From assembly GCF_001955695.1 (NCBI RefSeq), contig NZ_CP019236.1:2170001-2234000 (forward strand): 64,000 bases of DNA, written 5' to 3'. The notes beneath the pieces were generated by a model. The model saw only the letters and a program-made list of their open reading frames with translations. It made no database searches and was not told the DNA's origin. The number at the start of each line of letters is the position of its first letter. Within the stretch, counting starts at the first letter, position 1. The stretch comes from Rhodoferax koreense (GTDB lineage: Bacteria; Pseudomonadota; Gammaproteobacteria; Burkholderiales; Burkholderiaceae_C). The translations under genes and the position numbers were made by a program. This document shows, piece after piece, positions 1 through 64,000 of this stretch.

Positions 1-742
1 TCTTTCCCGTGATCTTCCAGAACATGCGCACCTCCTGCTCTTCTTCTTTTAGACTGGTCGGAAGAAGCGAGCCGGGAGTTGGGATACGGTTGAAATAGTC
101 GCCAGTCCCTTCGCGCAGCCGGTAGCTCAAAAAATTGTCCGATGGAAAAACATAACGCAAGCCCACATAAGTGCTTGTGACTTGATCGTCGCCTTCTTGT
201 ACGACGGGCAGGTCGTTGGTATTGCGCGACCGTTGAAAGCCGCCAAAGACGCGCCACGCCGCCGCTAGCTCGCCCTCCGCATCGATTCGGCTCGAGCTCA
301 CCGTTCTGAGATTGCGCGCACTCACGTTCCGGAAATCGGAAAAGTTGTTGAGTGAGGTGCGCTTTTCCGAAACGATATTTCCGCGAATCCGAGGTGTTAC
401 GGCCCACCGCCACGCCGCGTCGTAATTGAGCGTGGTGAAGCTGAGATAGTCGTTGGTTCGGTACTTGTAGTCGAGCGCTGTCGCGTTGATTCGGATGTTT
501 TGCAGCGAATAGGACTTGTCGATCGAAGCTCCGAGCGTCGTTGTGTCGATGCGTTCTGACTTCGTGCCAGAGCTTGGAACTGCTGACGATGGGGACAAGC
601 GAAACAGATTGCTGTCGGTCTGTGTCGAGTAGCCGGCACTCAGATTGAAGGTGTCCAGGGCATCTGCCGAGGCCGGCCCACTGCAGACCGCAGCTGCCAA
701 AGGCGCACACGCTAGCAGAAGCGAGGTCCATCGCCCCTTCAA
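1..742 (-). CDS. EpsL-like exopolysaccharide outer-membrane beta-barrel protein (3' end outside window)
   Basis: The reading frame is open from a TTG at 742 down to the window edge, about 247 codons. It begins with Lys and Arg, then a hydrophobic stretch ending in SGPASA-DA, a good Sec signal peptide. The rest alternates polar and aromatic residues (for example LRYVFPSDNFLSYRLREG), as expected of an outer-membrane beta-barrel. The TTG is preferred because GAGGG sits about 8 bases upstream; the ATG at 731 is in another frame. The gene lies 86 bp downstream of an EpsE/WcaJ-type sugar transferase on the same strand. In betaproteobacterial exopolysaccharide loci that position is usually held by EpsL, the presumed export barrel. 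Family assignment is by eye from context and composition. Confidence 0.6.
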   Translation of the reverse strand, partial: MKGRWTSLLLACAPLAAAVCSGPASADALDTFNLSAGYSTQTDSNLFRLSPSSAVPSSGTKSERIDTTTLGASIDKSYSLQNIRINATALDYKYRTNDYLSFTTLNYDAAWRWAVTPRIRGNIVSEKRTSLNNFSDFRNVSARNLRTVSSSRIDAEGELAAAWRVFGGFQRSRNTNDLPVVQEGDDQVTSTYVGLRYVFPSDNFLSYRLREGTGDYFNRIPTPGSLLPTSLKEEEQEVRMFWKITGK

Positions 743-828
743 GAACTTGCCCTCGATGCGAATCGAACAGTAAGCCGCGGCCAGCAAAGCGCGGACACGA
801 GCGTTCCTCTGTAGCAACAGCAACGCGA

Positions 829-2247
829 TCAAAACGCCTTGGTGTCATTGAACACCACCCGGATCGTTCGGAAAATGATGTAGAGGTCCAGCCGCAACGT
901 CCAGTTGCGCAAATAGTCGAGGTCGAACTCGATCCGATGGCGCATGTGCACCAGGTCGTCGCCACCGCGGTAACCGTTGACCTGGGCCCAGCCGGTGATG
1001 CCGGGCTTCACCTTGTGGCGAATCATGTAGCCCGAGATGAGTTTGCGGTATTGCTCGTTCACCGCAATGGCGTGCGGGCGGGGGCCCACGATGCTCATCT
1101 TGCCTTCGAGCACGTTGATGAACTGCGGCAATTCATCGAGCGAGGTCTTGCGGATGAAAGCGCCGACACGCGTGACACGCGCGTCGTTGCGCGTGACCTG
1201 GGTGTAGGTGCTCTTGCCGTCTTCGGTGACCGTCATGGAACGGAACTTGTAGACGAGGATCTCCTTGCCATCGAGGCCGTAGCGGCGTTGTTTGAAGATG
1301 ACCGGGCCCGGCGAACTGAGCTTGATGGCGATCGCCACCGCCAGCAGCACGGGTGAAACCAGCAACAGAATCAGTGACGACAGCACGATGTCACTGAGCC
1401 GCTTGGCCGCGCCGTTGGTCCCGCGGAACGGCGTTTCGCACACGGCGATCACCGGCATGCCACACACGGCACCGCTGCGCCCCTGGATCAGGTCGGTGAC
1501 GAACATGTCCGGCACGAAGTAGATCGATGCCGTCGTGTCCTTCAGGTCGTCCAGCACCTGCAGGATGCGCGGCTGCGAGGCCATGGGCAGCGACAGGTAG
1601 ATCTGCTGGATGTTGTTTTCCTTGGCGTATTGCGGCAGGGCATGGAGCTTGTCGATCAGCGGGAAGCCCGATGGCGCGTTCAGGCGGTGCAGCTCGCGGT
1701 CATCGAAGAAGCCGGCCAGTTCGATGCGGGAGAACGGTGTTTCGCGGATGCGGCGCGCCAGGGCGATGCCCTGGTTGTTCATGCCGACGATGATGGCGCG
1801 CCGCGGCGGCCCTTGCAGGGCGACGAGCACGGGCGCGGACAGGCGTAGCAGCCGGTGCGCGACGATCTGCGCCAGCGGTGCCACCCACAGCCAGGCCACG
1901 ATGGCGCTTTGTGAGAACTCGCGGATGTAGCGGGTCACGATGCCAGTGGCCAGCAGCAGCGCGGCGATCACGATCCAGTTGATGATGGTCTGGCCGACGA
2001 GTTTGCGAAAGGACGACTGCAGCTGCGTCGTGCCCGGAAAGGTCATCGCGAACACGATCACCGACAGGATGAGGTAGGCCGGTGGGACGGTCTTCTCGAA
2101 ATACATGGCCACGCCCCAGAGCGAAAGCACCAGCATCCCCGGGTCGATCGCCGATTCGATGATGCTCAGAATGTTGTCGCGGCCCAGCGCACCGCTGCCG
2201 GAGTTGACAGCCGACGCGTCTTCGCTAAGCAGTGGGGGGCTTTCCAT
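829..2247 (-). CDS. Undecaprenyl-phosphate sugar phosphotransferase (EpsE/WcaJ type)
   Basis: Polyisoprenyl-phosphate hexose-1-phosphate transferase that would start exopolysaccharide repeat synthesis by loading a sugar phosphate, typically glucose, onto undecaprenyl phosphate at the inner membrane. The N-terminal half has four or five hydrophobic helices and a CoA-binding-like domain ([19 protein letters not shown]). The C-terminal part is a classic bacterial sugar transferase: [20 protein letters not shown], then [30 protein letters not shown] and [15 protein letters not shown]. The frame stays open further upstream. ATG at 2247 gives 472 aa, close to the usual family length, with AAGGA 11 bases upstream; ATG at 2322 (497 aa) is the alternative. 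The EpsL-like gene follows. Confidence 0.88.
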
Positions 2248-2807
2248 CGAATTCGGGATCCTTAAGTCGGTAGAAGGCTGGGGTTCGGGCGGTTGCGTCC
2301 AGGCTGATGAATTTCGCTGCATAAGCTGTTTCGGTGACCTATTTGCATCAAGAATCGTGCCAATGGAGGCGTGGCTCTTGCGGAGAGGAGGGCGCTGGCA
2401 ATTCTGGCTGGCGCGATGTCGCACATCATATTGCAGTGCAGCATTTCCAGTGTTTTTCCGAGCGGTGGAGTATGGCGTCACACGCCGCCCTGGCCCAGAT
2501 TTGGGGCGAAATTATCGTAAGAGAAAGCTACCCTGCCGCTATGCACGCGGCTGGATGGAGCTTAATTTACCTTCGTGACGACACAGAGACTGCGCGTCGG
2601 ATCCGGCGTTTAGATAGATTAGTCTGATGTGGCGGTGCACTCGATGTCTGTGGTTTTTCCGCCGCAGTCATCCCGCGGACGGGTTCGGATCTGCCGCTCA
2701 GCGCGCCGGCCCGGCTCGCGGTTGCGTTTCGGCGCGCGGTTAAACTTCGCGCAGTTTTCATTCAGGCGTCATATTTCTGACGCAATCCCCTTCCTCAGGA
2801 GTCCGCC
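2248..2807. other. Divergent intergenic region between the polysaccharide gene and the phosphate uptake pair
   Basis: No convincing gene is present in these roughly 500 bases. It must hold the promoter of the leftward polysaccharide gene and of the rightward DUF47-pit pair. Base composition falls around 2510-2640. The only organised element I see is the repeat cluster just before the DUF47 start, described separately. Confidence 0.5.
2755..2783 (+). promoter_or_regulatory. Pho-box-like triple repeat upstream of DUF47-pit
   Basis: Three 7-mers lie at an 11-bp period: TTTTCAT (2755), GCGTCAT (2766) and CTGACGC (2777), with 4-bp spacers TCAG and ATTT. The enterobacterial PhoB box is CTGTCAT repeated every 11 bp, so the matches are 5/7, 5/7 and 4/7. 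GCGTCA...TGACGC also forms a 6-bp inverted repeat. The position, 25 bp before the start codon of a phosphate transport operon, makes PhoB control plausible but unproven. Confidence 0.3.
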
Positions 2808-3455
2808 ATGCTGTTTGGCAAGTTGTTGCCGCGCGAAGGCAATTTTTTCGAAATGTTCAACCAGCACGCCGAGCGGATCGTGGAGGCCGCGCACGCGTTT
2901 GCCAAGCTGGTGGCGAACTACAGCGATCCGGATCTGCGTGAGAAGTACAACCGTGAGGTGGACGAAGCCGAAGGCGCCGCCGATCGCATCACGCAGGAGG
3001 TCAATCGCGCGATCCACAAGACCTTCATCACGCCGATCGATCGCGAGCAGATCCATTCGCTGATCAACACCATGGACGATGTGGCGGATCTGATCCAGGA
3101 CTCCGCGGAAACCATGGCGCTGTACGACGTGCGCAACATGACGGACGAGATGCGCCGCCTGACCGAGCTCAGCGTAAAGTGCTGCGAGCGCCTGAAGGAC
3201 GCGGTGAAGCTGCTCGACCGCATTGCCGATCCGGCGACGGCCGAGGCCGCACTCAAAACCTGTGAAGAGATCGACAAGCTCGAGTCCGACGCCGACCGCG
3301 TGATGCGTTCGGCCATGAGCCGGCTGTTCCGCGAACAGCCCGATGTGCGCGAGCTGATCAAGCTCAAGGCCATCTACGAGCTGCTGGAAACCATCACCGA
3401 CAAGTGCGAGGATGTGGCCAATGTGATCGAGGGCATCGTCCTCGAGAACTCCTGA
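2808..3455 (+). CDS. DUF47 family protein, PhoU-like partner of Pit transporter
   Basis: A 215-residue, helix-rich, charged soluble protein starting MLFGKLLPREGNFFEMFNQH and matching the DUF47/PhoU-like family throughout. These proteins usually pair with a Pit-type low-affinity phosphate transporter and are thought to modulate it. AGGAG at 2797-2801 is correctly spaced to the ATG. The pit gene begins 20 bp after the stop, so the two are almost certainly cotranscribed. The candidate Pho-box repeats lie immediately upstream. Confidence 0.88.
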   Translation: MLFGKLLPREGNFFEMFNQHAERIVEAAHAFAKLVANYSDPDLREKYNREVDEAEGAADRITQEVNRAIHKTFITPIDREQIHSLINTMDDVADLIQDSAETMALYDVRNMTDEMRRLTELSVKCCERLKDAVKLLDRIADPATAEAALKTCEEIDKLESDADRVMRSAMSRLFREQPDVRELIKLKAIYELLETITDKCEDVANVIEGIVLENS

Positions 3456-3475
3456 TCTCGCGCGGGGCTTGACGT

Positions 3476-4486
3476 ATGGCAACCGTGCAGGTGGCAGTGT
3501 GGGTGGTGGTGTTGCTGGTTCTGCTGGCGCTGGTTTTCGATTTCATGAACGGCTTCCACGACGCCGCCAATTCGATTGCGACCGTGGTGTCGACCGGGGT
3601 GCTCAAGCCGGGCCAGGCCGTGGTCTTCGCGGCATTTTTCAATCTGCTGGCCTTGTTCGTCTTTCATCTCAGCGTGGCAGCGACGGTAGGCAAGGGCATT
3701 GCCGATCCGAATGTGATCAACGTGCATGTGGTGTTCGGTGCGCTCATCGGGGCGATCACCTGGAACCTCATCACCTGGTATTACGGCATTCCGAGCAGTT
3801 CCTCGCATGCGTTGATCGGCGGCATCGTCGGCGCCGTCATCGCCAAGGCCGGCACGGGTGCACTGGTGGCCTCGGGCATCTGGCGCACGGTGCTTTTCAT
3901 CTTCGTCTCGCCGTTGCTGGGTTTCTTGCTTGGCTCGTTGATGATGGTGCTCGTGGCTTGGGTCTTCCGCCGCTCCACGCCTTCGCGCGTGGACCGCTGG
4001 TTCCGCAGGCTGCAGCTCGCTTCGGCCGGTGCCTACAGCCTGGGCCACGGCGGCAACGATGCGCAGAAGACCATCGGCATCATCTGGATGCTGTTGATCG
4101 CCACCGGTTATGCGTCGGCCTCCGACGCCGCGCCGCCGACGTGGACCATCGTGAGTTGCTATACCGCCATCGCCGGCGGCACCATGTTCGGCGGCTGGCG
4201 CATCGTGCGCACCATGGGGCAGAAGATCACCAAGCTCAAGCCTGTCGGGGGGTTCTGTGCGGAAACCGGTGGGGCGTTGACCCTGTTCATGGCCACGTTG
4301 CTGGGCATTCCAGTCTCTACCACCCACACCATCACCGGCGCCATCGTCGGGGTTGGCTCGGTGCAGCGGGCCAGCGCGGTGCGCTGGGGAGTGGCGGGGA
4401 ATATCGTCTGGGCCTGGATTCTGACGATCCCCGCGTCGGCGTTTGTGGCGGCGATCGCCTACTGGGTCAGCCTGCAGCTGTTCTGA
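3476..4486 (+). CDS. pit: Inorganic phosphate transporter, Pit family
   Basis: A 336-residue polytopic inner-membrane protein, about ten hydrophobic segments, of the PiT/PHO-4 family (metal-phosphate symport). The two duplicated family signatures are visible: FDFMNGFHDAANSIATVVST near residue 22 and SLGHGGNDAQKTIGI near 190, with the SSSSHALIGG and STTHTITG loops after each. The length is that of the short Pit forms that work with a DUF47 protein. It is translated 20 bp after the DUF47 gene and converges with rfbC, whose stop is 40 bp away; I see no strong terminator between them. Confidence 0.92.
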   Translation: MATVQVAVWVVVLLVLLALVFDFMNGFHDAANSIATVVSTGVLKPGQAVVFAAFFNLLALFVFHLSVAATVGKGIADPNVINVHVVFGALIGAITWNLITWYYGIPSSSSHALIGGIVGAVIAKAGTGALVASGIWRTVLFIFVSPLLGFLLGSLMMVLVAWVFRRSTPSRVDRWFRRLQLASAGAYSLGHGGNDAQKTIGIIWMLLIATGYASASDAAPPTWTIVSCYTAIAGGTMFGGWRIVRTMGQKITKLKPVGGFCAETGGALTLFMATLLGIPVSTTHTITGAIVGVGSVQRASAVRWGVAGNIVWAWILTIPASAFVAAIAYWVSLQLF

Positions 4487-4526
4487 CCGGCCGCGCCCGG
4501 GCCTGGGGCGCGTGGTCGGGGCAGGC

Positions 4527-5084
4527 TCAATCGAACTTGTCGGCCGCCTCGAACGCGGCACCTTGCACATCCTTGGCCGACAGGCTGGGTGCGCCATCCA
4601 GCCGGCTCAGCGGCCAAGTGATACCGACGGTTGCGTCATTCCAGGCAATCGACCGCTCATGGCTCGCCGCGTAATAGTTGGTCGTCTTGTACAAGAAATC
4701 CGCCGTCTCGCTCAGCACCAGGAACCCATGCGCGAAGCCCGGCGGAATCCACAGCTGCTTGTGGTTCTCTTCACTCAGCTCCTCACCCACCCACTGCCCG
4801 AATGTCGGCGACGACTTCCGGATGTCCACCGCCACGTCGAACACCGCACCACGCGTGCAGCGCACGAGTTTGCCCTGCGCATGCGGCGGCAGTTGGTAAT
4901 GCAGGCCTCTGAGGACGCCTTTGCTGCTGCGACTGTGGTTGTCCTGGACGAACTCCACGTGGTGGCCCACGGCTTCGTCGAAGGCCTTGCCGTTGAAACT
5001 CTCGTAGAAGAAACCGCGCGCATCACCGAACACCTTGGGCTCGATCAGGATCACGTCGGGGATGGCCAGTCGGGTCGCCTGCAT
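4527..5084 (-). CDS. rfbC: dTDP-4-dehydrorhamnose 3,5-epimerase
   Basis: The 185-aa cupin enzyme (RmlC) epimerises C3 and C5 of dTDP-4-keto-6-deoxyglucose, the third step of dTDP-L-rhamnose synthesis. It begins [20 protein letters not shown] and shows DARGFFYESF, QDNHSRSSKGVLRGLHYQ (active-site His), FDVAVDIRKSSPTFGQWVG and IPPGFAHGF. The ATG at 5084 shares one base with the rfbA stop, so translation is coupled. The frame stays open upstream but that stretch has no family match. It is the last gene of the leftward rfbBDAC operon. Confidence 0.95.
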   Translation of the reverse strand: MQATRLAIPDVILIEPKVFGDARGFFYESFNGKAFDEAVGHHVEFVQDNHSRSSKGVLRGLHYQLPPHAQGKLVRCTRGAVFDVAVDIRKSSPTFGQWVGEELSEENHKQLWIPPGFAHGFLVLSETADFLYKTTNYYAASHERSIAWNDATVGITWPLSRLDGAPSLSAKDVQGAAFEAADKFD

Positions 5085-5968
5085 CAGTACACCTTCTCTT
5101 TCAGAATCCGTTGCAGGTATTGGCCGTAGCCGTTCTTGGCGAGCGGCTTGGCCAGCTTTTCCAGCTGGGCGGCGTCGATCCAGCCCTGGCGGTAAGCGAT
5201 CTCCTCGGGGCAAGCCACCTTCAGGCCCTGGCGGTGCTCCAGCGTGGCGATGAACTGGCCGGCTTCGAGCAGGCTCTCGTGCGTGCCGGTGTCCAGCCAG
5301 GCGTAGCCGCGGCCCATGATCTCGACGTTGAGCTGGCCTTGCTCGAGGTAGAGGCGGTTCAGGTCGGTGATCTCGAGTTCGCCGCGCGGCGAGGGCTTCA
5401 GGCTCTTGGCCAGTTCGACGACCTGGCCGTCGTAGAAGTACAGGCCGGTGACGGCGTAGTTGGACTTCGGCGCCGTGGGTTTTTCTTCGAGGGAGAGCAC
5501 CTTGCCCTCGGTGTTGAACTCGGCCACGCCGTAGCGTTCAGGGTCGTGCACGTGGTAGGCGAAGACGCTGGCGCCGGCCGTGCGGGCATGGGCGCTGGCC
5601 AGCAGGTCCTGGAAGTCGTGGCCGTGATAGATGTTGTCGCCCAGCACCAGGGCGCTGGGGGCACCGGCCAGGAACTGCTCGCCGATGACGAAGGCCTGGG
5701 CCAGGCCGTCCGGGCTGGGCTGCACGGCGTACTCCAGGCGGATGCCCCACTGGCGGCCGTCGCCCAGCAGTTGCTCGAAGCGCGGCGTGTCCTGCGGCGT
5801 GCTGATGATCAGGATCTCGCGGATGCCGGCCAACAGCAGGGTGGCGAGCGGGTAGTAGATCATCGGCTTGTCGTAGACCGGCAGCAGTTGTTTGCTGATG
5901 GCCAGCGTGGCCGGGTGCAGCCGGGTGCCCGAGCCGCCGGCGAGGATGATGCCTTTGCGTGGTGTCAT
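5084..5968 (-). CDS. rfbA: Glucose-1-phosphate thymidylyltransferase
   Basis: RmlA joins glucose-1-phosphate and dTTP to make dTDP-glucose, committing glucose to rhamnose. The protein has the nucleotidyltransferase signature [17 protein letters not shown] at its start, then [20 protein letters not shown] and VLGDNIYHG. From the ATG at 5968 it is 294 aa, the normal RmlA length; a TTG at 5992 in the same frame would add eight residues and overlap the end of rfbD. A purine-rich stretch precedes the chosen ATG. It sits 20 bp after rfbD. Confidence 0.95.
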
Positions 5969-5988
5969 GGTCTGGTCTTCTTCTGGGT

Positions 5989-6879
5989 TCAAAGGATTTC
6001 GCGCAGCATGCGGGCCACGCCGGTCTGCCAGGGCGGCAGCACCAGGCCGAAGCTGGCCTGCAGCTTGTCGGTGTTCAGCCGCGAGTTCTGCGGGCGTTGG
6101 GCCGGCGTGGGGAAGGCGCTGGTGGGCACGGGGGCGATGGCGTCGGGGGCGACCTTGATGTCCACGCCGGCCGCACGCGCCTGCTCGATGACGAACTGGG
6201 CGTAGCCGTGCCAGCTGGTTTCACCGCCGGCGACGGCGTGGTACAGGCCGAACTTGGCCGAGTCGGCCTGGGCGGCGCGGATGGCGTGCGCGGTGACGTC
6301 GGCCAGCAGTTCGGCGCCGGTGGGTGCACCGAATTGGTCGTCGATGACGGTCAGGCGGTCGCGTTCCTTGGCCAGGCGCAGCATGGTCTTGGCGAAGTTG
6401 CCGCCGCGCGCGGCATAGACCCAGCTGGTGCGGAAGATCAGGTGACGGCTGCAGTGGGCCGCGACCAGTTGCTCGCCTTCGAGCTTGGTGCGGCCGTACA
6501 CGCTCAAGGGGCCGGTGGCGGCGTCTTCGCGCCAGGGGGTGCTGCCGCTGCCGTCGAAGACGTAGTCGGTGGAGTAATGCACCATCAAGGCACCGATTTC
6601 TTCGGCGGCCTGGGCCACGACGCCGGGCGAGGTGGCGTTGAGCTTGCGCGCGAACTCGGGCTCGCTTTCGGCCTTGTCGACGGCGGTGTGGGCCGCGGCA
6701 TTGACGATGACGTCGGGGCGGATGGCGAGGACCGTCTCGGCCAGCGCTTCAGGCCGACTGAAGTCGGCGGCGTAGTCCGTGCTGTCGAAGTCGAGGGCGA
6801 CGAGTTCACCCAGCGGTGCCAGGCTGCGCTGCAGTTCCCAGCCGACCTGGCCGCCTTGGCCGAAGAGCAGGATTTTCAT
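5989..6879 (-). CDS. rfbD: dTDP-4-dehydrorhamnose reductase
   Basis: RmlD reduces dTDP-4-keto-L-rhamnose to dTDP-L-rhamnose with NAD(P)H. The 296-aa short-chain dehydrogenase-like protein opens with [17 protein letters not shown] (nucleotide-binding loop). It has [23 protein letters not shown] and the catalytic YGRTK, all typical of the family. It begins 10 bp after the rfbB stop. Its product would feed a rhamnosyltransferase that is not in this window, probably for O-antigen or the exopolysaccharide made by the neighbouring locus. Confidence 0.95.
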
Positions 6880-6889
6880 GCGAGGACCT

Positions 6890-7972
6890 TCATGCGGAGG
6901 CCTGGACGGCTTCGGGCTTGGCGTATTGCTGCTCGACCCATGCGCGGTAGGCGCCGCTTTGCACGTTCTGCACCCAGTCGCCGTTGGCCAGGTACCACGC
7001 CACCGTCTTGCGGATGCCGGTGTCGAAGGTTTCGGCGGGCTTCCAGCCGAGTTCGGCCTCGAGCTTCCGGGCGTCGATGGCGTAGCGCCGGTCGTGGCCG
7101 GGGCGGTCGGTCACATAAGTGATCTGCGTGCTGTAGCTCGTGCCGTCGGCCTTGGGGCGCAGTTCGTCGAGCAGCGCGCAGACGGTCTTGACGATCTCGA
7201 TGTTGGGTTTTTCGTTCCAGCCGCCGACGTTGTAGGTCTCGCCCAGGCGGCCGGCTTCGAGCACGCGGCGGATGGCGCTGCAGTGGTCCTTGACGTACAG
7301 CCAGTCGCGAACCTGCATGCCGTCGCCGTACACGGGCAGGTTTTTGCCGGCCAGGGCGTTGACGATCATCAGCGGGATGAGTTTCTCGGGGAAGTGGTAC
7401 GGGCCGTAGTTGTTGGAGCAGTTGGTGGTCAAGACCGGCAGCCCGTAGGTATGGTGCCAGGCGCGCACCAGGTGGTCGCTGGCGGCCTTGCTGGCCGAGT
7501 ACGGGCTGTTGGGCTCGTATTTGTTGTCTTCGGTGAAGGCCGGGTCGGTGGCCGACAGGCTGCCGTAGACCTCGTCGGTGGAGACGTGCAGGAAGCGGAA
7601 GGCGGCCTTCTCGTCGGCGGGCAGGCCGCTCCAGTAGCCGCGCACGGCCTCCAGCAGTCGGAAGCTGCCCAGCACGTTGGTCTGCACGAAGTCTTCCGGG
7701 CCGTGGATCGAACGGTCCACATGGGATTCGGCGGCGAAGTTGACGACCGCGCGCGGGCGGTGTTCGGCCAGCAGCCGGGCCACCAGGGCGCTGTCGGCGA
7801 TGTCGCCCTGCACGAAGTGGTGCCGGGCGTCACCCTGCAGGCTGGCCAGCGTCTGCAGGTTGCCTGCGTAGGTGAGCTTGTCCAGGTTGACCACCGGCTC
7901 GGCACCACATGCCAGCCAGTCGAGGACGAAGTTTGCGCCGATGAAGCCTGCGCCGCCGGTTACTAGGATCAT
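6890..7972 (-). CDS. rfbB: dTDP-glucose 4,6-dehydratase
   Basis: RmlB converts dTDP-glucose to dTDP-4-keto-6-deoxyglucose using bound NAD. The 360-aa extended SDR protein has [20 protein letters not shown] at the N-terminus, [11 protein letters not shown], the catalytic [10 protein letters not shown] and [20 protein letters not shown], all diagnostic. The ATG at 7972 is chosen over 7990 because GGAAAAAAC provides a ribosome site and the family begins at this Met. It is the first gene of the leftward operon rfbB-rfbD-rfbA-rfbC, so the promoter should lie in the AT-rich 7973-8086 gap. Confidence 0.95.
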
Positions 7973-8086
7973 GTTTTTTCCAATTGCCATCAGGGGAAAC
8001 CCGAAACAATCCTACCAGCTTTACACAAAAATCCAGTGAAATATCGATTGTTTGCGTATCGCTTTGCATCTTTTGGAGTCAGGCCT

Positions 8087-8533
8087 CTACTGGCTGATCT
8101 TCGCCGCCTCTTCGATCTGGTATTCGAAGTAATGCTGGAAGCTGTACGCCAGGCTGGCCATCAGGGTCCCTGTGCCTACTAGCAAGGCGCAGGCCAACGC
8201 GCCCACGGTGAGCCAATTCGTCTGGCCGCTGGTCGCGTCGAGCGTTGCGCCCGGGTTGAAGCGGGCGTTCCATTTCTCTGGCGTCATCAATCCGTAGAAG
8301 ATGGCGGTGAGGGCGCCGCTGGCGATGACCAGGCCGAGCAACGGGATCAGCAACCAACTCCAGTGGTCGTCCAGGCCGCGCTGCTGCACGCGTTCGATGC
8401 CGTACAGGCCCAGCGCGGTGGGGATGGGGCTGAGCCAGCCCCAGATGTCGCCAATGCCGTGCAGGTAGAAGCGCTGCAGCCCCAGCGGGCCGCCGACGAA
8501 CGACAGCCAGGCCGCCAGGGTTTTGTTTTTCAT
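8087..8533 (-). CDS. TM2-domain-like small membrane protein
   Basis: A 148-residue membrane protein with about four hydrophobic segments. The N-terminal part, KTLAAWLSFVGGPLGLQRFY followed by LHGIGDIWGW, matches the TM2/NINE pattern (a GPLG-x-HRFYLG type turn between two helices). The rest (WLLIPLLGLVIASGALTAIF, then VGALACALLVGTGTLMASLA) is hydrophobic without a recognised domain. It starts 10 bp after the acetyltransferase stop on the same strand, so they may be cotranscribed. Function unknown. Confidence 0.65.
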   Translation of the reverse strand: MKNKTLAAWLSFVGGPLGLQRFYLHGIGDIWGWLSPIPTALGLYGIERVQQRGLDDHWSWLLIPLLGLVIASGALTAIFYGLMTPEKWNARFNPGATLDATSGQTNWLTVGALACALLVGTGTLMASLAYSFQHYFEYQIEEAAKISQ

Positions 8534-8543
8534 GGAGAGTCTC

Positions 8544-9074
8544 TTATTCGGGCGCCGTAGTGTCGCCTGCGCCGAGGGCTTTTTCCATCAGGACCACGTC
8601 GAGCCACTTGCCGAACTTCCAGCCGCTGGACTTGAGTACGCCGACATGGTTGAAGCCGAGTGCGCGGTGCACGCCCACCGAGCCGGCGTTGGCCGAGTCG
8701 CCGATCACGGCGATGAGTTTGCGCACGCCGATGCGTTCGGCCTCCGCCGCGAGCGCGGTCAGCAGCAGTTTGCCCAGGCCCTTGCCGGCCTGGTCGGCGG
8801 CGAGATAAATCGAGTCTTCGGCCGAGAAACGGTAGGCCGGGCGCGGCTTGAACCAGTTGCAATAGGCAAAACCTGCGACCTGGCCGTCCACTTCGACGAC
8901 CAGGTAGGGCAGGCCTTTGCCCAGCACGTCGGCGCGGCGGGCGCGCATGTCGGTCTCGGTCGGGGCTTCGGTTTCGAAAGTGCCCGTGGCGTGCAGCACG
9001 TGGTGGGCGTAGATGGCGGTGATGGTTGTGAGGTCTTCGTCCCGGCTGGGGCGAACGAGGGGAGCAATGGACAT
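8544..9074 (-). CDS. GNAT family N-acetyltransferase (phosphinothricin acetyltransferase-like)
   Basis: A 176-aa GNAT enzyme of the Pat/MnaT subgroup that acetylates small amines such as phosphinothricin or methionine derivatives. Visible features are VRPSRDEDLTTITAIYAHHV at the start, GTFETEAPTE, GFAYCNWFKPRPAYRFSAED, the acetyl-CoA loop DQAGKGLGKLLL and the C-terminal NAGSVGVHRALGFNHVGVL. The true substrate cannot be told from the sequence. It is transcribed away from rpsP, whose promoter lies in the gap that follows. Confidence 0.85.
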   Translation of the reverse strand: MSIAPLVRPSRDEDLTTITAIYAHHVLHATGTFETEAPTETDMRARRADVLGKGLPYLVVEVDGQVAGFAYCNWFKPRPAYRFSAEDSIYLAADQAGKGLGKLLLTALAAEAERIGVRKLIAVIGDSANAGSVGVHRALGFNHVGVLKSSGWKFGKWLDVVLMEKALGAGDTTAPE

Positions 9075-9077
9075 GGA

Positions 9078-9119
9078 TTTCGTTGAGGGGCGGGTTAAAG
9101 CTATAATAGAGAGCTTTTC
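9078..9119 (+). promoter_or_regulatory. Promoter of the rpsP operon
   Basis: A perfect TATAAT at 9102-9107 with a weak -35 candidate (TTTCGT, 9078-9083, 18-bp spacer) stands about 133 bp before rpsP. AAAGCT and AGCTTT flank the -10. The element TATAAT-N4-RGCTTTTCG recurs at the rplS promoter (10974), which supports both. Confidence 0.55.
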
Positions 9120-9182
9120 GGCGTGTCGCTGGTCAGGTGGTCAGTCGCGTGTCTCAACGTCGAAATAATGTCGAAGTGAAAT

Positions 9183-9199
9183 CCGGTTTGCAAGACCGG
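9183..9199 (+). promoter_or_regulatory. Hairpin in the rpsP leader
   Basis: CCGGT and ACCGG (9183-9187 and 9195-9199) form a 5-bp stem with a TTGCAAG loop, followed by TATTTT, about 40 bp before the rpsP ATG. It could be a weak attenuator or simply leader structure. Confidence 0.25.
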
Positions 9200-9239
9200 T
9201 ATTTTCGGTTGATTTTTCAGCCACCCCAAAGGATAAATC

Positions 9240-9515
9240 ATGGTCGTCATTCGACTCGCCCGTGGCGGTGCAAAAGCACGCCCGTTCTTCAACATCGTCG
9301 TGGCCGACAAGCGTACCCGTCGTGACGGCCGTTTCATCGAGCGCATCGGTTTCTACAACCCGATCGCCACAGCCAGCGAAGAAAGCATCCGCATTGCCCA
9401 GGACCGTCTGACGTACTGGCGCGGTGTCGGTGCCCAGGCTTCTCCCACCGTGGAACGCCTGATTCAGCAGCACGCCAAGAAGGCGGCTGCACCTGCAGCC
9501 GCAGTCGCCGCTTAA
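9240..9515 (+). CDS. rpsP: 30S ribosomal protein S16
   Basis: A 91-aa small-subunit protein. [20 protein letters not shown], then [20 protein letters not shown] and [16 protein letters not shown], is the standard S16 sequence, ending in an Ala-rich tail. It heads the conserved rpsP-rimM-trmD-rplS operon, joining ribosome assembly, tRNA methylation and a large-subunit protein. AAAGGATAAATC precedes the ATG. Confidence 0.98.
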
Positions 9516-9543
9516 TTGGCAGTCCAGGGGCAGGGCGGCGCTC

Positions 9544-9561
9544 CACCTGGGCATCCAGGTG
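9544..9561 (+). promoter_or_regulatory. Hairpin covering the rimM GTG start
   Basis: CACCTGG (9544-9550), GCAT loop, CCAGGTG (9555-9561) form a perfect 7-bp stem. Its 3' arm contains the proposed GTG start codon (9559-9561). If that start is used, the hairpin would hinder rimM translation; if translation starts at ATG 9589 it is only intergenic structure. Confidence 0.35.
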
Positions 9562-10167
9562 AATGGCGCGGCCGGTCCCTCTGTTGTTATGACGCCTCTT
9601 CTGGATGCGGCCGAACTGCCGGCAGATGCCATTGAAGTCGGCCGCATTGCGGACGCCTGGGGCATCAAGGGTTGGTTCAAGGTCATTCCCTACAGCGCCG
9701 ATCCCGAGGCGCTTTTTTCATCCAAGCGCTGGTATTTGCTGCCGGCCGAACGCGGCGCCAAAACCTTCACCGGCACGCTGCTCATGCGGGTACGCGAGGC
9801 CAAGGACCATTCCGGCACCATCGTCGCCACGGCCAACGAGGTCGTAGGCCGGGATGCCGCGGAGGCACTGCGTGGTGCGCGCATCTTCATCGCCCGCGAG
9901 AGTTTCCCGACCGCCGCAACCGACGAGTATTACTGGGTTGACCTGATCGGCCTTACCGTGGTCAACCGCGAAGGTGTGGCGCTGGGCCAGGTCAAGGAAT
10001 TGTTGTCTACCGGTCCGCAGACCGTGCTGGTCATCGGCGACCAGGCGCTGGACGCCGAAGGCGCCATGAAACCCATCGAACGCATGATTCCCTTCGTCGC
10101 GGCTTTCGTCGACGGTGTGGATTTGCCCGCCAAGCGCATCACGGTCGACTGGCAGCCTGACTACTGA
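9559..10167 (+). CDS. rimM: Ribosome maturation factor RimM
   Basis: RimM binds S19 and helps mature the 30S head. The protein shows [20 protein letters not shown] (N-terminal RimM beta-barrel), SSKRWYLLP, then the PRC-barrel half with [20 protein letters not shown] and [19 protein letters not shown]. The start is uncertain: GTG 9559 gives 202 aa and lies in a hairpin, ATG 9589 gives 192 aa but has no good ribosome site. It lies between rpsP (43 bp) and trmD (13 bp). Confidence 0.95.
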
Positions 10168-10180
10168 ACGCGTCGCCGGC

Positions 10181-10978
10181 ATGCGCTTCGACGTCATCAC
10201 GCTCTTCCCCGAACTCTTCGAGCCCTTCCTCGGCAGCGGCGTGACGCGCCGCGCCTATGCCACCGGGCTGGTGCAGGTCAATTTGTGGAACCCGCGCGAT
10301 TTCGCCGAAGGCAATTACCGCCGCATCGACGATCGGCCGTTCGGTGGCGGCCCTGGCATGGTGATGATGGCCGAACCGCTCGGCCTGTGCCTGGCGCAGA
10401 TCCGGAGCGACCGCGCCGAAGCCAGCCCCGCGCCGGTGGTGTTGTTCTCGCCGCTCGGCCCGGCGCTGAACCACGCGGCGGTCGAAGCCTGGTCGGCCAG
10501 CGCCGGCGCGGTACTGCTCTGCGGCCGTTACGAAGGCGTGGACCAGCGCTTCATCGATGCGCATGTGACCCACCAGATCAGCCTGGGCGACTTCGTGTTG
10601 TCCGGCGGCGAAATCGCGGCCATGGCCTTGCTCGATGCGGTGGCGCGGCTGCAGCCCGGTGTGCTCAACGACGAAGGCAGCCACCAATTCGACAGCTTCA
10701 ATCCGGCGCTCGACGGGCTGCTCGATTGCCCGCACTACACGCGGCCCGAGGTCTGGGCTGGGGCGCCGGTGCCAGAGGTGCTGTTGTCCGGGCACCATGG
10801 CCACATCGAGCGCTGGCGGCGCGACCAGAGGCTGCAGATCACCGCGCAGCGCCGGCCCGAACTCATCGACGCCGCGCGCGCTGCGGGCCGCCTCGACAAG
10901 CGCGACGAAGCCGCCTTGAAGGCCGTCAAGGCTTCCGAAGCCGGTACCGCTGGGCCGGGGCGCGGCAAACTGCTATAA
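10181..10978 (+). CDS. trmD: tRNA (guanine(37)-N1)-methyltransferase
   Basis: TrmD methylates G37 of tRNAs reading CNN codons from S-adenosylmethionine, using a trefoil-knot SPOUT fold. The 265-aa protein has [50 protein letters not shown] and [18 protein letters not shown], all TrmD signatures. The frame is open upstream, but the family begins at the ATG 13 bp after rimM. The stop codon lies inside the TATAAT of the rplS promoter. Confidence 0.97.
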
Positions 10979-10989
10979 TCAAAGGCTTT
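10974..10989 (+). promoter_or_regulatory. Internal promoter for rplS
   Basis: TATAAT at 10974-10979 overlaps the trmD stop codon and is followed by CAAAGGCTTTTCG, closely resembling the rpsP promoter's TATAAT-N4-AGCTTTTCG. No clear -35 is visible. It would let rplS be made apart from the rest of the operon. Confidence 0.4.
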
Positions 10990-11098
10990 TCGATCCTCTG
11001 CCGGCCGCTCGGTGCCTCCCAGTTCCTTCGACGGACTGCAGCATTCGAGCCTTGTACCATCCCGGTACTGGCGCGGACATGATCCCTAGAGGTAAACC

Positions 11099-11485
11099 AT
11101 GAACCTGATCCAAACTCTTGAGCAAGAAGAAATTGCTCGTCTCGGCAAGACCATTCCCGCATTCGCTCCTGGCGACACCGTGGTGGTCAGCGTCAATGTC
11201 GTCGAAGGCTCGCGCAAGCGCGTCCAGGCCTATGAAGGCGTTGTCATCGCCAAGCGCAATCGCGGCCTGAACAGCGCGTTCATCGTGCGCAAGATCTCCA
11301 GCGGCGAAGGCGTGGAGCGTACGTTCCAGACCTACAGCCCGCTGATCGCCGGCATCGAAGTCAAGCGCCGCGGCGACGTGCGCCGTGCCAAGCTGTACTA
11401 CCTGCGTGACCGCAGCGGCAAGTCGGCACGCATCAAGGAAAAGCTGCCGAACCGCGTCAAGGTGGCTGCTGCTACCGCCGCTTAA
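11099..11485 (+). CDS. rplS: 50S ribosomal protein L19
   Basis: A 128-aa large-subunit protein: [20 protein letters not shown], then [40 protein letters not shown] and [20 protein letters not shown] are standard L19. The ATG follows GAGGTAAACC. It is the last gene of the operon, 120 bp after trmD, with its own candidate promoter upstream and an intrinsic terminator 30 bp downstream. Confidence 0.98.
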
Positions 11486-11515
11486 GTCACAACTTAGGCT
11501 GACGGCTCCGGCCAG

Positions 11516-11550
11516 AAAGACCGCCACAGCGCAAGCTCTGGCGGTCTTTT
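11516..11550 (+). terminator. Rho-independent terminator of the rpsP-rplS operon
   Basis: AAAGACCGCCACAGC (11516-11530) pairs with GCTCTGGCGGTCTTT over 15 positions with a single mismatch, loop GCAA, and ends in TTTT. Confidence 0.85.
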
Positions 11551-11593
11551 GCATTCCAGCGTATCCATTGTCCCGAGACGTTCCAAGACTCAC

Positions 11594-12346
11594 GTGTCCG
11601 ACCCCACCACCCCATCCGCGCCCCCGCGCATCCCGGCCTTCACACCGCTGTCGAAGCTGCCCCATTTCGACCCGCGGCGTGTGCCCTCGCTCGGCACCGA
11701 TGCGCATCTGCCGGCCATCGGTCCGCAACTGCTGACACCCGAGGCGCTGCTGCACCGCTTCCATGCGCCGCCGGCGTGGCAACCCGAGGTGATCTTCGAG
11801 AAGCGCTTCTCCGACCGCGCCGAGATGCGGGCCGCGGTGTTGATGGCCCTGGTGATGCGCGGCCCGGCGCGCGACGAGCTCACGGTGCTGCTCACCGAAC
11901 GCGCAGCGCACATGAACACGCACTCCGGCCAGGTGGCGTTTCCCGGCGGCAAGGTCGACGAGGGCGATGCCGACGTGGCCGCCACCGCCCTGCGCGAAGC
12001 CAAGGAGGAGGTCGATCTCGACGCCGGCTTCATCGAGGTGATCGGCCGCATGCCCCTCTACACCACGGGCACGGCCTTCACCGTGACGCCCGTGGTGGCG
12101 CTGGTGCGGCCCGGCTTCCAGCTCAGGGCCAACCCGAGCGAGGTGGCCGATGTGTTCGAGGTGCCGCTGGCGTTCCTGATGAACCCGGCCAACCACCACC
12201 GCCATGTCTTTGAGTGGACCAGCGAAGCCGGCCCGGAGCGGCGCGAATGGTTTTCCATGACCTATGCCGACGCCCATGGCGAACGTTTTATCTGGGGCGC
12301 GACGGCGGCCATGCTGCGCAATTTCTACCGCTTCCTGGCGGCCTGA
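11594..12346 (+). CDS. Nudix hydrolase, CoA pyrophosphatase (NudL/YeaB-like)
   Basis: The protein has the Nudix box GGKVDEGDADVAATALREAK with EEVDLD following, preceded by HMNTHSGQVAFP. The motif and the loop before it are those of the NudL/YeaB-type coenzyme A diphosphatases, which cut CoA into phosphopantetheine and 3',5'-ADP. Upstream are VLMALVMRGPARDELTVLLT and a Pro-rich N-terminus. The frame begins at a TTG inside the preceding terminator, so GTG 11594 (251 aa) is chosen; its ribosome site is weak. It stands alone between rplS and the CobD-like gene. Confidence 0.85.
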   Translation: MSDPTTPSAPPRIPAFTPLSKLPHFDPRRVPSLGTDAHLPAIGPQLLTPEALLHRFHAPPAWQPEVIFEKRFSDRAEMRAAVLMALVMRGPARDELTVLLTERAAHMNTHSGQVAFPGGKVDEGDADVAATALREAKEEVDLDAGFIEVIGRMPLYTTGTAFTVTPVVALVRPGFQLRANPSEVADVFEVPLAFLMNPANHHRHVFEWTSEAGPERREWFSMTYADAHGERFIWGATAAMLRNFYRFLAA

Positions 12347-12382
12347 ACGCGCCGGCGCGGCCGTGTCGTTATCATCGCCCTC

Positions 12383-13369
12383 ATGAGTTTTTTCGCGATC
12401 ATGTTTGCGTTGCTGATCGAGCAGGTGCGCCCGCTCTCACGTGACAATCCGATCCACAGCCTGCTGCGCACCTGGGTGCGCGGCACGAGCAGCAATTTCG
12501 ATGCGGGCAAGCCTGTCCACGGCTGGCTGGCATGGTCGCTGGCCGTGCTCGTGCCGACCCTGATCGTGCTCGGCGTGCATTGGCTGCTGGTGTGGTCGCT
12601 GGGCTGGCCGGTGGCGGTGCTGTGGAACGTGGCCGTGTTGTACGTGACGCTGGGCTTTCGCCAGTTCAGCCATCACTTCACCGACATCCGCGATGCGCTC
12701 GATGCGGGCGACGAAGTGCTCGCACGCCAGTTGCTGGCCGACTGGCAGCGCGTCGACGCCACCGAGCTGCCACGCAGCGAAATCGTGCGCCATGTGATCG
12801 AGTATTCAGTGCTCGCCGCGCACCGCCACGTGTTCGGCGTGTTGTGCTGGTATTCGGTGTTGGCGGCCTTCGGTCTCGGGCCGGCCGGGGCCGTGTTCTA
12901 CCGGCTCGCCGAATTCACCTCGCGTTACTGGCAGTACAAGAACACCGTGGACCAGCAACCCGCGAGCGCCGCGCTGCGCGGCGTCGCTGCCGGGGCCTGG
13001 ACGGTGATCGACTGGCTGCCCGCGCGCATCACCGCGCTGGGCTTCGCGGTCATGGGCAGTTTCGAGGACGCGATCGACAGCTGGCGCAACTACGCCCAGC
13101 GGTTCCCCAACGACAACGACGGCGTGATCCTCGCCGCCACCTCGGGCGCGCTCAACGTGCGGCTGGGTGGCGAGGCCTTGAAGACGGTGTTCAGCGCTTC
13201 CACCTCCCACACCTTCGAGGCCGATGTGGTGCAGCAGGACACCGAATCCACGCCGGGCCGCGACCCGGAACTCGGCCACCTGCGCAGCGTGGTCGGCCTG
13301 GTGTGGCGCACCGTGGTGATGTGGATGGGCCTGCTGGCGCTGCTCACGCTCGCGCGGCTGCTGGGTTGA
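12383..13369 (+). CDS. CobD/CbiB family membrane protein
   Basis: A 328-aa inner-membrane protein of the CobD/CbiB family (adenosylcobinamide-phosphate synthase in cobalamin makers). It starts [20 protein letters not shown], the usual start of the betaproteobacterial subgroup, with hydrophobic segments near residues 50-85, 145-170 and at the C-terminus. [19 protein letters not shown] and [13 protein letters not shown] are visible. No other cobalamin genes are nearby, and this subgroup typically sits beside hisC, which begins 7 bp downstream. HisC and the cobalamin enzyme CobD of Salmonella are related, which may explain the pairing, but cobalamin synthesis is not shown here. Confidence 0.8.
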
Positions 13370-13376
13370 GCCTGCG

Positions 13377-14459
13377 GTGCTGAGTCCATCCCCCTTCTGG
13401 AGCCCGCGTGTGCACGGGCTCGTGCCTTATGTGCCGGGTGAGCAGCCCAGGCTGGCCAACCTGGTCAAGCTCAACACCAACGAGAACCCGTACCCGCCTT
13501 CGCCACGCGTGGCCGCCGCCATCCAGGCCGCGGTGCAGCAGGGTCTGCAGCTCTACCCCGATCCCGACTCCACGCTGCTGCGGCAGGCGGTGGCGGCGCA
13601 CCATGGCCTGGCGGCAGACCAGGTGTTCGTCGGCAACGGCTCCGATGAGGTGCTGGCCCACGCCTTCTTCGCGTTCTTCCAGCAGCGCGGTGCGCCCTTG
13701 CTGCTGCCTGACGTGACTTACAGCTTCTACCAGGTGTATTGCGGGCTCTACGGCATTCCGATGGAAGTCGTGCCGCTGGCCGATGGCTTGCGCGTCGACG
13801 TCGAGGCGCTGGTGGCGCCGGCGGGTGTCGAGGTCGCCGGCGTGGTGATCGCCAACCCGAACGCGCCCACCGGCATCGGCCTGCCGCTGGCAAGCATCGA
13901 GCGGCTGCTGCAGATGCACCCGGGCCGCGTCGTGCTGGTCGACGAGGCCTATGTGGACTTCGGCGGTGAAAACGCGGTCGGCCTGGTGGCGCAGTATCCG
14001 AACCTGCTGGTGGTCCACACGCTGTCGAAATCGCGCGCCCTCGCGGGTCTGCGCGTTGGCGTGGCCTTCGGGCAATCGCCTTTGATCGACGCCCTGGAGC
14101 GCGTGAAGAACAGCTTCAACTCCTATCCGCTCGATCGCCTGGCCCAGGCCGGTGCTACCGCAGCCTATGAAGACCGCGCCTACTTCGACGAGAAGCGCGC
14201 GGCGGTGATGCACAGCCGCGAAGGCCTGTCGCTGCAGCTGGAAGACCTGGGTTTCGAGGTGTTGCCGTCGCAGGCCAACTTCGTGTTCGCGCGGCACCCG
14301 TCGCACGATGCGGCCGGCCTGGCCGCCAGGCTGCGTGAGCGCGGCGTGCTGGTGCGGCATTTCCGCCAGCCGCGCATCGCGCAATACCTGCGTATCAGCA
14401 TCGGCACGCCGCAGCAGTGCGACGCCTTGCTGCAGGCGCTGTCCGAAATCCTTCGTTAG
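13377..14459 (+). CDS. hisC: Histidinol-phosphate aminotransferase
   Basis: A 360-aa PLP-dependent class I/II aminotransferase that converts imidazole acetol-phosphate to histidinol-phosphate. It shows [65 protein letters not shown] and the PLP lysine in [15 protein letters not shown]. The start is a GTG 7 bp after the CobD-like gene. The 3' end overlaps the convergent rsgA by four bases. It lies outside the main his operon; a role in cobalamin-type threonine-phosphate decarboxylation is less likely. Confidence 0.9.
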
Positions 14460-15400
14460 TACCGCGGGCCCTGGCTCAGTTCGGCGAAAAGATCGCCGTA
14501 GATCTTGTAGCGCCGCGGGCTGATGCTGTCTGCCTCGTCGCCCGGCTTCACCGCCGCGATCACGCCGCAGCCCGGTTCGTGCAGATGCGTGCAGTTGTAG
14601 AACTTGCAGCCCGCGATATGGCGCTTGATGTCGGGCATGAAATCGGCCAGGTGGCGCGCGTCGACATGGTGCAGGCCGAATTCCTGGAAGCCCGGCGAAT
14701 CGATCATCGCCGTGCCGGCTTCCTTGTCGACCCAGTACAGCGTGGTGCTGGTGGTCGTGTGTTTGCCCGTGTTCAATGCCTGCGACAACTCGCCCGTGGC
14801 CACCAGCGCGCCGGGGATGAGCTGGTTGATCAGCGTGCTCTTGCCCGCGCCGGAGGGGCCGAGCACCAGCGTGGTCTTGCCCTTGAGCCGTTGGGCGAGC
14901 TCGCCTGAGCTCTCGCCGCCGGTCTTGAGCGACAGCGGCAGCATGTCGTAGCCCATGGCGCGGTAGGGCGCGAGCCAGCCCCAGGCGCGCGTGAAGGGCT
15001 CGCCCAGGTCGCTCTTGTTCAGCGCGATGATCGGCGGGATGCGCTCGGCCTCGGCGGCGATGAGGGCGCGCGAGAGCTGCGTTTCGGAGAACTCGGGTTC
15101 GGCCGCGATCAGGATCAGCACTTGGTCCAGGTTAGCCGCGAACGACTTGGTGCGGATCTCGTCCTGCCGGTAGAACAGGTTGCGCCGCGGCTCGAGCTTC
15201 TCGATCGTGCCGTCGTCGCCCTGGCCCTGACCCTGGCCTTGCGCCGCCGCCAGCCACAACACGTGGTCGCCGACCACGGCCGTGCTTTTCTTGCCGCGCG
15301 GGTGGCAGATGCGGCGCGTGCCGTCCGGGGACTCGACGATGCAGTGGCGGCCATGGGTGGCGACCACCAGGCCCGGCGCGAGGGCAGGGCGGGCGCTCAA
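14456..15400 (-). CDS. rsgA: Ribosome small-subunit-dependent GTPase A
   Basis: A circularly permuted GTPase acting late in 30S assembly. The 314-aa protein has an N-terminal OB fold, then G4 (ALNKSDLGE), G5, the P-loop [14 protein letters not shown], switch [12 protein letters not shown] and DSPGFQEFG. The C-terminal zinc site is [21 protein letters not shown] Gly-Gln repeat (about residues 54-61, QGQGQGQG) in the OB domain is a small oddity. It is read leftward toward hisC; the pterin dehydratase gene upstream ends 9 bp before its start, so cotranscription is likely. Confidence 0.95.
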
Positions 15401-15409
15401 GCCACGACC

Positions 15410-15745
15410 CTAGACAAGCAGGCCGTCCACGAGCGCCGCGCACTCGAAATCGGTGGATGAAACGCCGGCCACGTCATGCGTGTTGAAACGCACCACGCAG
15501 CGGTTGTAGAACACGGCAAGCTCGGGATGGTGGTCCTGCGCGTTGGCGATGAAGGCCACGGCGTTGACGAAGGAAATCGTCTCGTAATAGTTGGCGAAGC
15601 TGTAGCTCTTCTCGATGGCCAGGTCGGCCCCGTCGCCGTGCAGCTTCCAGCCTTCGATCTTGGCCAGGCTTGCTACGATTTCCGTAGCTTTCAACGCCCG
15701 CCGCTTCTGCGTGGACCAGTCTTTTTTCTTCAAAACGCTGCTCAT
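15410..15745 (-). CDS. 4a-hydroxytetrahydrobiopterin dehydratase
   Basis: A 111-aa pterin-4a-carbinolamine dehydratase (PCD/PhhB family) that regenerates dihydropterin after aromatic amino-acid hydroxylation. The signature is AQDHHPELAVFYNRCVVRF with NTHDVAGVSSTDFECA. The ATG at 15745 overlaps the end of the M48 peptidase gene (ATGA). The frame is open far upstream through the peptidase on another frame, which is not coding. No phenylalanine hydroxylase is in the window. Confidence 0.92.
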   Translation of the reverse strand: MSSVLKKKDWSTQKRRALKATEIVASLAKIEGWKLHGDGADLAIEKSYSFANYYETISFVNAVAFIANAQDHHPELAVFYNRCVVRFNTHDVAGVSSTDFECAALVDGLLV

Positions 15746-17064
15746 GCCGCAATGCCTCGAGTTGCTGTCTGGGATACGCCCTGGGTCATGCGCGCCAGCC
15801 GTTCCGAGGCGGGCGGGTGCGAGTAGTAGAACTTCACGAACACCGGGTCGGGCGTGAGGGTGGAGGCGTTGTCCTCGTACAGCTTGAGCAGCGCGGCCGA
15901 CAGGTCGGCGCCGCTGGTCTGGGCCACGGCATAGGCGTCGGCCTGGAACTCGTGTTTGCGCGACAGGCGGGCCGACAGCGGCGAGACGAAAAAGCTGAAC
16001 AGCGGCACGGCCATCAGGAACAGCAACAGCGCCAACGCGTCGTTCGGGCTGCCATCCACCGCCGGCATGACGCCCAGGCCGGTGTAGAACCAGGCCTGTC
16101 CCGACAGCCAGCCCAGCAGGGCGAAGCCGACCAGGCTCAGCGCGAACATGGTTGCGATGCGCTGGAGGATGTGCTTGTGCTTGAAGTGGCCGAGTTCGTG
16201 GGCCAGCACCGCGTCGACCTCGCCTGGCGAGAGCTTGGCCAGCAGCGTGTCGTAGAACACCACGCGCTTGGCCGCGCCGAAACCGGTGAAATAGGCGTTC
16301 GCGTGGGCGCTGCGCTTGCTGCCGTCCATCACGAACAGGCCCTTGGCCGCGAAGCCGCAGCGCTGCATCAGCGCGGTCACGCGGGCCTTCAGGGTTTCGT
16401 CCTCGAGGGGCTTGAACTTGTTGAACAGCGGCGCGATGAAGGTCGGGTAGATCATCAGCAGCAACAGGTTGAAGCCCATCCAGGTGCACCAGGCCCACAG
16501 CCACCACAACCGGCCGGCCGCGCCCATGAGCCAAAGGATCAGCGCCGCGATCGGCAGGCCGATGAGCGCGCCGACCAGGCTCGACTTCAGCGCGTCGGCC
16601 AGCCACAGCTTGAAGGTCATCTTGTTGAAGCCGAAGCGCTCTTCGATGACGAAGGTCTGGTAGAGCGTCACCGGCAGGTCGATCAGCCCGCCGATGACCA
16701 CGAAGGCCAGCAGCAGCGCCAGTTGTTGCCACATGCCGCCGCCGAGCCAGCCCAGCAGCGCCTGGTTCAGCGCGTTCAGGCCGCCGAGCAGGGTCCAGCC
16801 CAGCAGCACGGCCGCGCCCAGGGCCAGCTCGATCAGGCCGAAGCGCGCCTTGGCGATGGTGTAGTCCGCGGCTTTCTGGTGGGCCGCCATGGTGATGGTG
16901 CCGGCGAACGGCGCGGGCACGGTGTCGCGGTGCCGGGCCACGTGGCGGATCTGGCGCGAGGCCAGCCAGAACTTGACCAGCAGGCCCAGCAGCAGCGCGG
17001 CGGCGAAGGCCAGCGTCAGCGCGTTGGAGGGTGTCAAAAAAGCGGTTTCTTCGGGGGTGGGCAT
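15742..17064 (-). CDS. M48 family membrane metallopeptidase (Ste24/CAAX protease-like)
   Basis: A 440-aa multi-helix membrane zinc protease. The HExxH site is visible as [14 protein letters not shown], with the third ligand in [11 protein letters not shown]. Several hydrophobic segments precede it (about residues 15-35, 75-100, 110-135, 160-215), as in eukaryotic Ste24 and the long bacterial homologues. The ATG at 17064 ([10 protein letters not shown]) fits the family; the frame is open further upstream through the divergent orn gene. Substrate unknown, probably membrane protein quality control. The stop overlaps the downstream pterin dehydratase start. Confidence 0.92.
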
Positions 17065-17101
17065 CAGGGCGAAGTGTAGGCCATCGGCGACAATCGCCCC
17101 C

Positions 17102-17710
17102 ATGGCCGAACCGAACACCCCGAGCACCACCGGCTTGACGCCGGAACCCAAACACCTTGCCAAATCCGACCAGAACCTGATCTGGCTCGACTGCGAAATG
17201 ACCGGCCTCGATCCGGACAACGAACGCCTCATCGAAATCGCCGTGGTCGTCACCGGCCCTAGCCTCGAGCCCCGCATCGAAGGCCCGGTGCTGGTGATCC
17301 ACCAGTCCGACGCCCAGCTCGACAAGATGGACGCGTGGAACAAGGGCACGCATGGCCGCAGCGGGCTGATCGACAAGGTCAAGGCCTCCACCCTCACCGA
17401 GGCCGAGGCCGAGCAGCAGCTCATCGATTTCATCAAGCAATACGTACCCAAAGGCAAGTCGCCGATGTGCGGCAACACCATCGGCCAGGACCGGCGCTTC
17501 CTCGTGAAATACATGCCCAGGCTCGAGGCCTTCTGCCATTACCGCAACCTGGACGTGAGCACGCTCAAGGAGCTCGCCAAGCGCTGGCGGCCCGAGGTGG
17601 CGGCGGCGTTCAAGAAGAAGCAGAAGCACACGGCGCTGGCCGACGTGCACGAGTCGATCGAGGAGCTCGCGCATTACCGCGAACATTTTTTGCGGCTCAC
17701 GCCGTCCTGA
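17102..17710 (+). CDS. orn: Oligoribonuclease
   Basis: A DEDDh 3'-5' exonuclease that degrades two-residue RNA and pGpG, the end step of RNA turnover and c-di-GMP breakdown. The 202-aa protein has [20 protein letters not shown] (first D and E), [22 protein letters not shown] and [14 protein letters not shown] (final H and D). The ATG at 17102 begins [11 protein letters not shown]; the divergent M48 gene starts 37 bp away, so both promoters are compressed into this gap. An essential gene in many betaproteobacteria. Confidence 0.96.
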
Positions 17711-17959
17711 TTGCAGAAAGCTTTAGGTAAAAACCCGAATCCGGCTTATAATTCGAGGCTGCACTGAAATCACGGTGCACTTTGCACATCTCCCTTCATG
17801 CACCTGGCGCACAAAGTTGCGTCAACCAGTACCGGCCAGAGATCACCACAAGATCGCACTGGCCTCCAAAGGTACCGGCTCCGTTTGATGGTTGATGTTT
17901 TTTAACCATTTGACGGGCCTCGCTGCAGCTCCTGCGGCGTTTCCGTGGATTGAAATTAA
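17711..17959 (+). promoter_or_regulatory. Promoter and ~200-nt leader of the DEAD-box helicase gene
   Basis: TATAAT at 17747-17752, with a poor -35 (TTAGGT, 17723, 18-bp spacer), is followed by about 200 untranslated bases. The leader contains a repeated GGTGCAC/GTGCAC pattern but no clear riboswitch. Long leaders are a known feature of cold-shock RNA helicase genes such as deaD, so temperature control is a fair guess. Confidence 0.4.
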
Positions 17960-19891
<1,932 letters not shown>

Positions 19892-19907
19892 TCCGACGTT
19901 TTCCATG

Positions 19908-19940
19908 AAAGCCAGGCCACCGAGTGGCCTGGCTTTTTTT
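19908..19940 (+). terminator. Rho-independent terminator after the helicase gene
   Basis: AAAGCCAGGCCAC, loop CGA, GTGGCCTGGCTTT: a perfect 13-bp stem followed by a run of T (to 19940). Confidence 0.92.
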
Positions 19941-19989
19941 CGTCCGGCACGATGCCAGGAGTCACAATACCCGCAGGAGGATTTCACGC

Positions 19990-21453
19990 GTGGCCCATTC
20001 GTCAACAGAGACCGATTTCGAGCACATGTTCGAGATGGCGCCGGTCTCGCTATGGCTCGAGGATTTCAGTGCGCTCAAGCAACTGTTCGACACCTGGCGT
20101 GCGGAAGGTGTCACCGACCTGCGCGCGCACCTGAGCGTGCATCCCGAGTTGTTCCCGCAGTGCGCGGCCGCGCTGAAGATCCTCAAGGTCAACCGCCGCA
20201 CGCTGGAAATCTTCGCCGCCGCGAGCCAGGAGGAACTCGTCTCCCGGCTCGACGACGTGTTCCGTGGCGACATGTTCGACCACATGGTGCAGGAGCTGTC
20301 GCAGCTCTGGGACGGCCAACTCGGCTTCTTCAGCAAGACGGTGAACTACGCGCTCGACGGCCGCCGGCTCGACGTGGAGATCCAGGCCACGGTGCTGCAG
20401 GGCCACGAAGCCAGCTGGGACCGCGTGCTGCTGTCGCTGCAGGACGTGACCGAGAAGCTGCGCACCTCGCGCCAGCTGGTGCAGAGCGAGCAGCACGGCC
20501 GCAACCTGTTCGACTACTCGCCGGTGTCGCTGTGGGTGGAGGATTTCAGCGCGGTGAAGCGGCTGATCGACGGCGTGCGCGCCAACGGCATCCAGGACTT
20601 CCGCACCTTCATGAACGTGCACCCCGAGTTCATCACGCGCTGCATGCAGGAGATCCGCGTGATCGACGTGAACCAGCAGACGCTGTCCATGTTCGGCGCC
20701 TCCACCAAGCAGCTCCTGCTGACCCGGCTGGGCGACATCTTCCGCGACGAGATGCGCGACTCCTTCGCCGAGCAGCTGCTCGACCTCTGGCAGGGCAAGA
20801 CCACGCAATTCCGCGAGGTGGTGAACTACGGCCTTTCGGGCGAGGCCATCAACATCCACATGCAGTTCGCCGTGCTGCCCGGCCACATGGAAGACTGGGA
20901 CCTGGTGCTGGTCTCGCTGGTCGACATCACCGCGCGCAAGAAGGCCGAGGCCTACCTCGAATACCTGGGCAAGCACGATTCGCTCACGCAGTTGCGCAAC
21001 CGCGCGTTCTACATGGACGAACTCAACCGCCTGTCGCGCAAGGGGCCGTGGCCGGTGAGCGTGCTGGCCATCGACCTCAACGGGCTCAAGCGCGTCAACG
21101 ACGAGGATGGCCATGTGGCCGGCGACGCCTTGCTGCGCCGCGCGGGCGAGGTGCTGGCCAAGGTGGTGAGCCCGCAGTCGGTGGCGGCCCGCATCGGCGG
21201 CGACGAGTTCGCCGTGCTGCTGCCCGGCGCCGACGAACGTGCGGCCCAGGCGGTGATCGAGCGCATCGGCACCATCCTCGAGATGAACAACCAGTTCTAT
21301 TCGAGCCACAAGCTCAGCATGGCCATCGGCACCGCCACCTGCCACGCGAGCGACCAGCTCGAGGCCACGCTGATCCGCGCCGACCGCGCCATGTACGTCG
21401 AGAAGGCGCGCTACTACGTGGACAACCACATCGAGCGGCGGCAACACGCGTAG
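19990..21453 (+). CDS. Diguanylate cyclase with two tandem related PAS domains
   Basis: A 487-aa cytosolic sensor-cyclase that would make c-di-GMP. Two homologous PAS modules occupy about residues 10-150 and 165-305. They share PVSLW-x-EDFSA near their starts, HPE, VN-x-x-TL, NY-x-L, VL-x-GH and a D-x-T end. A GGDEF domain follows (DSLTQLRNRAFYMDEL; RIGGDEFAVLLPG with GGDEF at 403-407). No RxxD inhibitory site is seen five residues before GGDEF. The GTG at 19990 is chosen over an upstream ATG in the terminator because AGGAGG (19975-19980) precedes it ideally. tilS begins 6 bp after the stop. Confidence 0.92.
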   Translation: MAHSSTETDFEHMFEMAPVSLWLEDFSALKQLFDTWRAEGVTDLRAHLSVHPELFPQCAAALKILKVNRRTLEIFAAASQEELVSRLDDVFRGDMFDHMVQELSQLWDGQLGFFSKTVNYALDGRRLDVEIQATVLQGHEASWDRVLLSLQDVTEKLRTSRQLVQSEQHGRNLFDYSPVSLWVEDFSAVKRLIDGVRANGIQDFRTFMNVHPEFITRCMQEIRVIDVNQQTLSMFGASTKQLLLTRLGDIFRDEMRDSFAEQLLDLWQGKTTQFREVVNYGLSGEAINIHMQFAVLPGHMEDWDLVLVSLVDITARKKAEAYLEYLGKHDSLTQLRNRAFYMDELNRLSRKGPWPVSVLAIDLNGLKRVNDEDGHVAGDALLRRAGEVLAKVVSPQSVAARIGGDEFAVLLPGADERAAQAVIERIGTILEMNNQFYSSHKLSMAIGTATCHASDQLEATLIRADRAMYVEKARYYVDNHIERRQHA

Positions 21454-21459
21454 GTCTTC

Positions 21460-22431
21460 ATGCGCAGCGCATTCGATGCCGCGATCCAGGCCTTCGAGCC
21501 CGCGCTGCCGCTGCTCGTCGGCTTCAGCGGCGGTGCCGATTCCACGGCCTTGCTGATGGCCTCGGCCGCGCGCTGGCCGGCGCAGGTGAGGGCACTGCAC
21601 GTGCACCACGGCCTGCAGCCGGCCGCGGACGATTTCGCGCGGCACTGCGAGGCCTTCTGCGCCGCGCTGCAGGTGCCGCTGACCGTACGCCGCGTGCACG
21701 CCAGGCATGCACCGGGGGAAAGCCCGGAGGATGCGGCGCGCATCGCACGTCACGCAGCTTTCATGGCCGTATCGCAGGATGGATCGGCGCAACCTGCTAT
21801 CAAGTCAATAGCGCTTGCACACCATGCCGACGACCAGGTCGAGACCTTGCTGCTGGCCCTCACACGCGGCGCCGGCCTGCCGGGCCTGAGCGCGATGCCG
21901 GCCGCCTGGCAGCGCGACGGGCTGCAATTCCACCGCCCGCTGCTGGCCGTGCACGCGGCCGACATCCGCGCCTGGCTCGCCGAGCGTGGCGTGGCCTACC
22001 TCATCGATCCGAGCAACAGCGACGAACGCTACACGCGCAACCGGATCCGCGCCCGGCTGCTGCCCGCGTTGGATCAGGCTTTCCCCCAGTTCCGCGAAAC
22101 CTTCGCGCGCAGCATCGGCCATGCGGCGCAGGCGCAGTCCCTGCTCGACGAACTGGCCGCGCAGGACCTGGCCGAGGTCGGCTCGCCGCCCGCGATCCGC
22201 CGGCTACAGGCCTTGTCCGGCGCGCGGCAGGCCAACCTGCTGAGGCACTGGCTCAAGGCCTCGCACGCCACCATGCCCAGCGCGGCGCAGCTGCAGGAGG
22301 TGCTGCGCCAGGTGGCGGCCTGCACCACGCGTGGTCACCACATCGAACTCAAGGTGGGCGCGGGGCGGCTGGTGCGCCGGGGCCCTGTGCTGGATTGGTA
22401 CAATCCCGGGGCTTTGCCCCCCGCCGATTGA
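21460..22431 (+). CDS. tilS: tRNA(Ile)-lysidine synthase
   Basis: TilS puts lysine on C34 of the AUA-reading tRNA-Ile, so it is essential for correct decoding. The PP-loop motif VGFSGGADSTALLMA is near the N-terminus, followed by LHVHHGLQPAADDFARHC, IALAHHADDQVETLLLAL and DPSNSDERYTRNRIRARLLP. At 323 aa it is the short form, with only a small part of the C-terminal region. It starts 6 bp after the cyclase and its 3' end holds the candidate lysC promoter. Confidence 0.95.
   Translation: MRSAFDAAIQAFEPALPLLVGFSGGADSTALLMASAARWPAQVRALHVHHGLQPAADDFARHCEAFCAALQVPLTVRRVHARHAPGESPEDAARIARHAAFMAVSQDGSAQPAIKSIALAHHADDQVETLLLALTRGAGLPGLSAMPAAWQRDGLQFHRPLLAVHAADIRAWLAERGVAYLIDPSNSDERYTRNRIRARLLPALDQAFPQFRETFARSIGHAAQAQSLLDELAAQDLAEVGSPPAIRRLQALSGARQANLLRHWLKASHATMPSAAQLQEVLRQVAACTTRGHHIELKVGAGRLVRRGPVLDWYNPGALPPAD
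22399..22415 (+). promoter_or_regulatory. Candidate lysC promoter inside the end of tilS
   Basis: TACAAT at 22399-22404 followed after 5 bp by GGCTTT resembles the rpsP and rplS promoter cores (TAYAAT-N4/5-RGCTTT). It is 133 bp before lysC. No clear -35 is visible. Confidence 0.35.
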
Positions 22432-22536
22432 AGCCGTCACGAGCGGTCTTCCCGAAAGCCTCGGGCCGTGTCCAGGCCTCGCCCCTAGCTATCTGTCCGG
22501 CGAGGCGTTTCGTTTCCAACCGTCCTTCATCACTTC

Positions 22537-23805
22537 ATGGCATTGATCGTTCATAAATACGGCGGCACGTCGATGGGCTCGACCGAGCGCATCCGCCTTG
22601 TTGCCAAACGCGTCGCCAAATGGGCTCGCGCCGGCCACCAGATGGTGGTGGTGCCGAGCGCCATGAGCGGCGAAACCAACCGCCTGCTCGGCCTGGCCAA
22701 GGAATTGGCGCCGGGCAAGCCCGACGCCGCCTACAACCGCGAGCTCGACATGCTGGCCGCCACCGGTGAGCAGGCCTCCTCGGCGCTGCTGGCCATTGCG
22801 CTGCAGGCCGAAGGCATGGAGTCGGTGAGCTACGCCGGCTGGCAGGTGCCCATCAAGACCGACGACGCCTACACCAAGGCCCGCATCGAGTCCATCGCCG
22901 ACGACAAGGTGCGCGCCGACCTGGCCGCCGGCAAGGTCGTGGTCATCACCGGCTTCCAGGGTGTGGACGAAGACCTCAACGTCACCACGCTCGGCCGCGG
23001 CGGCAGCGACACCTCGGCCGTGGCCGTGGCCGCCGCGCTCAAGGCCAACGAATGCCTGATCTTCACCGACGTGGACGGCGTCTACACCACCGACCCGCGT
23101 GTCGTGCCCGAAGCGCGCCGCCTGCAGACCGTGAGCTTCGAAGAGATGCTCGAAATGGCCTCCATGGGCTCCAAGGTCCTGCAAATCCGCTCGGTCGAAT
23201 TCGCGGGCAAATACAAAGTGCCGCTGCGCGTGCTGTCCAGCTTCACGCCGTGGGACATCGACGTCGACGTCGAGGCCAAGTCCGGCACCTTGATCACTTT
23301 TGAAGAAGACGAAAATATGGAACAAGCCATCGTTTCCGGCATCGCGTTCAACCGCGACGAAGCCAAAATCTCCGTGCTCGGCGTGCCCGACAAACCCGGC
23401 ATCGCCTACCAGATCCTCGGCGCCGTGGCCGACGCCAACATCGACGTCGACGTGATCATCCAGAACGTCAGCAAGGACGGCATCACCGACTTCAGCTTCA
23501 CCGTGCACCGCAACGACTATGCACGCACCATCGACCTGCTGAAGGAAAAGGTATTGCCCAGCCTCGGCGCCAAGGAAGTCACCGGCGACGCCAAGATCTG
23601 CAAGGTCAGCATCGTCGGCATCGGCATGCGCAGCCATGTGGGCGTGGCCAGCAAGATGTTCCGCTGCCTGAGCGAGGAGGGCATCAACATCCAGATGATC
23701 TCCACCAGCGAAATCAAGACCTCGGTCGTGCTCGACGAAAAGTACATGGAGCTCGCCGTGCGCGCGCTGCACAAAGCTTTCGATCTGGACCAGACCGCGG
23801 CCTGA
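22537..23805 (+). CDS. lysC: Aspartate kinase
   Basis: Phosphorylates aspartate as the first step toward lysine, threonine, methionine and diaminopimelate. The 422-aa protein has [20 protein letters not shown] (kinase start), [39 protein letters not shown] and two C-terminal ACT domains (about residues 265-340 and 345-420) that bind the feedback inhibitor. It matches the homodimer or alpha-beta type of other betaproteobacteria; an internal start for a beta subunit may exist at the Met near residue 265. It stands upstream of tRNA-Ser. Confidence 0.95.
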
Positions 23806-23838
23806 AACCGCGAATTTTCATGAGATAATCAGAGGATT

Positions 23839-23931
23839 GGAAACGTGACCGAGTGGCCGAAGGTGCTCCCCTGCTAAGGGAGTATGGGGTGTAGAGCCTC
23901 ATCGAGGGTTCGAATCCCTCCGTTTCCGCCA
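23839..23931 (+). tRNA. tRNA-Ser (anticodon GCU)
   Basis: A 93-base type II tRNA. The acceptor stem GGAAACG pairs with CGTTTCC (23921-23927), discriminator G, CCA encoded. The anticodon arm is CTCCC-CTGCTAA-GGGAG with anticodon GCU (reads AGC/AGU). A long variable arm and a GGTTCGAATCC T-loop are present. It is the integration target of the prophage: the last 14 bases plus two beyond are duplicated at the far end, and the tRNA remains intact. Confidence 0.96.
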
Positions 23932-24252
23932 AGATACCCCCTGTGAGCTTTCGGCTTGCAGGGGTTTTTTGGTTTTTGGGTCGAAGCTTTCATAGATGGC
24001 AATCACCTGCTGTTTAACTTCGGCTTTGTAGTCGTCGCTCTCGTCCAGCTGATCGGCTAGGTAGTCAACGATGGCTCGGCGCGGGTCTTCGCCTGCGATC
24101 TTGGCGATCTGGATTCGTCTCTCCAGGCCGCATATCTTTTTCCCCGTTTTGTAGTTGCTGATGTGCTGTGGTGCCACATCCAGCATCCGTGCAAGCTCGG
24201 CTTGGCTCCCCACTACCTCCACGGCCTTTTCGATAGTTAACTTCAATGACAT
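23899..24252 (-). CDS. Phage repressor-like helix-turn-helix protein whose C-terminus is set by integration
   Basis: A 117-aa protein starting MSLKLTIEKAVEVVGSQAEL, with a helix-turn-helix at about residues 13-36 (SQAELARMLDVAPQHISNYK), then an acidic helical region. The ATG at 24252 has AGGAG six bases upstream; the frame opens further to 24309 without support. It is divergent from the rest of the phage and next to inverted repeats, as a CI-type repressor would be. The gene crosses attL: its last residues (RDSNPR) are antisense tRNA-Ser and its stop lies in the tRNA. In the circular phage the reading frame would instead continue for 39 codons past the core, giving about 150 aa. A repressor role is inferred. 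Confidence 0.75.
   Translation of the reverse strand: MSLKLTIEKAVEVVGSQAELARMLDVAPQHISNYKTGKKICGLERRIQIAKIAGEDPRRAIVDYLADQLDESDDYKAEVKQQVIAIYESFDPKTKKPLQAESSQGVSWRKRRDSNPR
23918..23933. repeat. Left attachment site attL (16-bp core)
   Basis: CTCCGTTTCCGCCAAG covers the 3' acceptor end of tRNA-Ser and two further bases. The identical 16 bases recur at 31945-31960. Upstream of the core TTCGAA is also shared at the same spacing in both copies. Confidence 0.9.
23937..23970 (+). terminator. Phage-borne terminator behind tRNA-Ser
   Basis: CCCCCTG (23937-23943) and CAGGGG (23959-23964) enclose a loop and are followed by TTTTTT. This replaces the host tRNA terminator, now displaced to 31965-31997, which has the same CCCCTG...CAGGGG design. 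Confidence 0.75.
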
Positions 24253-24287
24253 GCGGTGCTCCTGCGCTTGTGTGTATCCCTTAAAAA

Positions 24288-24339
24288 GGTTACATTGCTG
24301 TAACCCCAAATAGGGATATGTAACCCTACCTCGGGTAAT
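24288..24339. promoter_or_regulatory. Candidate operators between repressor and early phage genes
   Basis: GGTTACA-TTGC-TGTAACC (24288-24305) is a perfect 7-bp inverted repeat. A second TGTAACC lies exactly 20 bp further (24319-24325), with a degenerate partner GGGTAAT (24333-24339). The pair stands in the divergent gap between the repressor and the rightward genes, where lambda-like switches place operators. Confidence 0.6.
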
Positions 24340-24365
24340 TATCGATCAACCTCACGGAGCCACCT

Positions 24366-24650
24366 GTGAAAAATCCCGACGACACGCACACCCCCGACCT
24401 TTTCGGAGTCTCCCCCGGCGCAAACGACAACGCCGCGTTGGTGGCTCAACCGGCAGAGTCCGGCCGGGGGGTCTCCACCCTGATCGTTCCTACGTCTGAT
24501 GTGTATTTGTCGATGAGCCCTGATGCTCGGCGCCTTCACTCCGATAAATGGGAGTTGGTTGAGGGTTGCAACGGCACGGTGAAACGTCAGCGCTTCTATG
24601 AGCGTCGTGTCCTCGCCGCTGCTGCTCGGCTGATCGGGGCGGGGCTATGA
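24366..24650 (+). CDS. Hypothetical phage protein (94 aa)
   Basis: A small soluble protein, MKNPDDTHTPDLFGVSPGAN at the start and a basic C-terminal half (KRQRFYERRVLAAAARLIGA). I do not recognise a family. It is the first rightward gene after the operators, so it is probably expressed early. The ATG lies about 8 bases after ACGGAGCC. Its stop overlaps the next start (ATGA), implying translational coupling. Confidence 0.6.
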   Translation: MKNPDDTHTPDLFGVSPGANDNAALVAQPAESGRGVSTLIVPTSDVYLSMSPDARRLHSDKWELVEGCNGTVKRQRFYERRVLAAAARLIGAGL

Positions 24651-24808
24651 GGCGCTACATCCCCTTCTTCGGCGCCTGCTTCGCATCGTTCGTCCTCGGC
24701 GCCCTGGTGCAGGCCTCGACCTTCGATGCGCCCGTGTGCGTCCAGTCGCTGCCATCTGTTTGGATGCAGCCCGGGGCCTATCCCCTCCCTGAGCCGAAGG
24801 CCCCTTGA
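24647..24808 (+). CDS. Small phage membrane or exported protein (53 aa)
   Basis: Begins MRRYIPFFGACFASFVLGAL, a basic start plus one hydrophobic helix, then VQASTFDAPVCVQ and a Pro-rich tail. It overlaps the previous gene by four bases and is directly followed by the next ATG, a spacing typical of inovirus gene trains. It may be an exported minor virion or assembly protein; no family is recognised. Confidence 0.5.
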   Translation: MRRYIPFFGACFASFVLGALVQASTFDAPVCVQSLPSVWMQPGAYPLPEPKAP

Positions 24809-24991
24809 ATGAATTTCGCCCAACTCAATGCGCGGCGTGTTCGTCGTCAGATGCGCGAACTGTTTCTGGCGCAACTCGGCGAGTTGTCGGCCGCGCAAGT
24901 CTTCCTTGAGGAACCGAATATGAACCTTGCCTTAGTCCTTGCGCGCAGGGTCTACGGCAGTGCTCCTGCTGCGTCCCATGAGGAAACCACC

Positions 24992-25303
24992 ATGCAATCT
25001 CTGATCCAAATTTTCAAGCTCGATGAAGTCAAAAAGGGCATCGCCAAGAAAACCGGCAACCCGTACGAGATCCACACCGCGCAGGCCGCGCTGATCGATG
25101 AAAACGGCCAAATCGATACGGTCGGCGTCCTCGACATCCCGCCCGCATTGCGCGAGAAAGTGCAGCCCGGCCTCTACGCCGGTTCCTTCGCCATGAAGAC
25201 CAATTTCCAGTCCGGCCGCATCGAGTCCGTTCTAACCGGCTTGGTGCCCCACGTGGTGCGCGCCGCGCCACCCGCACCGTCCACGCCTGCCGCAAAGGCC
25301 TAA
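24992..25303 (+). CDS. Phage single-stranded DNA-binding protein (gpV-like)
   Basis: A 103-aa protein beginning MQSLIQIFKLDEVKKGIAKK. TGNPYEIHTAQAALIDENGQ, PPALREKVQPGLYAGSFAMK and the beta-rich pattern fit inovirus ssDNA-binding proteins that coat the progeny strand before extrusion. The ATG at 24992 follows GAGGAAACCACC. The same frame is open back to an ATG at 24809, immediately after the preceding stop, and would add 61 residues that do not look like the DNA-binding fold; both forms may be made. Confidence 0.7.
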   Translation: MQSLIQIFKLDEVKKGIAKKTGNPYEIHTAQAALIDENGQIDTVGVLDIPPALREKVQPGLYAGSFAMKTNFQSGRIESVLTGLVPHVVRAAPPAPSTPAAKA

Positions 25304-25306
25304 GCC

Positions 25307-25408
25307 ATGGCCGCGCATTACGCCTACCTCACGGGCTTGATGCTGGCCGCCATCCTCGGTGGTGGTGCGGTCGCGGTCTGGCTCGTCAGGGAGTTGAAGA
25401 AAGGTTAG
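25307..25408 (+). CDS. Small inovirus membrane protein (33 aa)
   Basis: MAAHYAYLTGLMLAAILGGG with AVAVWLVRELKKG: a single hydrophobic helix with a basic C-terminus. Size and place, between the ssDNA-binding protein and major coat genes, are those of the gpVII/gpIX minor coat proteins that cap the first-emerging end of filamentous virions. It starts three bases after the preceding stop. Confidence 0.6.
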   Translation: MAAHYAYLTGLMLAAILGGGAVAVWLVRELKKG

Positions 25409-25493
25409 AGATTTCAGACCGGATCAGGTCATCGCAGGGATGCGCCGCCTGATCTGGCCTGCAATTTCGCAGGGCTCCAACCAAGGAAAAACC

Positions 25494-25718
25494 ATGTTCG
25501 TCACTCGCAAAGTCGCTCTCAAGTTCTCGGCCATTCCCGCCGCCATCTTGGCCGCTGCCGGTTCGGCAATGGCCGCTGCCCCGACCATCGATACCACGGC
25601 CGCGACCGATGGCATTGCCGCTGCCACCACGGCGGTCGGTGGTGTCATCGCCGCCATGATCACCTACCAAGTCGGCAAGTGGGCCCTCATGAAGGTCAAG
25701 GGTCTGTTCGGCCGCTGA
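25494..25718 (+). CDS. Major coat protein (gpVIII-like) with signal peptide
   Basis: A 74-aa precoat. Residues 1-27 are a signal peptide (basic start, hydrophobic core, SAMA cleavage). The mature part of about 47 residues has an acidic, small-residue N-terminus (two Asp), a hydrophobic centre (AVGGVIAAMITYQVGKWAL) and a basic C-terminus (KVKGLFGR) to contact DNA, exactly the coat protein design. AAGGAAAAACC precedes the ATG. A further in-frame start at 25440 would spoil the signal peptide and is not used. Confidence 0.88.
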   Translation: MFVTRKVALKFSAIPAAILAAAGSAMAAAPTIDTTAATDGIAAATTAVGGVIAAMITYQVGKWALMKVKGLFGR

Positions 25719-25735
25719 TCAGTCCGCTGATGCGA

Positions 25736-25770
25736 GGGGCCAGTGACACAGACCTGGTGATACCGGCCCT
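25736..25770 (+). terminator. Weak hairpin after the major coat gene
   Basis: GGGGCC (25736) and GGCCC (25765) could pair across about 23 bases, followed by TTCCT. Filamentous phages commonly place a partial terminator here so that coat protein mRNA exceeds downstream mRNA. No true T-run, so low confidence. Confidence 0.25.
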
Positions 25771-25796
25771 TCCTGTCAGTCGATTGGAGTAAACAC

Positions 25797-26195
25797 ATGG
25801 CTACCTGCGCAAGCTGGCAAGCGCCCTACGGGGATAGCGGATTTCAGGGCAACACCGTTGCGGAAGTCTGCGCAAAGGTCACGCAGGCGTACTGGTCGAA
25901 CGAGGCCACGTGGAGCGTCAACGGCGAACAGTGCACCGTGGTGGACGGTGAGGCGTCGAACACCTACAACTATCCGAAGCAATGCGATGCGCCGACCTCC
26001 ACGCCATCGGAAGGCAACACCATCAATTGCACCAGCGCGTGCACCGTCAGCCTCACGATTTCCCCGCCTGAACTCGATGCGGATCGCGTCCAGGCCGATC
26101 TGGTCCTGTGGGGCATGTGCCTTGGTTTCCTGGTCACGATCTGGGCGGGAAAACAGATCATCAACTTCTTTCGTACGGGGCGTTATGAGTCATGA
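25797..26195 (+). CDS. Probable minor virion protein with C-terminal membrane anchor (132 aa)
   Basis: Starts MATCASWQAPYGDSGFQGNT, has six Cys before the anchor, a Thr/Ser-rich middle and one membrane helix (about residues 104-124) followed by FFRTGRYES. There is no N-terminal signal peptide. Genes in this position in TspB-carrying inoviruses encode small structural proteins. It overlaps the next gene by 11 bp, suggesting coupled translation. No family recognised by name. Confidence 0.6.
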   Translation: MATCASWQAPYGDSGFQGNTVAEVCAKVTQAYWSNEATWSVNGEQCTVVDGEASNTYNYPKQCDAPTSTPSEGNTINCTSACTVSLTISPPELDADRVQADLVLWGMCLGFLVTIWAGKQIINFFRTGRYES

Positions 26196-27657
26196 TTTCA
26201 AGCCAAGAAATATTGTTGGTCTACTCGCTCTGTGTTGCGGTCTGGCTTTTGTTTCGGTGACCCACGCCGCCGTCCAGACTGCTGACGGCTTCGAGAAATT
26301 CATGGTCAAGGTCACCGAGAACTCTGCCACCGTTGGCTTTGGCTCTGGCGGCACGGCCGTTGTGACCAGTGCACCTACGGCCCTGGGCGGCACTTCTGGT
26401 TGGACCATGGCCGAGAAATGGGGCGTTGGTAAGTTGGCGAGTGGCTCAGCCGCCGTTGGGCAGGTTGGGGAGGTAGCTCTCGCTGGTGGCAAGGTGCCCG
26501 TGACGCTCGCTTCGACGGTGAGTAAGGCCGGCGCGTTGAAGGCGTTCGGTAAGGCTGTTGGTGCGCTCGCAGGTGGTCCGCTCGGGCTCGCGCTGTTTGC
26601 GGTGCCTGCCGTCATGGAAGCGATGCAAGCGGCCGGGGTGTCCTCCAACATTGATCCCAATACGGGCTATCACAAGCCCGCCGCCCCGTTCAAGAAAAGC
26701 TTGTCGATTGACGGCTATACGTGGTGGGCAAACAAGGGCACGCCCTATCAGGCTCAGGCCGGAACTGCTTGCGCTGCTGCTCGTCAGAGCTTCGAGCTTT
26801 CTGTCCAGCTGTACGGGTCCGTCTATAAGTTTCGCCAGTGCGAAGAGTCGGGTATCTCCCTCGTCGCGAAGGACAATCCCAACTTCATTGCCTACATGTC
26901 GGCGGTGCGGGAAACGTCTACGACCTTGGAGACAAGGGAGGCCAATTGGGATGAGGTCAGGCCCGACTTTGAGTCCGCAGATTTTGACCTCGCTTCATTG
27001 GTCAAGGCACAGCTTGATGCGCGTGAGAAGGCGCAAAAGAACGGCATCGTGCCGTGGCCGACTGATGTCGAGTCCACCAAGGTGACAGGCCCTGCGACGA
27101 TTCCGCCGATTACGGAAACGGAGACCACGACGCGCACGGTCGTCGGTCCTGATGGCATTACCCGCACGGAAGAGGTCACCAAGACAACGACCACCACGCG
27201 GCCGGTCACATACACCGATGAGGGCGTCAAGGTGCAGCCATCGGCCACGACCACGACCACGACAAAGCTGACCAACCCGGATGGCAGCAGCACGACGACG
27301 ACTGATACGGAAACGACGACAAAGGACACGGATAAACCCGCTAGCGAGGACAAGGAAACCGACTTGTGCGTGCTGCATCCGGAAATCATTGCCTGCGCCA
27401 AGCTGGGCGATGCACCAGACGCTGAACAACTTCCAAAAGCGGAAAAGACCGTCACCTTCACACCGGTAGCCTTCCAGAGCAATGCCACGTGCCCCGCTGG
27501 CGTGCCCATCGACTACACGCTGTTCGGTCGTAGCGCCCACTACGTGATCCCCTTCGAACCGCTGTGCAACGCCGCCAGCACCTACATCCGCCCGTTGTTG
27601 CTGTTGGCCGCTGCCTTGGTCGCGGCGGGCATCTTCGTTGGCGGCTTGAAGGCGTAG
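26185..27657 (+). CDS. Adsorption/attachment protein (gpIII position, TspB-like)
   Basis: A 490-aa exported protein. Residues 1-29 form a signal peptide ending THA. A Gly/Ala/Val-rich N-terminal region follows, then a long Thr-rich low-complexity linker (about residues 300-390). The Cys-containing C-terminal domain has TDLCVLHPEIIACAKLGD and FGRSAHYVIPFEPLC, then a membrane anchor (LLLLAAALVAAGIFVGGLKA). That arrangement is the one of Neisseria TspB-family proteins and of inovirus pilus-binding proteins. It should define host range. The start overlaps the preceding gene. Confidence 0.75.
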   Translation: MSHDFKPRNIVGLLALCCGLAFVSVTHAAVQTADGFEKFMVKVTENSATVGFGSGGTAVVTSAPTALGGTSGWTMAEKWGVGKLASGSAAVGQVGEVALAGGKVPVTLASTVSKAGALKAFGKAVGALAGGPLGLALFAVPAVMEAMQAAGVSSNIDPNTGYHKPAAPFKKSLSIDGYTWWANKGTPYQAQAGTACAAARQSFELSVQLYGSVYKFRQCEESGISLVAKDNPNFIAYMSAVRETSTTLETREANWDEVRPDFESADFDLASLVKAQLDAREKAQKNGIVPWPTDVESTKVTGPATIPPITETETTTRTVVGPDGITRTEEVTKTTTTTRPVTYTDEGVKVQPSATTTTTTKLTNPDGSSTTTTDTETTTKDTDKPASEDKETDLCVLHPEIIACAKLGDAPDAEQLPKAEKTVTFTPVAFQSNATCPAGVPIDYTLFGRSAHYVIPFEPLCNAASTYIRPLLLLAAALVAAGIFVGGLKA

Positions 27658-27660
27658 AAC

Positions 27661-27951
27661 ATGGGAACCCTCGCGCAACTCTTGATGGGCCTTGTCGCCC
27701 CGATGGTCCTCCGGGGCCTCGCGGCGCTCGGCTTTACCGCAGTGACCTTCACCGGTGTTCAACTGGTCGTGGATCAATTGATCGCGCAGGCGCAAAGCTC
27801 ATGGTCCGCTGTGCCGACCGCCATGCTGCAAATGGCCAGTCTCGCGGGCCTGCCTGAGTCCATTGGCCTGATCTGCGGTGCTTACATCGCGCGCATCACG
27901 TTGTGGTCAGCGGCCAATGCCACCAAGCTGCTCTTCACCGGCAAAACATGA
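27661..27951 (+). CDS. gpVI-like minor coat protein (DUF2523 type)
   Basis: A 96-aa hydrophobic protein with about three membrane segments (MGTLAQLLMGLVAPMVLRGL, a middle helix and a C-terminal one) and a basic end. The size and position, between the adsorption protein and Zot, are those of gpVI/DUF2523 proteins that terminate virion assembly. It starts three bases after the preceding stop and overlaps the zot start by four bases. Confidence 0.75.
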   Translation: MGTLAQLLMGLVAPMVLRGLAALGFTAVTFTGVQLVVDQLIAQAQSSWSAVPTAMLQMASLAGLPESIGLICGAYIARITLWSAANATKLLFTGKT

Positions 27952-29045
27952 TCGATCTTTTCACCGGCAACCCTGGCGGCGGTAAGACCCTCTTGGCCGT
28001 CTCTGAACTGGCTGCGCTGTTCAAGCAATGGGAAAAGGACGGCACCACGGCCCGCGCCGTCTACGTCTGGGGCATCAAGGGCTTGACCCTGCCACACAAT
28101 GTCATTGACGCGTGGCCGCTGACTGGTAAAAAGGGCGATGAGATACCGGTGGACAGCCGGGGCCTGCCGACCTGTGCACTCGCGATGGATTTCGGTGAGA
28201 TCCCCGACGGCTCCCTGGTCATCATCGATGAGGCGCAGTACCTTTTTCCGATGCGTGGCCCGTCGGTTGGTCAGCCGGTGCATTCCAAGTTCCTCAACAC
28301 GCACCGGCATGCTGGGCTCGATATTTGGCTGATCACCCAGCACCCAAAGAACCTCGATAACGGCGTGCGGCGTCTCGTCAACAAGCATCGGCACATTCGC
28401 CGCGTCTTCGGCTGGAACCGTGCCGTGATTTACGAGTGGGCGCATTGCGAGGATGGCTTGCAGGGCCTGAAACACGCGGTCATGGTCAATTGGACCTATC
28501 CGAAAAAGACCTTTGCGCTGTACAAGTCGGCCGAGATTCACACCAAGCAAGCCTTCAAAAAGCCGTGGTGGATGTGGCTCCCCGTGCTCATGATCCCCGT
28601 GGCGGTCTGGGCCGTGCCGCGTGTCTGGGATACCGTCGTCGGCGTCAAGTCCGGTAACGGCATCGTGCCATCGAAAAAGCCCGCTGAACCGCCGCCACGC
28701 CCCGCGCAGGCTCAACCCTTGGTAACCCCCTCCGCTACACCTGCGGCACCCGCACCGGTCGCGCCAGCGTCGTCGGCACCGGCTCCCGCGAAGTTCGCTG
28801 GTTGCGTCTCCATGCGGGGTGCCTGTAAATGCATTGATACCGCTGGTGAGCCGGTCGACAAGGAACCGTCGATGTGTCTCGATATCGTGGGCGCGAACCG
28901 CCCGGAAAAGCTGGCCGAGATTCCCGCATCGCTCAAGGAACACCATCCGCCGCCCCCGCCTAAGGGTTGGGTCGGTTGGGCGCCCGATACGGCGCCGCGG
29001 CGTACCGGGTCCACGGTGGCCGATGTCGTGGCCGCGTTCCGATGA
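27948..29045 (+). CDS. zot: Zot-domain assembly ATPase (gpI)
   Basis: A 365-aa morphogenesis protein. The N-terminal Zot domain has Walker A GNPGGGKT at residues 7-14 and Walker B SLVIIDEAQYLFP at about 89-101, with NTHRHAGLDIWLITQHPKNL after it. One membrane helix lies at about 206-225, then a Pro/Ala-rich periplasmic linker and a small Cys-containing domain (FAGCVSMRGACKCI). It powers extrusion of the coated ssDNA through the inner membrane. It overlaps the gpVI-like gene (ATGA). Confidence 0.92.
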   Translation: MIDLFTGNPGGGKTLLAVSELAALFKQWEKDGTTARAVYVWGIKGLTLPHNVIDAWPLTGKKGDEIPVDSRGLPTCALAMDFGEIPDGSLVIIDEAQYLFPMRGPSVGQPVHSKFLNTHRHAGLDIWLITQHPKNLDNGVRRLVNKHRHIRRVFGWNRAVIYEWAHCEDGLQGLKHAVMVNWTYPKKTFALYKSAEIHTKQAFKKPWWMWLPVLMIPVAVWAVPRVWDTVVGVKSGNGIVPSKKPAEPPPRPAQAQPLVTPSATPAAPAPVAPASSAPAPAKFAGCVSMRGACKCIDTAGEPVDKEPSMCLDIVGANRPEKLAEIPASLKEHHPPPPPKGWVGWAPDTAPRRTGSTVADVVAAFR

Positions 29046-29260
29046 AAACCGCCATGCAGGCCGCGAGGGGGCCTTACTTGAAAACCGCCACCAGCTCGAG
29101 CACGATTAAGCGTCTTCGTATCGCGCAGGGTATGACGCAGGTTCAGTGTGCCGCGCATTGCCGTGTGCCACTTCGCACCTTTCAGCGGGCTGAAGCAGAC
29201 GACTATGTGGAGCGTTCCACCAAGCGGTCCATCGAGCGTGCGCTGGGGTTGTCTTGGTGA
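29042..29260 (+). CDS. Small helix-turn-helix protein (72 aa)
   Basis: Begins MKTAMQAARGPYLKTATSSS, then TIKRLRIAQGMTQVQCAAHC and RVPLRTFQRAEADDYVERST, a compact Xre/Cro-like helix-turn-helix. It overlaps the zot stop (ATGA) and sits just before the non-coding origin region. Its role could be a second regulator opposing the repressor. Its first seven codons are embedded in a 20-bp sequence repeated at 29258. Confidence 0.6.
   Translation: MKTAMQAARGPYLKTATSSSTIKRLRIAQGMTQVQCAAHCRVPLRTFQRAEADDYVERSTKRSIERALGLSW
29043..29062 (+). repeat. Direct repeat copy 1 (20 bp)
   Basis: TGAAAACCGCCATGCAGGCC, identical to 29258-29277. A 12-bp partial copy, TGAAAACCGCCA, lies at 29079-29090. Confidence 0.85.
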
Positions 29261-29277
29261 AAACCGCCATGCAGGCC
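29258..29277 (+). repeat. Direct repeat copy 2 (20 bp)
   Basis: Identical to 29043-29062. A GTG at 29257 overlaps the end of the HTH gene and would begin VKTAMQAW, mirroring the HTH gene start. The 98-codon frame that follows has composition unlike protein, so I do not call it a gene. Confidence 0.85.
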
Positions 29278-29630
29278 TGGCGCTCTTCCTGGTTGCAGCA
29301 AGGGGGCCCCCAGCAAGCGAATAGCGATGCGGCACGGGGGGCGGGGTATGGGGTGCAACCCCATGGTCAACCTTGGCGGGCCGTGGCGCTGCCCGGCGTT
29401 CCGTCAGGCCATAGCCTGATGGCGCTCCCCCTCCCGATTCCCTTTCGTTCTGCGGCAGAGAGCGCAGGCTGCAGCGGCAAGCGGGCGCTGGCGACCGCGC
29501 CGCGCAGCGGCGCTAGATTTATCCCTAAGACACTTTGGCACATAGCGGGTTGAAACCCGCAAAAAGGTGAACCCGGCAACAGCGGCAAACTGTTCCGGGT
29601 TCTTGACAAACAGCGATACGAGCACTGTTC
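29278..29630. other. Phage intergenic region with hairpins, probable replication origin
   Basis: A 350-bp region without a convincing gene before the replication initiator. Stems: ATGGGGT/ACCCCAT (29348-29364), CCGTCAGGC/GCCTGATGG with one wobble (29401-29422), GCGGGTT/AACCCGC (29545-29560), and a long one, GAACCCGG-AACAG/CTGTT-CCGGGTTC (29569-29602, one bulge). TTGACA follows at 29604. Inoviruses carry plus and minus strand origins and the packaging hairpin in such a region; which stem does what is not decided here. Confidence 0.6.
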
Positions 29631-30557
29631 ATGATCAGAATTATCGACCAATTGGGTAACCGTGTAAAACCCGGCTGTTCTCCGGCCCATCTGCGCCGCT
29701 GCGGTGCCCGCGCCTACCTCGGCAGGTCCGGCGATCACTTCAAGCTCAAGGCGACCGACCTCGGAAACGGGCACCTTGAGATCGTCGGCTCGCGCACCAT
29801 GCTCTGGGAAGAACTCGATTGGCCCATCGGCCAGATTGCCGACCATCTCGACATGCTGGAGCGGCACGCCGAAGAACACGCCGAAGAGATCCGGCAAAAG
29901 CATGCCGAACAGGCCGCCAAACGGGCCAAGAAACGCGTTCGGCAACTGTGCAAGGGCATGGGGGCCGATACCCTGCTCACGCTGACCTATCAGGCCAATG
30001 AAACCGACATGGCCCGCTGCAAAGCGGATCTGAAGGAATTCAACCGCCGCATGCTGCGCCTGATTCCCGGCTTCCGCTTTGTCGCCGCGTTTGAACGACA
30101 AGACCGGGGCGCCTGCCATGTCCACATGGCCACGGAGCGCATCCCCGTTGAACTGCTGGCTAAGAACGGCACCAAGGTCAAGAGCTTCAACGTCATCCGC
30201 GCCGTGTGGCGTGGTGTCACCAAGGAACGCGGCGGCAACATCGATGTGCAGAACGCCAAACGCCGCATGCAGCGCACCCCGGCCCGCATCGCCAGCTACA
30301 TCGCCGGCTACATCATCAAGGCGTTTGAAGAGGGCGAACTGGAGTCCAACCGCTGGACCAAATACGGCAATTTCGATGCCCCGCCGAAACCCGTGGATCT
30401 CGGCATCTTCCCGACCCTGGAAACCATGATCGCAGGCGGTTACGCGATCCTTTTCGATGGCCATCAGGTCGACGTGATGCGCCTGGACCGCTGGAAAGAC
30501 TGGTTTGTCCTTTATGCTGAGCTGCCTCCTAAGCGCAGGGCTATGGCGGAGGTTTAA
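29631..30557 (+). CDS. Rolling-circle replication initiation protein (gpII, HUH type)
   Basis: A 308-aa protein. The metal-binding HUH motif is ACHVHMA (His 163 and 165), preceded by FRFVAAFERQDRG. The tyrosine motif is ARIASYIAGYIIK (Tyr 223 and 227). A charged helical stretch lies at about 75-105. It nicks the double-stranded form at the origin just upstream to start plus-strand synthesis. The ATG lies 22 bp after a TTGACA element and the large hairpin. Confidence 0.85.
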   Translation: MIRIIDQLGNRVKPGCSPAHLRRCGARAYLGRSGDHFKLKATDLGNGHLEIVGSRTMLWEELDWPIGQIADHLDMLERHAEEHAEEIRQKHAEQAAKRAKKRVRQLCKGMGADTLLTLTYQANETDMARCKADLKEFNRRMLRLIPGFRFVAAFERQDRGACHVHMATERIPVELLAKNGTKVKSFNVIRAVWRGVTKERGGNIDVQNAKRRMQRTPARIASYIAGYIIKAFEEGELESNRWTKYGNFDAPPKPVDLGIFPTLETMIAGGYAILFDGHQVDVMRLDRWKDWFVLYAELPPKRRAMAEV

Positions 30558-30567
30558 GGGGTCGCGA

Positions 30568-30978
30568 ATGGGCATGCAGGATAGGGACTATTACCGCGAA
30601 GAATTTGCCCGAAAGCAGGGCATGCAATACGACTCGCGCCGCGCTCGCTATTCCAGGCGCCGGGAAGCTGATCGCGTCGTGGCGGACACGGATGAGGATC
30701 GGGAAATTCGAAAACCGCCGCTCAGGCCCCGCGTTGATCTCGGCGTTACCGATGGTCCGCCCGACCCTTGGGGTGCGTCTTGGCATTGGGTGGTGAAAGT
30801 GGCCGTGTGGGTTACGGTTCTCAGCTTGTTGTTCGGAGTGTTTAAGTTTTTAGAGCGTCGCCAACAGGAACAGCGCCGTGTGGAGCGTCAGCTTGTCGAA
30901 CAGCAGCGTGTGATCGAAGAGTTGAAGCGCCAGAACGAGGCGTTGAAGCCCAAGCCAAAAATCGACTTCTTTAAGTAG
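30568..30978 (+). CDS. Small membrane protein with coiled coil (136 aa)
   Basis: Starts MGMQDRDYYREEFARKQGMQ. A very basic, charged N-terminal half is followed by one membrane helix (about residues 78-96, VVKVAVWVTVLSLLFGVFKF). The C-terminal tail is a heptad-rich coiled coil of Arg, Gln, Glu and Val. It follows the replication gene by 10 bp. Similar small proteins with a DRDYYRE start occur in other betaproteobacterial genomes; function unknown. Confidence 0.65.
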   Translation: MGMQDRDYYREEFARKQGMQYDSRRARYSRRREADRVVADTDEDREIRKPPLRPRVDLGVTDGPPDPWGASWHWVVKVAVWVTVLSLLFGVFKFLERRQQEQRRVERQLVEQQRVIEELKRQNEALKPKPKIDFFK

Positions 30979-31074
30979 CGTGCACTTTCACATTCAAGCA
31001 AATACGGTCTTTTTCTGGGCTTTGTCGGCAATACCGACCGGTAGCTTTTTTCCTCAACTACGAAGGAAAATTGC

Positions 31075-31650
31075 ATGCTGATTGGATATGCACGGGTGTC
31101 CACAAAGGAACAAGAGACCGACCTGCAGCTTGATGCGCTACGCAGGGCAGGGGTGACAGAGATCTATGAGGAGAAGGCAAGCTCGGTTGGTGCACGACCG
31201 CAGCTAAGGCGTTGCCTTGCGGCCCTGAAAAAGGGTGACGTTTTCGTGATCTACAAGCTCGACCGTGTTGCCCGGTCGCTGCCGGATCTGTTGTCTATCC
31301 TGGCCGATATCAAAACTGCCGGTGCGCTGGTCAAAAGCCTCACGGAACCGCTCGACACTACAACCGCCATGGGTTCGTTCGTCATTCAGATCCTCGGCGC
31401 TGTGGCCGAGTTGGAACGCGGCATCATCCGTGAACGCTCGATCGCTGGTCAGCAAGCCGCACGTGATCGTGGAAAGCTCCCCGGCCGATCCCGTGCGCTC
31501 GTTCCAGATGCTGAAGCCGAAGTCGTCAAGCTATATGCCAGTGGCGAATACACATTGAATACGTTGGCGAAGCTTTTTGGGGTATCTGATTCTGTCGTGA
31601 AGCGGGCAATCTATCGGGCGAAGAAGCCGGGCCATTCGAGTCTTCGGTGA
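31075..31650 (+). CDS. Serine recombinase (resolvase/invertase family), probable phage integrase
   Basis: A 191-aa small serine recombinase. MLIGYARVSTKEQETDLQL holds the nucleophile Ser 9; then FVIYKLDRVARSLPDLLSIL, GSFVIQILGAVAELERGIIR and ERSIAGQQAARDRGKLPGR. A C-terminal helix-turn-helix (YTLNTLAKLFGVSDSVVKRA) binds DNA. It lies about 300 bp from attR and no tyrosine integrase is present, so it most likely integrates and excises the phage, as reported for RSM phages. CGAAGGAAAATTGC precedes the ATG. Confidence 0.88.
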   Translation: MLIGYARVSTKEQETDLQLDALRRAGVTEIYEEKASSVGARPQLRRCLAALKKGDVFVIYKLDRVARSLPDLLSILADIKTAGALVKSLTEPLDTTTAMGSFVIQILGAVAELERGIIRERSIAGQQAARDRGKLPGRSRALVPDAEAEVVKLYASGEYTLNTLAKLFGVSDSVVKRAIYRAKKPGHSSLR

Positions 31651-31693
31651 CTTACGCGGTGCTAAAGTCCTTGCCTCAATGAAAGGAGTCAGA

Positions 31694-31894
31694 GTGGATC
31701 AACTTAATTTTCGTGACATCCGCGAAGTGCATCACACGACGCAAACGGCTGAGTTGAATGGGTATCTAAGTTTGGGGTGGGTACTTCTGAACACGGTTGC
31801 GGAGAGAGAGGGAGAGTCCGGTTGGTTCACGTATAGCGTGGGGTGGCCGTTTGAATTGCCATCCAAGCTCCCAAAACCACGCGCGTACGTTTAA
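31694..31894 (+). CDS. Hypothetical phage protein (66 aa)
   Basis: Starts at GTG 31694 with AAAGGAG five bases upstream; an in-frame ATG at 31679 lacks such a site. The sequence VDQLNFRDIREVHHTTQTAE, with LNGYLSLGWVLLNTVAERE and FTYSVGWPFELP, resembles small soluble proteins of phages and plasmids, but I assign no function. It is the last rightward phage gene before the terminator and attR, and is less GC-rich than the host. Confidence 0.55.
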   Translation: MDQLNFRDIREVHHTTQTAELNGYLSLGWVLLNTVAEREGESGWFTYSVGWPFELPSKLPKPRAYV

Positions 31895-31901
31895 CCAAGG
31901 C

Positions 31902-31934
31902 AAAAAAAAGACCCTGAAAGTGGGTCGATTTTTT
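31902..31934. terminator. Bidirectional terminator at the phage right end
   Basis: GACCC (31910-31914), loop TGAAAGT, GGGTC (31922-31926). It is followed on the + strand by TTTTTT and preceded by eight A, so it also ends in U on the minus strand. In the circular phage it would lie directly downstream of the repressor gene. Confidence 0.75.
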
Positions 31935-31944
31935 GTTCGAAATG

Positions 31945-31960
31945 CTCCGTTTCCGCCAAG
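31945..31960. repeat. Right attachment site attR (16-bp core)
   Basis: CTCCGTTTCCGCCAAG, identical to 23918-23933. TTCGAA at 31938 also matches the tRNA T-loop at the corresponding distance, so similarity extends beyond the core. Confidence 0.9.
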
Positions 31961-31964
31961 TTGT

Positions 31965-31997
31965 CCCCTGCGAGCCCTGTGCTCCCAGGGGATTTTT
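31965..31997 (+). terminator. Displaced host terminator of tRNA-Ser
   Basis: CCCCTG (31965-31970) and CAGGGG (31986-31991) with A then TTTTT. This is what followed the tRNA before phage insertion. Its arrangement matches the phage copy at 23937-23970. Confidence 0.7.
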
Positions 31998-32093
31998 GGT
32001 TTCTGGGGCGTGGCGGATGGGATGCGCGTTTCGGCGTTGATGTCCAAAAATTCATCGAACTTTGCATGCAGAAAACCGTCATCAAAAAGATAC

Positions 32094-32110
32094 GAAATTT
32101 TGTAAATTTC
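32094..32110. promoter_or_regulatory. AT-rich inverted repeat upstream of the chemoreceptor gene
   Basis: GAAATTT-TGT-AAATTTC, a perfect 7-bp inverted repeat in an AT-rich patch 113 bp before the chemoreceptor start. It could be an operator. The rest of 31998-32222 shows no gene. Confidence 0.35.
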
Positions 32111-32222
32111 ATCAGCTATTGATTCTTTTGATTACAGTGTCTCCAAGGACAATGGGTTCCGATGGATGGGGTTGATCGATGTCGCACATGCGGCTGCGGG
32201 GTGACCACCGACGGAGGCAACA

Positions 32223-33776
32223 ATGAACGGCTTGAAGATTTCCACGCGCCTGATCATCATCATCGGCCTGCTCTCGGTGCTGTTGATCGGTGTGGGACTG
32301 CTGGGCCTGTTCGGTATTGCCGATAGCAACGCCTCGTTGAAAACGGTGTACGAGGACCGCACGGTCCCGATGCAACAACTCAATGACGTCCGCAGGCTCT
32401 TGCTGCAGGACCGTCTGTCGATTGCGAGCGCGGTTGTCACTGGGACACCCGAGACAGGCCGAGCCGCGGCGGATGAGCTTGCCAGCAATGGCAAGCTCAT
32501 CGACAGCACGTGGGCTGCCTACATGGCGACGTATCTCACGCCGGAGGAGTCGGAGCTGGCCAAGCGGATCGAGGCAGGCCGAGCGTTGATCGAAAAGGAG
32601 GCCATCGGACCGATGACCGATGCGCTGCGGGCCAACGACATGGCACTTGGCAGACGTTTGGCGATGGGCACGGTCGAGCGTGTGTTCGGCGCCGTTCAGG
32701 CACCGCTGGCCGACATCATCAAGCTCCAGGTCGACGTGGCCAAGACCGAGTACGAGGCGGCTGTCCAACGCTACGATCGATTGCGCTTGTTCTCGATTGT
32801 GTCGATCGTCGTGGGCGTGGGGAGCGCGGCCGCACTCGGCTGGCTGCTGGTGAACAACATCTCCCGCAGCATGGAAGAAGCGGTGACGGCTGCCAACCAC
32901 ATTGCCGAAGGCGATCTGCGCCAGAACATCGAGGCTGGCGGCGCCACGGAAATCGGGCAACTCAAGACCGCGCTCGTGGGCATGCAGCAAGCCTTGCGAG
33001 CGGTGGTAAGCCAGGTGCGCCAGGGCTCCGACAGCGTGGCCACCGCGAGTGCGCAGATCGCCCAGGGCAACCACGACCTGTCTTCGCGGACCGAAAGCCA
33101 AGCCAGCGCATTGCAACAGACGGCGGCCTCCATGGAGGAACTCAGTTCCACCGTACGCCAGAACGCGGACAACGCCCGCAGCGCAAACCAGTTGGCCGCC
33201 AACGCCTCCACGGTGGCGTTGCAAGGCGGGGAAGTGGTGAACGAGGTCGTGCAGACCATGCGGGAGATCAACGACAGTTCACGCAAGATCGCGGACATCA
33301 TCGGCGTGATCGATGGCATCGCCTTTCAGACCAACATCCTGGCTCTGAACGCTGCGGTGGAGGCAGCGCGCGCCGGGGAGCAGGGGCGCGGCTTCGCGGT
33401 GGTCGCCAGCGAAGTGCGCGGCCTCGCCCAGCGTAGCGCCGAGGCGGCCAAGGAGATCAAGATCCTGATTTCGGACAGCGTGGGCCGGGTGGAAAAGGGC
33501 TCGCTCCTCGTGGACCGTGCGGGCGCGACGATGACGGAGGTGGTCGCCAGCATCAGGCGGGTCACCGACATCATGGGTGAAATCAGCGCTGCCAGCACAG
33601 AGCAAAGCCTGGGTGTGGCCCAGGTCGGCGAAGCAGTCACCCAGATGGACCAGGCCACCCAGCAGAACGCCGCACTGGTGGAGGAGATGGCCGCTGCCGC
33701 CAGCAGCCTCAGATCGCAGGCGGAGGAACTGGTGAATGCCGTGGGTGTCTTCAAGCTCAGGGCCGTGGAGGGCTGA
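32223..33776 (+). CDS. Methyl-accepting chemotaxis protein
   Basis: A 517-aa membrane chemoreceptor. TM1 at about residues 9-31, a periplasmic four-helix-bundle-like sensor (32-187), TM2 at 188-210, HAMP, then a long signalling helix pair. The hairpin tip is [20 protein letters not shown] and [20 protein letters not shown]. No CheR-binding pentapeptide is present at the C-terminus (FKLRAVEG). GGAGGC precedes the ATG. Ligand unknown. It is monocistronic, between the prophage and the envelope island. Confidence 0.93.
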
Positions 33777-33904
33777 ACCCGCCCGAAGCGCGGTTGATCC
33801 CGCTTGCTGTAAGCCTTTTTCGCCTGGCAGTTAGGGCAGTGGTCGTGGCGTGGCGTGGCGACCAAGCCCGAGCACCTGATGACCGGGGCCAGCGGCAGTT
33901 TCCG

Positions 33905-33921
33905 GTTAAGTTCGGGTTAAG
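33905..33921 (+). promoter_or_regulatory. PmrA-box-like direct repeat before the first PAP2 gene
   Basis: GTTAAG-TTCGG-GTTAAG: two identical hexamers at an 11-bp period, 23 bp before the ATG. The known PmrA/BasR box is YTTAAK-N5-YTTAAK. A similar element precedes the second PAP2 gene at 36125. Confidence 0.6.
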
Positions 33922-33944
33922 CCCATCCCCCGACACTCGCCGCC

Positions 33945-34655
33945 ATGCTCCGCTCACCCACCTCACGCCTTTCGCCGATTGCCTGCCTGACCGTCCTTGC
34001 CGGCCTGGCGGTGCTGGCCTGGGATTTTTCAGGGCTCGACCTGCCGCTGGCGCGCTGGTCCGGCGGGCCGGGTGGTTTTCCGCTGCAGGACGAATGGTTC
34101 CTCACGAGGGTGTTGCATGACGGGGTGCGGCACCTGGCCTGGGTCTTGGCGCTGCTGCTCTGCCTGGGCGTCTGGTTTCCGGCGGGCTGGCTCGGGCGGT
34201 TGGGTTTTCGGCGGCGGTTGCAGTTGGCCGTCACCACGCTGGTGGCGGTTTCGCTGGTGACCCTGGCGCGCGTCACGAGCCATGCCAGCTGTCCCTGGAG
34301 CCTGGCTGAGTTCGGTGGCGTGGCGCATTACGTGTCGCACTGGTCGGGCTGGTTCGTCACCGATGGCGGCAGCGGCGCCTGTTTCCCGGCGGGGCATGCG
34401 GCCGCGGGTTTCGCTTTTGTGGGCGGGTATTTCGCGTTCCGGCACGAGGCACCGGGGCTGGCGCGGCGCTGGCTGGCGACGTCGTTGCTGGTCGGCCTGG
34501 TGCTGGGGGTGTCACAGCAGATGCGCGGCGCACATTTCATGAGCCACACGCTGTGGACCGGCTGGCTGTGCTGGTGCGCGGCCTGGGCGGTGGATGCGCT
34601 GATGCCGCGGCTCAAGCTCGGGCAGTTGCCAGGCGATCTGGGCGAGGTGGCATGA
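33945..34655 (+). CDS. PAP2 family membrane phosphatase (possible lipid A phosphatase)
   Basis: A 236-aa polytopic phosphatase. PAP2 motifs: GACFPAGHAAAGF (catalytic His) and QQMRGAHFMSHTLW (third motif), with about six membrane helices. The family dephosphorylates lipid A (LpxE/LpxF), undecaprenyl pyrophosphate or phosphatidic acid at the periplasmic face. Its place in an operon with an ArnT-like system favours an envelope lipid. A PmrA-like box stands just upstream. It overlaps the ABC ATPase gene (ATGA). Confidence 0.82.
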   Translation: MLRSPTSRLSPIACLTVLAGLAVLAWDFSGLDLPLARWSGGPGGFPLQDEWFLTRVLHDGVRHLAWVLALLLCLGVWFPAGWLGRLGFRRRLQLAVTTLVAVSLVTLARVTSHASCPWSLAEFGGVAHYVSHWSGWFVTDGGSGACFPAGHAAAGFAFVGGYFAFRHEAPGLARRWLATSLLVGLVLGVSQQMRGAHFMSHTLWTGWLCWCAAWAVDALMPRLKLGQLPGDLGEVA

Positions 34656-35296
34656 CGGTCGAGGCCGGGGAGGGTCTCGCCCTGGCGCCGCCCTTGCTGC
34701 AGGTCGATGCGCTTCACTCCCCGCATGGGGGGCCCTACAGCTTCACGCTGCGGGCTGGCGAATGCATCGCCGTCGTGGGCCGCTCGGGCAGCGGCAAGAG
34801 CGTGCTGCTGCGCCTGGTCGCCGATCTCGATCCGCACCAGGGCGAAGTCTGGCTCGAAGGCCGGGCGCGCTCGGGCTGGCCTGCACCCGCGTGGCGGCGA
34901 CAGGTGGTCTACCAGGCCGCCGAGCCCGCCTGGTGGGCGCCGACCGCCGAAGAACATATGAGCGGCCAGACGGCCGGTGCGCTCGCGCCCTGGCTGGAAC
35001 AGCTCGGCCTGGGCCCCCAGGCGCTGCTCGCCGAGGTGGCACGCCTGTCCACCGGCGAGCGCCAGCGCATGGCCCTGTTGCGCTCGCTGGCACGCCAGCC
35101 ACGGGTGCTGCTGCTGGACGAGCCCACGGCGTCGCTCGACGCGGCGTCGGTGCTGGCCGTCGAGCAACTGCTGCAGGCCCGCATGCGCGAGACCGGGCTG
35201 GCCGTGGTCTTCGTCACGCATTCGCGGGAGCAGGCCGAGCGCATCGGTCACCGCCTCGTCGAGGTGCGCGACCACAGGCTGCATCCCGTTGGATGA
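34652..35296 (+). CDS. ABC transporter ATP-binding protein (FetA/YbbL-like)
   Basis: A 214-aa ATPase: Walker A VVGRSGSGKSVLLRLV, signature RLSTGERQRMALL, Walker B VLLLDEPTASLD and HFVTHS-type switch (VVFVTHSREQAER). The partner permease downstream is of the FetB/UPF0014 type, so the pair resembles FetAB, a putative iron exporter. The ATG overlaps the PAP2 stop; the frame is open upstream but that stretch has no ABC features. Substrate in this organism is inferred only from the partner. Confidence 0.82.
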   Translation: MTVEAGEGLALAPPLLQVDALHSPHGGPYSFTLRAGECIAVVGRSGSGKSVLLRLVADLDPHQGEVWLEGRARSGWPAPAWRRQVVYQAAEPAWWAPTAEEHMSGQTAGALAPWLEQLGLGPQALLAEVARLSTGERQRMALLRSLARQPRVLLLDEPTASLDAASVLAVEQLLQARMRETGLAVVFVTHSREQAERIGHRLVEVRDHRLHPVG

Positions 35297-35308
35297 AACC
35301 CCACTGAG

Positions 35309-36106
35309 ATGAACGTCGTCCACCTCGGCTTCACCGACCTGGCCATCGCCGCGGGCCTGGTGCTGGCCAGCGCCGCGGCTTCGCTGGCGCTGCAACTGCG
35401 GCTGCACCGGCCGCTGTTGTGGGCCGCGGCGCGCATGACGGTGCAGTTGCTGATGGTCGGCCTGGTGCTGCGGCTGGTGTTTCGCGCCGGCTCGGCGCCG
35501 GCCACGCTGCTGATCGTGCTGTTGATGATCGGTGCCGCTGCGCGCGAGGTGGCGGTGCGCCCGGCCGAACGCCTGCGCGGCTGGGCCAACTTCCGCATCG
35601 GCGCGCTGGTGGTGGGGGCGTCGAGCATCGCCACGGTCTGCCTGGCCTTGTTCACTGCCATCCAGCCTTCGCCCTGGTACGACCCGCGTTATGCGATCCC
35701 GCTGATGGGCATCGTGCTCGGCACGGTGCTGAATTCGGCGAGCCTGGCGCTGGATTCGTTCTACGGTGGCCTGGCCGCGGGCCGCGCCGCCATCGAGGCC
35801 CGGCTCGCGCTGGGCGCCACCACGCGCGAAGCCTTCGCGCCGTTCGTGCGCGACGCGATCCGCCGCGGCCTGATCCCGCTGATCAACCAGATGTCGGCTG
35901 CCGGCATCATCACCCTGCCGGGCATCATGACCGGGCAGTTGCTCGCCGGCATGGACCCACTCGAATCGGTCAAGTACCAGATCATGCTGCTCTTTCTGCT
36001 GACCGGCGCGGGGGCCATGGCCGGTGCCGGAGCGGTCTACCTCGCGGCGGCGGCCGTCACCGACGAGCGCCAGCGGCTGCGGCTGGACCGCCTGCGGGGC
36101 CGCTGA
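35309..36106 (+). CDS. ABC transporter permease, FetB/UPF0014 family
   Basis: A 265-aa permease with about seven hydrophobic segments and the family core: YAIPLMGIVLGTVLNSASLA, then RLALGATTREAFAPFVRDAI and ITLPGIMTGQLLAGMDPLES. FetAB of E. coli is reported to export iron and protect against oxidative stress. It lies 12 bp after the ATPase gene. A regulatory box and a second PAP2 gene follow. Confidence 0.85.
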   Translation: MNVVHLGFTDLAIAAGLVLASAAASLALQLRLHRPLLWAAARMTVQLLMVGLVLRLVFRAGSAPATLLIVLLMIGAAAREVAVRPAERLRGWANFRIGALVVGASSIATVCLALFTAIQPSPWYDPRYAIPLMGIVLGTVLNSASLALDSFYGGLAAGRAAIEARLALGATTREAFAPFVRDAIRRGLIPLINQMSAAGIITLPGIMTGQLLAGMDPLESVKYQIMLLFLLTGAGAMAGAGAVYLAAAAVTDERQRLRLDRLRGR

Positions 36107-36124
36107 AGACGCCGAGACGCTGCT

Positions 36125-36141
36125 GTTAAGACTGACTTAAG
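36125..36141 (+). promoter_or_regulatory. PmrA-box-like direct repeat before the second PAP2 gene
   Basis: GTTAAG-ACTGA-CTTAAG at an 11-bp period, 25 bp before the ATG. It is one base short of the YTTAAK-N5-YTTAAK PmrA consensus, and at nearly the same distance from the start codon as the first box (33905). Confidence 0.65.
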
Positions 36142-36166
36142 CGGCCCCGCGCAAGCTCTCGAGCCG

Positions 36167-36766
36167 ATGACAGGTCCGACAGCGATGTACATGGCGAACG
36201 AATTCAATACCCAGGTCTTCCACGGCATTGCGGCCATCTTCGGCGCGGCGCCGTGGCTGCTGCCGCTGGCGCGCGGCGTGGCCGTGGGCACCGCATGGCT
36301 GGTGGCGGCCCTGGTGGCCTGGAGCCTCTGGCGATGGCCCGCCCAGCGGCGCTACCTGTTGGTGACCATGCTCGCCTGCGGTATCACGACCCTGCTGGCC
36401 CACTACATTGCGGCGAAATTGGCCGTGCCCCGGCCATTCGTGTCCGGCTTCGGCCCGTCCTACATCAGCCACAGCCCGACCGGCTCCCTGCCCAGTTCGC
36501 ATGCGGCCGTGCTGATGCTGATCGCGCTGATGTATCTGCGGCGCCGGCCGCTGCGGCGCCTTGGTGCGGTGCTGCTGCTGCTGGCCTGCGCCACCGGCCT
36601 CGCGCGGGTGTTCGTGGGGGTTCATTTCCCGCTCGACATCGCTGCGGGATTCGGCCTGGGGGCGGCCGTGGCCGGGCTGCTCCACCTTGCCGAGACGGCA
36701 TTCACGAACGGGAAGCGCATCCCGCCCGAGGGCACTGTGCCGTTGCGGGCGTCCGCTGAATCATGA
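36167..36766 (+). CDS. PAP2 family phosphatase (BcrC/LpxE-like)
   Basis: A 199-aa membrane phosphatase with all three PAP2 motifs: KLAVPRPF (KxxxxxxRP type), GSLPSSHAAV and ARVFVGVHFPLDIAAG. The layout resembles undecaprenyl pyrophosphatase BcrC; a lipid A phosphatase is equally possible. The start may be ATG 36167, 36185 or 36191. It overlaps the glycosyltransferase gene by four bases and is led by a PmrA-like box, so it probably heads a four-gene transcript. Confidence 0.85.
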   Translation: MTGPTAMYMANEFNTQVFHGIAAIFGAAPWLLPLARGVAVGTAWLVAALVAWSLWRWPAQRRYLLVTMLACGITTLLAHYIAAKLAVPRPFVSGFGPSYISHSPTGSLPSSHAAVLMLIALMYLRRRPLRRLGAVLLLLACATGLARVFVGVHFPLDIAAGFGLGAAVAGLLHLAETAFTNGKRIPPEGTVPLRASAES

Positions 36767-37773
36767 AACGCGAAACCGTCTTCGTGGAGCCCGGGGCGTA
36801 CGCGCCACCCGACATGCCGCGCGCTGCGCTGCCTTCCCTTTCCTGCGTCATCCCATGCCACAACGAGGCGCGCAATCTGGCGCGCCTGCTGCCGATGCTG
36901 GCTGCGGTGCTCGACAGTTGCAGCCGTGCCTGGGAGGTGATCCTGGTGGACGACGGCAGCACCGACGGCACCTTGGCCGAGGCCCTGCAATGGGCCGAGC
37001 TGCCGGGTTTCCGCTGTCTGCAGCTGTCGCGCAATTTCGGCAAGGAGGCCGCCCTGACCGCGGGACTGCAGGAGGCCACCGGCGAGGTCGTGGTGATGAT
37101 GGACGCCGACCTGCAGCACCCGCCGGCCCTGATTCACGAATTCGTCCGCCACTGGCGGTACGGCGCGGATGTCGCCTTCGCGCAGCGCCGCCACCGCGAG
37201 GACGAAGGTTTCCTCAAGCGGCTCGGCGCGCGTGGCTTCTATGCCTTGGTCAACGCGGCCGATGGCGTGGAAGTGCCAGCCGGCGCCGGCGACTTCCGGC
37301 TCATGGACCGCGTGGTGGTCGATGCGCTGCTGGCCCTGCCCGAGCGCAACCGCTTCATGAAGGGCCTGTACGCCTGGGTCGGCTTTCGCACGGTGGCTGT
37401 GCCCTACCAGCCGGAGCCGCGGGCCCACGGCAACAGCAGCTTCAACCTGCTGCGCCTGATCAAGCTCTCGCTCGACGGCCTGACGGCCTTCACGAACTGG
37501 CCCCTGCGCGCGGTGAGCGTGATGGGCATGGTGATGGCCTTGCTGGCCTTCGTGTACGGCGGCTTCCTCACCGTCAGCTACCTGCTGTACGGCCATGAGG
37601 TGAGCGGCTGGACGACCATTGTCGTCAGCCTGATGCTGTTCGTGGGCATCCAGCTGGTGTCGCTCGGCGTGGTGGGCGAATACGTGGGCCGCATCTTCGA
37701 GGAGGTCAAGGCCAGACCCCTGTTCGTGGTGCGCAGCCGGGTGGGCCGCGGCATGAAGGTCGCACGCAAGTGA
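36763..37773 (+). CDS. Polyprenyl-phosphate glycosyltransferase, GT2 (ArnC/FlmF2/LgmA-like)
   Basis: A 336-aa family 2 transferase. GT-A motifs: SCVIPCHNEARNLARLL, VILVDDGSTDGT and VVMMDADLQHPP; two C-terminal membrane helices (about 245-268 and 282-305). Such enzymes move a sugar from a nucleotide onto undecaprenyl phosphate. With the ArnT-like and deacetylase genes that follow, the closest logic is FlmF2 of Francisella or LgmA of Bordetella, which make C55-P-hexosamine for lipid A. The sugar itself is not readable from sequence. It overlaps both neighbours by four bases. Confidence 0.82.
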   Translation: MKRETVFVEPGAYAPPDMPRAALPSLSCVIPCHNEARNLARLLPMLAAVLDSCSRAWEVILVDDGSTDGTLAEALQWAELPGFRCLQLSRNFGKEAALTAGLQEATGEVVVMMDADLQHPPALIHEFVRHWRYGADVAFAQRRHREDEGFLKRLGARGFYALVNAADGVEVPAGAGDFRLMDRVVVDALLALPERNRFMKGLYAWVGFRTVAVPYQPEPRAHGNSSFNLLRLIKLSLDGLTAFTNWPLRAVSVMGMVMALLAFVYGGFLTVSYLLYGHEVSGWTTIVVSLMLFVGIQLVSLGVVGEYVGRIFEEVKARPLFVVRSRVGRGMKVARK

Positions 37774-39350
37774 GGCCCGCGGCGCGGCCCGCGCGGGGGG
37801 AGCGGTGGCAGGTCTCCCTGGCCATCCTGCTGGTGCTCGCGGCCACGGCCTGGGCCCGGCCGCTGATGCTGCCCGACGAAGGGCGCTACGCCGGCGTCGC
37901 CTGGGAGATGCTGCGCTCGGGCGACTGGTGGACGCCGACGCTGGACGGTCTGCCGTTCTTCCACAAGCCGCCCTTGTTCTACTGGATCACCGCCGCGGCG
38001 ATGTCCATGTTCGGCATGCACGAGTGGACCGCTCGCGCGGCCTCGATGCTCGGGGCCTGGACCGGCGCCACGGCGGTGTACCTTTTCGCCTGGCGCTGGG
38101 GCAGCCCCCGCCTGGCCCGGCTCGCCGTGGTGGCGCTGCTGGCGCAGCCGCTGTTCTTCCTCGGCGGGCAGTTCGCCAACCTGGACATGCTGGTGGCCGG
38201 CTGCATCAGCGCGACCGTGCTGCTGGCCGCCCACGGGGCGCTGCAGCAGCAGGCCGGGCGGCCACACCGTCACGCGCTGGCCGGGGCATATGTGTTCGCC
38301 GCGCTCGGCGTGCTGGCCAAGGGGCTGATCGGCATCGTGCTGCCGGGGCTGGTCATCGTCGTCTGGCTGCTGGCCCTGCGGCGCTGGCGCACGCTGCTGG
38401 CGTTGTGGTGGTGGCCCGGCCTGCTGCTGATGCTGGCCATTGCCGCGCCCTGGTTCCTGGTGATGCAGGCGCGGTTTCCCGACTTCCTGAACTATTTCTT
38501 CGTGGTGCAGCACTTCCAGCGTTTCAGCGGCAGCGGCTTCAACAATGTGCAGGCCTGGTGGTTCTATCCGGCCGTGCTGCTGCTGTGCCACGGCCTGTGG
38601 CTGCCTTGGCTGCTGCGCATCTTCGCGCCGACGCAACTGACGGCGGCGCGCCGGGACCCGGTGCGCCTGCTGATGTGGGTCTGGTTCGCCGTGGTGCTGG
38701 TGTTCTTCTCGCTGCCGAAGTCCAAGCTCGTCGGCTACGTGCTGCCGGCCGTGCCGCCGCTGGTGTATCTGCTGGCCGACAGCTTCGCGGTGCAGACGGC
38801 CGCAGTGGAAGGGGTGGACGGCGCGCATGGGCCACGGCGCTGGTGGTCCGGTGCCGTGGCCCTGTCGGCCATCGGCGCGCTGGCGGTGGTGGCCTGGCTG
38901 GCGCTGCATCCGGTGAAGTCCACGCGGCAGCTGGCGCTGGTGCTCAAGGACCGTCACCAGCCGACCGAGCCGCTTTTCATGCTCGGCAACTACGACTACG
39001 ACGTGCCTTTCTACGCCGGGTTGCGCGAACCGGTGGCCATCGTCGATGCCTGGGATGACCCGGCACTCGCACAGTCCGACAACTGGCGCAAGGAAATCGC
39101 CGATGCGGCAGGCTTTGCGCCGGCCCGCGCATCGGCCAGCCTGCTGTTGCCGGCGCAATTGCCCGCCGCGCTGTGCGATGCGCCACTGAGCTGGGTCATC
39201 GGCCCCGCGGACCAGGCCGATGCGTGGCCCGCGCTGGCCGGCGCCGAGCAGGTCTACCGCGGCGAAGGCCGGGTGCTTTGGCGCGTGGACCGGCGCCATG
39301 CCGGCCAGGCCGGCGGGCCGGGCTGTGCGGGAAGGCCAGATGCCGGTTGA
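37770..39350 (+). CDS. ArnT-like lipid-linked glycosyltransferase (GT83)
   Basis: A 526-aa GT-C enzyme with about twelve membrane helices. The first periplasmic loop has the catalytic acidic pair in RPLMLPDEGRYAGVAWEML, followed by WWTPTLDGLPFFHKPPLFYW, as in ArnT. It would transfer a sugar from undecaprenyl phosphate to lipid A (or core) phosphate, lowering negative charge and polymyxin binding. The GTG start overlaps the GT2 stop (GTGA); its own stop overlaps the deacetylase gene by 11 bp. Confidence 0.87.
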   Translation: MRPAARPARGERWQVSLAILLVLAATAWARPLMLPDEGRYAGVAWEMLRSGDWWTPTLDGLPFFHKPPLFYWITAAAMSMFGMHEWTARAASMLGAWTGATAVYLFAWRWGSPRLARLAVVALLAQPLFFLGGQFANLDMLVAGCISATVLLAAHGALQQQAGRPHRHALAGAYVFAALGVLAKGLIGIVLPGLVIVVWLLALRRWRTLLALWWWPGLLLMLAIAAPWFLVMQARFPDFLNYFFVVQHFQRFSGSGFNNVQAWWFYPAVLLLCHGLWLPWLLRIFAPTQLTAARRDPVRLLMWVWFAVVLVFFSLPKSKLVGYVLPAVPPLVYLLADSFAVQTAAVEGVDGAHGPRRWWSGAVALSAIGALAVVAWLALHPVKSTRQLALVLKDRHQPTEPLFMLGNYDYDVPFYAGLREPVAIVDAWDDPALAQSDNWRKEIADAAGFAPARASASLLLPAQLPAALCDAPLSWVIGPADQADAWPALAGAEQVYRGEGRVLWRVDRRHAGQAGGPGCAGRPDAG

Positions 39351-40236
39351 GACCCAGGACCGCCCACGGCGCATCTGCTTCGCGGCGGACGATTTCGGCC
39401 TGGATGACGGCATCGGCTCGGCGGTGCTGGAACTGGTGCAGCGCGGCCGCATCCAAGCCGTGGGCTGCATGGTGGGCGCGCCGAAATGGGCGCCCTGGCA
39501 GTACGAAGCGCGGCGGCTGCCACCGGCCGAAGTGGACGTCGGCCTGCATCTGGACCTCACCCAGCATCCCTTGCTGGCCAGGATGCGCCAGTCGCTCCCG
39601 CGCTGGATCCTCGCGAGCCATGCGGGCCTGCTGCAGCGCCGCATGCTGCGGGAGGAAATCCGCGCGCAGCTCGACGCCTTCGAGGCGGCCCTGGGCCGGC
39701 CGCCGGCCTACATCGATGGCCACCAGCACGTCCACCAACTGCCCGGCGTGCGCAGCGAACTGTTGGCCGAGATCCAAGACCGCTATGGCAACAGTCCGCC
39801 GTGGTTGCGCGCCACCCGGCCGCCGGCCGGCCTCGTGCCGGCTGCAAATGGCGGCTGGGCGGGCTGGGCGAAGGCGCGGGTGATCGCGGCGCTCGGCGCT
39901 TGCGGCCTGGCCGCGGCGGCGCGCCGGCAGGGCATTGCGCAGAACCGGTGCCTGCTCGGCGCCTACGGCTTCGATGCGGACCGGGAGGGCTACCTGGCGC
40001 TGCTGTCCGCGGGCTTGTCGCAGGCGCCGGACGCGGCGCTGGTGATGTGCCATCCGAGCCAGTTCGTCGGCGGCAGCGGCGCCGACGACCTCGACGAGAT
40101 CGAGGCCGCCCGGCTGGTGGAGTTCGACGTGCTGCGCGGGGCCGCGCTGGGCCGCGTGCTGGCCGACGGGGGCTTCGTGCTGCAGCCCATGAGCCGAATC
40201 CTCAGGCCGCGGCCGGAGGGGATTGCGCGAAGCTGA
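39340..40236 (+). CDS. YdjC/ChbG family deacetylase (NaxD/LgmC/HpnK-like)
   Basis: A 298-aa metal-dependent deacetylase. The family acidic pair is RICFAADDFGLDDGIGSAVL; metal His are in VGLHLDLTQHP and YIDGHQHVHQLPGV, with ALVMCHPSQF near the end. NaxD of Francisella and Acinetobacter and LgmC of Bordetella remove an acetyl group from polyprenyl-linked N-acetylhexosamine so that a free amine sugar goes to lipid A; that job fits here. The ATG at 39340 is chosen, the frame being open back to 39220. Its 3' end overlaps the convergent kinase gene by 35 bp. Confidence 0.85.
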   Translation: MPVETQDRPRRICFAADDFGLDDGIGSAVLELVQRGRIQAVGCMVGAPKWAPWQYEARRLPPAEVDVGLHLDLTQHPLLARMRQSLPRWILASHAGLLQRRMLREEIRAQLDAFEAALGRPPAYIDGHQHVHQLPGVRSELLAEIQDRYGNSPPWLRATRPPAGLVPAANGGWAGWAKARVIAALGACGLAAAARRQGIAQNRCLLGAYGFDADREGYLALLSAGLSQAPDAALVMCHPSQFVGGSGADDLDEIEAARLVEFDVLRGAALGRVLADGGFVLQPMSRILRPRPEGIARS

Positions 40237-41575
40237 TCCGGTAGCAGCTCGTGAAGCCGAGCGGTGCGGACACCTTGGCGAAGCGCGCGTTGTGGATGGC
40301 CGCGATCTTGGCCACCACGCGGTGACCCGATCCGAGCCCGAGCGAGCGCGATGTGTCCGCTTCTTCGCCCGGTGCGCAGGCAGCGCGTGGGGCCGTGCGG
40401 TCCGCCGAGGGCGCAGAGTCGCAAACCTGGAGCCAGCCCGCCCCGGCATCGAGTTGCACTTCCACGCGCGTGCCGGGCGGCGTGTGGCTCAACGCGTTCT
40501 CCACCAGGTTGCGCACCACCAGGCTCAGCAACAGCCCGTGGCCCTTCAGCAGGAAAGGCCCATCGCTGACCAGCGACATCTCGTGTTCGGTGTCGAGGGC
40601 GATCTGCCCGAACTCGGCGACTTCGGCGCGGGTGATCGCGTCCAGGTCCACCTGTTCCTGCGTTTCCAGCAGTTCGGTGCGGCTGGCCCGCGCCAGTGCC
40701 AGCAGGTTGGACAACACACTGCCCGCGCGCAGTGCGTCCTGCTCGAGCTGCAGCAGCAGGGTCTCGCGCTCGTCGTCCGAGCGCGCCCGGCGCAGCGCGC
40801 GCGCCTGCAGGGCCAGCGAGGCCAGCGGCGTGCGCAACTCATGGGCGAGTTCGCTGGAGAGTTCGCGTTCCTTGTCCACCGCCGACTGGTAACGCCCGGC
40901 CAGGGTGTTGATCGATCTGGCCACCGCCTGCAGCTCCTGGTGCACGTAGTGGCCCTGCAGCGGCGAAGGCAGTTGGATGTTCAGCGTGTCGACCTCGCGC
41001 GCGAGCGCATGCAGGGGGCGCAGCCCGCGGTAGATCGCCAGGCCGAGCGCGAGCGCGACCACGGGCAGCAGCCAGAAGCCGGGCCCGGCGATCTGTTCCG
41101 CGATGTCTGCCGCCAGTTCGTCGCGCTCCACCACATTCACCAGCACGGTGACGCGGCGCGTGCGTCGCTCGTTGTTGTCCCAGCGCGAAAACGCACGCCA
41201 GGCCACCGGCGGCGAGCCCAGCGAAAGGGTCTCGAAGCCCTCGGTCCGGCTGAAGGGCACGTCGGGTGCCTCGCCGCCGCGGCTGATCACCTTGCCCTGG
41301 CCGTCCCAGATCACGATGCTCATCGAGCGCTGGTAGTCGTGGCTCCTGAGGTTGGACAGGGCCGCATAGCGGCTGCTGTCGTCCTGCGGCGCGAAGGCGC
41401 CCGGCTCCTCGGCCAGCTCGAGCAAGGCCACGCTGGCCAGGTGGCCGTCGGTGAGTTCGTCGGCCTCGTGGACGCCGGTCCTGTAGCCGAGCGCCAGCAG
41501 GCCGCCCCAGACGATCAGCAAGGCCCCGAGCGCCCAGGCGAGCAGGCTGGTGGTCAGGTATTTCTGGCGGGTCAC
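40202..41575 (-). CDS. Sensor histidine kinase (PmrB/QseC-like)
   Basis: A 457-aa inner-membrane kinase. TM1 at about residues 12-31, periplasmic sensor 32-165, TM2 at about 166-182, HAMP, phospho-acceptor SSELAHELRTPLASLA (His 245), N-box VVRNLVENALSHTPPG and a degenerate G region (LGLGSGHRVVAKIA). Two ExxE tetrads lie in the sensor region (37-40, 53-56); PmrB uses ExxE to sense iron, so this is suggestive only. The GTG start overlaps the regulator stop (GTGA). It runs convergently into the deacetylase gene. Confidence 0.85.
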   Translation of the reverse strand: MTRQKYLTTSLLAWALGALLIVWGGLLALGYRTGVHEADELTDGHLASVALLELAEEPGAFAPQDDSSRYAALSNLRSHDYQRSMSIVIWDGQGKVISRGGEAPDVPFSRTEGFETLSLGSPPVAWRAFSRWDNNERRTRRVTVLVNVVERDELAADIAEQIAGPGFWLLPVVALALGLAIYRGLRPLHALAREVDTLNIQLPSPLQGHYVHQELQAVARSINTLAGRYQSAVDKERELSSELAHELRTPLASLALQARALRRARSDDERETLLLQLEQDALRAGSVLSNLLALARASRTELLETQEQVDLDAITRAEVAEFGQIALDTEHEMSLVSDGPFLLKGHGLLLSLVVRNLVENALSHTPPGTRVEVQLDAGAGWLQVCDSAPSADRTAPRAACAPGEEADTSRSLGLGSGHRVVAKIAAIHNARFAKVSAPLGFTSCYRISFAQSPPAAA

Positions 41576-42255
41576 GCGGGATCCTCGGGCACGAAGTAAC
41601 CCACGCCGCGCATGGTGCGGATCACCTTCTCCCCGAGCTTCCTGCGCAGGTGGTGGATGTGCACCTCCACGGCGTTGCTGTCCAGCGCGTCGCCCCAGTT
41701 GTAGAGCCGCGTCTCGATCTGCGCGCGCGACAGCACCCGTGGCCGCACCTCCGCCAGCGCCAGCAGCACACCGAATTCGCGGCTCGACAGGGCCACGATC
41801 TCTCCGTTGTGGCGCACGGTACGGGCGGCGGGGTCGATCTCCAGCGCGGCCATCTTCAGCGTGGGCTGGGCACGGCCCACCGAGCGCCGGCGCAGGGCGC
41901 GCATGCGGGCGGCGAGTTCGTCCGGATCGAAGGGCTTGATCACGTAGTCGTCGGCGCCCATGTCCAGGCATTCGATGCGCGCGGCGACCTGGTCGCGCGC
42001 GGTCATGATCAGCACCGGCGTGTCGGCGTCGGGCAGCCGTCCCTGGGGCGCCTTGCGCAGGCGCCGCAGCACCTCGCCGCCATCGCCGTCACGCAGGCCG
42101 AGGTCGAGCAATACCAGATCGAACGGCTCGGCGCACAGGGCCGCCCAGGCCGGGGCCACGCCGTCGGCCATGTCGGCCGCCCAGCCCAGCTGTTTCAGGT
42201 GGGCCTCGAGGCCGCGGGCGATGCCCTCATCGTCTTCGACAACCAATATGCGCAT
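41572..42255 (-). CDS. Response regulator, OmpR family (PmrA/QseB-like)
   Basis: A 227-aa regulator. Receiver: MRILVVEDDEGIARGLEAHL with acidic pocket, phospho-acceptor Asp 51 (LVLLDLGLRDGDGG), MTARD and DYVIKPFDPDELAARM. C-terminal winged helix with SSREFGVLLALAEVRPRVLS and SNAVEVHIHHLRRKLG. OmpR-type regulators of this branch bind direct repeats spaced 11 bp, like the two boxes found at 33905 and 36125. It is the first gene of the kinase operon, which is transcribed toward the envelope island. Confidence 0.9.
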   Translation of the reverse strand: MRILVVEDDEGIARGLEAHLKQLGWAADMADGVAPAWAALCAEPFDLVLLDLGLRDGDGGEVLRRLRKAPQGRLPDADTPVLIMTARDQVAARIECLDMGADDYVIKPFDPDELAARMRALRRRSVGRAQPTLKMAALEIDPAARTVRHNGEIVALSSREFGVLLALAEVRPRVLSRAQIETRLYNWGDALDSNAVEVHIHHLRRKLGEKVIRTMRGVGYFVPEDPA

Positions 42256-42303
42256 GCCCGCATTGTGCGTCGATCCGCATGGATTTCCGCGGGGCGCGCG
42301 TGC

Positions 42304-43413
42304 TCAATGGGAATGCCCGCCTTGCGCGCCATGGCGATGCCGGTGGTGGATGTCGGGAAAATGCGCATGCCGGTGCACCAGCACCTCGTGCACATGCGCG
42401 TGGGTGTGGGGCTCTTCGCCGTTCCAGGCGAAGGCGTGCGTGTGCCGATGGTGCGCGTCGTGGCGATGCCGGTGGCTGTGGGCCAGCGGCTCGTGCACGT
42501 GGGCGTGCTCGTGCCTTTCGCGCACGTGCAGCCAGACGCCCCCGGCCATCAGCGCCGCGGCCGCCCAGAACAGCGCCCCGGGCGCGGCTGGCCACAACGC
42601 GAACGACACCGCCACGCCGAACAGCGGCGCGACGGAGAAGTAGGCCCCGCTGCGCGCCGTGCCCAGCGTGCGCAGCGCCAGCACGAACAGCGTGAGGCTC
42701 AGCCCGTAGCCAAAGAAACCCAGCACCAGGCTGGCGGCGAGCGGCCCCGCGGCGGGGAGCACCGCGCCGCCGGCCAGCGCCAGCGCGGTGTTGGTGGCGC
42801 CGGCCAAGAGGCCCTTAAGGCCGGCCACCAGCATCGCGTCGTTGGTCGACACCTTGCGCGTGAGGTTGTTGTCCACGGCCCAGCACAGGCAGGCGCCGAC
42901 CACCAGCAGGGCACCGGTGGACAGGGTGGCACCGCCGGGCTCCCAGGCCAGGAGCACGCCGCCGAGCACGATCGCGGCCATGCCCAGCACGACCCGGCGG
43001 TCGGCGTTCTCCCGGAACACCAGCCAGGCGATGAGCGCCGTCAGCACGGCTTCGACATTGAGCAGCAGCGAGGCGGTGGCGCCGCCGGTCTGCGTCAGGC
43101 CGAGCATCAGCAGGGCCGGCCCGCAGACACCGCCGAACAGGATCGCGCCGAGCAGCCAGGGCCATTCGGCACGCGGGATGTGCAGCCGCGCCGTGTCCTG
43201 GCCTGGTGGCCGTGTCCTGGTGGCCGCGGCCACCAGGACACGGCGCAGACCGAGCAGCAGGCCCAGTCCCAGGCCGCTGCCGAGGTAGAGCAGGCCGGCC
43301 AGCAGCAAGGGCGGCATATCGCCGACCAGCGCTTTGGCCAGCGGCGTGCTGGCGCCGAAGAGCAGGGCGGCGGCCAGCGCAGGAAGTGCTGGCAGAGTGG
43401 AGCGTAAGGTCAT
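42304..43413 (-). CDS. EamA/DMT transporter with histidine-rich C-terminal tail
   Basis: A 369-aa membrane protein with ten hydrophobic segments and two EamA repeats (LLFGASTPLAKALVGDMPPL; LLNVEAVLTALIAWLVFREN). After the last helix come about 70 residues in which His makes up roughly a third, in runs such as HSHRHRHDAHHRHTHAF. That tail probably binds nickel, cobalt or zinc, so metal export or metal-controlled transport is possible. The loop after TM2 is encoded by a perfect 36-bp palindrome (43209-43244). The gene begins 73 bp before a divergent dehydrogenase. Confidence 0.85.
   Translation of the reverse strand: MTLRSTLPALPALAAALLFGASTPLAKALVGDMPPLLLAGLLYLGSGLGLGLLLGLRRVLVAAATRTRPPGQDTARLHIPRAEWPWLLGAILFGGVCGPALLMLGLTQTGGATASLLLNVEAVLTALIAWLVFRENADRRVVLGMAAIVLGGVLLAWEPGGATLSTGALLVVGACLCWAVDNNLTRKVSTNDAMLVAGLKGLLAGATNTALALAGGAVLPAAGPLAASLVLGFFGYGLSLTLFVLALRTLGTARSGAYFSVAPLFGVAVSFALWPAAPGALFWAAAALMAGGVWLHVRERHEHAHVHEPLAHSHRHRHDAHHRHTHAFAWNGEEPHTHAHVHEVLVHRHAHFPDIHHRHRHGAQGGHSH
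43209..43244. repeat. Perfect 36-bp palindrome inside the EamA transporter gene
   Basis: Half-site GCCGTGTCCTGGTGGCCG is followed directly by its exact reverse complement. The first 12 bases also occur as a direct repeat at 43190-43201. It encodes the loop with VAAATRTRPPGQ. It could extrude a cruciform; origin unknown. Confidence 0.9.
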
Positions 43414-43486
43414 GGTTTCGGGCGAACACGGTTGGGCAGCGGCGTCCTACGATACACCCCTCAAACCAAGCCTCGGAGACGAACAT

Positions 43487-44275
43487 ATGACGCAGGAATT
43501 CGCCGGAAAAATCGTGGTGGTCAGCGGGGGCAGCCGCGGCATCGGTCGCGGCATCGCCGCCGCTTTCGCCGCCCAGGGCGCGCAGACCGTGCTGGCGGCT
43601 TCCTCGCAGGACACCCTGAACGCGACGGCCGATGCCATCACCCAAAGCGGCGCGATCCGCCCCGACGTGTGCGCGGCCGACCTGCGCACCGAGGACGGCT
43701 GCAAGGCCGTGTTCGCGCTGGTGAGCCAGCGCCACGGCCGCTGCGACATCCTCGTCAACTCGGCCGGCGCCACGCGTGCCGGCGCCTTCCTCGACCTCAC
43801 GGCCGACGCCTGGCAGGACGGCTTCGCGCTCAAGTTCTTCGGCTGCGTGCACCTGTGCCGGCTGTTCTGGCCGATGCTGGCGGCATCGCACGGCCATGTG
43901 GTCAACATCATCGGCGGCGCGGCGCGCACACCCGACCCGGGTTTCCTGATCGGCGGCTCGGTGAACGCGGCCATGCACAACTTCACGAAGGGCCTGTCCG
44001 GCCTGGGCAAACGCGATGGCGTCAACGTCAACGCCATCCTGCCCGGCCTGACGGAGACCGCGCGCGTCGGCCAGCTTTTCGCGCAGCGCGCCGCGGCCAG
44101 CGGCAAGACGGTGGACGAGGAGCGTGCGGCCCAGGTTGCGAAGGAGGGGCTGGCGCGGCTGGGCACGCCCGAGGACGTGGCGGCGCTAGCGCTGTTCCTG
44201 TGTGGCGAGGCGGCGCGCCACATCCAGGGCACGGCCATCGCCGTGGACGGCGGCGGCACGCCGGGCGTGTACTGA
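43487..44275 (+). CDS. SDR family oxidoreductase
   Basis: A 262-aa classical short-chain dehydrogenase. Cofactor loop KIVVVSGGSRGIGRGIAAAF (TGxxxGxG variant with S for T), then VNSAGATRAG. The usual YxxxK triad is not standard: the stretch HVVNIIGGAARTPDPGFLIG and NAAMHNFTKGLSGLGK has Met-His rather than Tyr before the Lys, so activity is uncertain. This pattern occurs in several uncharacterised SDRs. ATG at 43487 after GGAGACGAACAT. Substrate unknown. Confidence 0.82.
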   Translation: MTQEFAGKIVVVSGGSRGIGRGIAAAFAAQGAQTVLAASSQDTLNATADAITQSGAIRPDVCAADLRTEDGCKAVFALVSQRHGRCDILVNSAGATRAGAFLDLTADAWQDGFALKFFGCVHLCRLFWPMLAASHGHVVNIIGGAARTPDPGFLIGGSVNAAMHNFTKGLSGLGKRDGVNVNAILPGLTETARVGQLFAQRAAASGKTVDEERAAQVAKEGLARLGTPEDVAALALFLCGEAARHIQGTAIAVDGGGTPGVY

Positions 44276-44441
44276 GAAGGCGTTAGGGGAACCTGCTGGG
44301 GCCACCGATCGGGGACAAGCCTTTTTCCTACGCTGGCCGTTCCGCCACGCCGACTTGGGGCCCGCCACGCGCTGATTAAGTTCTGCACTGGGCCCGGCGC
44401 TGTTGCCTGCCCGCTTTGATCGACCTCCGAGGAGATTCGTC

Positions 44442-44699
44442 ATGCGTGACATCAACGCCCGCCCCGAGCCCGCGCGACTCGCGGTGTTCGACCACTGTGT
44501 CAACGCCGGCTTCTACCTGCTGGTGGTGGCCGCGGCCATCACGTTCTGCGCGACCTTGTGGTTGCCGAGGGTGCCGGCGGAGGACGCGCTGCAAAGCTCG
44601 TGGATCTGCATCTTCGGCGCTGCAGTGTGCCTGCTGTTGCGGCTGGCCGTGATGGTGTGGGAAGACTTCGGCGACGCGCGGGCCGACAAGCCCTCCTGA
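44442..44699 (+). CDS. Small membrane protein (85 aa), hypothetical
   Basis: Two hydrophobic helices (about residues 20-42 and 55-72) with a short Pro-containing loop and acidic C-terminus (WEDFGDARADKPS). GAGGAG nine bases before the ATG marks the start. The dehydrogenase with a lysine-rich N-terminus begins 34 bp downstream and may be cotranscribed. No family recognised. Confidence 0.6.
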   Translation: MRDINARPEPARLAVFDHCVNAGFYLLVVAAAITFCATLWLPRVPAEDALQSSWICIFGAAVCLLLRLAVMVWEDFGDARADKPS

Positions 44700-44733
44700 A
44701 ACACTGCCATCGGGCAACACAAGATCCATCGTC

Positions 44734-45792
44734 ATGAAAAAGACCAGCGAAACGAAAACCAGCGAAAAGAAGACCGGCAAGAACCGGAAGGAGGCCAAGT
44801 CCGCGGTCGTGGAGAAGCAGCTGCGCCTCCAGCGCGAGCAGGACCAGCGCGACCGGCAGGAGAAGAAGGCCGAGCCGGCGCCCACGCAAAAGGGCGCTGC
44901 CGGCGGGCTCCCGCACACCGGCCCCGGAAAGATGCCGCCCGCGCCGCCGTTGCCGGCGCAACACCTGCCCAAGCCGGGCCTGGAAGCGGACATGGTGCAC
45001 AAGCCGCAATTCACGGCGCCGCACTACAAGGGCAGCGGCAAGCTCGAAGGTTTCTCGACCCTGGTGACCGGCGGCGACTCGGGCATCGGCCGGGCGGTGG
45101 CCGTGCTGTTCGCGCGCGAAGGTGCGGACGTGGCCATCGTCTACCTCGCAGATGAAGAGGCGGACGCGCAGCAGACCCGCACCCACGTCGAGGCGGAGGG
45201 CCGGCGTTGCCTGCTGATCCCCGGCGACGTGAAGGATGCGGATTTCTGCCGCCGCGCGGTGAAGAAGACGGTGAAGGCCTTCGGTGGGCTGAACGTGCTC
45301 GTCAACAACGCGGGCTTCCAGGAGCACGCCAAGTCGATCGAAGACCTGAGCGAGGAACGCTTCGATGAAACCCTCAAGACCAATGTCTACGGCTACTTTC
45401 ACATGGCCAAGGCCGCGGTGCCGCATCTGCCCAGCGGGGGCAGCATCATCAACACCGGTTCGGTGACGGGGCTGCGCGGCAGCAAGGAGCTGCTCGATTA
45501 TTCGACCACCAAGGGCGCGATCCACGCGTTCACCAAGGCACTGGCCAGCCAGCTGCTGGAACGCGGCATTCGCGTCAACGCGGTGGCGCCGGGGCCGGTA
45601 TGGACGCCGTTCAATCCGGCGGACAAGTCCCCCGAGGACATCGTCGAATTCGGAAGCAAGACCGACTTCGGCCGCGCGGCCCAGCCGGAGGAGCTGTCGC
45701 CAGCCTACGTGTTCCTGGCCGCGCCTTGCTGCGCGAGCTACATCACCGGCATCGTCCTGCCGGTGACCGGAACGGCCGGCGACGGCGCCTGA
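44734..45792 (+). CDS. SDR family oxidoreductase with lysine-rich N-terminal extension
   Basis: A 352-aa protein. The first 90 residues are low complexity, rich in Lys, Glu and Gln, then Pro. The SDR domain follows from about residue 108: GFSTLVTGGDSGIGRAVAVL, VNNAGFQEHAKS, NTGSVTGLRGSKELLDYSTT (catalytic Ser, and Tyr in YSTTK) and APGPVWTPFNPADK. The core is most like the YhdG/YghA group often annotated as general stress oxidoreductases. The extension may bind nucleic acid or anionic surfaces. Expression with the preceding small membrane protein is likely. Confidence 0.85.
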   Translation: MKKTSETKTSEKKTGKNRKEAKSAVVEKQLRLQREQDQRDRQEKKAEPAPTQKGAAGGLPHTGPGKMPPAPPLPAQHLPKPGLEADMVHKPQFTAPHYKGSGKLEGFSTLVTGGDSGIGRAVAVLFAREGADVAIVYLADEEADAQQTRTHVEAEGRRCLLIPGDVKDADFCRRAVKKTVKAFGGLNVLVNNAGFQEHAKSIEDLSEERFDETLKTNVYGYFHMAKAAVPHLPSGGSIINTGSVTGLRGSKELLDYSTTKGAIHAFTKALASQLLERGIRVNAVAPGPVWTPFNPADKSPEDIVEFGSKTDFGRAAQPEELSPAYVFLAAPCCASYITGIVLPVTGTAGDGA

Positions 45793-45802
45793 CGGAGGCC
45801 GG

Positions 45803-46453
45803 TCAGAGCTTCGGAATGTGCAGCGTCTTGCTGATCATCAGCGTGCCGGACAGCGCGAACAGCAGCGACATGGGGTGCAGTTCCCAGCCGAGCATCCAGC
45901 CGCCGCCGTACAGCGCCTCGCCAACGCGCCCCTGCCAGGCGCAAAAGGCCAGGATCGCGGCCAGCAGCACGCTGGTCGGAATCGGCGTGCCTTCGAAATA
46001 GGCCACCTTGTCGTCGTCGCCGGACAGGCTTTCCGCCGTCACGTTGTAGCGCGCCAGCCGGCTCACGCCGCAGCAGACGAAGTACAGCAGGATGGCCACG
46101 TCCCAGCCGCCCTGCAGCCCGGCTGCGAAGCCCAGTGCCGCAGGGCCGACGCCGAACGAGATCACGTCGGCCAGTGAATCGAGTTCACGCCCGAGCGAGG
46201 AATTCTGCTGGCGCCAGCGCGCGATGCGGCCGTCGAACACGTCGAAGACCAGCGCTGCCACCATCAGCGCGGCCGACGCGTGGAACAGGGCGACACGGCC
46301 CTGGGCCATGTACAGCATGGCGCAGAACACCGCGGCCGCGCCGCAGGCGGCATTGCCGAGGGTGAAGAAGTCGGCGAGGTGAAAGCCGCGGATCATCGTG
46401 AAATGGCGGCGCTCGGTGCGGCGTTCTGGGTGGTGTGGGGTCATGGTGTTCAT
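45803..46453 (-). CDS. pssA: CDP-diacylglycerol-serine O-phosphatidyltransferase
   Basis: A 216-aa CDP-alcohol phosphatidyltransferase that makes phosphatidylserine, the precursor of phosphatidylethanolamine. The active-site motif DGxxAR...GxxxD...D is read as VFDGRIARWRQQNSSLGREL and DSLADVISFGVGPA. About six membrane segments. Start may be 46453 or 46444; neither has a strong ribosome site. It converges with the dehydrogenase gene, ending 10 bp from it. Confidence 0.88.
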   Translation of the reverse strand: MNTMTPHHPERRTERRHFTMIRGFHLADFFTLGNAACGAAAVFCAMLYMAQGRVALFHASAALMVAALVFDVFDGRIARWRQQNSSLGRELDSLADVISFGVGPAALGFAAGLQGGWDVAILLYFVCCGVSRLARYNVTAESLSGDDDKVAYFEGTPIPTSVLLAAILAFCAWQGRVGEALYGGGWMLGWELHPMSLLFALSGTLMISKTLHIPKL

Positions 46454-47044
46454 TTTGGGTGATGGCCGCGGGCCATGGCAGGAACTTGAACTGCAGCATG
46501 CACGTTCCCCGCTTTTCAGGCTGTCGGCCGGAGGGGAGCGCGCCTGTAGGCGGTGGCCTGCCAGCATGCCGTGGAAGCCGGGGCCACCCGACCAGGATGG
46601 GGAACTACCTAAGTACAAGCATGTATGCGATCTGCATTCGGTCTCCACAATCTGCACACAATGCAATGCAAAAATGCAGAACTTGATGGGCAGATTGGGC
46701 TGGTGAATGAAACGTTCGAATACGACAAAGTGGCGTGTCACAGCCATTCTCATCGCGTGCATCGCCGCCTACACGCTGCATGACGGCGAGGAAGATCTCG
46801 CCAAGGCCAACACCAATCCCGCGAAATGCACAGCGGCGAGCCAGCCCAGGCCATCGCCAAAGTCACCGCATGCTTCCGAGCCGGACCAGGAGCAGGGATG
46901 TGTGCCGATCCGCAATTCGAGGCGGCACGCGCAGGTCTGATCTGGCGCCACGCCGCCAGTCAGCGGGCGGCGCGATCCGCAGCCCCTGTCGGCGAGGGCA
47001 TTCCGCATGCCACATGACTGGCGCGGCGGCGGGCTGTTTGGCCT
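46454..47044. other. Gene-poor interval upstream of pssA
   Basis: About 590 bases. 46590-46700 is AT-richer than the surroundings and contains repeated TGCA-type words (CTGCATTC, CTGCACAC, AATGCAATGCAAAAATGCAG). The only gene candidate is the interrupted small exported protein listed at 46707-47017. Confidence 0.5.
46707..47017 (+). pseudogene. Possible frameshifted small exported protein
   Basis: One frame gives an N-terminal signal-like segment, MKRSNTTKWRVTAILIACIA then DLAKANTNPAKC, but degenerates into Pro/Ser-rich sequence. A second frame (from 46826) supplies GEPAQAIAKVTACFRAGPGA and CADPQFEAARAGLIWR. That recalls the C-terminal Cys pair and Trp of TrbK/EexN-like entry-exclusion proteins. 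Together they look like one gene split by a single-base shift near 46820. Alternatively neither frame is coding. Confidence 0.25.
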
Positions 47045-47710
47045 TCACCCAGCCCGGGACGCGCCGATCCCATCGGCACTGAGCATGAGCACGCGGTCGG
47101 CGCGCGCGGCGGCGGCTTCCGAATGCGTGACCAGCACCAGCGCTGCGCCGTGGCGGCGCGTCTGGGCGAGCAGGGCGTCCATCACCTTGGCTGCGGTGCC
47201 GGGGTCGAGGTTGCCGGTGGGTTCGTCGGCGAGCAGCAGGCGCGGCTGGTGCACCAGCGCGCGGGCGATGGCCACGCGTTGCAGCTGGCCACCACTGAGC
47301 TGCTGCGGCAGCCGCGCGCCCAGGCCTTCGAGGCCGACGTCGGCGAGCAGGGCCTGCACCCGCGCAGCGTCGGGGCGGCCGAGCAGCATCAGCGGCAGGG
47401 CCACGTTCTGCGCCACGTCCAGGTGCGGCAACACGTGGAAGGCCTGAAACACGAAGCCGACCTTCTCGCGGCGCAGGCGGGCGCGCTGGTCGTCGTTCAA
47501 TTCGCCGAGGTCCACGCCGTCGATGCGCACCTGGCCCGCGTCCCAGGTGTCGAGGCCGGCCATGCAGTTGAGCAGGGTGGATTTGCCCACGCCCGATTCG
47601 CCGACGATGGCCACGAACTCGCCCGCCTCGACGCACAGGCTCACGTTGGCGAAAACCGGCGTCGCGCCATAGTGTTTGGCAAGGCCTGTCAGGGCCAGCG
47701 TGGGCGGCAT
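47045..47710 (-). CDS. ABC transporter ATP-binding protein (LolD/YbbA-like)
   Basis: A 221-aa ATPase: Walker A VGESGVGKSTLLNCMAGL, signature LPQQLSGGQLQRVAIARAL, Walker B LLLADEPTGNLDPGT and LVLVTHSEAAA. The LolD/MacB/YbbA group typically works with a FtsX-like permease, which is missing here; the gene is directly downstream of miaA and shares one base with it. It may pair with a permease elsewhere. Confidence 0.85.
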   Translation of the reverse strand: MPPTLALTGLAKHYGATPVFANVSLCVEAGEFVAIVGESGVGKSTLLNCMAGLDTWDAGQVRIDGVDLGELNDDQRARLRREKVGFVFQAFHVLPHLDVAQNVALPLMLLGRPDAARVQALLADVGLEGLGARLPQQLSGGQLQRVAIARALVHQPRLLLADEPTGNLDPGTAAKVMDALLAQTRRHGAALVLVTHSEAAAARADRVLMLSADGIGASRAG

Positions 47711-48717
47711 CAGGTCGACTCCAGCGCGGCATCCACCAGCCCGAGCACCTGGGACAGGGCGTCGGGCGCATCGGCGGCCACGAGGTGGCGCCGGGGCATG
47801 GAACGCAGCCAGGTGAGCTGGCGCTTGGCCAGCTGGCGCGTGGCGAAGATGCCCTGGTCGCGGAACACGGCCTTCTGCGCAGCCGTGGGGACATCGGCTT
47901 CGTCGAGCAGGGTCCAGGCCTGGCGGTAACCGACGCAGCGCATGCTGGGCAGCTCGGGGTTCAGGTCGCCCCGTGCGCGCAGGTGGCGCACCTCGTTGAT
48001 CAGGCCATCGGCCAGCATGGCGTCAAAGCGCTGGGCGATGCGGGCGTGCAGCCAGGCGCGCTCGTCCGGTTCCAGCGAGATCAGCGTGACGTTGCGTGTG
48101 CGCTCGGCCTCGGCTGCGGTATCGCGTGCGGTGTGAAAGTCTGACAACGGCTGGCCCGACACCCGGTAGACCTCCAATGCGCGCTGGATGCGCTGGGCAT
48201 CGGCCGGCTCGAGCCGTGCGGCGGTGACCGGGTCGACCATGGCCAGCTGCGCGTGCATGGCCGGCCAGCCGAGCTGTGCCGCTTCGGCCTCCAGCGCGGC
48301 GCGCGTGGCCGCATCGGCCTTGGGCATGGCATCCAGGCCTTCGAACAGCGCCTTGAAGTACAGCATGGTGCCGCCGACCAGCAGCGGCAGGTGGCCGCGC
48401 GCGGTGATTTCGGCCATCAGCCGCTCGGCGTCGTGCACGAAATCAGCGGCGCTGTAGGCTTGCAGAGGGTCGCGGATGTCGATCAGGTGGTGCGGCACGC
48501 TGGCGAGTTCGGCGCGCGTGGGCTTGGCGGTGCCGATGTCCATGCCTCGGTAGACCAGGGCGGAGTCGACGCTGATGATCTCCACCGGCCGGCGCGGCGC
48601 AAGGTGGTGCGCGATGGCGAAGGCCGCGGCGGTCTTGCCCGAGGCCGTGGGGCCGGCCAGGGCGATGGACCGTGGCAGGACGGGTGTCAAGAGGGGTGAC
48701 AAGGTCGGGCCGGTCAT
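47710..48717 (-). CDS. miaA: tRNA dimethylallyltransferase
   Basis: MiaA prenylates A37 of tRNAs reading UNN codons. The 335-aa protein has the P-loop [76 protein letters not shown] and [20 protein letters not shown]. The ATG overlaps the MFS stop (ATGA), and the ABC gene follows without a gap, giving a three-gene leftward train. In other betaproteobacteria miaA is often next to mutL; here an MFS pump and a hydrolase separate them. Confidence 0.95.
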
Positions 48718-49958
48718 CGCTGCGCGTGGCCCGGCTCGCCGAACTTCTGCACCAGCGTCCAGGCCACGGCCGCGATCAGCACCGAGAAGAACCAGATGCC
48801 GTTGGTCAGCGGAAACACCGTGCCGTCGAAGCGTGTGCCCAGCCAGCCGCCGACGCCGAACGCGGCCAGCATCATCGAGAACCCGTTCAGTGCGGAGGCC
48901 GCGCCCGCCGCCTGCGGAAACGGGCCGACCGCGCCGCTTTGGCTGCACGGCTGGTGCACGCCGTGGGCCAGCATCACCAGCCAGAACGGCACGAGGATGG
49001 TCGCCACGCTGTGCCAGCCCGCGAGCGCGAAGCCGCCGATCAAGCTGCCGCCGGTGAGCGATATCGCCCCGGCAATGGCCACGCTGCGGCGCACGCCGAA
49101 TCGCGGCAGCAGGCGCCGGCAGAGAAAGGTGCCGGCCAGGTAGGCGAAGGCCGAGGAGAACATCGCGAAACCGTAGGCCGTCTTGCCCATGCCCAGCACC
49201 TTGATGAAGATGAAGGACGAGGCGGCCAGGAAGGTGAATAGCACCGAATACGAAGCCGTGGCCAGCAGCGTGTAGGCCAGGAAGGTCGGATGGCGCACGA
49301 TGCCGGCCCAGGTGCGCACGAGCGTGCCGGGCCGCAGGGCGTCGGGATTCCGGCGCTGCACGGTTTCCTGGAAACGCAGCGCCACCACGGTCAGCGCCGT
49401 GGCACCGAACAGCGCCAGCAGCAGCAGGGCCGCGCGCCAGCCCAGCAGGTCGGAGACCAGGCCACCCAGCGGCGGGCTGATGCAGGCCATCAGGCCCAGG
49501 CCGCTCAAGCCCTTGGACATCACGCGTGCGCCCGTTTCCGGCGCATACAGGTCGCGCACCACGGCGCGTGCGCCCATCACCGCCGCGCCCATGGCCGCGC
49601 CCTGCACGGTGCGCCAGGCGATCAGCAGTTCCATGGAGGCGGCCAGCGCACTGCCCGCGGCCGCCAGCGTGTAGGCCGCCAGGCCCAGCAGCAGGATCGG
49701 CCGGCGGCCGAAGCGGTCGGACAGCGGCCCCCAGAGCAGTTGCGACACGCCGAAGGCCAGCAGCAGCGCACTCAGCGTGAGTTGCGCCTGGGCCATCGGC
49801 GCCTTGAAGCCGTCGGTGAGCGCGGGCAGGGCGGGGAGGTAGAGGTCGGTCGTGACGGGCTGGATGCCGAGCAGCAGCGACAGGATCAGCACGACCAGGC
49901 CGGGCTGCATCGCATGGGCCGGCGGCGCGGCCGTGACGGGAGAGGAAGACGCGGGCAT
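48714..49958 (-). CDS. MFS multidrug efflux transporter (Bcr/CflA family)
   Basis: A 414-aa 12-helix antiporter. The MFS signature between TM2 and TM3 is [20 protein letters not shown], and TM1 has [17 protein letters not shown] with TDLYLPA, the Bcr/CflA hallmark. Charged loop [14 protein letters not shown] and the DHA1 motif are present. Exports drugs or sulfonamide-like compounds by proton exchange. Start at 49958 after an AT-poor leader; alternative Met at residue 17. Confidence 0.88.
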
Positions 49959-50039
49959 GGATCGAGGCTAACAGAAAGCCCCGGGTGAGCCCCGGGTGAG
50001 CCTCGCATCCGTCCCAGCCCGCGGGGGCGCCGCGCGGCC

Positions 50040-51002
50040 TCAGTTCGGCGTGGACGGTGTCGAGGAAATGTTGCCGCCGATGTCCACGTGCGTCTGCATG
50101 GCCATGGTGCCCTGCTGCGTGTTCGGGCCCGGGCCGGCGGTGCCGAACAGGCCGGCCAGCGCCGCACGGTACTGGTCCTGGCCAAGGTTCATGGTGTTGA
50201 AGTGTGAGCCGCCCTCCACGAGAACGAAGGCCTTCGGCCCCTTGGCGGCTTCGAACAGCTTGCGGCCGAGGGCGGGCAGGATCATGTTGTCGTTCGAGCC
50301 GTGCACCACCAGCAGCGGTGCGCCGAGGTGGCCGACCTTTTGCTCCGAGGCGAAATGCTGGGTGATCAGCGGCGCCAGCGGCAGCCAGCCCCACTTCATG
50401 CTGCTGGCCACGTCGAGGATGGAGGTGAAGGTGCCTTCGACGATGGTGCCGGCCTCGTCGTCGACTTTGGAGGCCAGGTCGATGGCGATGGCGCCGCCGA
50501 GCGAATGGCCGAAGATGTAGCGTGGTTGGCCGGGGTTCTGCTGCGCCAGCCAGTTCCAGGCCACCTGGGCGTCTTCATAAGCCATCGCTTCCGACGGCAG
50601 GCCCGGCGTGCTCTTGCCGAAGCCGCGGTAGTCGATGGCCAGCACCGAGAAGCCGAGCTCCTGCATGCGTTTGATGCGTGGCGCCGAGCCGGCCACGTTC
50701 CAGCGCGCGCCGTGCAGGTACAGCAGCACGGGCGCCTTGGCGCTGCCGCTCCAGCCGGGCTGGGCCGGGTCGGCCGGCAGCCACAGGCCGTGCAGCTTGG
50801 CCGGGCTGCCGGTGGTGGTGGAGTCGAAGGAGATCCACACGTCCTGCATCTCGCGCGCCATGTCGGCGCTGGAGCCCCAGCTGGCGTCGCTGGGCTGGAA
50901 GATCCAGCTGCGTTGTTTTTCGTCGAGGGATGCGCAGCCCGCCAGGACGGCGAAGCCGAGGGCGATGGAGCCGAGGTAACCGAACAGAGACCAGCGTTTC
51001 AT
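50040..51002 (-). CDS. Alpha/beta hydrolase, predicted lipoprotein
   Basis: A 320-aa protein with a lipobox: [20 protein letters not shown] then AGCAS, so it should be lipidated. The fold shows [16 protein letters not shown] (oxyanion hole), [11 protein letters not shown], nucleophile elbow [10 protein letters not shown] (Ser), [13 protein letters not shown] (Asp) and GGSHFN (His). The family resembles BEM46/bacterial membrane-associated esterases. ATG at 51002 gives the lipobox; the frame continues to 51077 without support. Substrate unknown. Confidence 0.85.
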
Positions 51003-51166
51003 GGATGGAAGGACTGAGTAGGCTTGGGGCGGAAAAGTTCTCCGGGCGGGACGTCCCTCAACGGATGCAACATCCATGCCGTGGACGGGCCAACCGTCTC
51101 ATTTACTCGGTGTTTACCCGCTAATTAGGCTCACCCCCAGATTGGCTCACTGCGTGTAGCCGCCCA

Positions 51167-51220
51167 CCCCCTTGCAGGGGGGCAACACCTGCGGCCTGGC
51201 AGAGCCAGTTCCGCGGTGTT
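51167..51220. repeat. REP-like palindromic intergenic element
   Basis: CCCCC-TTGCA-GGGGG (51167-51182 area) is followed by a larger imperfect palindrome, 51184-51220: AACACC / GGTGTT, GCGG / CCGC and CTGGC / GCCAG with small bulges. Both lie in the 255-bp gap between the hydrolase start and the mutL stop. Its composition resembles intergenic repeats I recall from Comamonadaceae genomes; copy number cannot be tested here. Confidence 0.5.
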
Positions 51221-51257
51221 CTGGAAGGGGCAGAGGCGATGATCAACATGGTAGAAC

Positions 51258-53285
51258 CTACCGGCCGCGCATGAAGAGGCTATCCAACTCCTTGAGGGTG
51301 ATTTGGCGCCAGGTCGGCCGGCCGTGGTTGCATTGGTCGGAGCGGTCGGTGGTTTCCATCTGGCGCAGCAGGGCGTTCATCTCGTCGATGGTGAGTTTGC
51401 GGTTGGCGCGCACCGCGCCGTGGCAGGCCATGGTGGACAGCAGTTCGTGCTGCGCGCGCTGGACCACGGTGCTGGCGTCCACCTGGGCCAGCTCGGCGAG
51501 CACACTGCGCGCGAGTTCCACCGCGTCGCCCTGGGCCAGGGTGGTCGGCACCGCGCGCACGGCCAGCGTCTTGGGGGAGAACGCGGTGATCTCCAGGCCG
51601 AGGGTTGCCAGCGTGTCTGCGGCGGCCTCGGCCGTGGCCACCTCCTGCGGCGTGGCGGCGAAGGTCACGGGGATCAGCAGCGGCTGGCTGGCGATGCTGG
51701 CGCTGCTGGTGTTCTCGATCTGCAGCTTGAGCCGCTCGTAGACGATGCGCTCATGCGCGGCATGCATGTCCACGACGATCAGGCCCTGGGCGTTTTCGGC
51801 CAGGATGTAGACGCCCTGCAGCTGCGCCAGCGCACGGCCCAGCGGCCAGGCGGGGGCTTCCGTGGCGGTGGGTGTGGCGGCGGGGGTGGCGGCTTCGTCG
51901 TTCGCGGCGGTGGCCGGCGCCGATGCCGTGGCTGGCGCTGTGGCGAACACCGGCGGCGGCGCTTCAGTGGCCGACAGCGGCGGCGTCGGCGCATCGGACG
52001 GCGATGGCACGACCGCGCGCACCGGCCACAGCGCTTCGAAATCCGAAATCCGGTGCCCGACGTTGCCACTACCAAAATTCATAGCAGGCTGCGCCCATTG
52101 CGCCTGCGCGGGAGGGCGAATCGATGCAGATTCCGGCGAGGCGGGCGTGGCCAACGGCGCCGCCACCGAAACCGCTGCGGCCACTGCCGCGGCGCGCGGC
52201 GCGGCCAGCGCATCGTCCACCGCATGCCGCACGGCCTGGTGCACTTCGCGGCTGTCGCGGAAACGCACCTCGATCTTGGTCGGGTGCACGTTCACGTCGA
52301 CGCGGTTTGGCTCGATGGCCACGTACAGCGCATACACCGGCTGGCGCTGGCCGTGCAGCACGTCCTCGTAGGCGCTGCGCGCCGCATGGGTGATGACCTT
52401 GTCGCGCACGAAGCGGCCGTTCACGTAGGCGAACTGCTGGTCGGGCCGCGCGCGCGAGGCGTCGGGAATGCCGGCCCGGCCCCAGACGCGCACCGGCGGC
52501 AGGCCGTCCTCTTCATGGGGGCGCTTGTGCGCCGAACTGCGGTAGTCCACCGCCACCGACTGCTCGACGAAATCGTCGCCCAGCACGTCGCGCAGGCGCT
52601 GGGTCAGCGCGTCCATGGCATCCGGGTGCGGGCAGGCGCGCCATTGTTCGACGAGCTTGCCCTCGTGCCAGATGGCGAAGCCCACATCGGGGCGGGCCAG
52701 CGCATGGCGGCGCACCGCTTCGATGCAATGCGCCAGTTCGGTGGCATCGGTCTTGAGGAACTTGCGCCGTGCCGGCGTGCTGAAGAACAGCTCCTTGACC
52801 TCCACCGTGGTGCCCGCGCTGCGCGCCACCGGCCGCAGTTCGCCGGAGCGGCCATCGAGCAAATAGGCGCTGGCGTGGCCCGTCGCCCGCGACAGGATGG
52901 CCATGTCGGCGATGGAATTGATGGCCGCCAGGGCCTCGCCGCGGAATCCCATCGTGCCCACGGATTCGAGGTCGTCCAGGTTGGCGATCTTGCTCGTGGC
53001 ATGGCGCTTGAGCGCGACCGGCAGCTCGGCCATGGGAATGCCGCCGCCGTCGTCCTCCACCGAGATCAGCCGCACGCCGCCGGCCAGCAGGCGCAGCGTG
53101 ATCTGCGTGGCGCCCGCGTCGAGCGCGTTGTCGACCAGTTCGCGCACCACCGAGGCCGGCCGTTCGACCACTTCGCCGGCCGCGATCTGGCTGATGAGTT
53201 CGTCGGGCAACTCGCGGATGACGCGGCGGGCCGAGGTGGCCGAGGGGGCGGCCTCGGGAATTGGAAGTGTGGAGGTGTCGTTCAC
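51258..53285 (-). CDS. mutL: DNA mismatch repair protein MutL
   Basis: A 675-aa GHKL ATPase. IRELPDELISQIAAGEVVER, then PASVVRELVDNALDAGATQI, VEDDGGGIPMAELP and TMGFRGEALAAINSIADM are the standard N-terminal motifs. A Pro/Ala/Thr-rich linker spans roughly residues 355-470. At about residue 505 is DMHAAHERIVYE, matching the endonuclease motif DQHAx2Ex4E except Met for Gln; such MutLs nick DNA in species lacking MutH. Start ATG 53285. Confidence 0.95.
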   Translation of the reverse strand: MNDTSTLPIPEAAPSATSARRVIRELPDELISQIAAGEVVERPASVVRELVDNALDAGATQITLRLLAGGVRLISVEDDGGGIPMAELPVALKRHATSKIANLDDLESVGTMGFRGEALAAINSIADMAILSRATGHASAYLLDGRSGELRPVARSAGTTVEVKELFFSTPARRKFLKTDATELAHCIEAVRRHALARPDVGFAIWHEGKLVEQWRACPHPDAMDALTQRLRDVLGDDFVEQSVAVDYRSSAHKRPHEEDGLPPVRVWGRAGIPDASRARPDQQFAYVNGRFVRDKVITHAARSAYEDVLHGQRQPVYALYVAIEPNRVDVNVHPTKIEVRFRDSREVHQAVRHAVDDALAAPRAAAVAAAVSVAAPLATPASPESASIRPPAQAQWAQPAMNFGSGNVGHRISDFEALWPVRAVVPSPSDAPTPPLSATEAPPPVFATAPATASAPATAANDEAATPAATPTATEAPAWPLGRALAQLQGVYILAENAQGLIVVDMHAAHERIVYERLKLQIENTSSASIASQPLLIPVTFAATPQEVATAEAAADTLATLGLEITAFSPKTLAVRAVPTTLAQGDAVELARSVLAELAQVDASTVVQRAQHELLSTMACHGAVRANRKLTIDEMNALLRQMETTDRSDQCNHGRPTWRQITLKELDSLFMRGR

Positions 53286-53350
53286 CGGATGATTTTAGGG
53301 GGAGGCGAATGTCCCCAGGCCTTGTGGCTGCCCGGTAGCGCCAGCGGTGC

Positions 53351-54268
53351 TCAGGCCGCCTGCTGCACCCAGTCCGCGGCGCTGCGGGCCGAACGGAAAT
53401 CCTCCAGCGAGCGCACCGGCACATCCGGATGTTGGTGTGCCCACATGGCGCCCAGGGCGCGGCCCGGCCCGATCTCGATGACGCGTTCGACGCGGCGTTC
53501 GGCCACGGTTTCCAGGCAGGCGTCCCAGGCCACGGTGTGGTCGATCTGCCGGCTCAGGGCTTCGCACAGGGGCTGGGGCCGGCGCAGCGCACTGCCGGTC
53601 GCATTGGCGGCGACGGCGCACTGCAAAGGCCGCCAGGCGACATCGGCCAAGGTTTGCGCGAAGGCCGTGGCGGCCGCGCGCATCCACGACGAATGCGAGG
53701 CCACGCGGATCGGCAGCGGCGTGCAATGCGCGCCCTCGTCGGCCAGGAGCCGCGCCACGGCCTGCAGCGTCGCTGCCTCGCCGGCCAGGATCACATGGCC
53801 GGGCGCGATCCGGATGGCCGTCTCCACGCGCCATTCGGCGAGGAGGCGGTCCCGCGCGGCCTGGTTCGGACCCGAGACGGAGAGCAGGCCGGTCGCCAGG
53901 CCCTGCACCGCCGCGTCCATCGCCTGGGCGCGTTGCGCGGCCAGGGCAAGCGCGGTGGCTGCATCGAAGGCCCCGGCGCAGGCCACCGCCGCGAGTTCGC
54001 CCACGCTGTAGCCCGCAACGATGTCCGGCGGCGCCGGCAGGTGCGCGCGCACCGCAGCCCAGGCGGCCAGCGATACGCCGGTGACCAGCACCTGCGCCAC
54101 CCGGTTGCTGGCCAGGAAGTCCGGATCTTCCAGCCGCTGCCGCCAGTCCGCGCCGAGCATGGCGGCCATGGCCTGCAGCACGAGTGCGGACGGTGCTTCT
54201 TCCTCGAGCCAGGGCAACATGGCTGCGTGCTGGCTGCCCTGGCCGGGAAAGAGCACGGCGTAACTCAT
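53351..54268 (-). CDS. mdcH: Malonate decarboxylase subunit epsilon (malonyl-CoA:ACP malonyltransferase)
   Basis: A 305-aa malonyltransferase. YAVLFPGQGSQHAAMLPWLE is the FabD-like start, and the active serine is in VAGYSVGELAAVACAGAFD (GYSxGE in place of GHSxGE, typical of MdcH). Moves malonyl to the MdcC carrier so that decarboxylation can begin. Last gene of the mdc operon, overlapping mdcB by four bases; a 65-bp gap separates it from mutL. Confidence 0.9.
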   Translation of the reverse strand: MSYAVLFPGQGSQHAAMLPWLEEEAPSALVLQAMAAMLGADWRQRLEDPDFLASNRVAQVLVTGVSLAAWAAVRAHLPAPPDIVAGYSVGELAAVACAGAFDAATALALAAQRAQAMDAAVQGLATGLLSVSGPNQAARDRLLAEWRVETAIRIAPGHVILAGEAATLQAVARLLADEGAHCTPLPIRVASHSSWMRAAATAFAQTLADVAWRPLQCAVAANATGSALRRPQPLCEALSRQIDHTVAWDACLETVAERRVERVIEIGPGRALGAMWAHQHPDVPVRSLEDFRSARSAADWVQQAA

Positions 54269-55155
54269 GCGCGGGCGGTGGTCGGCAACCGCTTCGAGCT
54301 GGCAGGCGCCGTCACCTGCGCCAGCCAGCAGGCCGCGCCGAGCAGGTCGGCCGCGCCGCCGGGCGAGAGCCGACGCGCCACGAAGGCGGCATGGATGGCG
54401 CGCGCCCGGTCGCGCCAGTCGGCGCCTGCCGCGCCGCCTTCGTCCAGGAAGCGCTGCGCCGCCTGCCGCGCGTCGTGCAGGCCCCGGATGCCGCCGCGGT
54501 GGACCAGGTTGGTGTCGTCGAGCACGGCCATGGTGGCGAACAGCGCCTGCACGCGGGCGCGCCGGTCGGGCCAGCCCGCGGCCGTGGCCCGCTGCAGCGC
54601 GGGCAGGCTGACCTCGAACAGCACCGGGAAGGCGTCGGCCGCCTCGTCACCGGCGCTGTGCAGGCCGTGTTCGCGTGCGGCGCGTTGGCCGTTGGAGCGC
54701 GGCGGCTGGTGGCTCGCGCGCTCGGCCCGCGCACGCAGCGCAGCGCCCCAGCGCGCGCGCAGGCTTTGGCGCAGCCCCTCCGCGTCGAGCGGCAGGCCCG
54801 CTGCCACGCGCCAGCCCGCGCTGGCGCACAGCAGGCCCAGGCAGAAGATCGCCCCGCGGTGTGTGTTGACGCCGCCGGTGGCGGCCAGCATGCGGGCCTC
54901 GGCCTGCTGGCCGAGTTGTTCCAGTTCGGCGAACGGCGCGCCTTCGGCGCCGGCACGCACCATGCGCGCGAAATAGTGGCGCAGCGCGAACAGGCTGCGC
55001 ATGAAATGCCCCGCATGCATGTCGCTGTGGCTGCCGTTGTCGCGCAGCGACACCAGACCGGGCTTGGGTTCGAGCACCAGTTCGGCGTACAGCGCGCGCA
55101 CGGCTTCGCGGGCGAGGCGGTGCACCGCGGTGTCGAGGTCGGCTGCCTGGTACAT
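54265..55155 (-). CDS. mdcB: Triphosphoribosyl-dephospho-CoA synthase
   Basis: A 296-aa enzyme (CitG/MdcB family) that makes the 2'-(5''-triphosphoribosyl)-3'-dephospho-CoA precursor of the carrier prosthetic group from ATP and dephospho-CoA. Motifs: ALYAELVLEPKPGLVSLRDN, GSHSDMHAGHFMRSLFAL, ATGGVNTHRGAIFCLGLL and DTNLVHRGG. The ATG at 55155 lies 5 bp after mdcG; the frame is open upstream through mdcG and is not used. Confidence 0.9.
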   Translation of the reverse strand: MYQAADLDTAVHRLAREAVRALYAELVLEPKPGLVSLRDNGSHSDMHAGHFMRSLFALRHYFARMVRAGAEGAPFAELEQLGQQAEARMLAATGGVNTHRGAIFCLGLLCASAGWRVAAGLPLDAEGLRQSLRARWGAALRARAERASHQPPRSNGQRAAREHGLHSAGDEAADAFPVLFEVSLPALQRATAAGWPDRRARVQALFATMAVLDDTNLVHRGGIRGLHDARQAAQRFLDEGGAAGADWRDRARAIHAAFVARRLSPGGAADLLGAACWLAQVTAPASSKRLPTTARA

Positions 55156-55160
55156 GGTCT

Positions 55161-55853
55161 TCAGGCGGCCACGGCGGTGGCGGCGCAGGGCTGGAGATCG
55201 GCCAGGCCCACCAGCGCGATGCCGTCGAGTCGTTTGCTCAGCACCTGGCAGACCTCGCCTTCGAACAGTTGCGCCATTTCGCGCCAGGCCACGGCCTGGC
55301 CGTCGGGAAACACCAGCTCGCCGTCGATGCGGCAGGGCAGGCGCTGCGCGGCCAGCAGATCGACCACGGCAGCGGCGGCGGCCACGTCCGGCACGGCGAT
55401 ACGCAGGTCGAGGTCGGAGCCTTCGCGCAGGTAACGCAGGCCGGTGAGGCATTGCCAGCCGTACGAACCATAGACCTGCACCGCGCCCGTGCCGTGCCCG
55501 AGCGCCTCGCCCAGGGCATGTTCGAGCGCCAGCGCCGCGCGGCGCCAGCGGTGGTGCGCCGCGGCTTCAGCCAGCCTTGGGAAGCGGCCGCTGTACGCCA
55601 GTTGCGCCGCGGGCAGCGCGAAGGCGAGCCGGCGCCTGTTCCACTGCAGCGGCGCCGGCAGGCCGAGCGCAATGAGGTCCCTGGCACGGCCCGGCGGCTG
55701 TCGGCTCACCACCAGCGGCAGGCGCTCGCCATGCCAATGGCCGACGATGGCCTGCGTGGTCGCGTCCTGCAAGGCCTGGGTGCGCAGTGCGTCCCAGCCG
55801 GCCGGCGTGGGCCAGACCAGGCTGTTGCGTTCGAGTTGCAACACGGCGCTCAC
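55161..55853 (-). CDS. mdcG: Phosphoribosyl-dephospho-CoA transferase (holo-MdcC synthase)
   Basis: A 230-aa nucleotidyltransferase-like protein that transfers the prosthetic group to a Ser of MdcC. RNSLVWPTPAGWDAL, GHWHGERLPLVVSRQPPG, TGAVQVYGSYGWQCLTGL and EGSDLDLRIAVPD (GSxxxxx...DxD acidic pair) are typical. Start is a GTG at 55853, 5 bp after the mdcE stop. N-terminal extension in the same frame overlaps mdcE and is excluded. Confidence 0.88.
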   Translation of the reverse strand: MSAVLQLERNSLVWPTPAGWDALRTQALQDATTQAIVGHWHGERLPLVVSRQPPGRARDLIALGLPAPLQWNRRRLAFALPAAQLAYSGRFPRLAEAAAHHRWRRAALALEHALGEALGHGTGAVQVYGSYGWQCLTGLRYLREGSDLDLRIAVPDVAAAAAVVDLLAAQRLPCRIDGELVFPDGQAVAWREMAQLFEGEVCQVLSKRLDGIALVGLADLQPCAATAVAA

Positions 55854-55858
55854 CTGGG

Positions 55859-56557
55859 TCAGGCTTCGGCCACGCGTCGGGCCACATCGGCGGCCAACAA
55901 CCGGCCGCCGCGGGAGGCGCCGTCGCGCGCGCGTTCGTCGGTGGTGGGTGTGTCGGCCAGCGCGGCGCGCAGGTGCGCGGCCAGGTCGCCACGCCACAGG
56001 GCGCGCACGCCGCCCATGGCCACGTAGTTCTCCACCCCGGGCGCGAACACCGGGTTGGCCTCGGCCAGTTGCGCGAGCCGGGACTCGTCGATCTTGGTCA
56101 CGCGGGCCATGGCCGGCAGGCGCATCACGCGGATCTCGGCCTCGGGCAGGGCGTCGCAGGCGTCGGCGATCAGGCCCGAGGTGATGAAGCCGCCCGACAG
56201 CGCCTGGTCGTACACCAGGCCGAGCACGCGGTGGCCGCGCCGGCGCGCGAGTTCGATGCAAAGCCCCATGTGCGCCATGTAGCGGTTGATGCCGAGCAGT
56301 TCGTCGCGCCGGCGCAGGCGCTGGCCCTGGGTATCGACCAGCAGCAGGATGGCGCGGCCCGGGTGCGCGTGCACGGTGTCGAGCACGGCGCGGGCCTGGG
56401 CCAGGGCAAGCTCCACGCCGATGGCCGCGTGGCCGGTGGTGCCGACGATGGCGAGTGTTTCGCCATCGAGCTGCGCCGTGCCGCGCAGCAGTTCGCCTTC
56501 GCAAGTCACCTGGTGCCGATCGGCGAACAGGCGGTTCAGCAGTTCGGTCCAGATCAT
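55859..56557 (-). CDS. mdcE: Malonate decarboxylase subunit gamma
   Basis: A 232-aa biotin-independent decarboxylase subunit of the carboxyltransferase fold. VGTTGHAAIGVELALAQARA, LLLVDTQGQRLRRRDELLGI and DQALSGGFITSGLIADACDA are diagnostic. With MdcD it decarboxylates malonyl-MdcC to acetyl-MdcC. Overlaps mdcD by four bases. Confidence 0.93.
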   Translation of the reverse strand: MIWTELLNRLFADRHQVTCEGELLRGTAQLDGETLAIVGTTGHAAIGVELALAQARAVLDTVHAHPGRAILLLVDTQGQRLRRRDELLGINRYMAHMGLCIELARRRGHRVLGLVYDQALSGGFITSGLIADACDALPEAEIRVMRLPAMARVTKIDESRLAQLAEANPVFAPGVENYVAMGGVRALWRGDLAAHLRAALADTPTTDERARDGASRGGRLLAADVARRVAEA

Positions 56558-57453
56558 GGCCGGACTCCTTCTCGGGTTTGGGGTTTCAGGGCGCGGATCC
56601 GGGCGGCGTCGAGGTCGACCACGCGCTCGGCATCGGCCACGCCCAGCCGGCGCCAGATGTCGACGGCGTCAAAGCAGTCGCCGAAGTCCTGGATGCGCGC
56701 GGCCAGCATGGCGTGCTCCTGCTCCAGCGCCTCGAGCGTCAGCGGCCGGGCTGCCTGGAGCAGCCCCAGCGCCGCTTCGCGGAACGCGGCCACGTCGTCT
56801 TCGACCAGCACGTCGCAGTCGCCGATCAGGTAGCGGTGCTTGCCGCCGGTGGTGCGCCACACCAAGGCGCGGTCTTTCGAGTCGAATTCCTCCACGCCGT
56901 TGGAGGACTCGATGACTTCCGGCCCCGACATCGCCAGCCGCGCCGCATCGCTCATCACCACCTGGTCGGCGCAGCGGGCGATCAGGCCCATGCCGCCGAA
57001 GCAGCCATTGGCCCCGCCGATCAGCATCAGCGTCGGGATGCTGGCTTCGCGTGTGGCCAGCAGCGCGCGCATGACTTCGGAGACGGCGATCAGCCCGGCA
57101 TTGGCCTCGTGCAGCCGCACGCCGCCCGATTCGGCGAGCACCAGCACGGCGGCTGGCCGGGTGCGCAGCGCGCGCTGGAACAGCCCGACGAGTTTGGCGC
57201 CATGCACCTCGCCCACGCCGCCGCCCATGAACTCGCCTTCTTGCGCGGCGATCAGCACCGGCTGGCCGCCGAGCAGACCCTCGCCCACGACCACGCCGTC
57301 GTCGAACGAGGACGGCACGCCGAGCTGGGCCAGGTGCGGGCTCATCACGCGTTCCGATGGGCCGAGGATCTCGGTGAACGAGCCCGCGTCGAGCAGCCGC
57401 GCCACGCGTTCGCGCGCGGTGGACTCGGCGAAGCTGTAGGTTGTTGTGCTCAT
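56554..57453 (-). CDS. mdcD: Malonate decarboxylase subunit beta
   Basis: A 299-aa subunit. TTYSFAESTARERVARLLDA at the start, GGQPVLIAAQEGEFMGGGVG with EVHGAKLVG, GGVRLHEANAGLIAVSEVMR and CFGGMGLIARCADQVVMSDA. Also of the acetyl-CoA carboxylase carboxyltransferase fold. ATG at 57453 overlaps the mdcC stop; upstream in-frame sequence belongs to mdcC and mdcA on other frames. Confidence 0.93.
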   Translation of the reverse strand: MSTTTYSFAESTARERVARLLDAGSFTEILGPSERVMSPHLAQLGVPSSFDDGVVVGEGLLGGQPVLIAAQEGEFMGGGVGEVHGAKLVGLFQRALRTRPAAVLVLAESGGVRLHEANAGLIAVSEVMRALLATREASIPTLMLIGGANGCFGGMGLIARCADQVVMSDAARLAMSGPEVIESSNGVEEFDSKDRALVWRTTGGKHRYLIGDCDVLVEDDVAAFREAALGLLQAARPLTLEALEQEHAMLAARIQDFGDCFDAVDIWRRLGVADAERVVDLDAARIRALKPQTREGVRP

Positions 57454-57779
57454 GGCTTGGCGCTCCGCAATTGGGCCACGGCCTGGTCGAGCCGCAGGTT
57501 GACGACGGCGGGCGTGGCGCCCATGTCGTTGATGGAGATGGCCACGCCGGCCAGGCCGTGGCGCGTGTGGAAGTCTTCGGCCACCGCGCGCCAGATCGGG
57601 TCGAAGCCGCGCGCCGAGGTGCTGACGTCGATGCGGCATTCGGCGTCTGGCGATGGTTCGATCAGGACTTCGAGGTTGCCCGAGCCGACCACGCCGACCA
57701 GCACCGGCGCGAACCGGCCGGCCGGCCGCGTGCCGGTGAAGGAGAAATGGAGGGCTTCGAGCCCAGCGGGAATGCTCAT
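57450..57779 (-). CDS. mdcC: Malonate decarboxylase acyl carrier protein (delta)
   Basis: A 109-aa carrier. VLVGVVGSGNLEVLIEPSPD contains the Ser (about residue 33) that would carry the phosphoribosyl-dephospho-CoA group. WRAVAEDFHTRHGLAGVAIS and INDMGATPAVVNLRLDQA follow. GAGAAGGCCAACACC precedes the ATG. The position between mdcA and mdcD is standard. Confidence 0.93.
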   Translation of the reverse strand: MSIPAGLEALHFSFTGTRPAGRFAPVLVGVVGSGNLEVLIEPSPDAECRIDVSTSARGFDPIWRAVAEDFHTRHGLAGVAISINDMGATPAVVNLRLDQAVAQLRSAKP

Positions 57780-57805
57780 GGTGTTGGCCTTCTCTGTTCT
57801 TGGGA

Positions 57806-59476
57806 TTACCAGTTCCGGAAGCGCTTGGGCGGCTGGTACAGCCCGCCCGAGGCCCGCACCAGGTCGCGCATGGAACGCGCGGCCAGCAGGTTGCGCGTGG
57901 CGTCGCGCTGGTCGATGCCCAGGTCCTCGGCACGACGGATCACGCCGCGGTCGCGCAGGTTCTCCACCATGCGCTTGTCTCGGCCCAGGCCGATGGGGGT
58001 GTAGCCGGCCACGCCGCGGATCGCCTGCTCGCGCTCCTCGTCGCTCCTGCACAGCAGCAGGTTGGCGATGCCTTCCTCGGTGAGGATGTGGGTCACGTCG
58101 TCGCCGTAGATCATCACCGGCGGGATGGCCATGCCGGCCTGCTCGGCGAGCTGCCAGGCGTCGAGCTTTTCCACGAAAGCCGGCTGCATGTGCTCGCGGA
58201 AGGTTTCCACGATCTGCACCACCAGCTTCTGTCCGCGCGGCATGGCGGACACGCCGCCGCGGCCCTCGCGCGCCTGCGCGCCGGCCTTGAGCCAGGCGGG
58301 CGAGGCATGCCGGCGGCCGCGCGCGTCGGCCCCCATGTTGGGTGCGCCGCCGAAGCCGGAGATGCGGCCCAGTGTGGCGGTGGAGCTGTGGCCGTTCAGG
58401 TCGATCTGCAGCGTGCTGCCGATGAACATGTCGCAGGCGTAGTGGCCGGCGGCCTGGCAGAACGCGCGGTTGCTGCGCATGCTGCCGTCGGGCCCGGTGA
58501 AGAACACGTCGGAGCGCGCGCGGATGTAGTCCTCCATGCCGAGCTCCGAGCCGAAGGAGTGCACGCTCTTCACCCAGCCGGCCTCGATGGCGGGGATCAG
58601 CGCCGGATGCGGGTTCAGCGCCCAGTGGCTGCCGATCTTGCCCTTGAGCCCCAGCGAGTCGCCGTAGGTGGGCAGCAGCAGTTCGATGGCCGCGGTGTCG
58701 AAGCCGATGCCGTGGTTGAGCCGCTGCACGCCGTATTCGCCGTAGATGCCCTTGATCGCCATCATGCCCATCAGCACCTGGATCTCGCTGATCTGCGCCG
58801 GGTCGCGGGTAAACAACGGCTCGATGAAGTTGGGCTTGGGTGCGAGCACCACGTAGTCCACCCAGTCGCCCGGGATGTCCACGCGCGGCACCGCGTCCAC
58901 CAGTTCGTTCACCTGGGCGATGACGATGCCGCCGCGAAAGGCCGTGGCCTCGACGATGGCCGGCGTGTCCTCGGTGTTGGGCCCGGTGTAGAGGTTGCCC
59001 TGGGCGTCGGCCGACTGCGCGCAGACCAGTGCGATGCGCGGCGTGAGGTCGACGAAGTAACGCGCGAACAGCTCCAGGTAGGTGTGGATCGCGCCGATGC
59101 GGATCTGCCCCGCCGAGACCATCTTGGCCAGCCGCCCGGCCTGCTGGCCGGAGAACGAGAAGTCGAGCAGCGAGGCGATGCCGTTCTCGAACAGGTCCAG
59201 GTGCTCCGGCAGGGCCAGCACCGACTGCACCATGTGCAGGTCGTGCACGCGGGCCGGGTCGAGCTGGGTCAGCGCGCGGGCCAGGAAGTCGGCCTGCTTC
59301 TGGTTGTTGCCTTCCAGGCAGACGCGGTCGCCGGGCTCGATCACCGCGTGCAGCAGCGTGGCGATGGCCTCGGCCAGCACGGTCTTGCCCTGGCGCTGCG
59401 CGCCGAGCGCCTCGGCCGCGCGCGCCTGCCGCGCCCGGCGGTTGGTCTGTTGGGTGTTCCAGTTCATGTGTTCCAT
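57806..59476 (-). CDS. mdcA: Malonate decarboxylase subunit alpha
   Basis: A 556-aa acetyl-S-ACP:malonate ACP transferase that exchanges acetyl for malonate on the carrier, keeping the cycle going. Clear signatures: GQGKTVLAEAIATLLHAVIE-like opening (QRQGKTVLAEA), GDRVCLEGNNQKQADFLARA, MVQSVLALPEHLDLFENGIA and IKGIYGEYGVQRLNHGIGFD. The start may be 59476 or the Met three residues on. madM ends 8 bp upstream. Confidence 0.94.
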   Translation of the reverse strand: MEHMNWNTQQTNRRARQARAAEALGAQRQGKTVLAEAIATLLHAVIEPGDRVCLEGNNQKQADFLARALTQLDPARVHDLHMVQSVLALPEHLDLFENGIASLLDFSFSGQQAGRLAKMVSAGQIRIGAIHTYLELFARYFVDLTPRIALVCAQSADAQGNLYTGPNTEDTPAIVEATAFRGGIVIAQVNELVDAVPRVDIPGDWVDYVVLAPKPNFIEPLFTRDPAQISEIQVLMGMMAIKGIYGEYGVQRLNHGIGFDTAAIELLLPTYGDSLGLKGKIGSHWALNPHPALIPAIEAGWVKSVHSFGSELGMEDYIRARSDVFFTGPDGSMRSNRAFCQAAGHYACDMFIGSTLQIDLNGHSSTATLGRISGFGGAPNMGADARGRRHASPAWLKAGAQAREGRGGVSAMPRGQKLVVQIVETFREHMQPAFVEKLDAWQLAEQAGMAIPPVMIYGDDVTHILTEEGIANLLLCRSDEEREQAIRGVAGYTPIGLGRDKRMVENLRDRGVIRRAEDLGIDQRDATRNLLAARSMRDLVRASGGLYQPPKRFRNW

Positions 59477-59484
59477 AGATGTCC

Positions 59485-60249
59485 TCAGCCGACGATGGCC
59501 TTGGTGGCGAAGAAGAGCAGGGAGGGCCCGAGCAGGCAGCCCAGTCCGGTGTGGAAGGTGGCCACCAGCGCGCCGTAGGGCACGAGCTTGCGGTCGGTGG
59601 CGGCCAGGCCGGCCGAGACCCCACTCACCGTGCCGGCCAGCCCGCCGAAGACCATCGCCGAGCGCGGTGTCTTCAGCCGCAGGAAGCGCGCGGCCACCGG
59701 CGTGCCGACCATCACGATGATGGCCTTGACCAGGCCGGTGGCGATGCTCAGCGCCATCACGTCGGGGCTGGCGCCGATGGCCGCGCCCGTGACCGGGCCG
59801 ACGATGTAGGTCACCGCGCCGGCGCCGATGGTGGTCATGCTCACCGCGTCGGAATAGCCGAAACTCCAGGCGATGGCTGCGCCGACGATGAACGGCAGCA
59901 CCGTGCCCAGCAGCAGCGCCACCACACCGATCAGGCCGGCCTTGCGCGCTTCCAGCGGCTGCACCTCGAAGGCCGTGGCCACGATGGCGAAGTCGCGCAG
60001 CATGGCGCCGCCCATCAGACCGATGCCGCCGAACAGCGACATGTCGGCCAGCCCTTTGTGGCCACCGGTCTGCTTGCCGCCCCAGTAGGCCAGCGCCAGG
60101 CCGATGACGATGGCGATGGCCGAGCCGTGCACGCGGCCGTAGGTGAGGCGCTTGGAGATCTGGCCCGACAGCAGCACGATCAGGCCGACCACGGCGAAGG
60201 CCGTCACCAGGCCGTTTTGCAGCGCGGCTTTTTCAAGGATTTCGAGCAT
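59485..60249 (-). CDS. madM: Malonate transporter subunit MadM
   Basis: A 254-aa membrane protein with about eight helices. VGLIVLLSGQISKRLTYGRV, HGSAIAIVIGLALAYWGGKQ and GGIGLMGGAMLRDFAIVATA are MadM features. With MadL it brings malonate into the cell together with cations. It follows madL by 4 bp. Confidence 0.9.
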   Translation of the reverse strand: MLEILEKAALQNGLVTAFAVVGLIVLLSGQISKRLTYGRVHGSAIAIVIGLALAYWGGKQTGGHKGLADMSLFGGIGLMGGAMLRDFAIVATAFEVQPLEARKAGLIGVVALLLGTVLPFIVGAAIAWSFGYSDAVSMTTIGAGAVTYIVGPVTGAAIGASPDVMALSIATGLVKAIIVMVGTPVAARFLRLKTPRSAMVFGGLAGTVSGVSAGLAATDRKLVPYGALVATFHTGLGCLLGPSLLFFATKAIVG

Positions 60250-60253
60250 GGTG

Positions 60254-60667
60254 TCACTCCTCGGCGGCCACGAGCGGGTTGTTCAGCCGGGCTTCGGCCT
60301 CGTCGTCGGGCGAGAGTTTTTCGCCGCGGTTGATGGCCGCGATCACCACCGCGCAGACCGCTACCGCCGCGATGGCCGAGAGCACCGCCACCGGGCCACC
60401 TCGCAGCGCCGAGACCATGTCCTGCTGCGCCGCCATCGCCACCACCACCGGGATGTACATGGCGCCCCAGTATTCGACGCCGAGCTCGGTGAGCTTGGGC
60501 AGTTTGTCGTGCTTGAGCATGTAGAGCCGCGCCAGCATCAGCAGCAGCATGGCGATGCCCACCCCGCCGACGTTGGTCTTGACGCCCATCGCCTGCCCGA
60601 GCAGGTCGCCGATGAAGATGCCCAGCAGGTGGCAGGCGGCCAGCAGCGCTGTCCCGTAGATGATCAT
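60254..60667 (-). CDS. madL: Malonate transporter subunit MadL
   Basis: A 137-aa membrane protein with four helices. MIIYGTALLAACHLLGIFIG, then DLLGQAMGVKTNVGGVGIAM and LGVEYWGAMYIPVVVAMAAQ match MadL. First gene of the catabolic operon madLM-mdcACDEGBH, all on the minus strand; GGAGACACACC precedes the ATG. Confidence 0.9.
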   Translation of the reverse strand: MIIYGTALLAACHLLGIFIGDLLGQAMGVKTNVGGVGIAMLLLMLARLYMLKHDKLPKLTELGVEYWGAMYIPVVVAMAAQQDMVSALRGGPVAVLSAIAAVAVCAVVIAAINRGEKLSPDDEAEARLNNPLVAAEE

Positions 60668-60901
60668 GGTGTGTCTCCGTCCGTTGTAGTGAATAAAGGG
60701 GAAATCCCTTGAGACGCATGGTAGGAAACGGGCGACGAAGGATCAATTAACCCCGAGCGGCGAAGTTTTCACTGGGTGTAACGGTTGCGGGCCGCGGATG
60801 CCTCGCCCGTTTGCGCCGAGCCCGTCGAGGTGCCTGTTCACCGCGAGCTGGGGCGCTTCGACGCGCTCGGCCCGGACGCAGGCTCCATGGCGGCACGCGT
60901 G
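60668..60901 (-). promoter_or_regulatory. Control region of the malonate operon
   Basis: The gap between mdcR and madL, both leftward. It includes GGTTAATTGATCC (minus strand, about 60744-60756), a partly symmetric AT-rich element of the T-N11-A kind LysR regulators use, about 80 bp before madL. No clear sigma70 hexamers were found. Confidence 0.35.
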
Positions 60902-61819
60902 TCAGGCCAGCTCGGCCTTCGCCCCCCGGCAGACGGCCAGCAGGCTCAACAGGTTGGGGTCGCGCTCGCGCGTGTGCAGGAAGTTGAGTGCGATGGTCTG
61001 CCGCATCAGGTATTTGGCCTGCAGCGGAATCAGCCGCACCTTTTGTGGAAACACATCGCGCACCCGGCCCGGCAGCAGGGTGCAGCCCAGGCCGTTGCAC
61101 ACCAGGTTCATCAGCGAGAAGATGTCGCCGGTGCGCATCACCACATTCGGCTCGAAACCGGCGATGCGGAACGATTCCAGGAAGCCGTTGTACGTGGCGA
61201 AGCCTTCGGTCAGGCTCACGAAGCGTTCGTCGGCGCAGCGGCTGAGGTCGACCTCGGTGAGCGCGTCGTAGCGCGAGCCCACCGGCGCGGCGAAATGGAT
61301 GTCGTCCTCGAACAGCGGCTCGGATTCGATGTCGGGGGCCGCGGGCGGAATGGCCATCAGCGCGGCGTCGATCGCACCGTCGCGCAGCTTCTGCAGCAGG
61401 TCGGCGTTCGAGCCCAGCACCAGCTCGGCCTGCAGCTCGGCCTTGCGCAGCTTCAGCGCCATGATCACCTTCGGCACGGTCTTGACGGTCAGCGAATACA
61501 GCGAGCCGATGCGGATGCGATCGGCCGAGTAGCCAGCGACGTGGCGGGTGCTGCGGATGCCTTCGTTCATGCGCTGCAGCACGTCGCGCGCCACGTCGGC
61601 CAGTGCTCGCGCGGCCTCGGTCGGGTGCAGGTTGCGACCTTCCAGGCGAAACAGCGTGCAGCGCACGCCGACCTCCAGCGAATGCAGCGCGCGGTGCACG
61701 CTGACGGTGCTCACCTCGAGCAGTTCGGCCGCCCGCGTGAGGTTGCCGGTCTCCATGAAGGCCAGCAGCACTTCGAGCTTGCGGAAGGTGATTTCTTCGT
61801 CGATGCGGGGGGACGACAT
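60902..61819 (-). CDS. mdcR: LysR family regulator of malonate utilisation
   Basis: A 305-aa LysR protein. The winged helix is near residues 12-62 (FRKLEVLLAFMETGNLTRAA, ELLEVSTVSVHRALHSLEVG). The effector domain has IRIGSLYSLTVKTVPKVIMA and the C-terminal LPLQAKYLMRQTIALNF-like region. This divergent helix-turn-helix (VSTVSVHRALHSLE) is typical of MdcR/MadR. ATG at 61819 (MSSPRIDEEI). It lies upstream of the operon on the same strand and presumably activates it with malonate or malonyl-CoA. Confidence 0.85.
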   Translation of the reverse strand: MSSPRIDEEITFRKLEVLLAFMETGNLTRAAELLEVSTVSVHRALHSLEVGVRCTLFRLEGRNLHPTEAARALADVARDVLQRMNEGIRSTRHVAGYSADRIRIGSLYSLTVKTVPKVIMALKLRKAELQAELVLGSNADLLQKLRDGAIDAALMAIPPAAPDIESEPLFEDDIHFAAPVGSRYDALTEVDLSRCADERFVSLTEGFATYNGFLESFRIAGFEPNVVMRTGDIFSLMNLVCNGLGCTLLPGRVRDVFPQKVRLIPLQAKYLMRQTIALNFLHTRERDPNLLSLLAVCRGAKAELA

Positions 61820-61945
61820 GGCTGGGCTCGGCACAGGTGGTGGAAGTGCCGATGGTAGTGCGTGGCTGGTGCGGCACCTACAGTGTCTAACCCAGGGCCG
61901 CTCACACTTGTCCTTCATTGTCACGGCAGGCCTCAAGCGCAACAT

Positions 61946-62863
61946 TCAGGACGGAATCGTCAGCGCGGCGACGAGATGATCGATCAGAGCGCGTACCTTG
62001 GGAGTGGTGTAGCGGGACGCGGAAAACAGCAGGTACGCCATGCCCTGGTAATTGGTATCGAAAGCCCAATCGGGCAGCAAACGGACCACCCGCCCAGCCG
62101 CCAGCGCATCGCGCGCCACAAAATCCGGCACGCAGCCCACACCCAGACTTGCCTCGACCGCCGCCAGACGCATCTCGCTGTGATTCAAGCTGTAGCGGCC
62201 GACCACCGCCACTTCCACCTCGTCGTTGCCGCGCACAAAGCGCCAGCGGCTGTCAAGCGCCTGCTCGCCGATCGACAGGCAACTGTGGGCCATCAGATCC
62301 TCGGGAATGCGAATGCTCTCATTCGATGCCAGATAGGACGGGCTGGCCAGCACCAGTTGGCGCACAGGCATCAAGGCGCGAGCCACCATGCCGTGCGGCG
62401 GGTCATCGGTCAGACGGATGACGAGGTCGAAACCTTCGCGCAAGGGGTCTACCGGTCGATCAGCCACGAGAAGATGCACATCCACGTCGGGATAATGTTG
62501 CAGAAACGACAGCAAGGGTTGCTGAAGGACGTGGCGCGAAAACGCCTTGGGCGCGCTGACGCGGACCAGGCCCTTGGGCTTGTCCACATGTCCCTCAGCC
62601 ACTTGCATGCTTGCCTGTGCCGCAGCCACCATTTCGCGCCCGCGTTCCAGCACTGCCAGACCGGCCTCGGTCAGGCGCAACTGCCGGGTCGTACGTTGCA
62701 TGAGCGAAACGCCCATGGCTCTTTCCAACCGCGCGACCTGCCGACTGATGGCAGACGGCGTCAGCCCATGCCGACGCGCAGCCGCCGAGAAACTACCGGC
62801 CTCCGCGACGCGGACGAACGCCACCAGTTCGTGCATCACGTCCAAGAAGTCATCTGTTCTCAT
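61946..62863 (-). CDS. LysR family transcriptional regulator (unknown target)
   Basis: A 305-aa LysR protein. Helix-turn-helix at about residues 26-52 (SFSAAARRHGLTPSAISRQV), linker with RTTRQLRLTEAGLAVLERGR, then the two-lobed effector domain. It is of the CrgA/DmlR-like subgroup (LREGFDLVIRLTDDPP; VARALMPVRQLVLASPSYLA). It is divergent from the synthase remnant and the EamA gene 91 bp away, so it probably controls them. Confidence 0.88.
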   Translation of the reverse strand: MRTDDFLDVMHELVAFVRVAEAGSFSAAARRHGLTPSAISRQVARLERAMGVSLMQRTTRQLRLTEAGLAVLERGREMVAAAQASMQVAEGHVDKPKGLVRVSAPKAFSRHVLQQPLLSFLQHYPDVDVHLLVADRPVDPLREGFDLVIRLTDDPPHGMVARALMPVRQLVLASPSYLASNESIRIPEDLMAHSCLSIGEQALDSRWRFVRGNDEVEVAVVGRYSLNHSEMRLAAVEASLGVGCVPDFVARDALAAGRVVRLLPDWAFDTNYQGMAYLLFSASRYTTPKVRALIDHLVAALTIPS

Positions 62864-62954
62864 GGTGCACAGCTCCTGTTCTGTCGTCGAGTCTAGTCAA
62901 TGCCGAGAGCGAAGCGAACAATTCGCATGCCAACAACATTCAGGAGGAGAGGGC

Positions 62955-63338
62955 ATGTCAACACGCAGGATTCGCAGCTGCGGAGACCTTGACGCCATGC
63001 AAGGTCAGGTCGACCATGTACTCACGCTGTTCAGTGGCGGCCTTGATAGCAGCGATGTGCTCGAGGAGCTGTCGCAGCGAAAGTTGCGCATCACCGCGCT
63101 CTCGGTGGACGCGGAACTGCTTCGCGAGAAGGGGGCGCTGGAGCAGCTATGGACCCGCGAGGCGGTTGAAGGTCGCTATATGGGTGACGGTGGGACCTAC
63201 CGGCTGCGCCGCTATGGAGCGTTTGATTCGCGGCCTGGATCAGTCTGCCAACAGTTGCCGCATGGCCCCTACGAGCAGCCCAAGTACATCAACAGCCAGG
63301 ACGTCCTGGTGATCGCGTCTACCAAGGTGCTTGCATGA
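62955..63338 (+). pseudogene. Argininosuccinate-synthase-like gene with probable large internal deletion
   Basis: A 127-aa open frame with a strong ribosome site (AGGAGG, 62942-62947). Residues 20-50 are a synthase-type PP-loop N-terminus: VLTLFSGGLDSSDVLEEL and LRITALSVD. After residue 55 the sequence switches directly to what looks like the C-terminal part of argininosuccinate-synthase-related proteins: LREKGALEQLWTREAVEGRY, then RLRRYGAFDSRPGS. The usual 250 or so central residues (citrulline and aspartate binding) are missing. The frame is preserved, so a short product may still be made. Catalysis is unlikely. Confidence 0.55.
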
Positions 63339-64000
63339 ATACACCGTCCATCGCAGCGGACTCGAAGGGACCGGTCAAAACGGGTGGTCGGTCCGGGCCG
63401 TTGCTCGGCCCGGTCGAATGGCTGCTGCTTCTGGTGGCCGCGATCTGGGGAGGAAGCTACAGCGCGGCCAAGGTCGCGACTGAGCAGATGCCCGTGCTGC
63501 AGTTTCTGGTGCTGCGCTTTGGCCTGACTTTCTTGGTTCTGCTGCCCGCTTTGCGCGGGCTTGCTGTGGCTTCATGGCCTGCGGCGCTGACTGGGGCGTT
63601 GATACTGGGCATCAACTTGCTGGCCATTTTCGTCTGCGAGACTTTCGGTGTGTCATTGACCACCGCTTCCAATGCGGCATTTCTGATCAGCCTCTGCGTC
63701 GCCTTCACACCGCTGTGCGAGTGGTGGTTGCTCAAGACAAAGCCCGGTGGAACGGTTCTGGCGGGAGCGGGACTTTCGTTGCTGGGAGCAGGACTTCTGG
63801 CGTTTCAGCACGGCGGGTCAGCCAGTCTGGCCTGGGGAGACGGCCTAATGGTGCTTGCGGCCTTCTTGCGCGGCATCATGGTCTGCCTGACTCGTCGCCA
63901 TGGTCAACGACACGGCCTGCCCGCGCTGACTGTGACGGCAGTACAGATGGGCGTGATGGCGCTGGGTTCGATCATCCTGATGCTGGCCGTGCACGGCACC
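63335..64000 (+). CDS. EamA/DMT family transporter (3' end outside window)
   Basis: Open from ATG 63335 to the window end, 222 codons. Six or seven hydrophobic helices so far. The EamA start WLLLLVAAIWGGSYSAAKVA follows a 20-residue hydrophilic N-terminus; then LQFLVLRFGLTFLVLLPALR and TTASNAAFLISLCVAFTPL. Probable amino-acid or metabolite exporter. It overlaps the synthase remnant by four bases, so they form one transcript under the divergent LysR protein. Confidence 0.85.
   Translation, partial: MNTPSIAADSKGPVKTGGRSGPLLGPVEWLLLLVAAIWGGSYSAAKVATEQMPVLQFLVLRFGLTFLVLLPALRGLAVASWPAALTGALILGINLLAIFVCETFGVSLTTASNAAFLISLCVAFTPLCEWWLLKTKPGGTVLAGAGLSLLGAGLLAFQHGGSASLAWGDGLMVLAAFLRGIMVCLTRRHGQRHGLPALTVTAVQMGVMALGSIILMLAVHGT

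Follow-up and report, generated by a model that had tools for sequence, protein, structure and literature searches.

The locus and its features

The window, by which we mean the whole 64,000-nucleotide stretch of Rhodoferax koreense DNA that was analysed (contig NZ_CP019236.1), contains an inovirus prophage of 8.0 kb (23918-31960) that sits in a tRNA-Ser(GCT) gene. The features of the locus are collected in Table 1. Both copies of the 16-bp common core have the sequence CTCCGTTTCCGCCAAG, and identity stops at the core edges on either side. Zot and a G2P-type Rep were found above cut-off and an SSB-like PHROG match was obtained (Pfam and PHROG), and the match to a coat protein is weak (18.9 bits against a cut-off of 23.5). 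With the PF00239 match of the recombinase, the Zot and Rep matches support the assignment of the element to the inoviruses with a small serine recombinase, as the original prediction had held. The recombinase is presumed to be the integrase of the prophage, and it converges with the repressor gene across attP. The 71-aa ORF beside it has no family match in the Pfam and PHROG libraries, and the tail of the phage-form repressor is antisense to the 3' part of this ORF. The terminator region at the prophage end is related to the terminator region beyond attR by a 76-nt repeat of 79% identity.

Table 1. Coordinates of the prophage features and their surroundings, in positions of the window
Feature	Position	Strand	Basis or remark
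tRNA-Ser(GCT), integration target	23839..23931	+	ARAGORN
Repressor, prophage form, 117 aa + stop, ends SWRKRRDSNPR	23899..24252	-	ORF translation
attL common core, 16 bp	23918..23933		within the repressor ORF
Phage-carried intrinsic terminator of tRNA-Ser	23938..23964	+	fold -20.3 kcal/mol, z -4.1
Palindrome GGTTACATTGCTGTAACC, candidate operator	24288..24305		in the intergenic region of the repressor and the early genes, which diverge
Small serine recombinase, resolvase/invertase type, 191 aa	31075..31650	+	Pfam PF00239 1e-38; PHROG 125
71-aa ORF between recombinase and attR	31679..31894	+	
Phage-form 3' part of the repressor, 39 codons + stop (31827-31829)	31827..31944	-	prophage ends joined on paper
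Bidirectional terminator, minus-strand GACCCACTTTCAGGGTC-TTTTTTTT	31910..31926		within the phage-form repressor ORF, ahead of the stop codon
attR common core, 16 bp	31945..31960		
Displaced host tRNA-Ser terminator (probable), now at the right end	31963..31993	+	fold -20.4 kcal/mol, z -4.0

Two forms of the repressor

The repressor gene starts at an ATG at 24252 that is preceded by an AGGAG Shine-Dalgarno sequence on the minus strand. In the prophage the gene enters the core in frame, and its last codons and its TGA stop (23899-23901) come from antisense tRNA-Ser; translation thus bore out the original prediction that the repressor crosses the 16-bp attL core and ends in the antisense tRNA at 117 aa. 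When the prophage ends are joined on paper, 31827-31944 is connected via the core to 23934-24252 and the product is a repressor of 150 aa (...SWRKRSISNKK...ATPRYT). The 39 additional codons and the ATPRYT ending were as predicted, and the stop codon, which had been placed near 31823, is present at a position 4 nt away. Integration therefore shortens the C-terminus (150 to 117 aa) and also alters it, as had been claimed, since the two tails differ.

The window repressor passes the curated cut-off of the YdaS/Cro-like family PF15943 (34.1 bits against 30), and its YdaS/HTH_3-type domain is located in residues 1-90. AlphaFold placed six helices within residues 1-90 of the prophage form and modelled the remainder with low confidence. 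Foldseek returned P22 c2, lambda and other XRE domains with E values of ~0.1 and probabilities of ~1, and none at 0.001 or better. We count the protein as YdaS/Cro-like with a predicted XRE fold. The palindrome GGTTACATTGCTGTAACC has no other match in the window at up to 2 mismatches, and because at least one match was also found in 34 of 100 shuffles the palindrome taken alone is weak evidence of an operator.

Relatives found through the recombinase

The recombinase alignment was searched in 398 genomes of the host's family, and 30 of these had a match at E 1e-60 or better, at 34 places. Xanthomonadaceae was rejected as this family, because the host's family and that of a Polaromonas genome gave identical contigs when searched. 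The 35 regions considered comprise 33 that were fetched, a Polaromonas locus (L026, the 34th place, first found via the repressor) and the window; all resolved cases other than the window and L026 were reached via the recombinase, independently of the repressor. The prophage is bounded by a tRNA-Ser and a duplicated 3' end of 13-19 bp in 13 of the 35 regions. A search of related inoviruses for repressor genes that span attP had been proposed as a check, and it was positive in all 13 of these resolved tRNA-Ser prophages: in each, a repressor-like ORF with its start inside the prophage runs across the core, and its C-terminus differs between the prophage and the joined phage form. For comparison, 2 of the 26 other frames at the 13 sites (L287 and L289) are open for at least 50 codons into the core. 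At these two sites a second ORF in another frame also crosses it, and the L289 repressor was read from an internal start by the script. The frame in which the core is crossed is not always the same (L302, L264), and crossing is seen with convergent and with tandem genes (tandem in L301).

Eleven of the 13 crossing proteins were scanned against the PHROGs and all 11 match 638 and/or 31301 (transcriptional regulators and DNA-binding proteins), while those of L026 and L289 match the repressor profile built here and nothing else. Ten crossing proteins were compared with Pfam and none was above the cut-offs. The crossing proteins belong to two PHROG groups, 638/4441 and 31301, that are probably remotely related, as some 31301 members also match 638; the 13 cases are therefore not independent. 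In six of the 13 a TGA is created exactly at the host junction, where it replaces a phage codon (TAC in L295, TCA in L296, TGG in L300 and L303, TTA in L301 and L305). The two forms in L302 differ in sequence and barely in length (102 and 104 aa). Related recombinases are found at different tRNA-Ser genes with a common 3' end of 13-19 bp (L293, L295, L296, L300-L303, L305), and the target seems to be readily switched among tRNA-Ser isoacceptors.

The other 22 regions include L291, which is on the same contig as L264. Fourteen of the 22 have no tRNA and five others have tRNAs without a credible second copy of the core. L288 has a tRNA-Ser whose second copy is a 14-mer with 1 mismatch, with no repressor there, and in L307 a repressor-like ORF crosses at a tRNA-Ser for which no second core copy was found. 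Three of the regions that lack a tRNA as far as they were fetched (L294, L297 and L310) carry a related recombinase and a related repressor with an ordinary stop; they are weak comparators because their att sites were not located. L311 (3840-10663) is an inovirus-like segment with a related small serine recombinase that lies between two copies of a tRNA-Gly end (at least 30 bp). No repressor-like ORF crosses this tRNA-Gly repeat, and the one ORF that was tested there had no PHROG match.

The class-wide recombinase search had a match in 3 of 369 genomes, the genome of the window included, and repressor searches of genomes had matches in 20 of 299, 3 of 8 and 4 of 369, mostly weak HTH matches. 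A scan with the window-type repressor found one viral locus and one locus among genome contigs. The att 14-mer was found in at least 120 stretches of viral sequence, from which L128 was singled out.

Long forms seen directly and relatives at the protein level

The long form can also be observed without joining prophage ends. Two tandem inovirus prophage copies in one contig (L165, 355-9067) contain both forms of the repressor, one of 124 aa beside the tRNA and one of 164 aa at the internal junction, and the two are identical up to the core. The long form is likewise visible in L128, which has near-repeated ends and is thus circular or tandem, in L264 (a 6.8-kb contig) and in L188. In L185, which has a 95-bp terminal repeat, the core and tail are read directly and the full ORF runs across the repeat. 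The stop of the joined phage-form repressor overlaps the recombinase ATG in L301 (TCATGCTGA), and an overlap of the repressor stop and integrase start is seen without joining in L198, a tandem contig; in these two, integration would separate the repressor and integrase genes.

A free circular inovirus genome, Dulem virus 61 (L265, 2424-2741), has a recombinase of 55% identity and a repressor that ends WRRR. A TGA is located inside the core-like sequence of this free genome, so integration may leave the repressor unchanged and the virus may be a natural control. In L218 the repressor stop precedes the core-like end sequence.

Among 72 window-type repressor relatives, 30 end in antisense tRNA-Ser, and in 7 the core codons are followed by 17 or more residues of unrelated tail. 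A further 25 lack the core motif by the pattern used, which wrongly missed P0031 and P0070, and it follows that the repressor can work without crossing. There are also homologues of 93-95 aa without any tail. For the DEKK-type group, 118 new proteins were obtained among 120 of 486 matches listed. Antisense tRNA supplies the end of 87 of these 118; another 13 carry a different tail of 17 or more residues, 13 carry one of 1-16 residues, and the remaining 5 stop at the core. The long-tailed proteins look like the expected free-phage forms.

Some protein ends are of other kinds. In P0013 from Polaromonas the core motif occurs twice in succession (WRKR ... WRKRRDSNPR), which looks as though another element or terminator were present between the phage and the tRNA. 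Short odd tails follow the core in L184, P0143, P0148, P0173 and P0179 and are perhaps supplied by a neighbouring element beside the prophage.

Terminators and double use of the DNA

The DNA that encodes the end of the repressor has a second use. The strand opposite the terminator at 23938-23964 encodes the repressor tail KPLQAESSQG, and the hairpin at 31963-31993 is probably the host's own original tRNA-Ser terminator, moved by integration. The phage brings a look-alike tRNA-Ser terminator, and the tRNA of the lysogen therefore keeps one. As the att site, the terminator and the repressor end occupy one place, the overlap may be neutral: the repressor stop would have been lost once beside att, its 3' end would at the same time be the terminator and the tRNA end needed by the phage, and both C-termini would be equally functional with no switch. 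The tail codons are constrained as terminator DNA and the homologues of 93-95 aa do without a tail, both of which are consistent with this account. We consider it a serious rival though rather unlikely, for reasons that include the expectation that decay would leave some tRNA-Ser prophages with a stop before the core.

A terminator (a hairpin and T-run) lies between the core and the stop in 5 of 18 phage forms (window, L026, L296, L300 and L303). The expectation from shuffles is 0.52, and none of 200 shuffle sets reaches 5. These five cases suggest a bolder reading, which we hold to be improbable, in which the repressor mRNA of the free circle ends within the ORF (at 31910-31926 in the window, and likewise in the other four), the host tmRNA tags the repressor for destruction, and integration supplies a stop codon from the tRNA gene. 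Nothing was found on this non-stop-message idea in the literature covered, which lacks most subscription papers. As a mechanism for all relatives it was rejected, since the phage forms other than these 5 of 18 have no terminator or have it at or after the stop, the latter in L302 and L305. The tails of P0018, P0022, P0028, P0006 and P0051, judged by protein sequence, look like read-through of such a hairpin.

Tests for selection on the tail

Past the core, the frame that is used has a median open run of 40.7 codons in the 18 phage forms, compared with 13.3 codons in the other two frames. Eleven of the 18 tails overlap the end of the recombinase gene by at least 87 nt, and 9 of those 11 do so in the stop-poor phase. 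Tail openness was rejected as proof of selection because the phase of the antisense reading frame explains the length; the median open run in phase 0 is 30 in recombinases not known to be crossed (n = 84) and 31 in crossing ones (n = 21; p = 0.35). An exploratory count of open runs of at least 20 codons (19/21 crossing and 52/84 other recombinases, Fisher p = 0.009) was set aside, as it was post hoc, used a crossing list made by hand and is confounded by ancestry.

A nonpolar residue ends 11 of 18 phage forms (background 46%, p = 0.15) and 3 of 13 prophage forms. Of the phage-form-like proteins, which were picked by hand, 14 of 20 end in one. The window phage form has no ssrA-like end (...ATPRYT, not LAA-like), and some relatives have phage forms that end in ALA, LVA, LDA or LSA. 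A C-terminal degron was not accepted, as these ends are only suggestive and the nonpolar excess is not significant. The phage-form tails are not conserved between subfamilies, and AlphaFold gave low confidence to the C-terminal parts of both modelled proteins, the window prophage form and the L165 phage form. At the level of sequence, neither tail length nor tail composition shows selection, and the idea that the integrated form is the stable and active one drew no support from these comparisons. A tail whose length needs no selection, whose sequence is not conserved in the free phage and whose modelled structure is of low confidence fits the neutral account of the overlap described above.

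The tails that run into the recombinase gene, together with the repressor-integrase stop/start overlaps in L301 and L198, could also point to an effect at the level of RNA. Repressor transcription through attP in the free circle, either antisense to the recombinase 3' end or as an operon, would tune the integrase and integration would uncouple the two, with the change in the protein as a by-product. In the window, however, a bidirectional terminator lies between the two genes and a gap of 179 nt remains between the end of the tail and the recombinase; in L303 this gap is 220 nt. We regard an RNA-level role as doubtful.

Integration as a possible switch

The location of attP in the 3' part of the repressor gene, and the exchange of the tail on integration, are firm across a large family of relatives as read from their genomes. 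We estimate a probability of about 0.56 that the exchange of tails acts as a lysogeny switch, as in integration-dependent immunity. This is the best reading because the layout is found again with different repressor groups, recombination systems and gene orders, and recurrence over several repressor types argues for function. It also weighs against a neutral overlap that all 13 resolved tRNA-Ser prophages show the crossing, with two PHROG groups, more than one frame and both arrangements represented, and that phiRSS0 and XacF1, which use another integration system, have the same layout in the accessible parts of their descriptions.

As read from the sequence, integration by the recombinase replaces the 39-codon phage tail by a short host tail that ends in antisense tRNA. 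In the proposed switch, the repressor made from the free circle would be unstable or less active owing to its disordered tail, and in the window phage and a subset of relatives the instability might arise from a message that ends at the terminator before any stop codon. Integration would then provide the stop codon and the trimmed repressor would accumulate, bind the candidate operator between the divergent promoters and confer immunity. In tandem-type relatives integration would also cut the integrase off from the repressor transcript. The DNA of the repressor tail serves at the same time as the terminator that replaces the displaced one of the tRNA, as the sequence shows.

If the switch is real, integration would have been turned into a switch repeatedly in evolution, by a device that fits even small ssDNA phages. 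It is suggested that many database proteins that end in ...WRKRRDSNPR are perhaps repressors with tRNA-templated tails and not annotation noise. If the non-stop reading were also true, ssDNA phages would have integration-dependent immunity that acts via ribosome rescue with no encoded degron. The system offers a direct test, as there are two protein forms and one candidate operator.

Comparison with known systems

Integration-dependent immunity is known above all from the tailed phages of actinobacteria, and it was reportedly described in the mycobacteriophages BPs and Brujita by Broussard in 2013. In the accessible parts of the published accounts, the BPs repressor is shortened from 136 to 103 aa on integration and the long form is degraded (PMC4557955, PMC9262239), and both forms bind DNA similarly (PMC4557955). 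The likeness of the window prophage to BPs is one of layout. In both, attP lies inside the repressor ORF, the target is in a tRNA gene and host sequence shortens the repressor, from 150 to 117 aa in the window; a host-made stop codon at the junction, as in BPs, is found in 6 of 13 inovirus prophages, and the coupling of repressor and integrase in L301 and L198 is nearest to the mycobacteriophage layout. Unlike BPs, which has a tyrosine integrase, the window element is an ssDNA inovirus with a PF00239 small serine recombinase, its repressor and recombinase genes are convergent and do not form an operon, and its recombinase ends in PGHSSLR with no LAA-like degradation tag as in the BPs integrase.

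Inoviruses of Ralstonia and Xanthomonas, as described in the accessible parts of the papers, also have attP inside a regulator or immunity gene that is changed by integration (PMC3816273, PMC4471427, PMC5666396). In phiRSS0, attP (dif) is in ORF13 and integration shortens the product from 156 to 130 aa (PMC3816273). In XacF1, attP is in ORF12 and integration splits this gene; with a deletion at the 5' end of ORF12 the integrated state was unstable (PMC5666396). These phages use host XerCD at dif, with no phage integrase and no tRNA, whereas the window prophage uses its own recombinase and tRNA-Ser. The original prediction that the switch logic of BPs arose in this inovirus stands for the layout (attP in the repressor, 150 to 117 aa), and the novelty that it implied is reduced, as phiRSS0 and XacF1 came earlier on the published evidence available.

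Yamada (2013) put forward the hypothesis that the short and long forms of phiRSS0 differ in function (PMC3816273, accessible parts). Applied here, the long form would regulate other phage or host promoters or act as an activator, and the short form would maintain the prophage (his Hypothesis 1). The similar DNA binding of the two BPs forms, as far as the available text of that paper goes, is in keeping with two active proteins. If the long form had a job of its own, however, its tail should show conserved sequence and a confident fold. No such conservation is seen between subfamilies, and the one free-form tail that was modelled (L165 phage form) has no confident fold; we consider two active forms very unlikely, and the switch remains our preferred reading.

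A literature search on integration-dependent immunity and inoviruses returned only a mycobacteriophage review, with most subscription papers outside its coverage, and no report of a tRNA-Ser inovirus variant with attP in the repressor was found, as judged from the titles listed. Nor did the literature covered yield any experiment on how stable the repressors of this family are, how they bind or whether they confer immunity. The nearest systems by recombination are phiRSM1, phiRSM3 and phiRs551 of Ralstonia, which, in the accessible parts of their descriptions, share with the window prophage a small serine recombinase, a core that is the 3' end of tRNA-Ser and a neighbouring repressor. In phiRSM, attP reportedly lies between the integrase and the repressor and the repressor is said to be unchanged by integration (PMC3816273, PMC4471427, PMC5608472, accessible parts), whereas attP of the window prophage is inside the repressor, with the phiRSM phages compared by published description. 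The attP-in-repressor logic is thus not new for inoviruses, and its tRNA-Ser/serine-recombinase variant is widespread and, within the literature covered, new.
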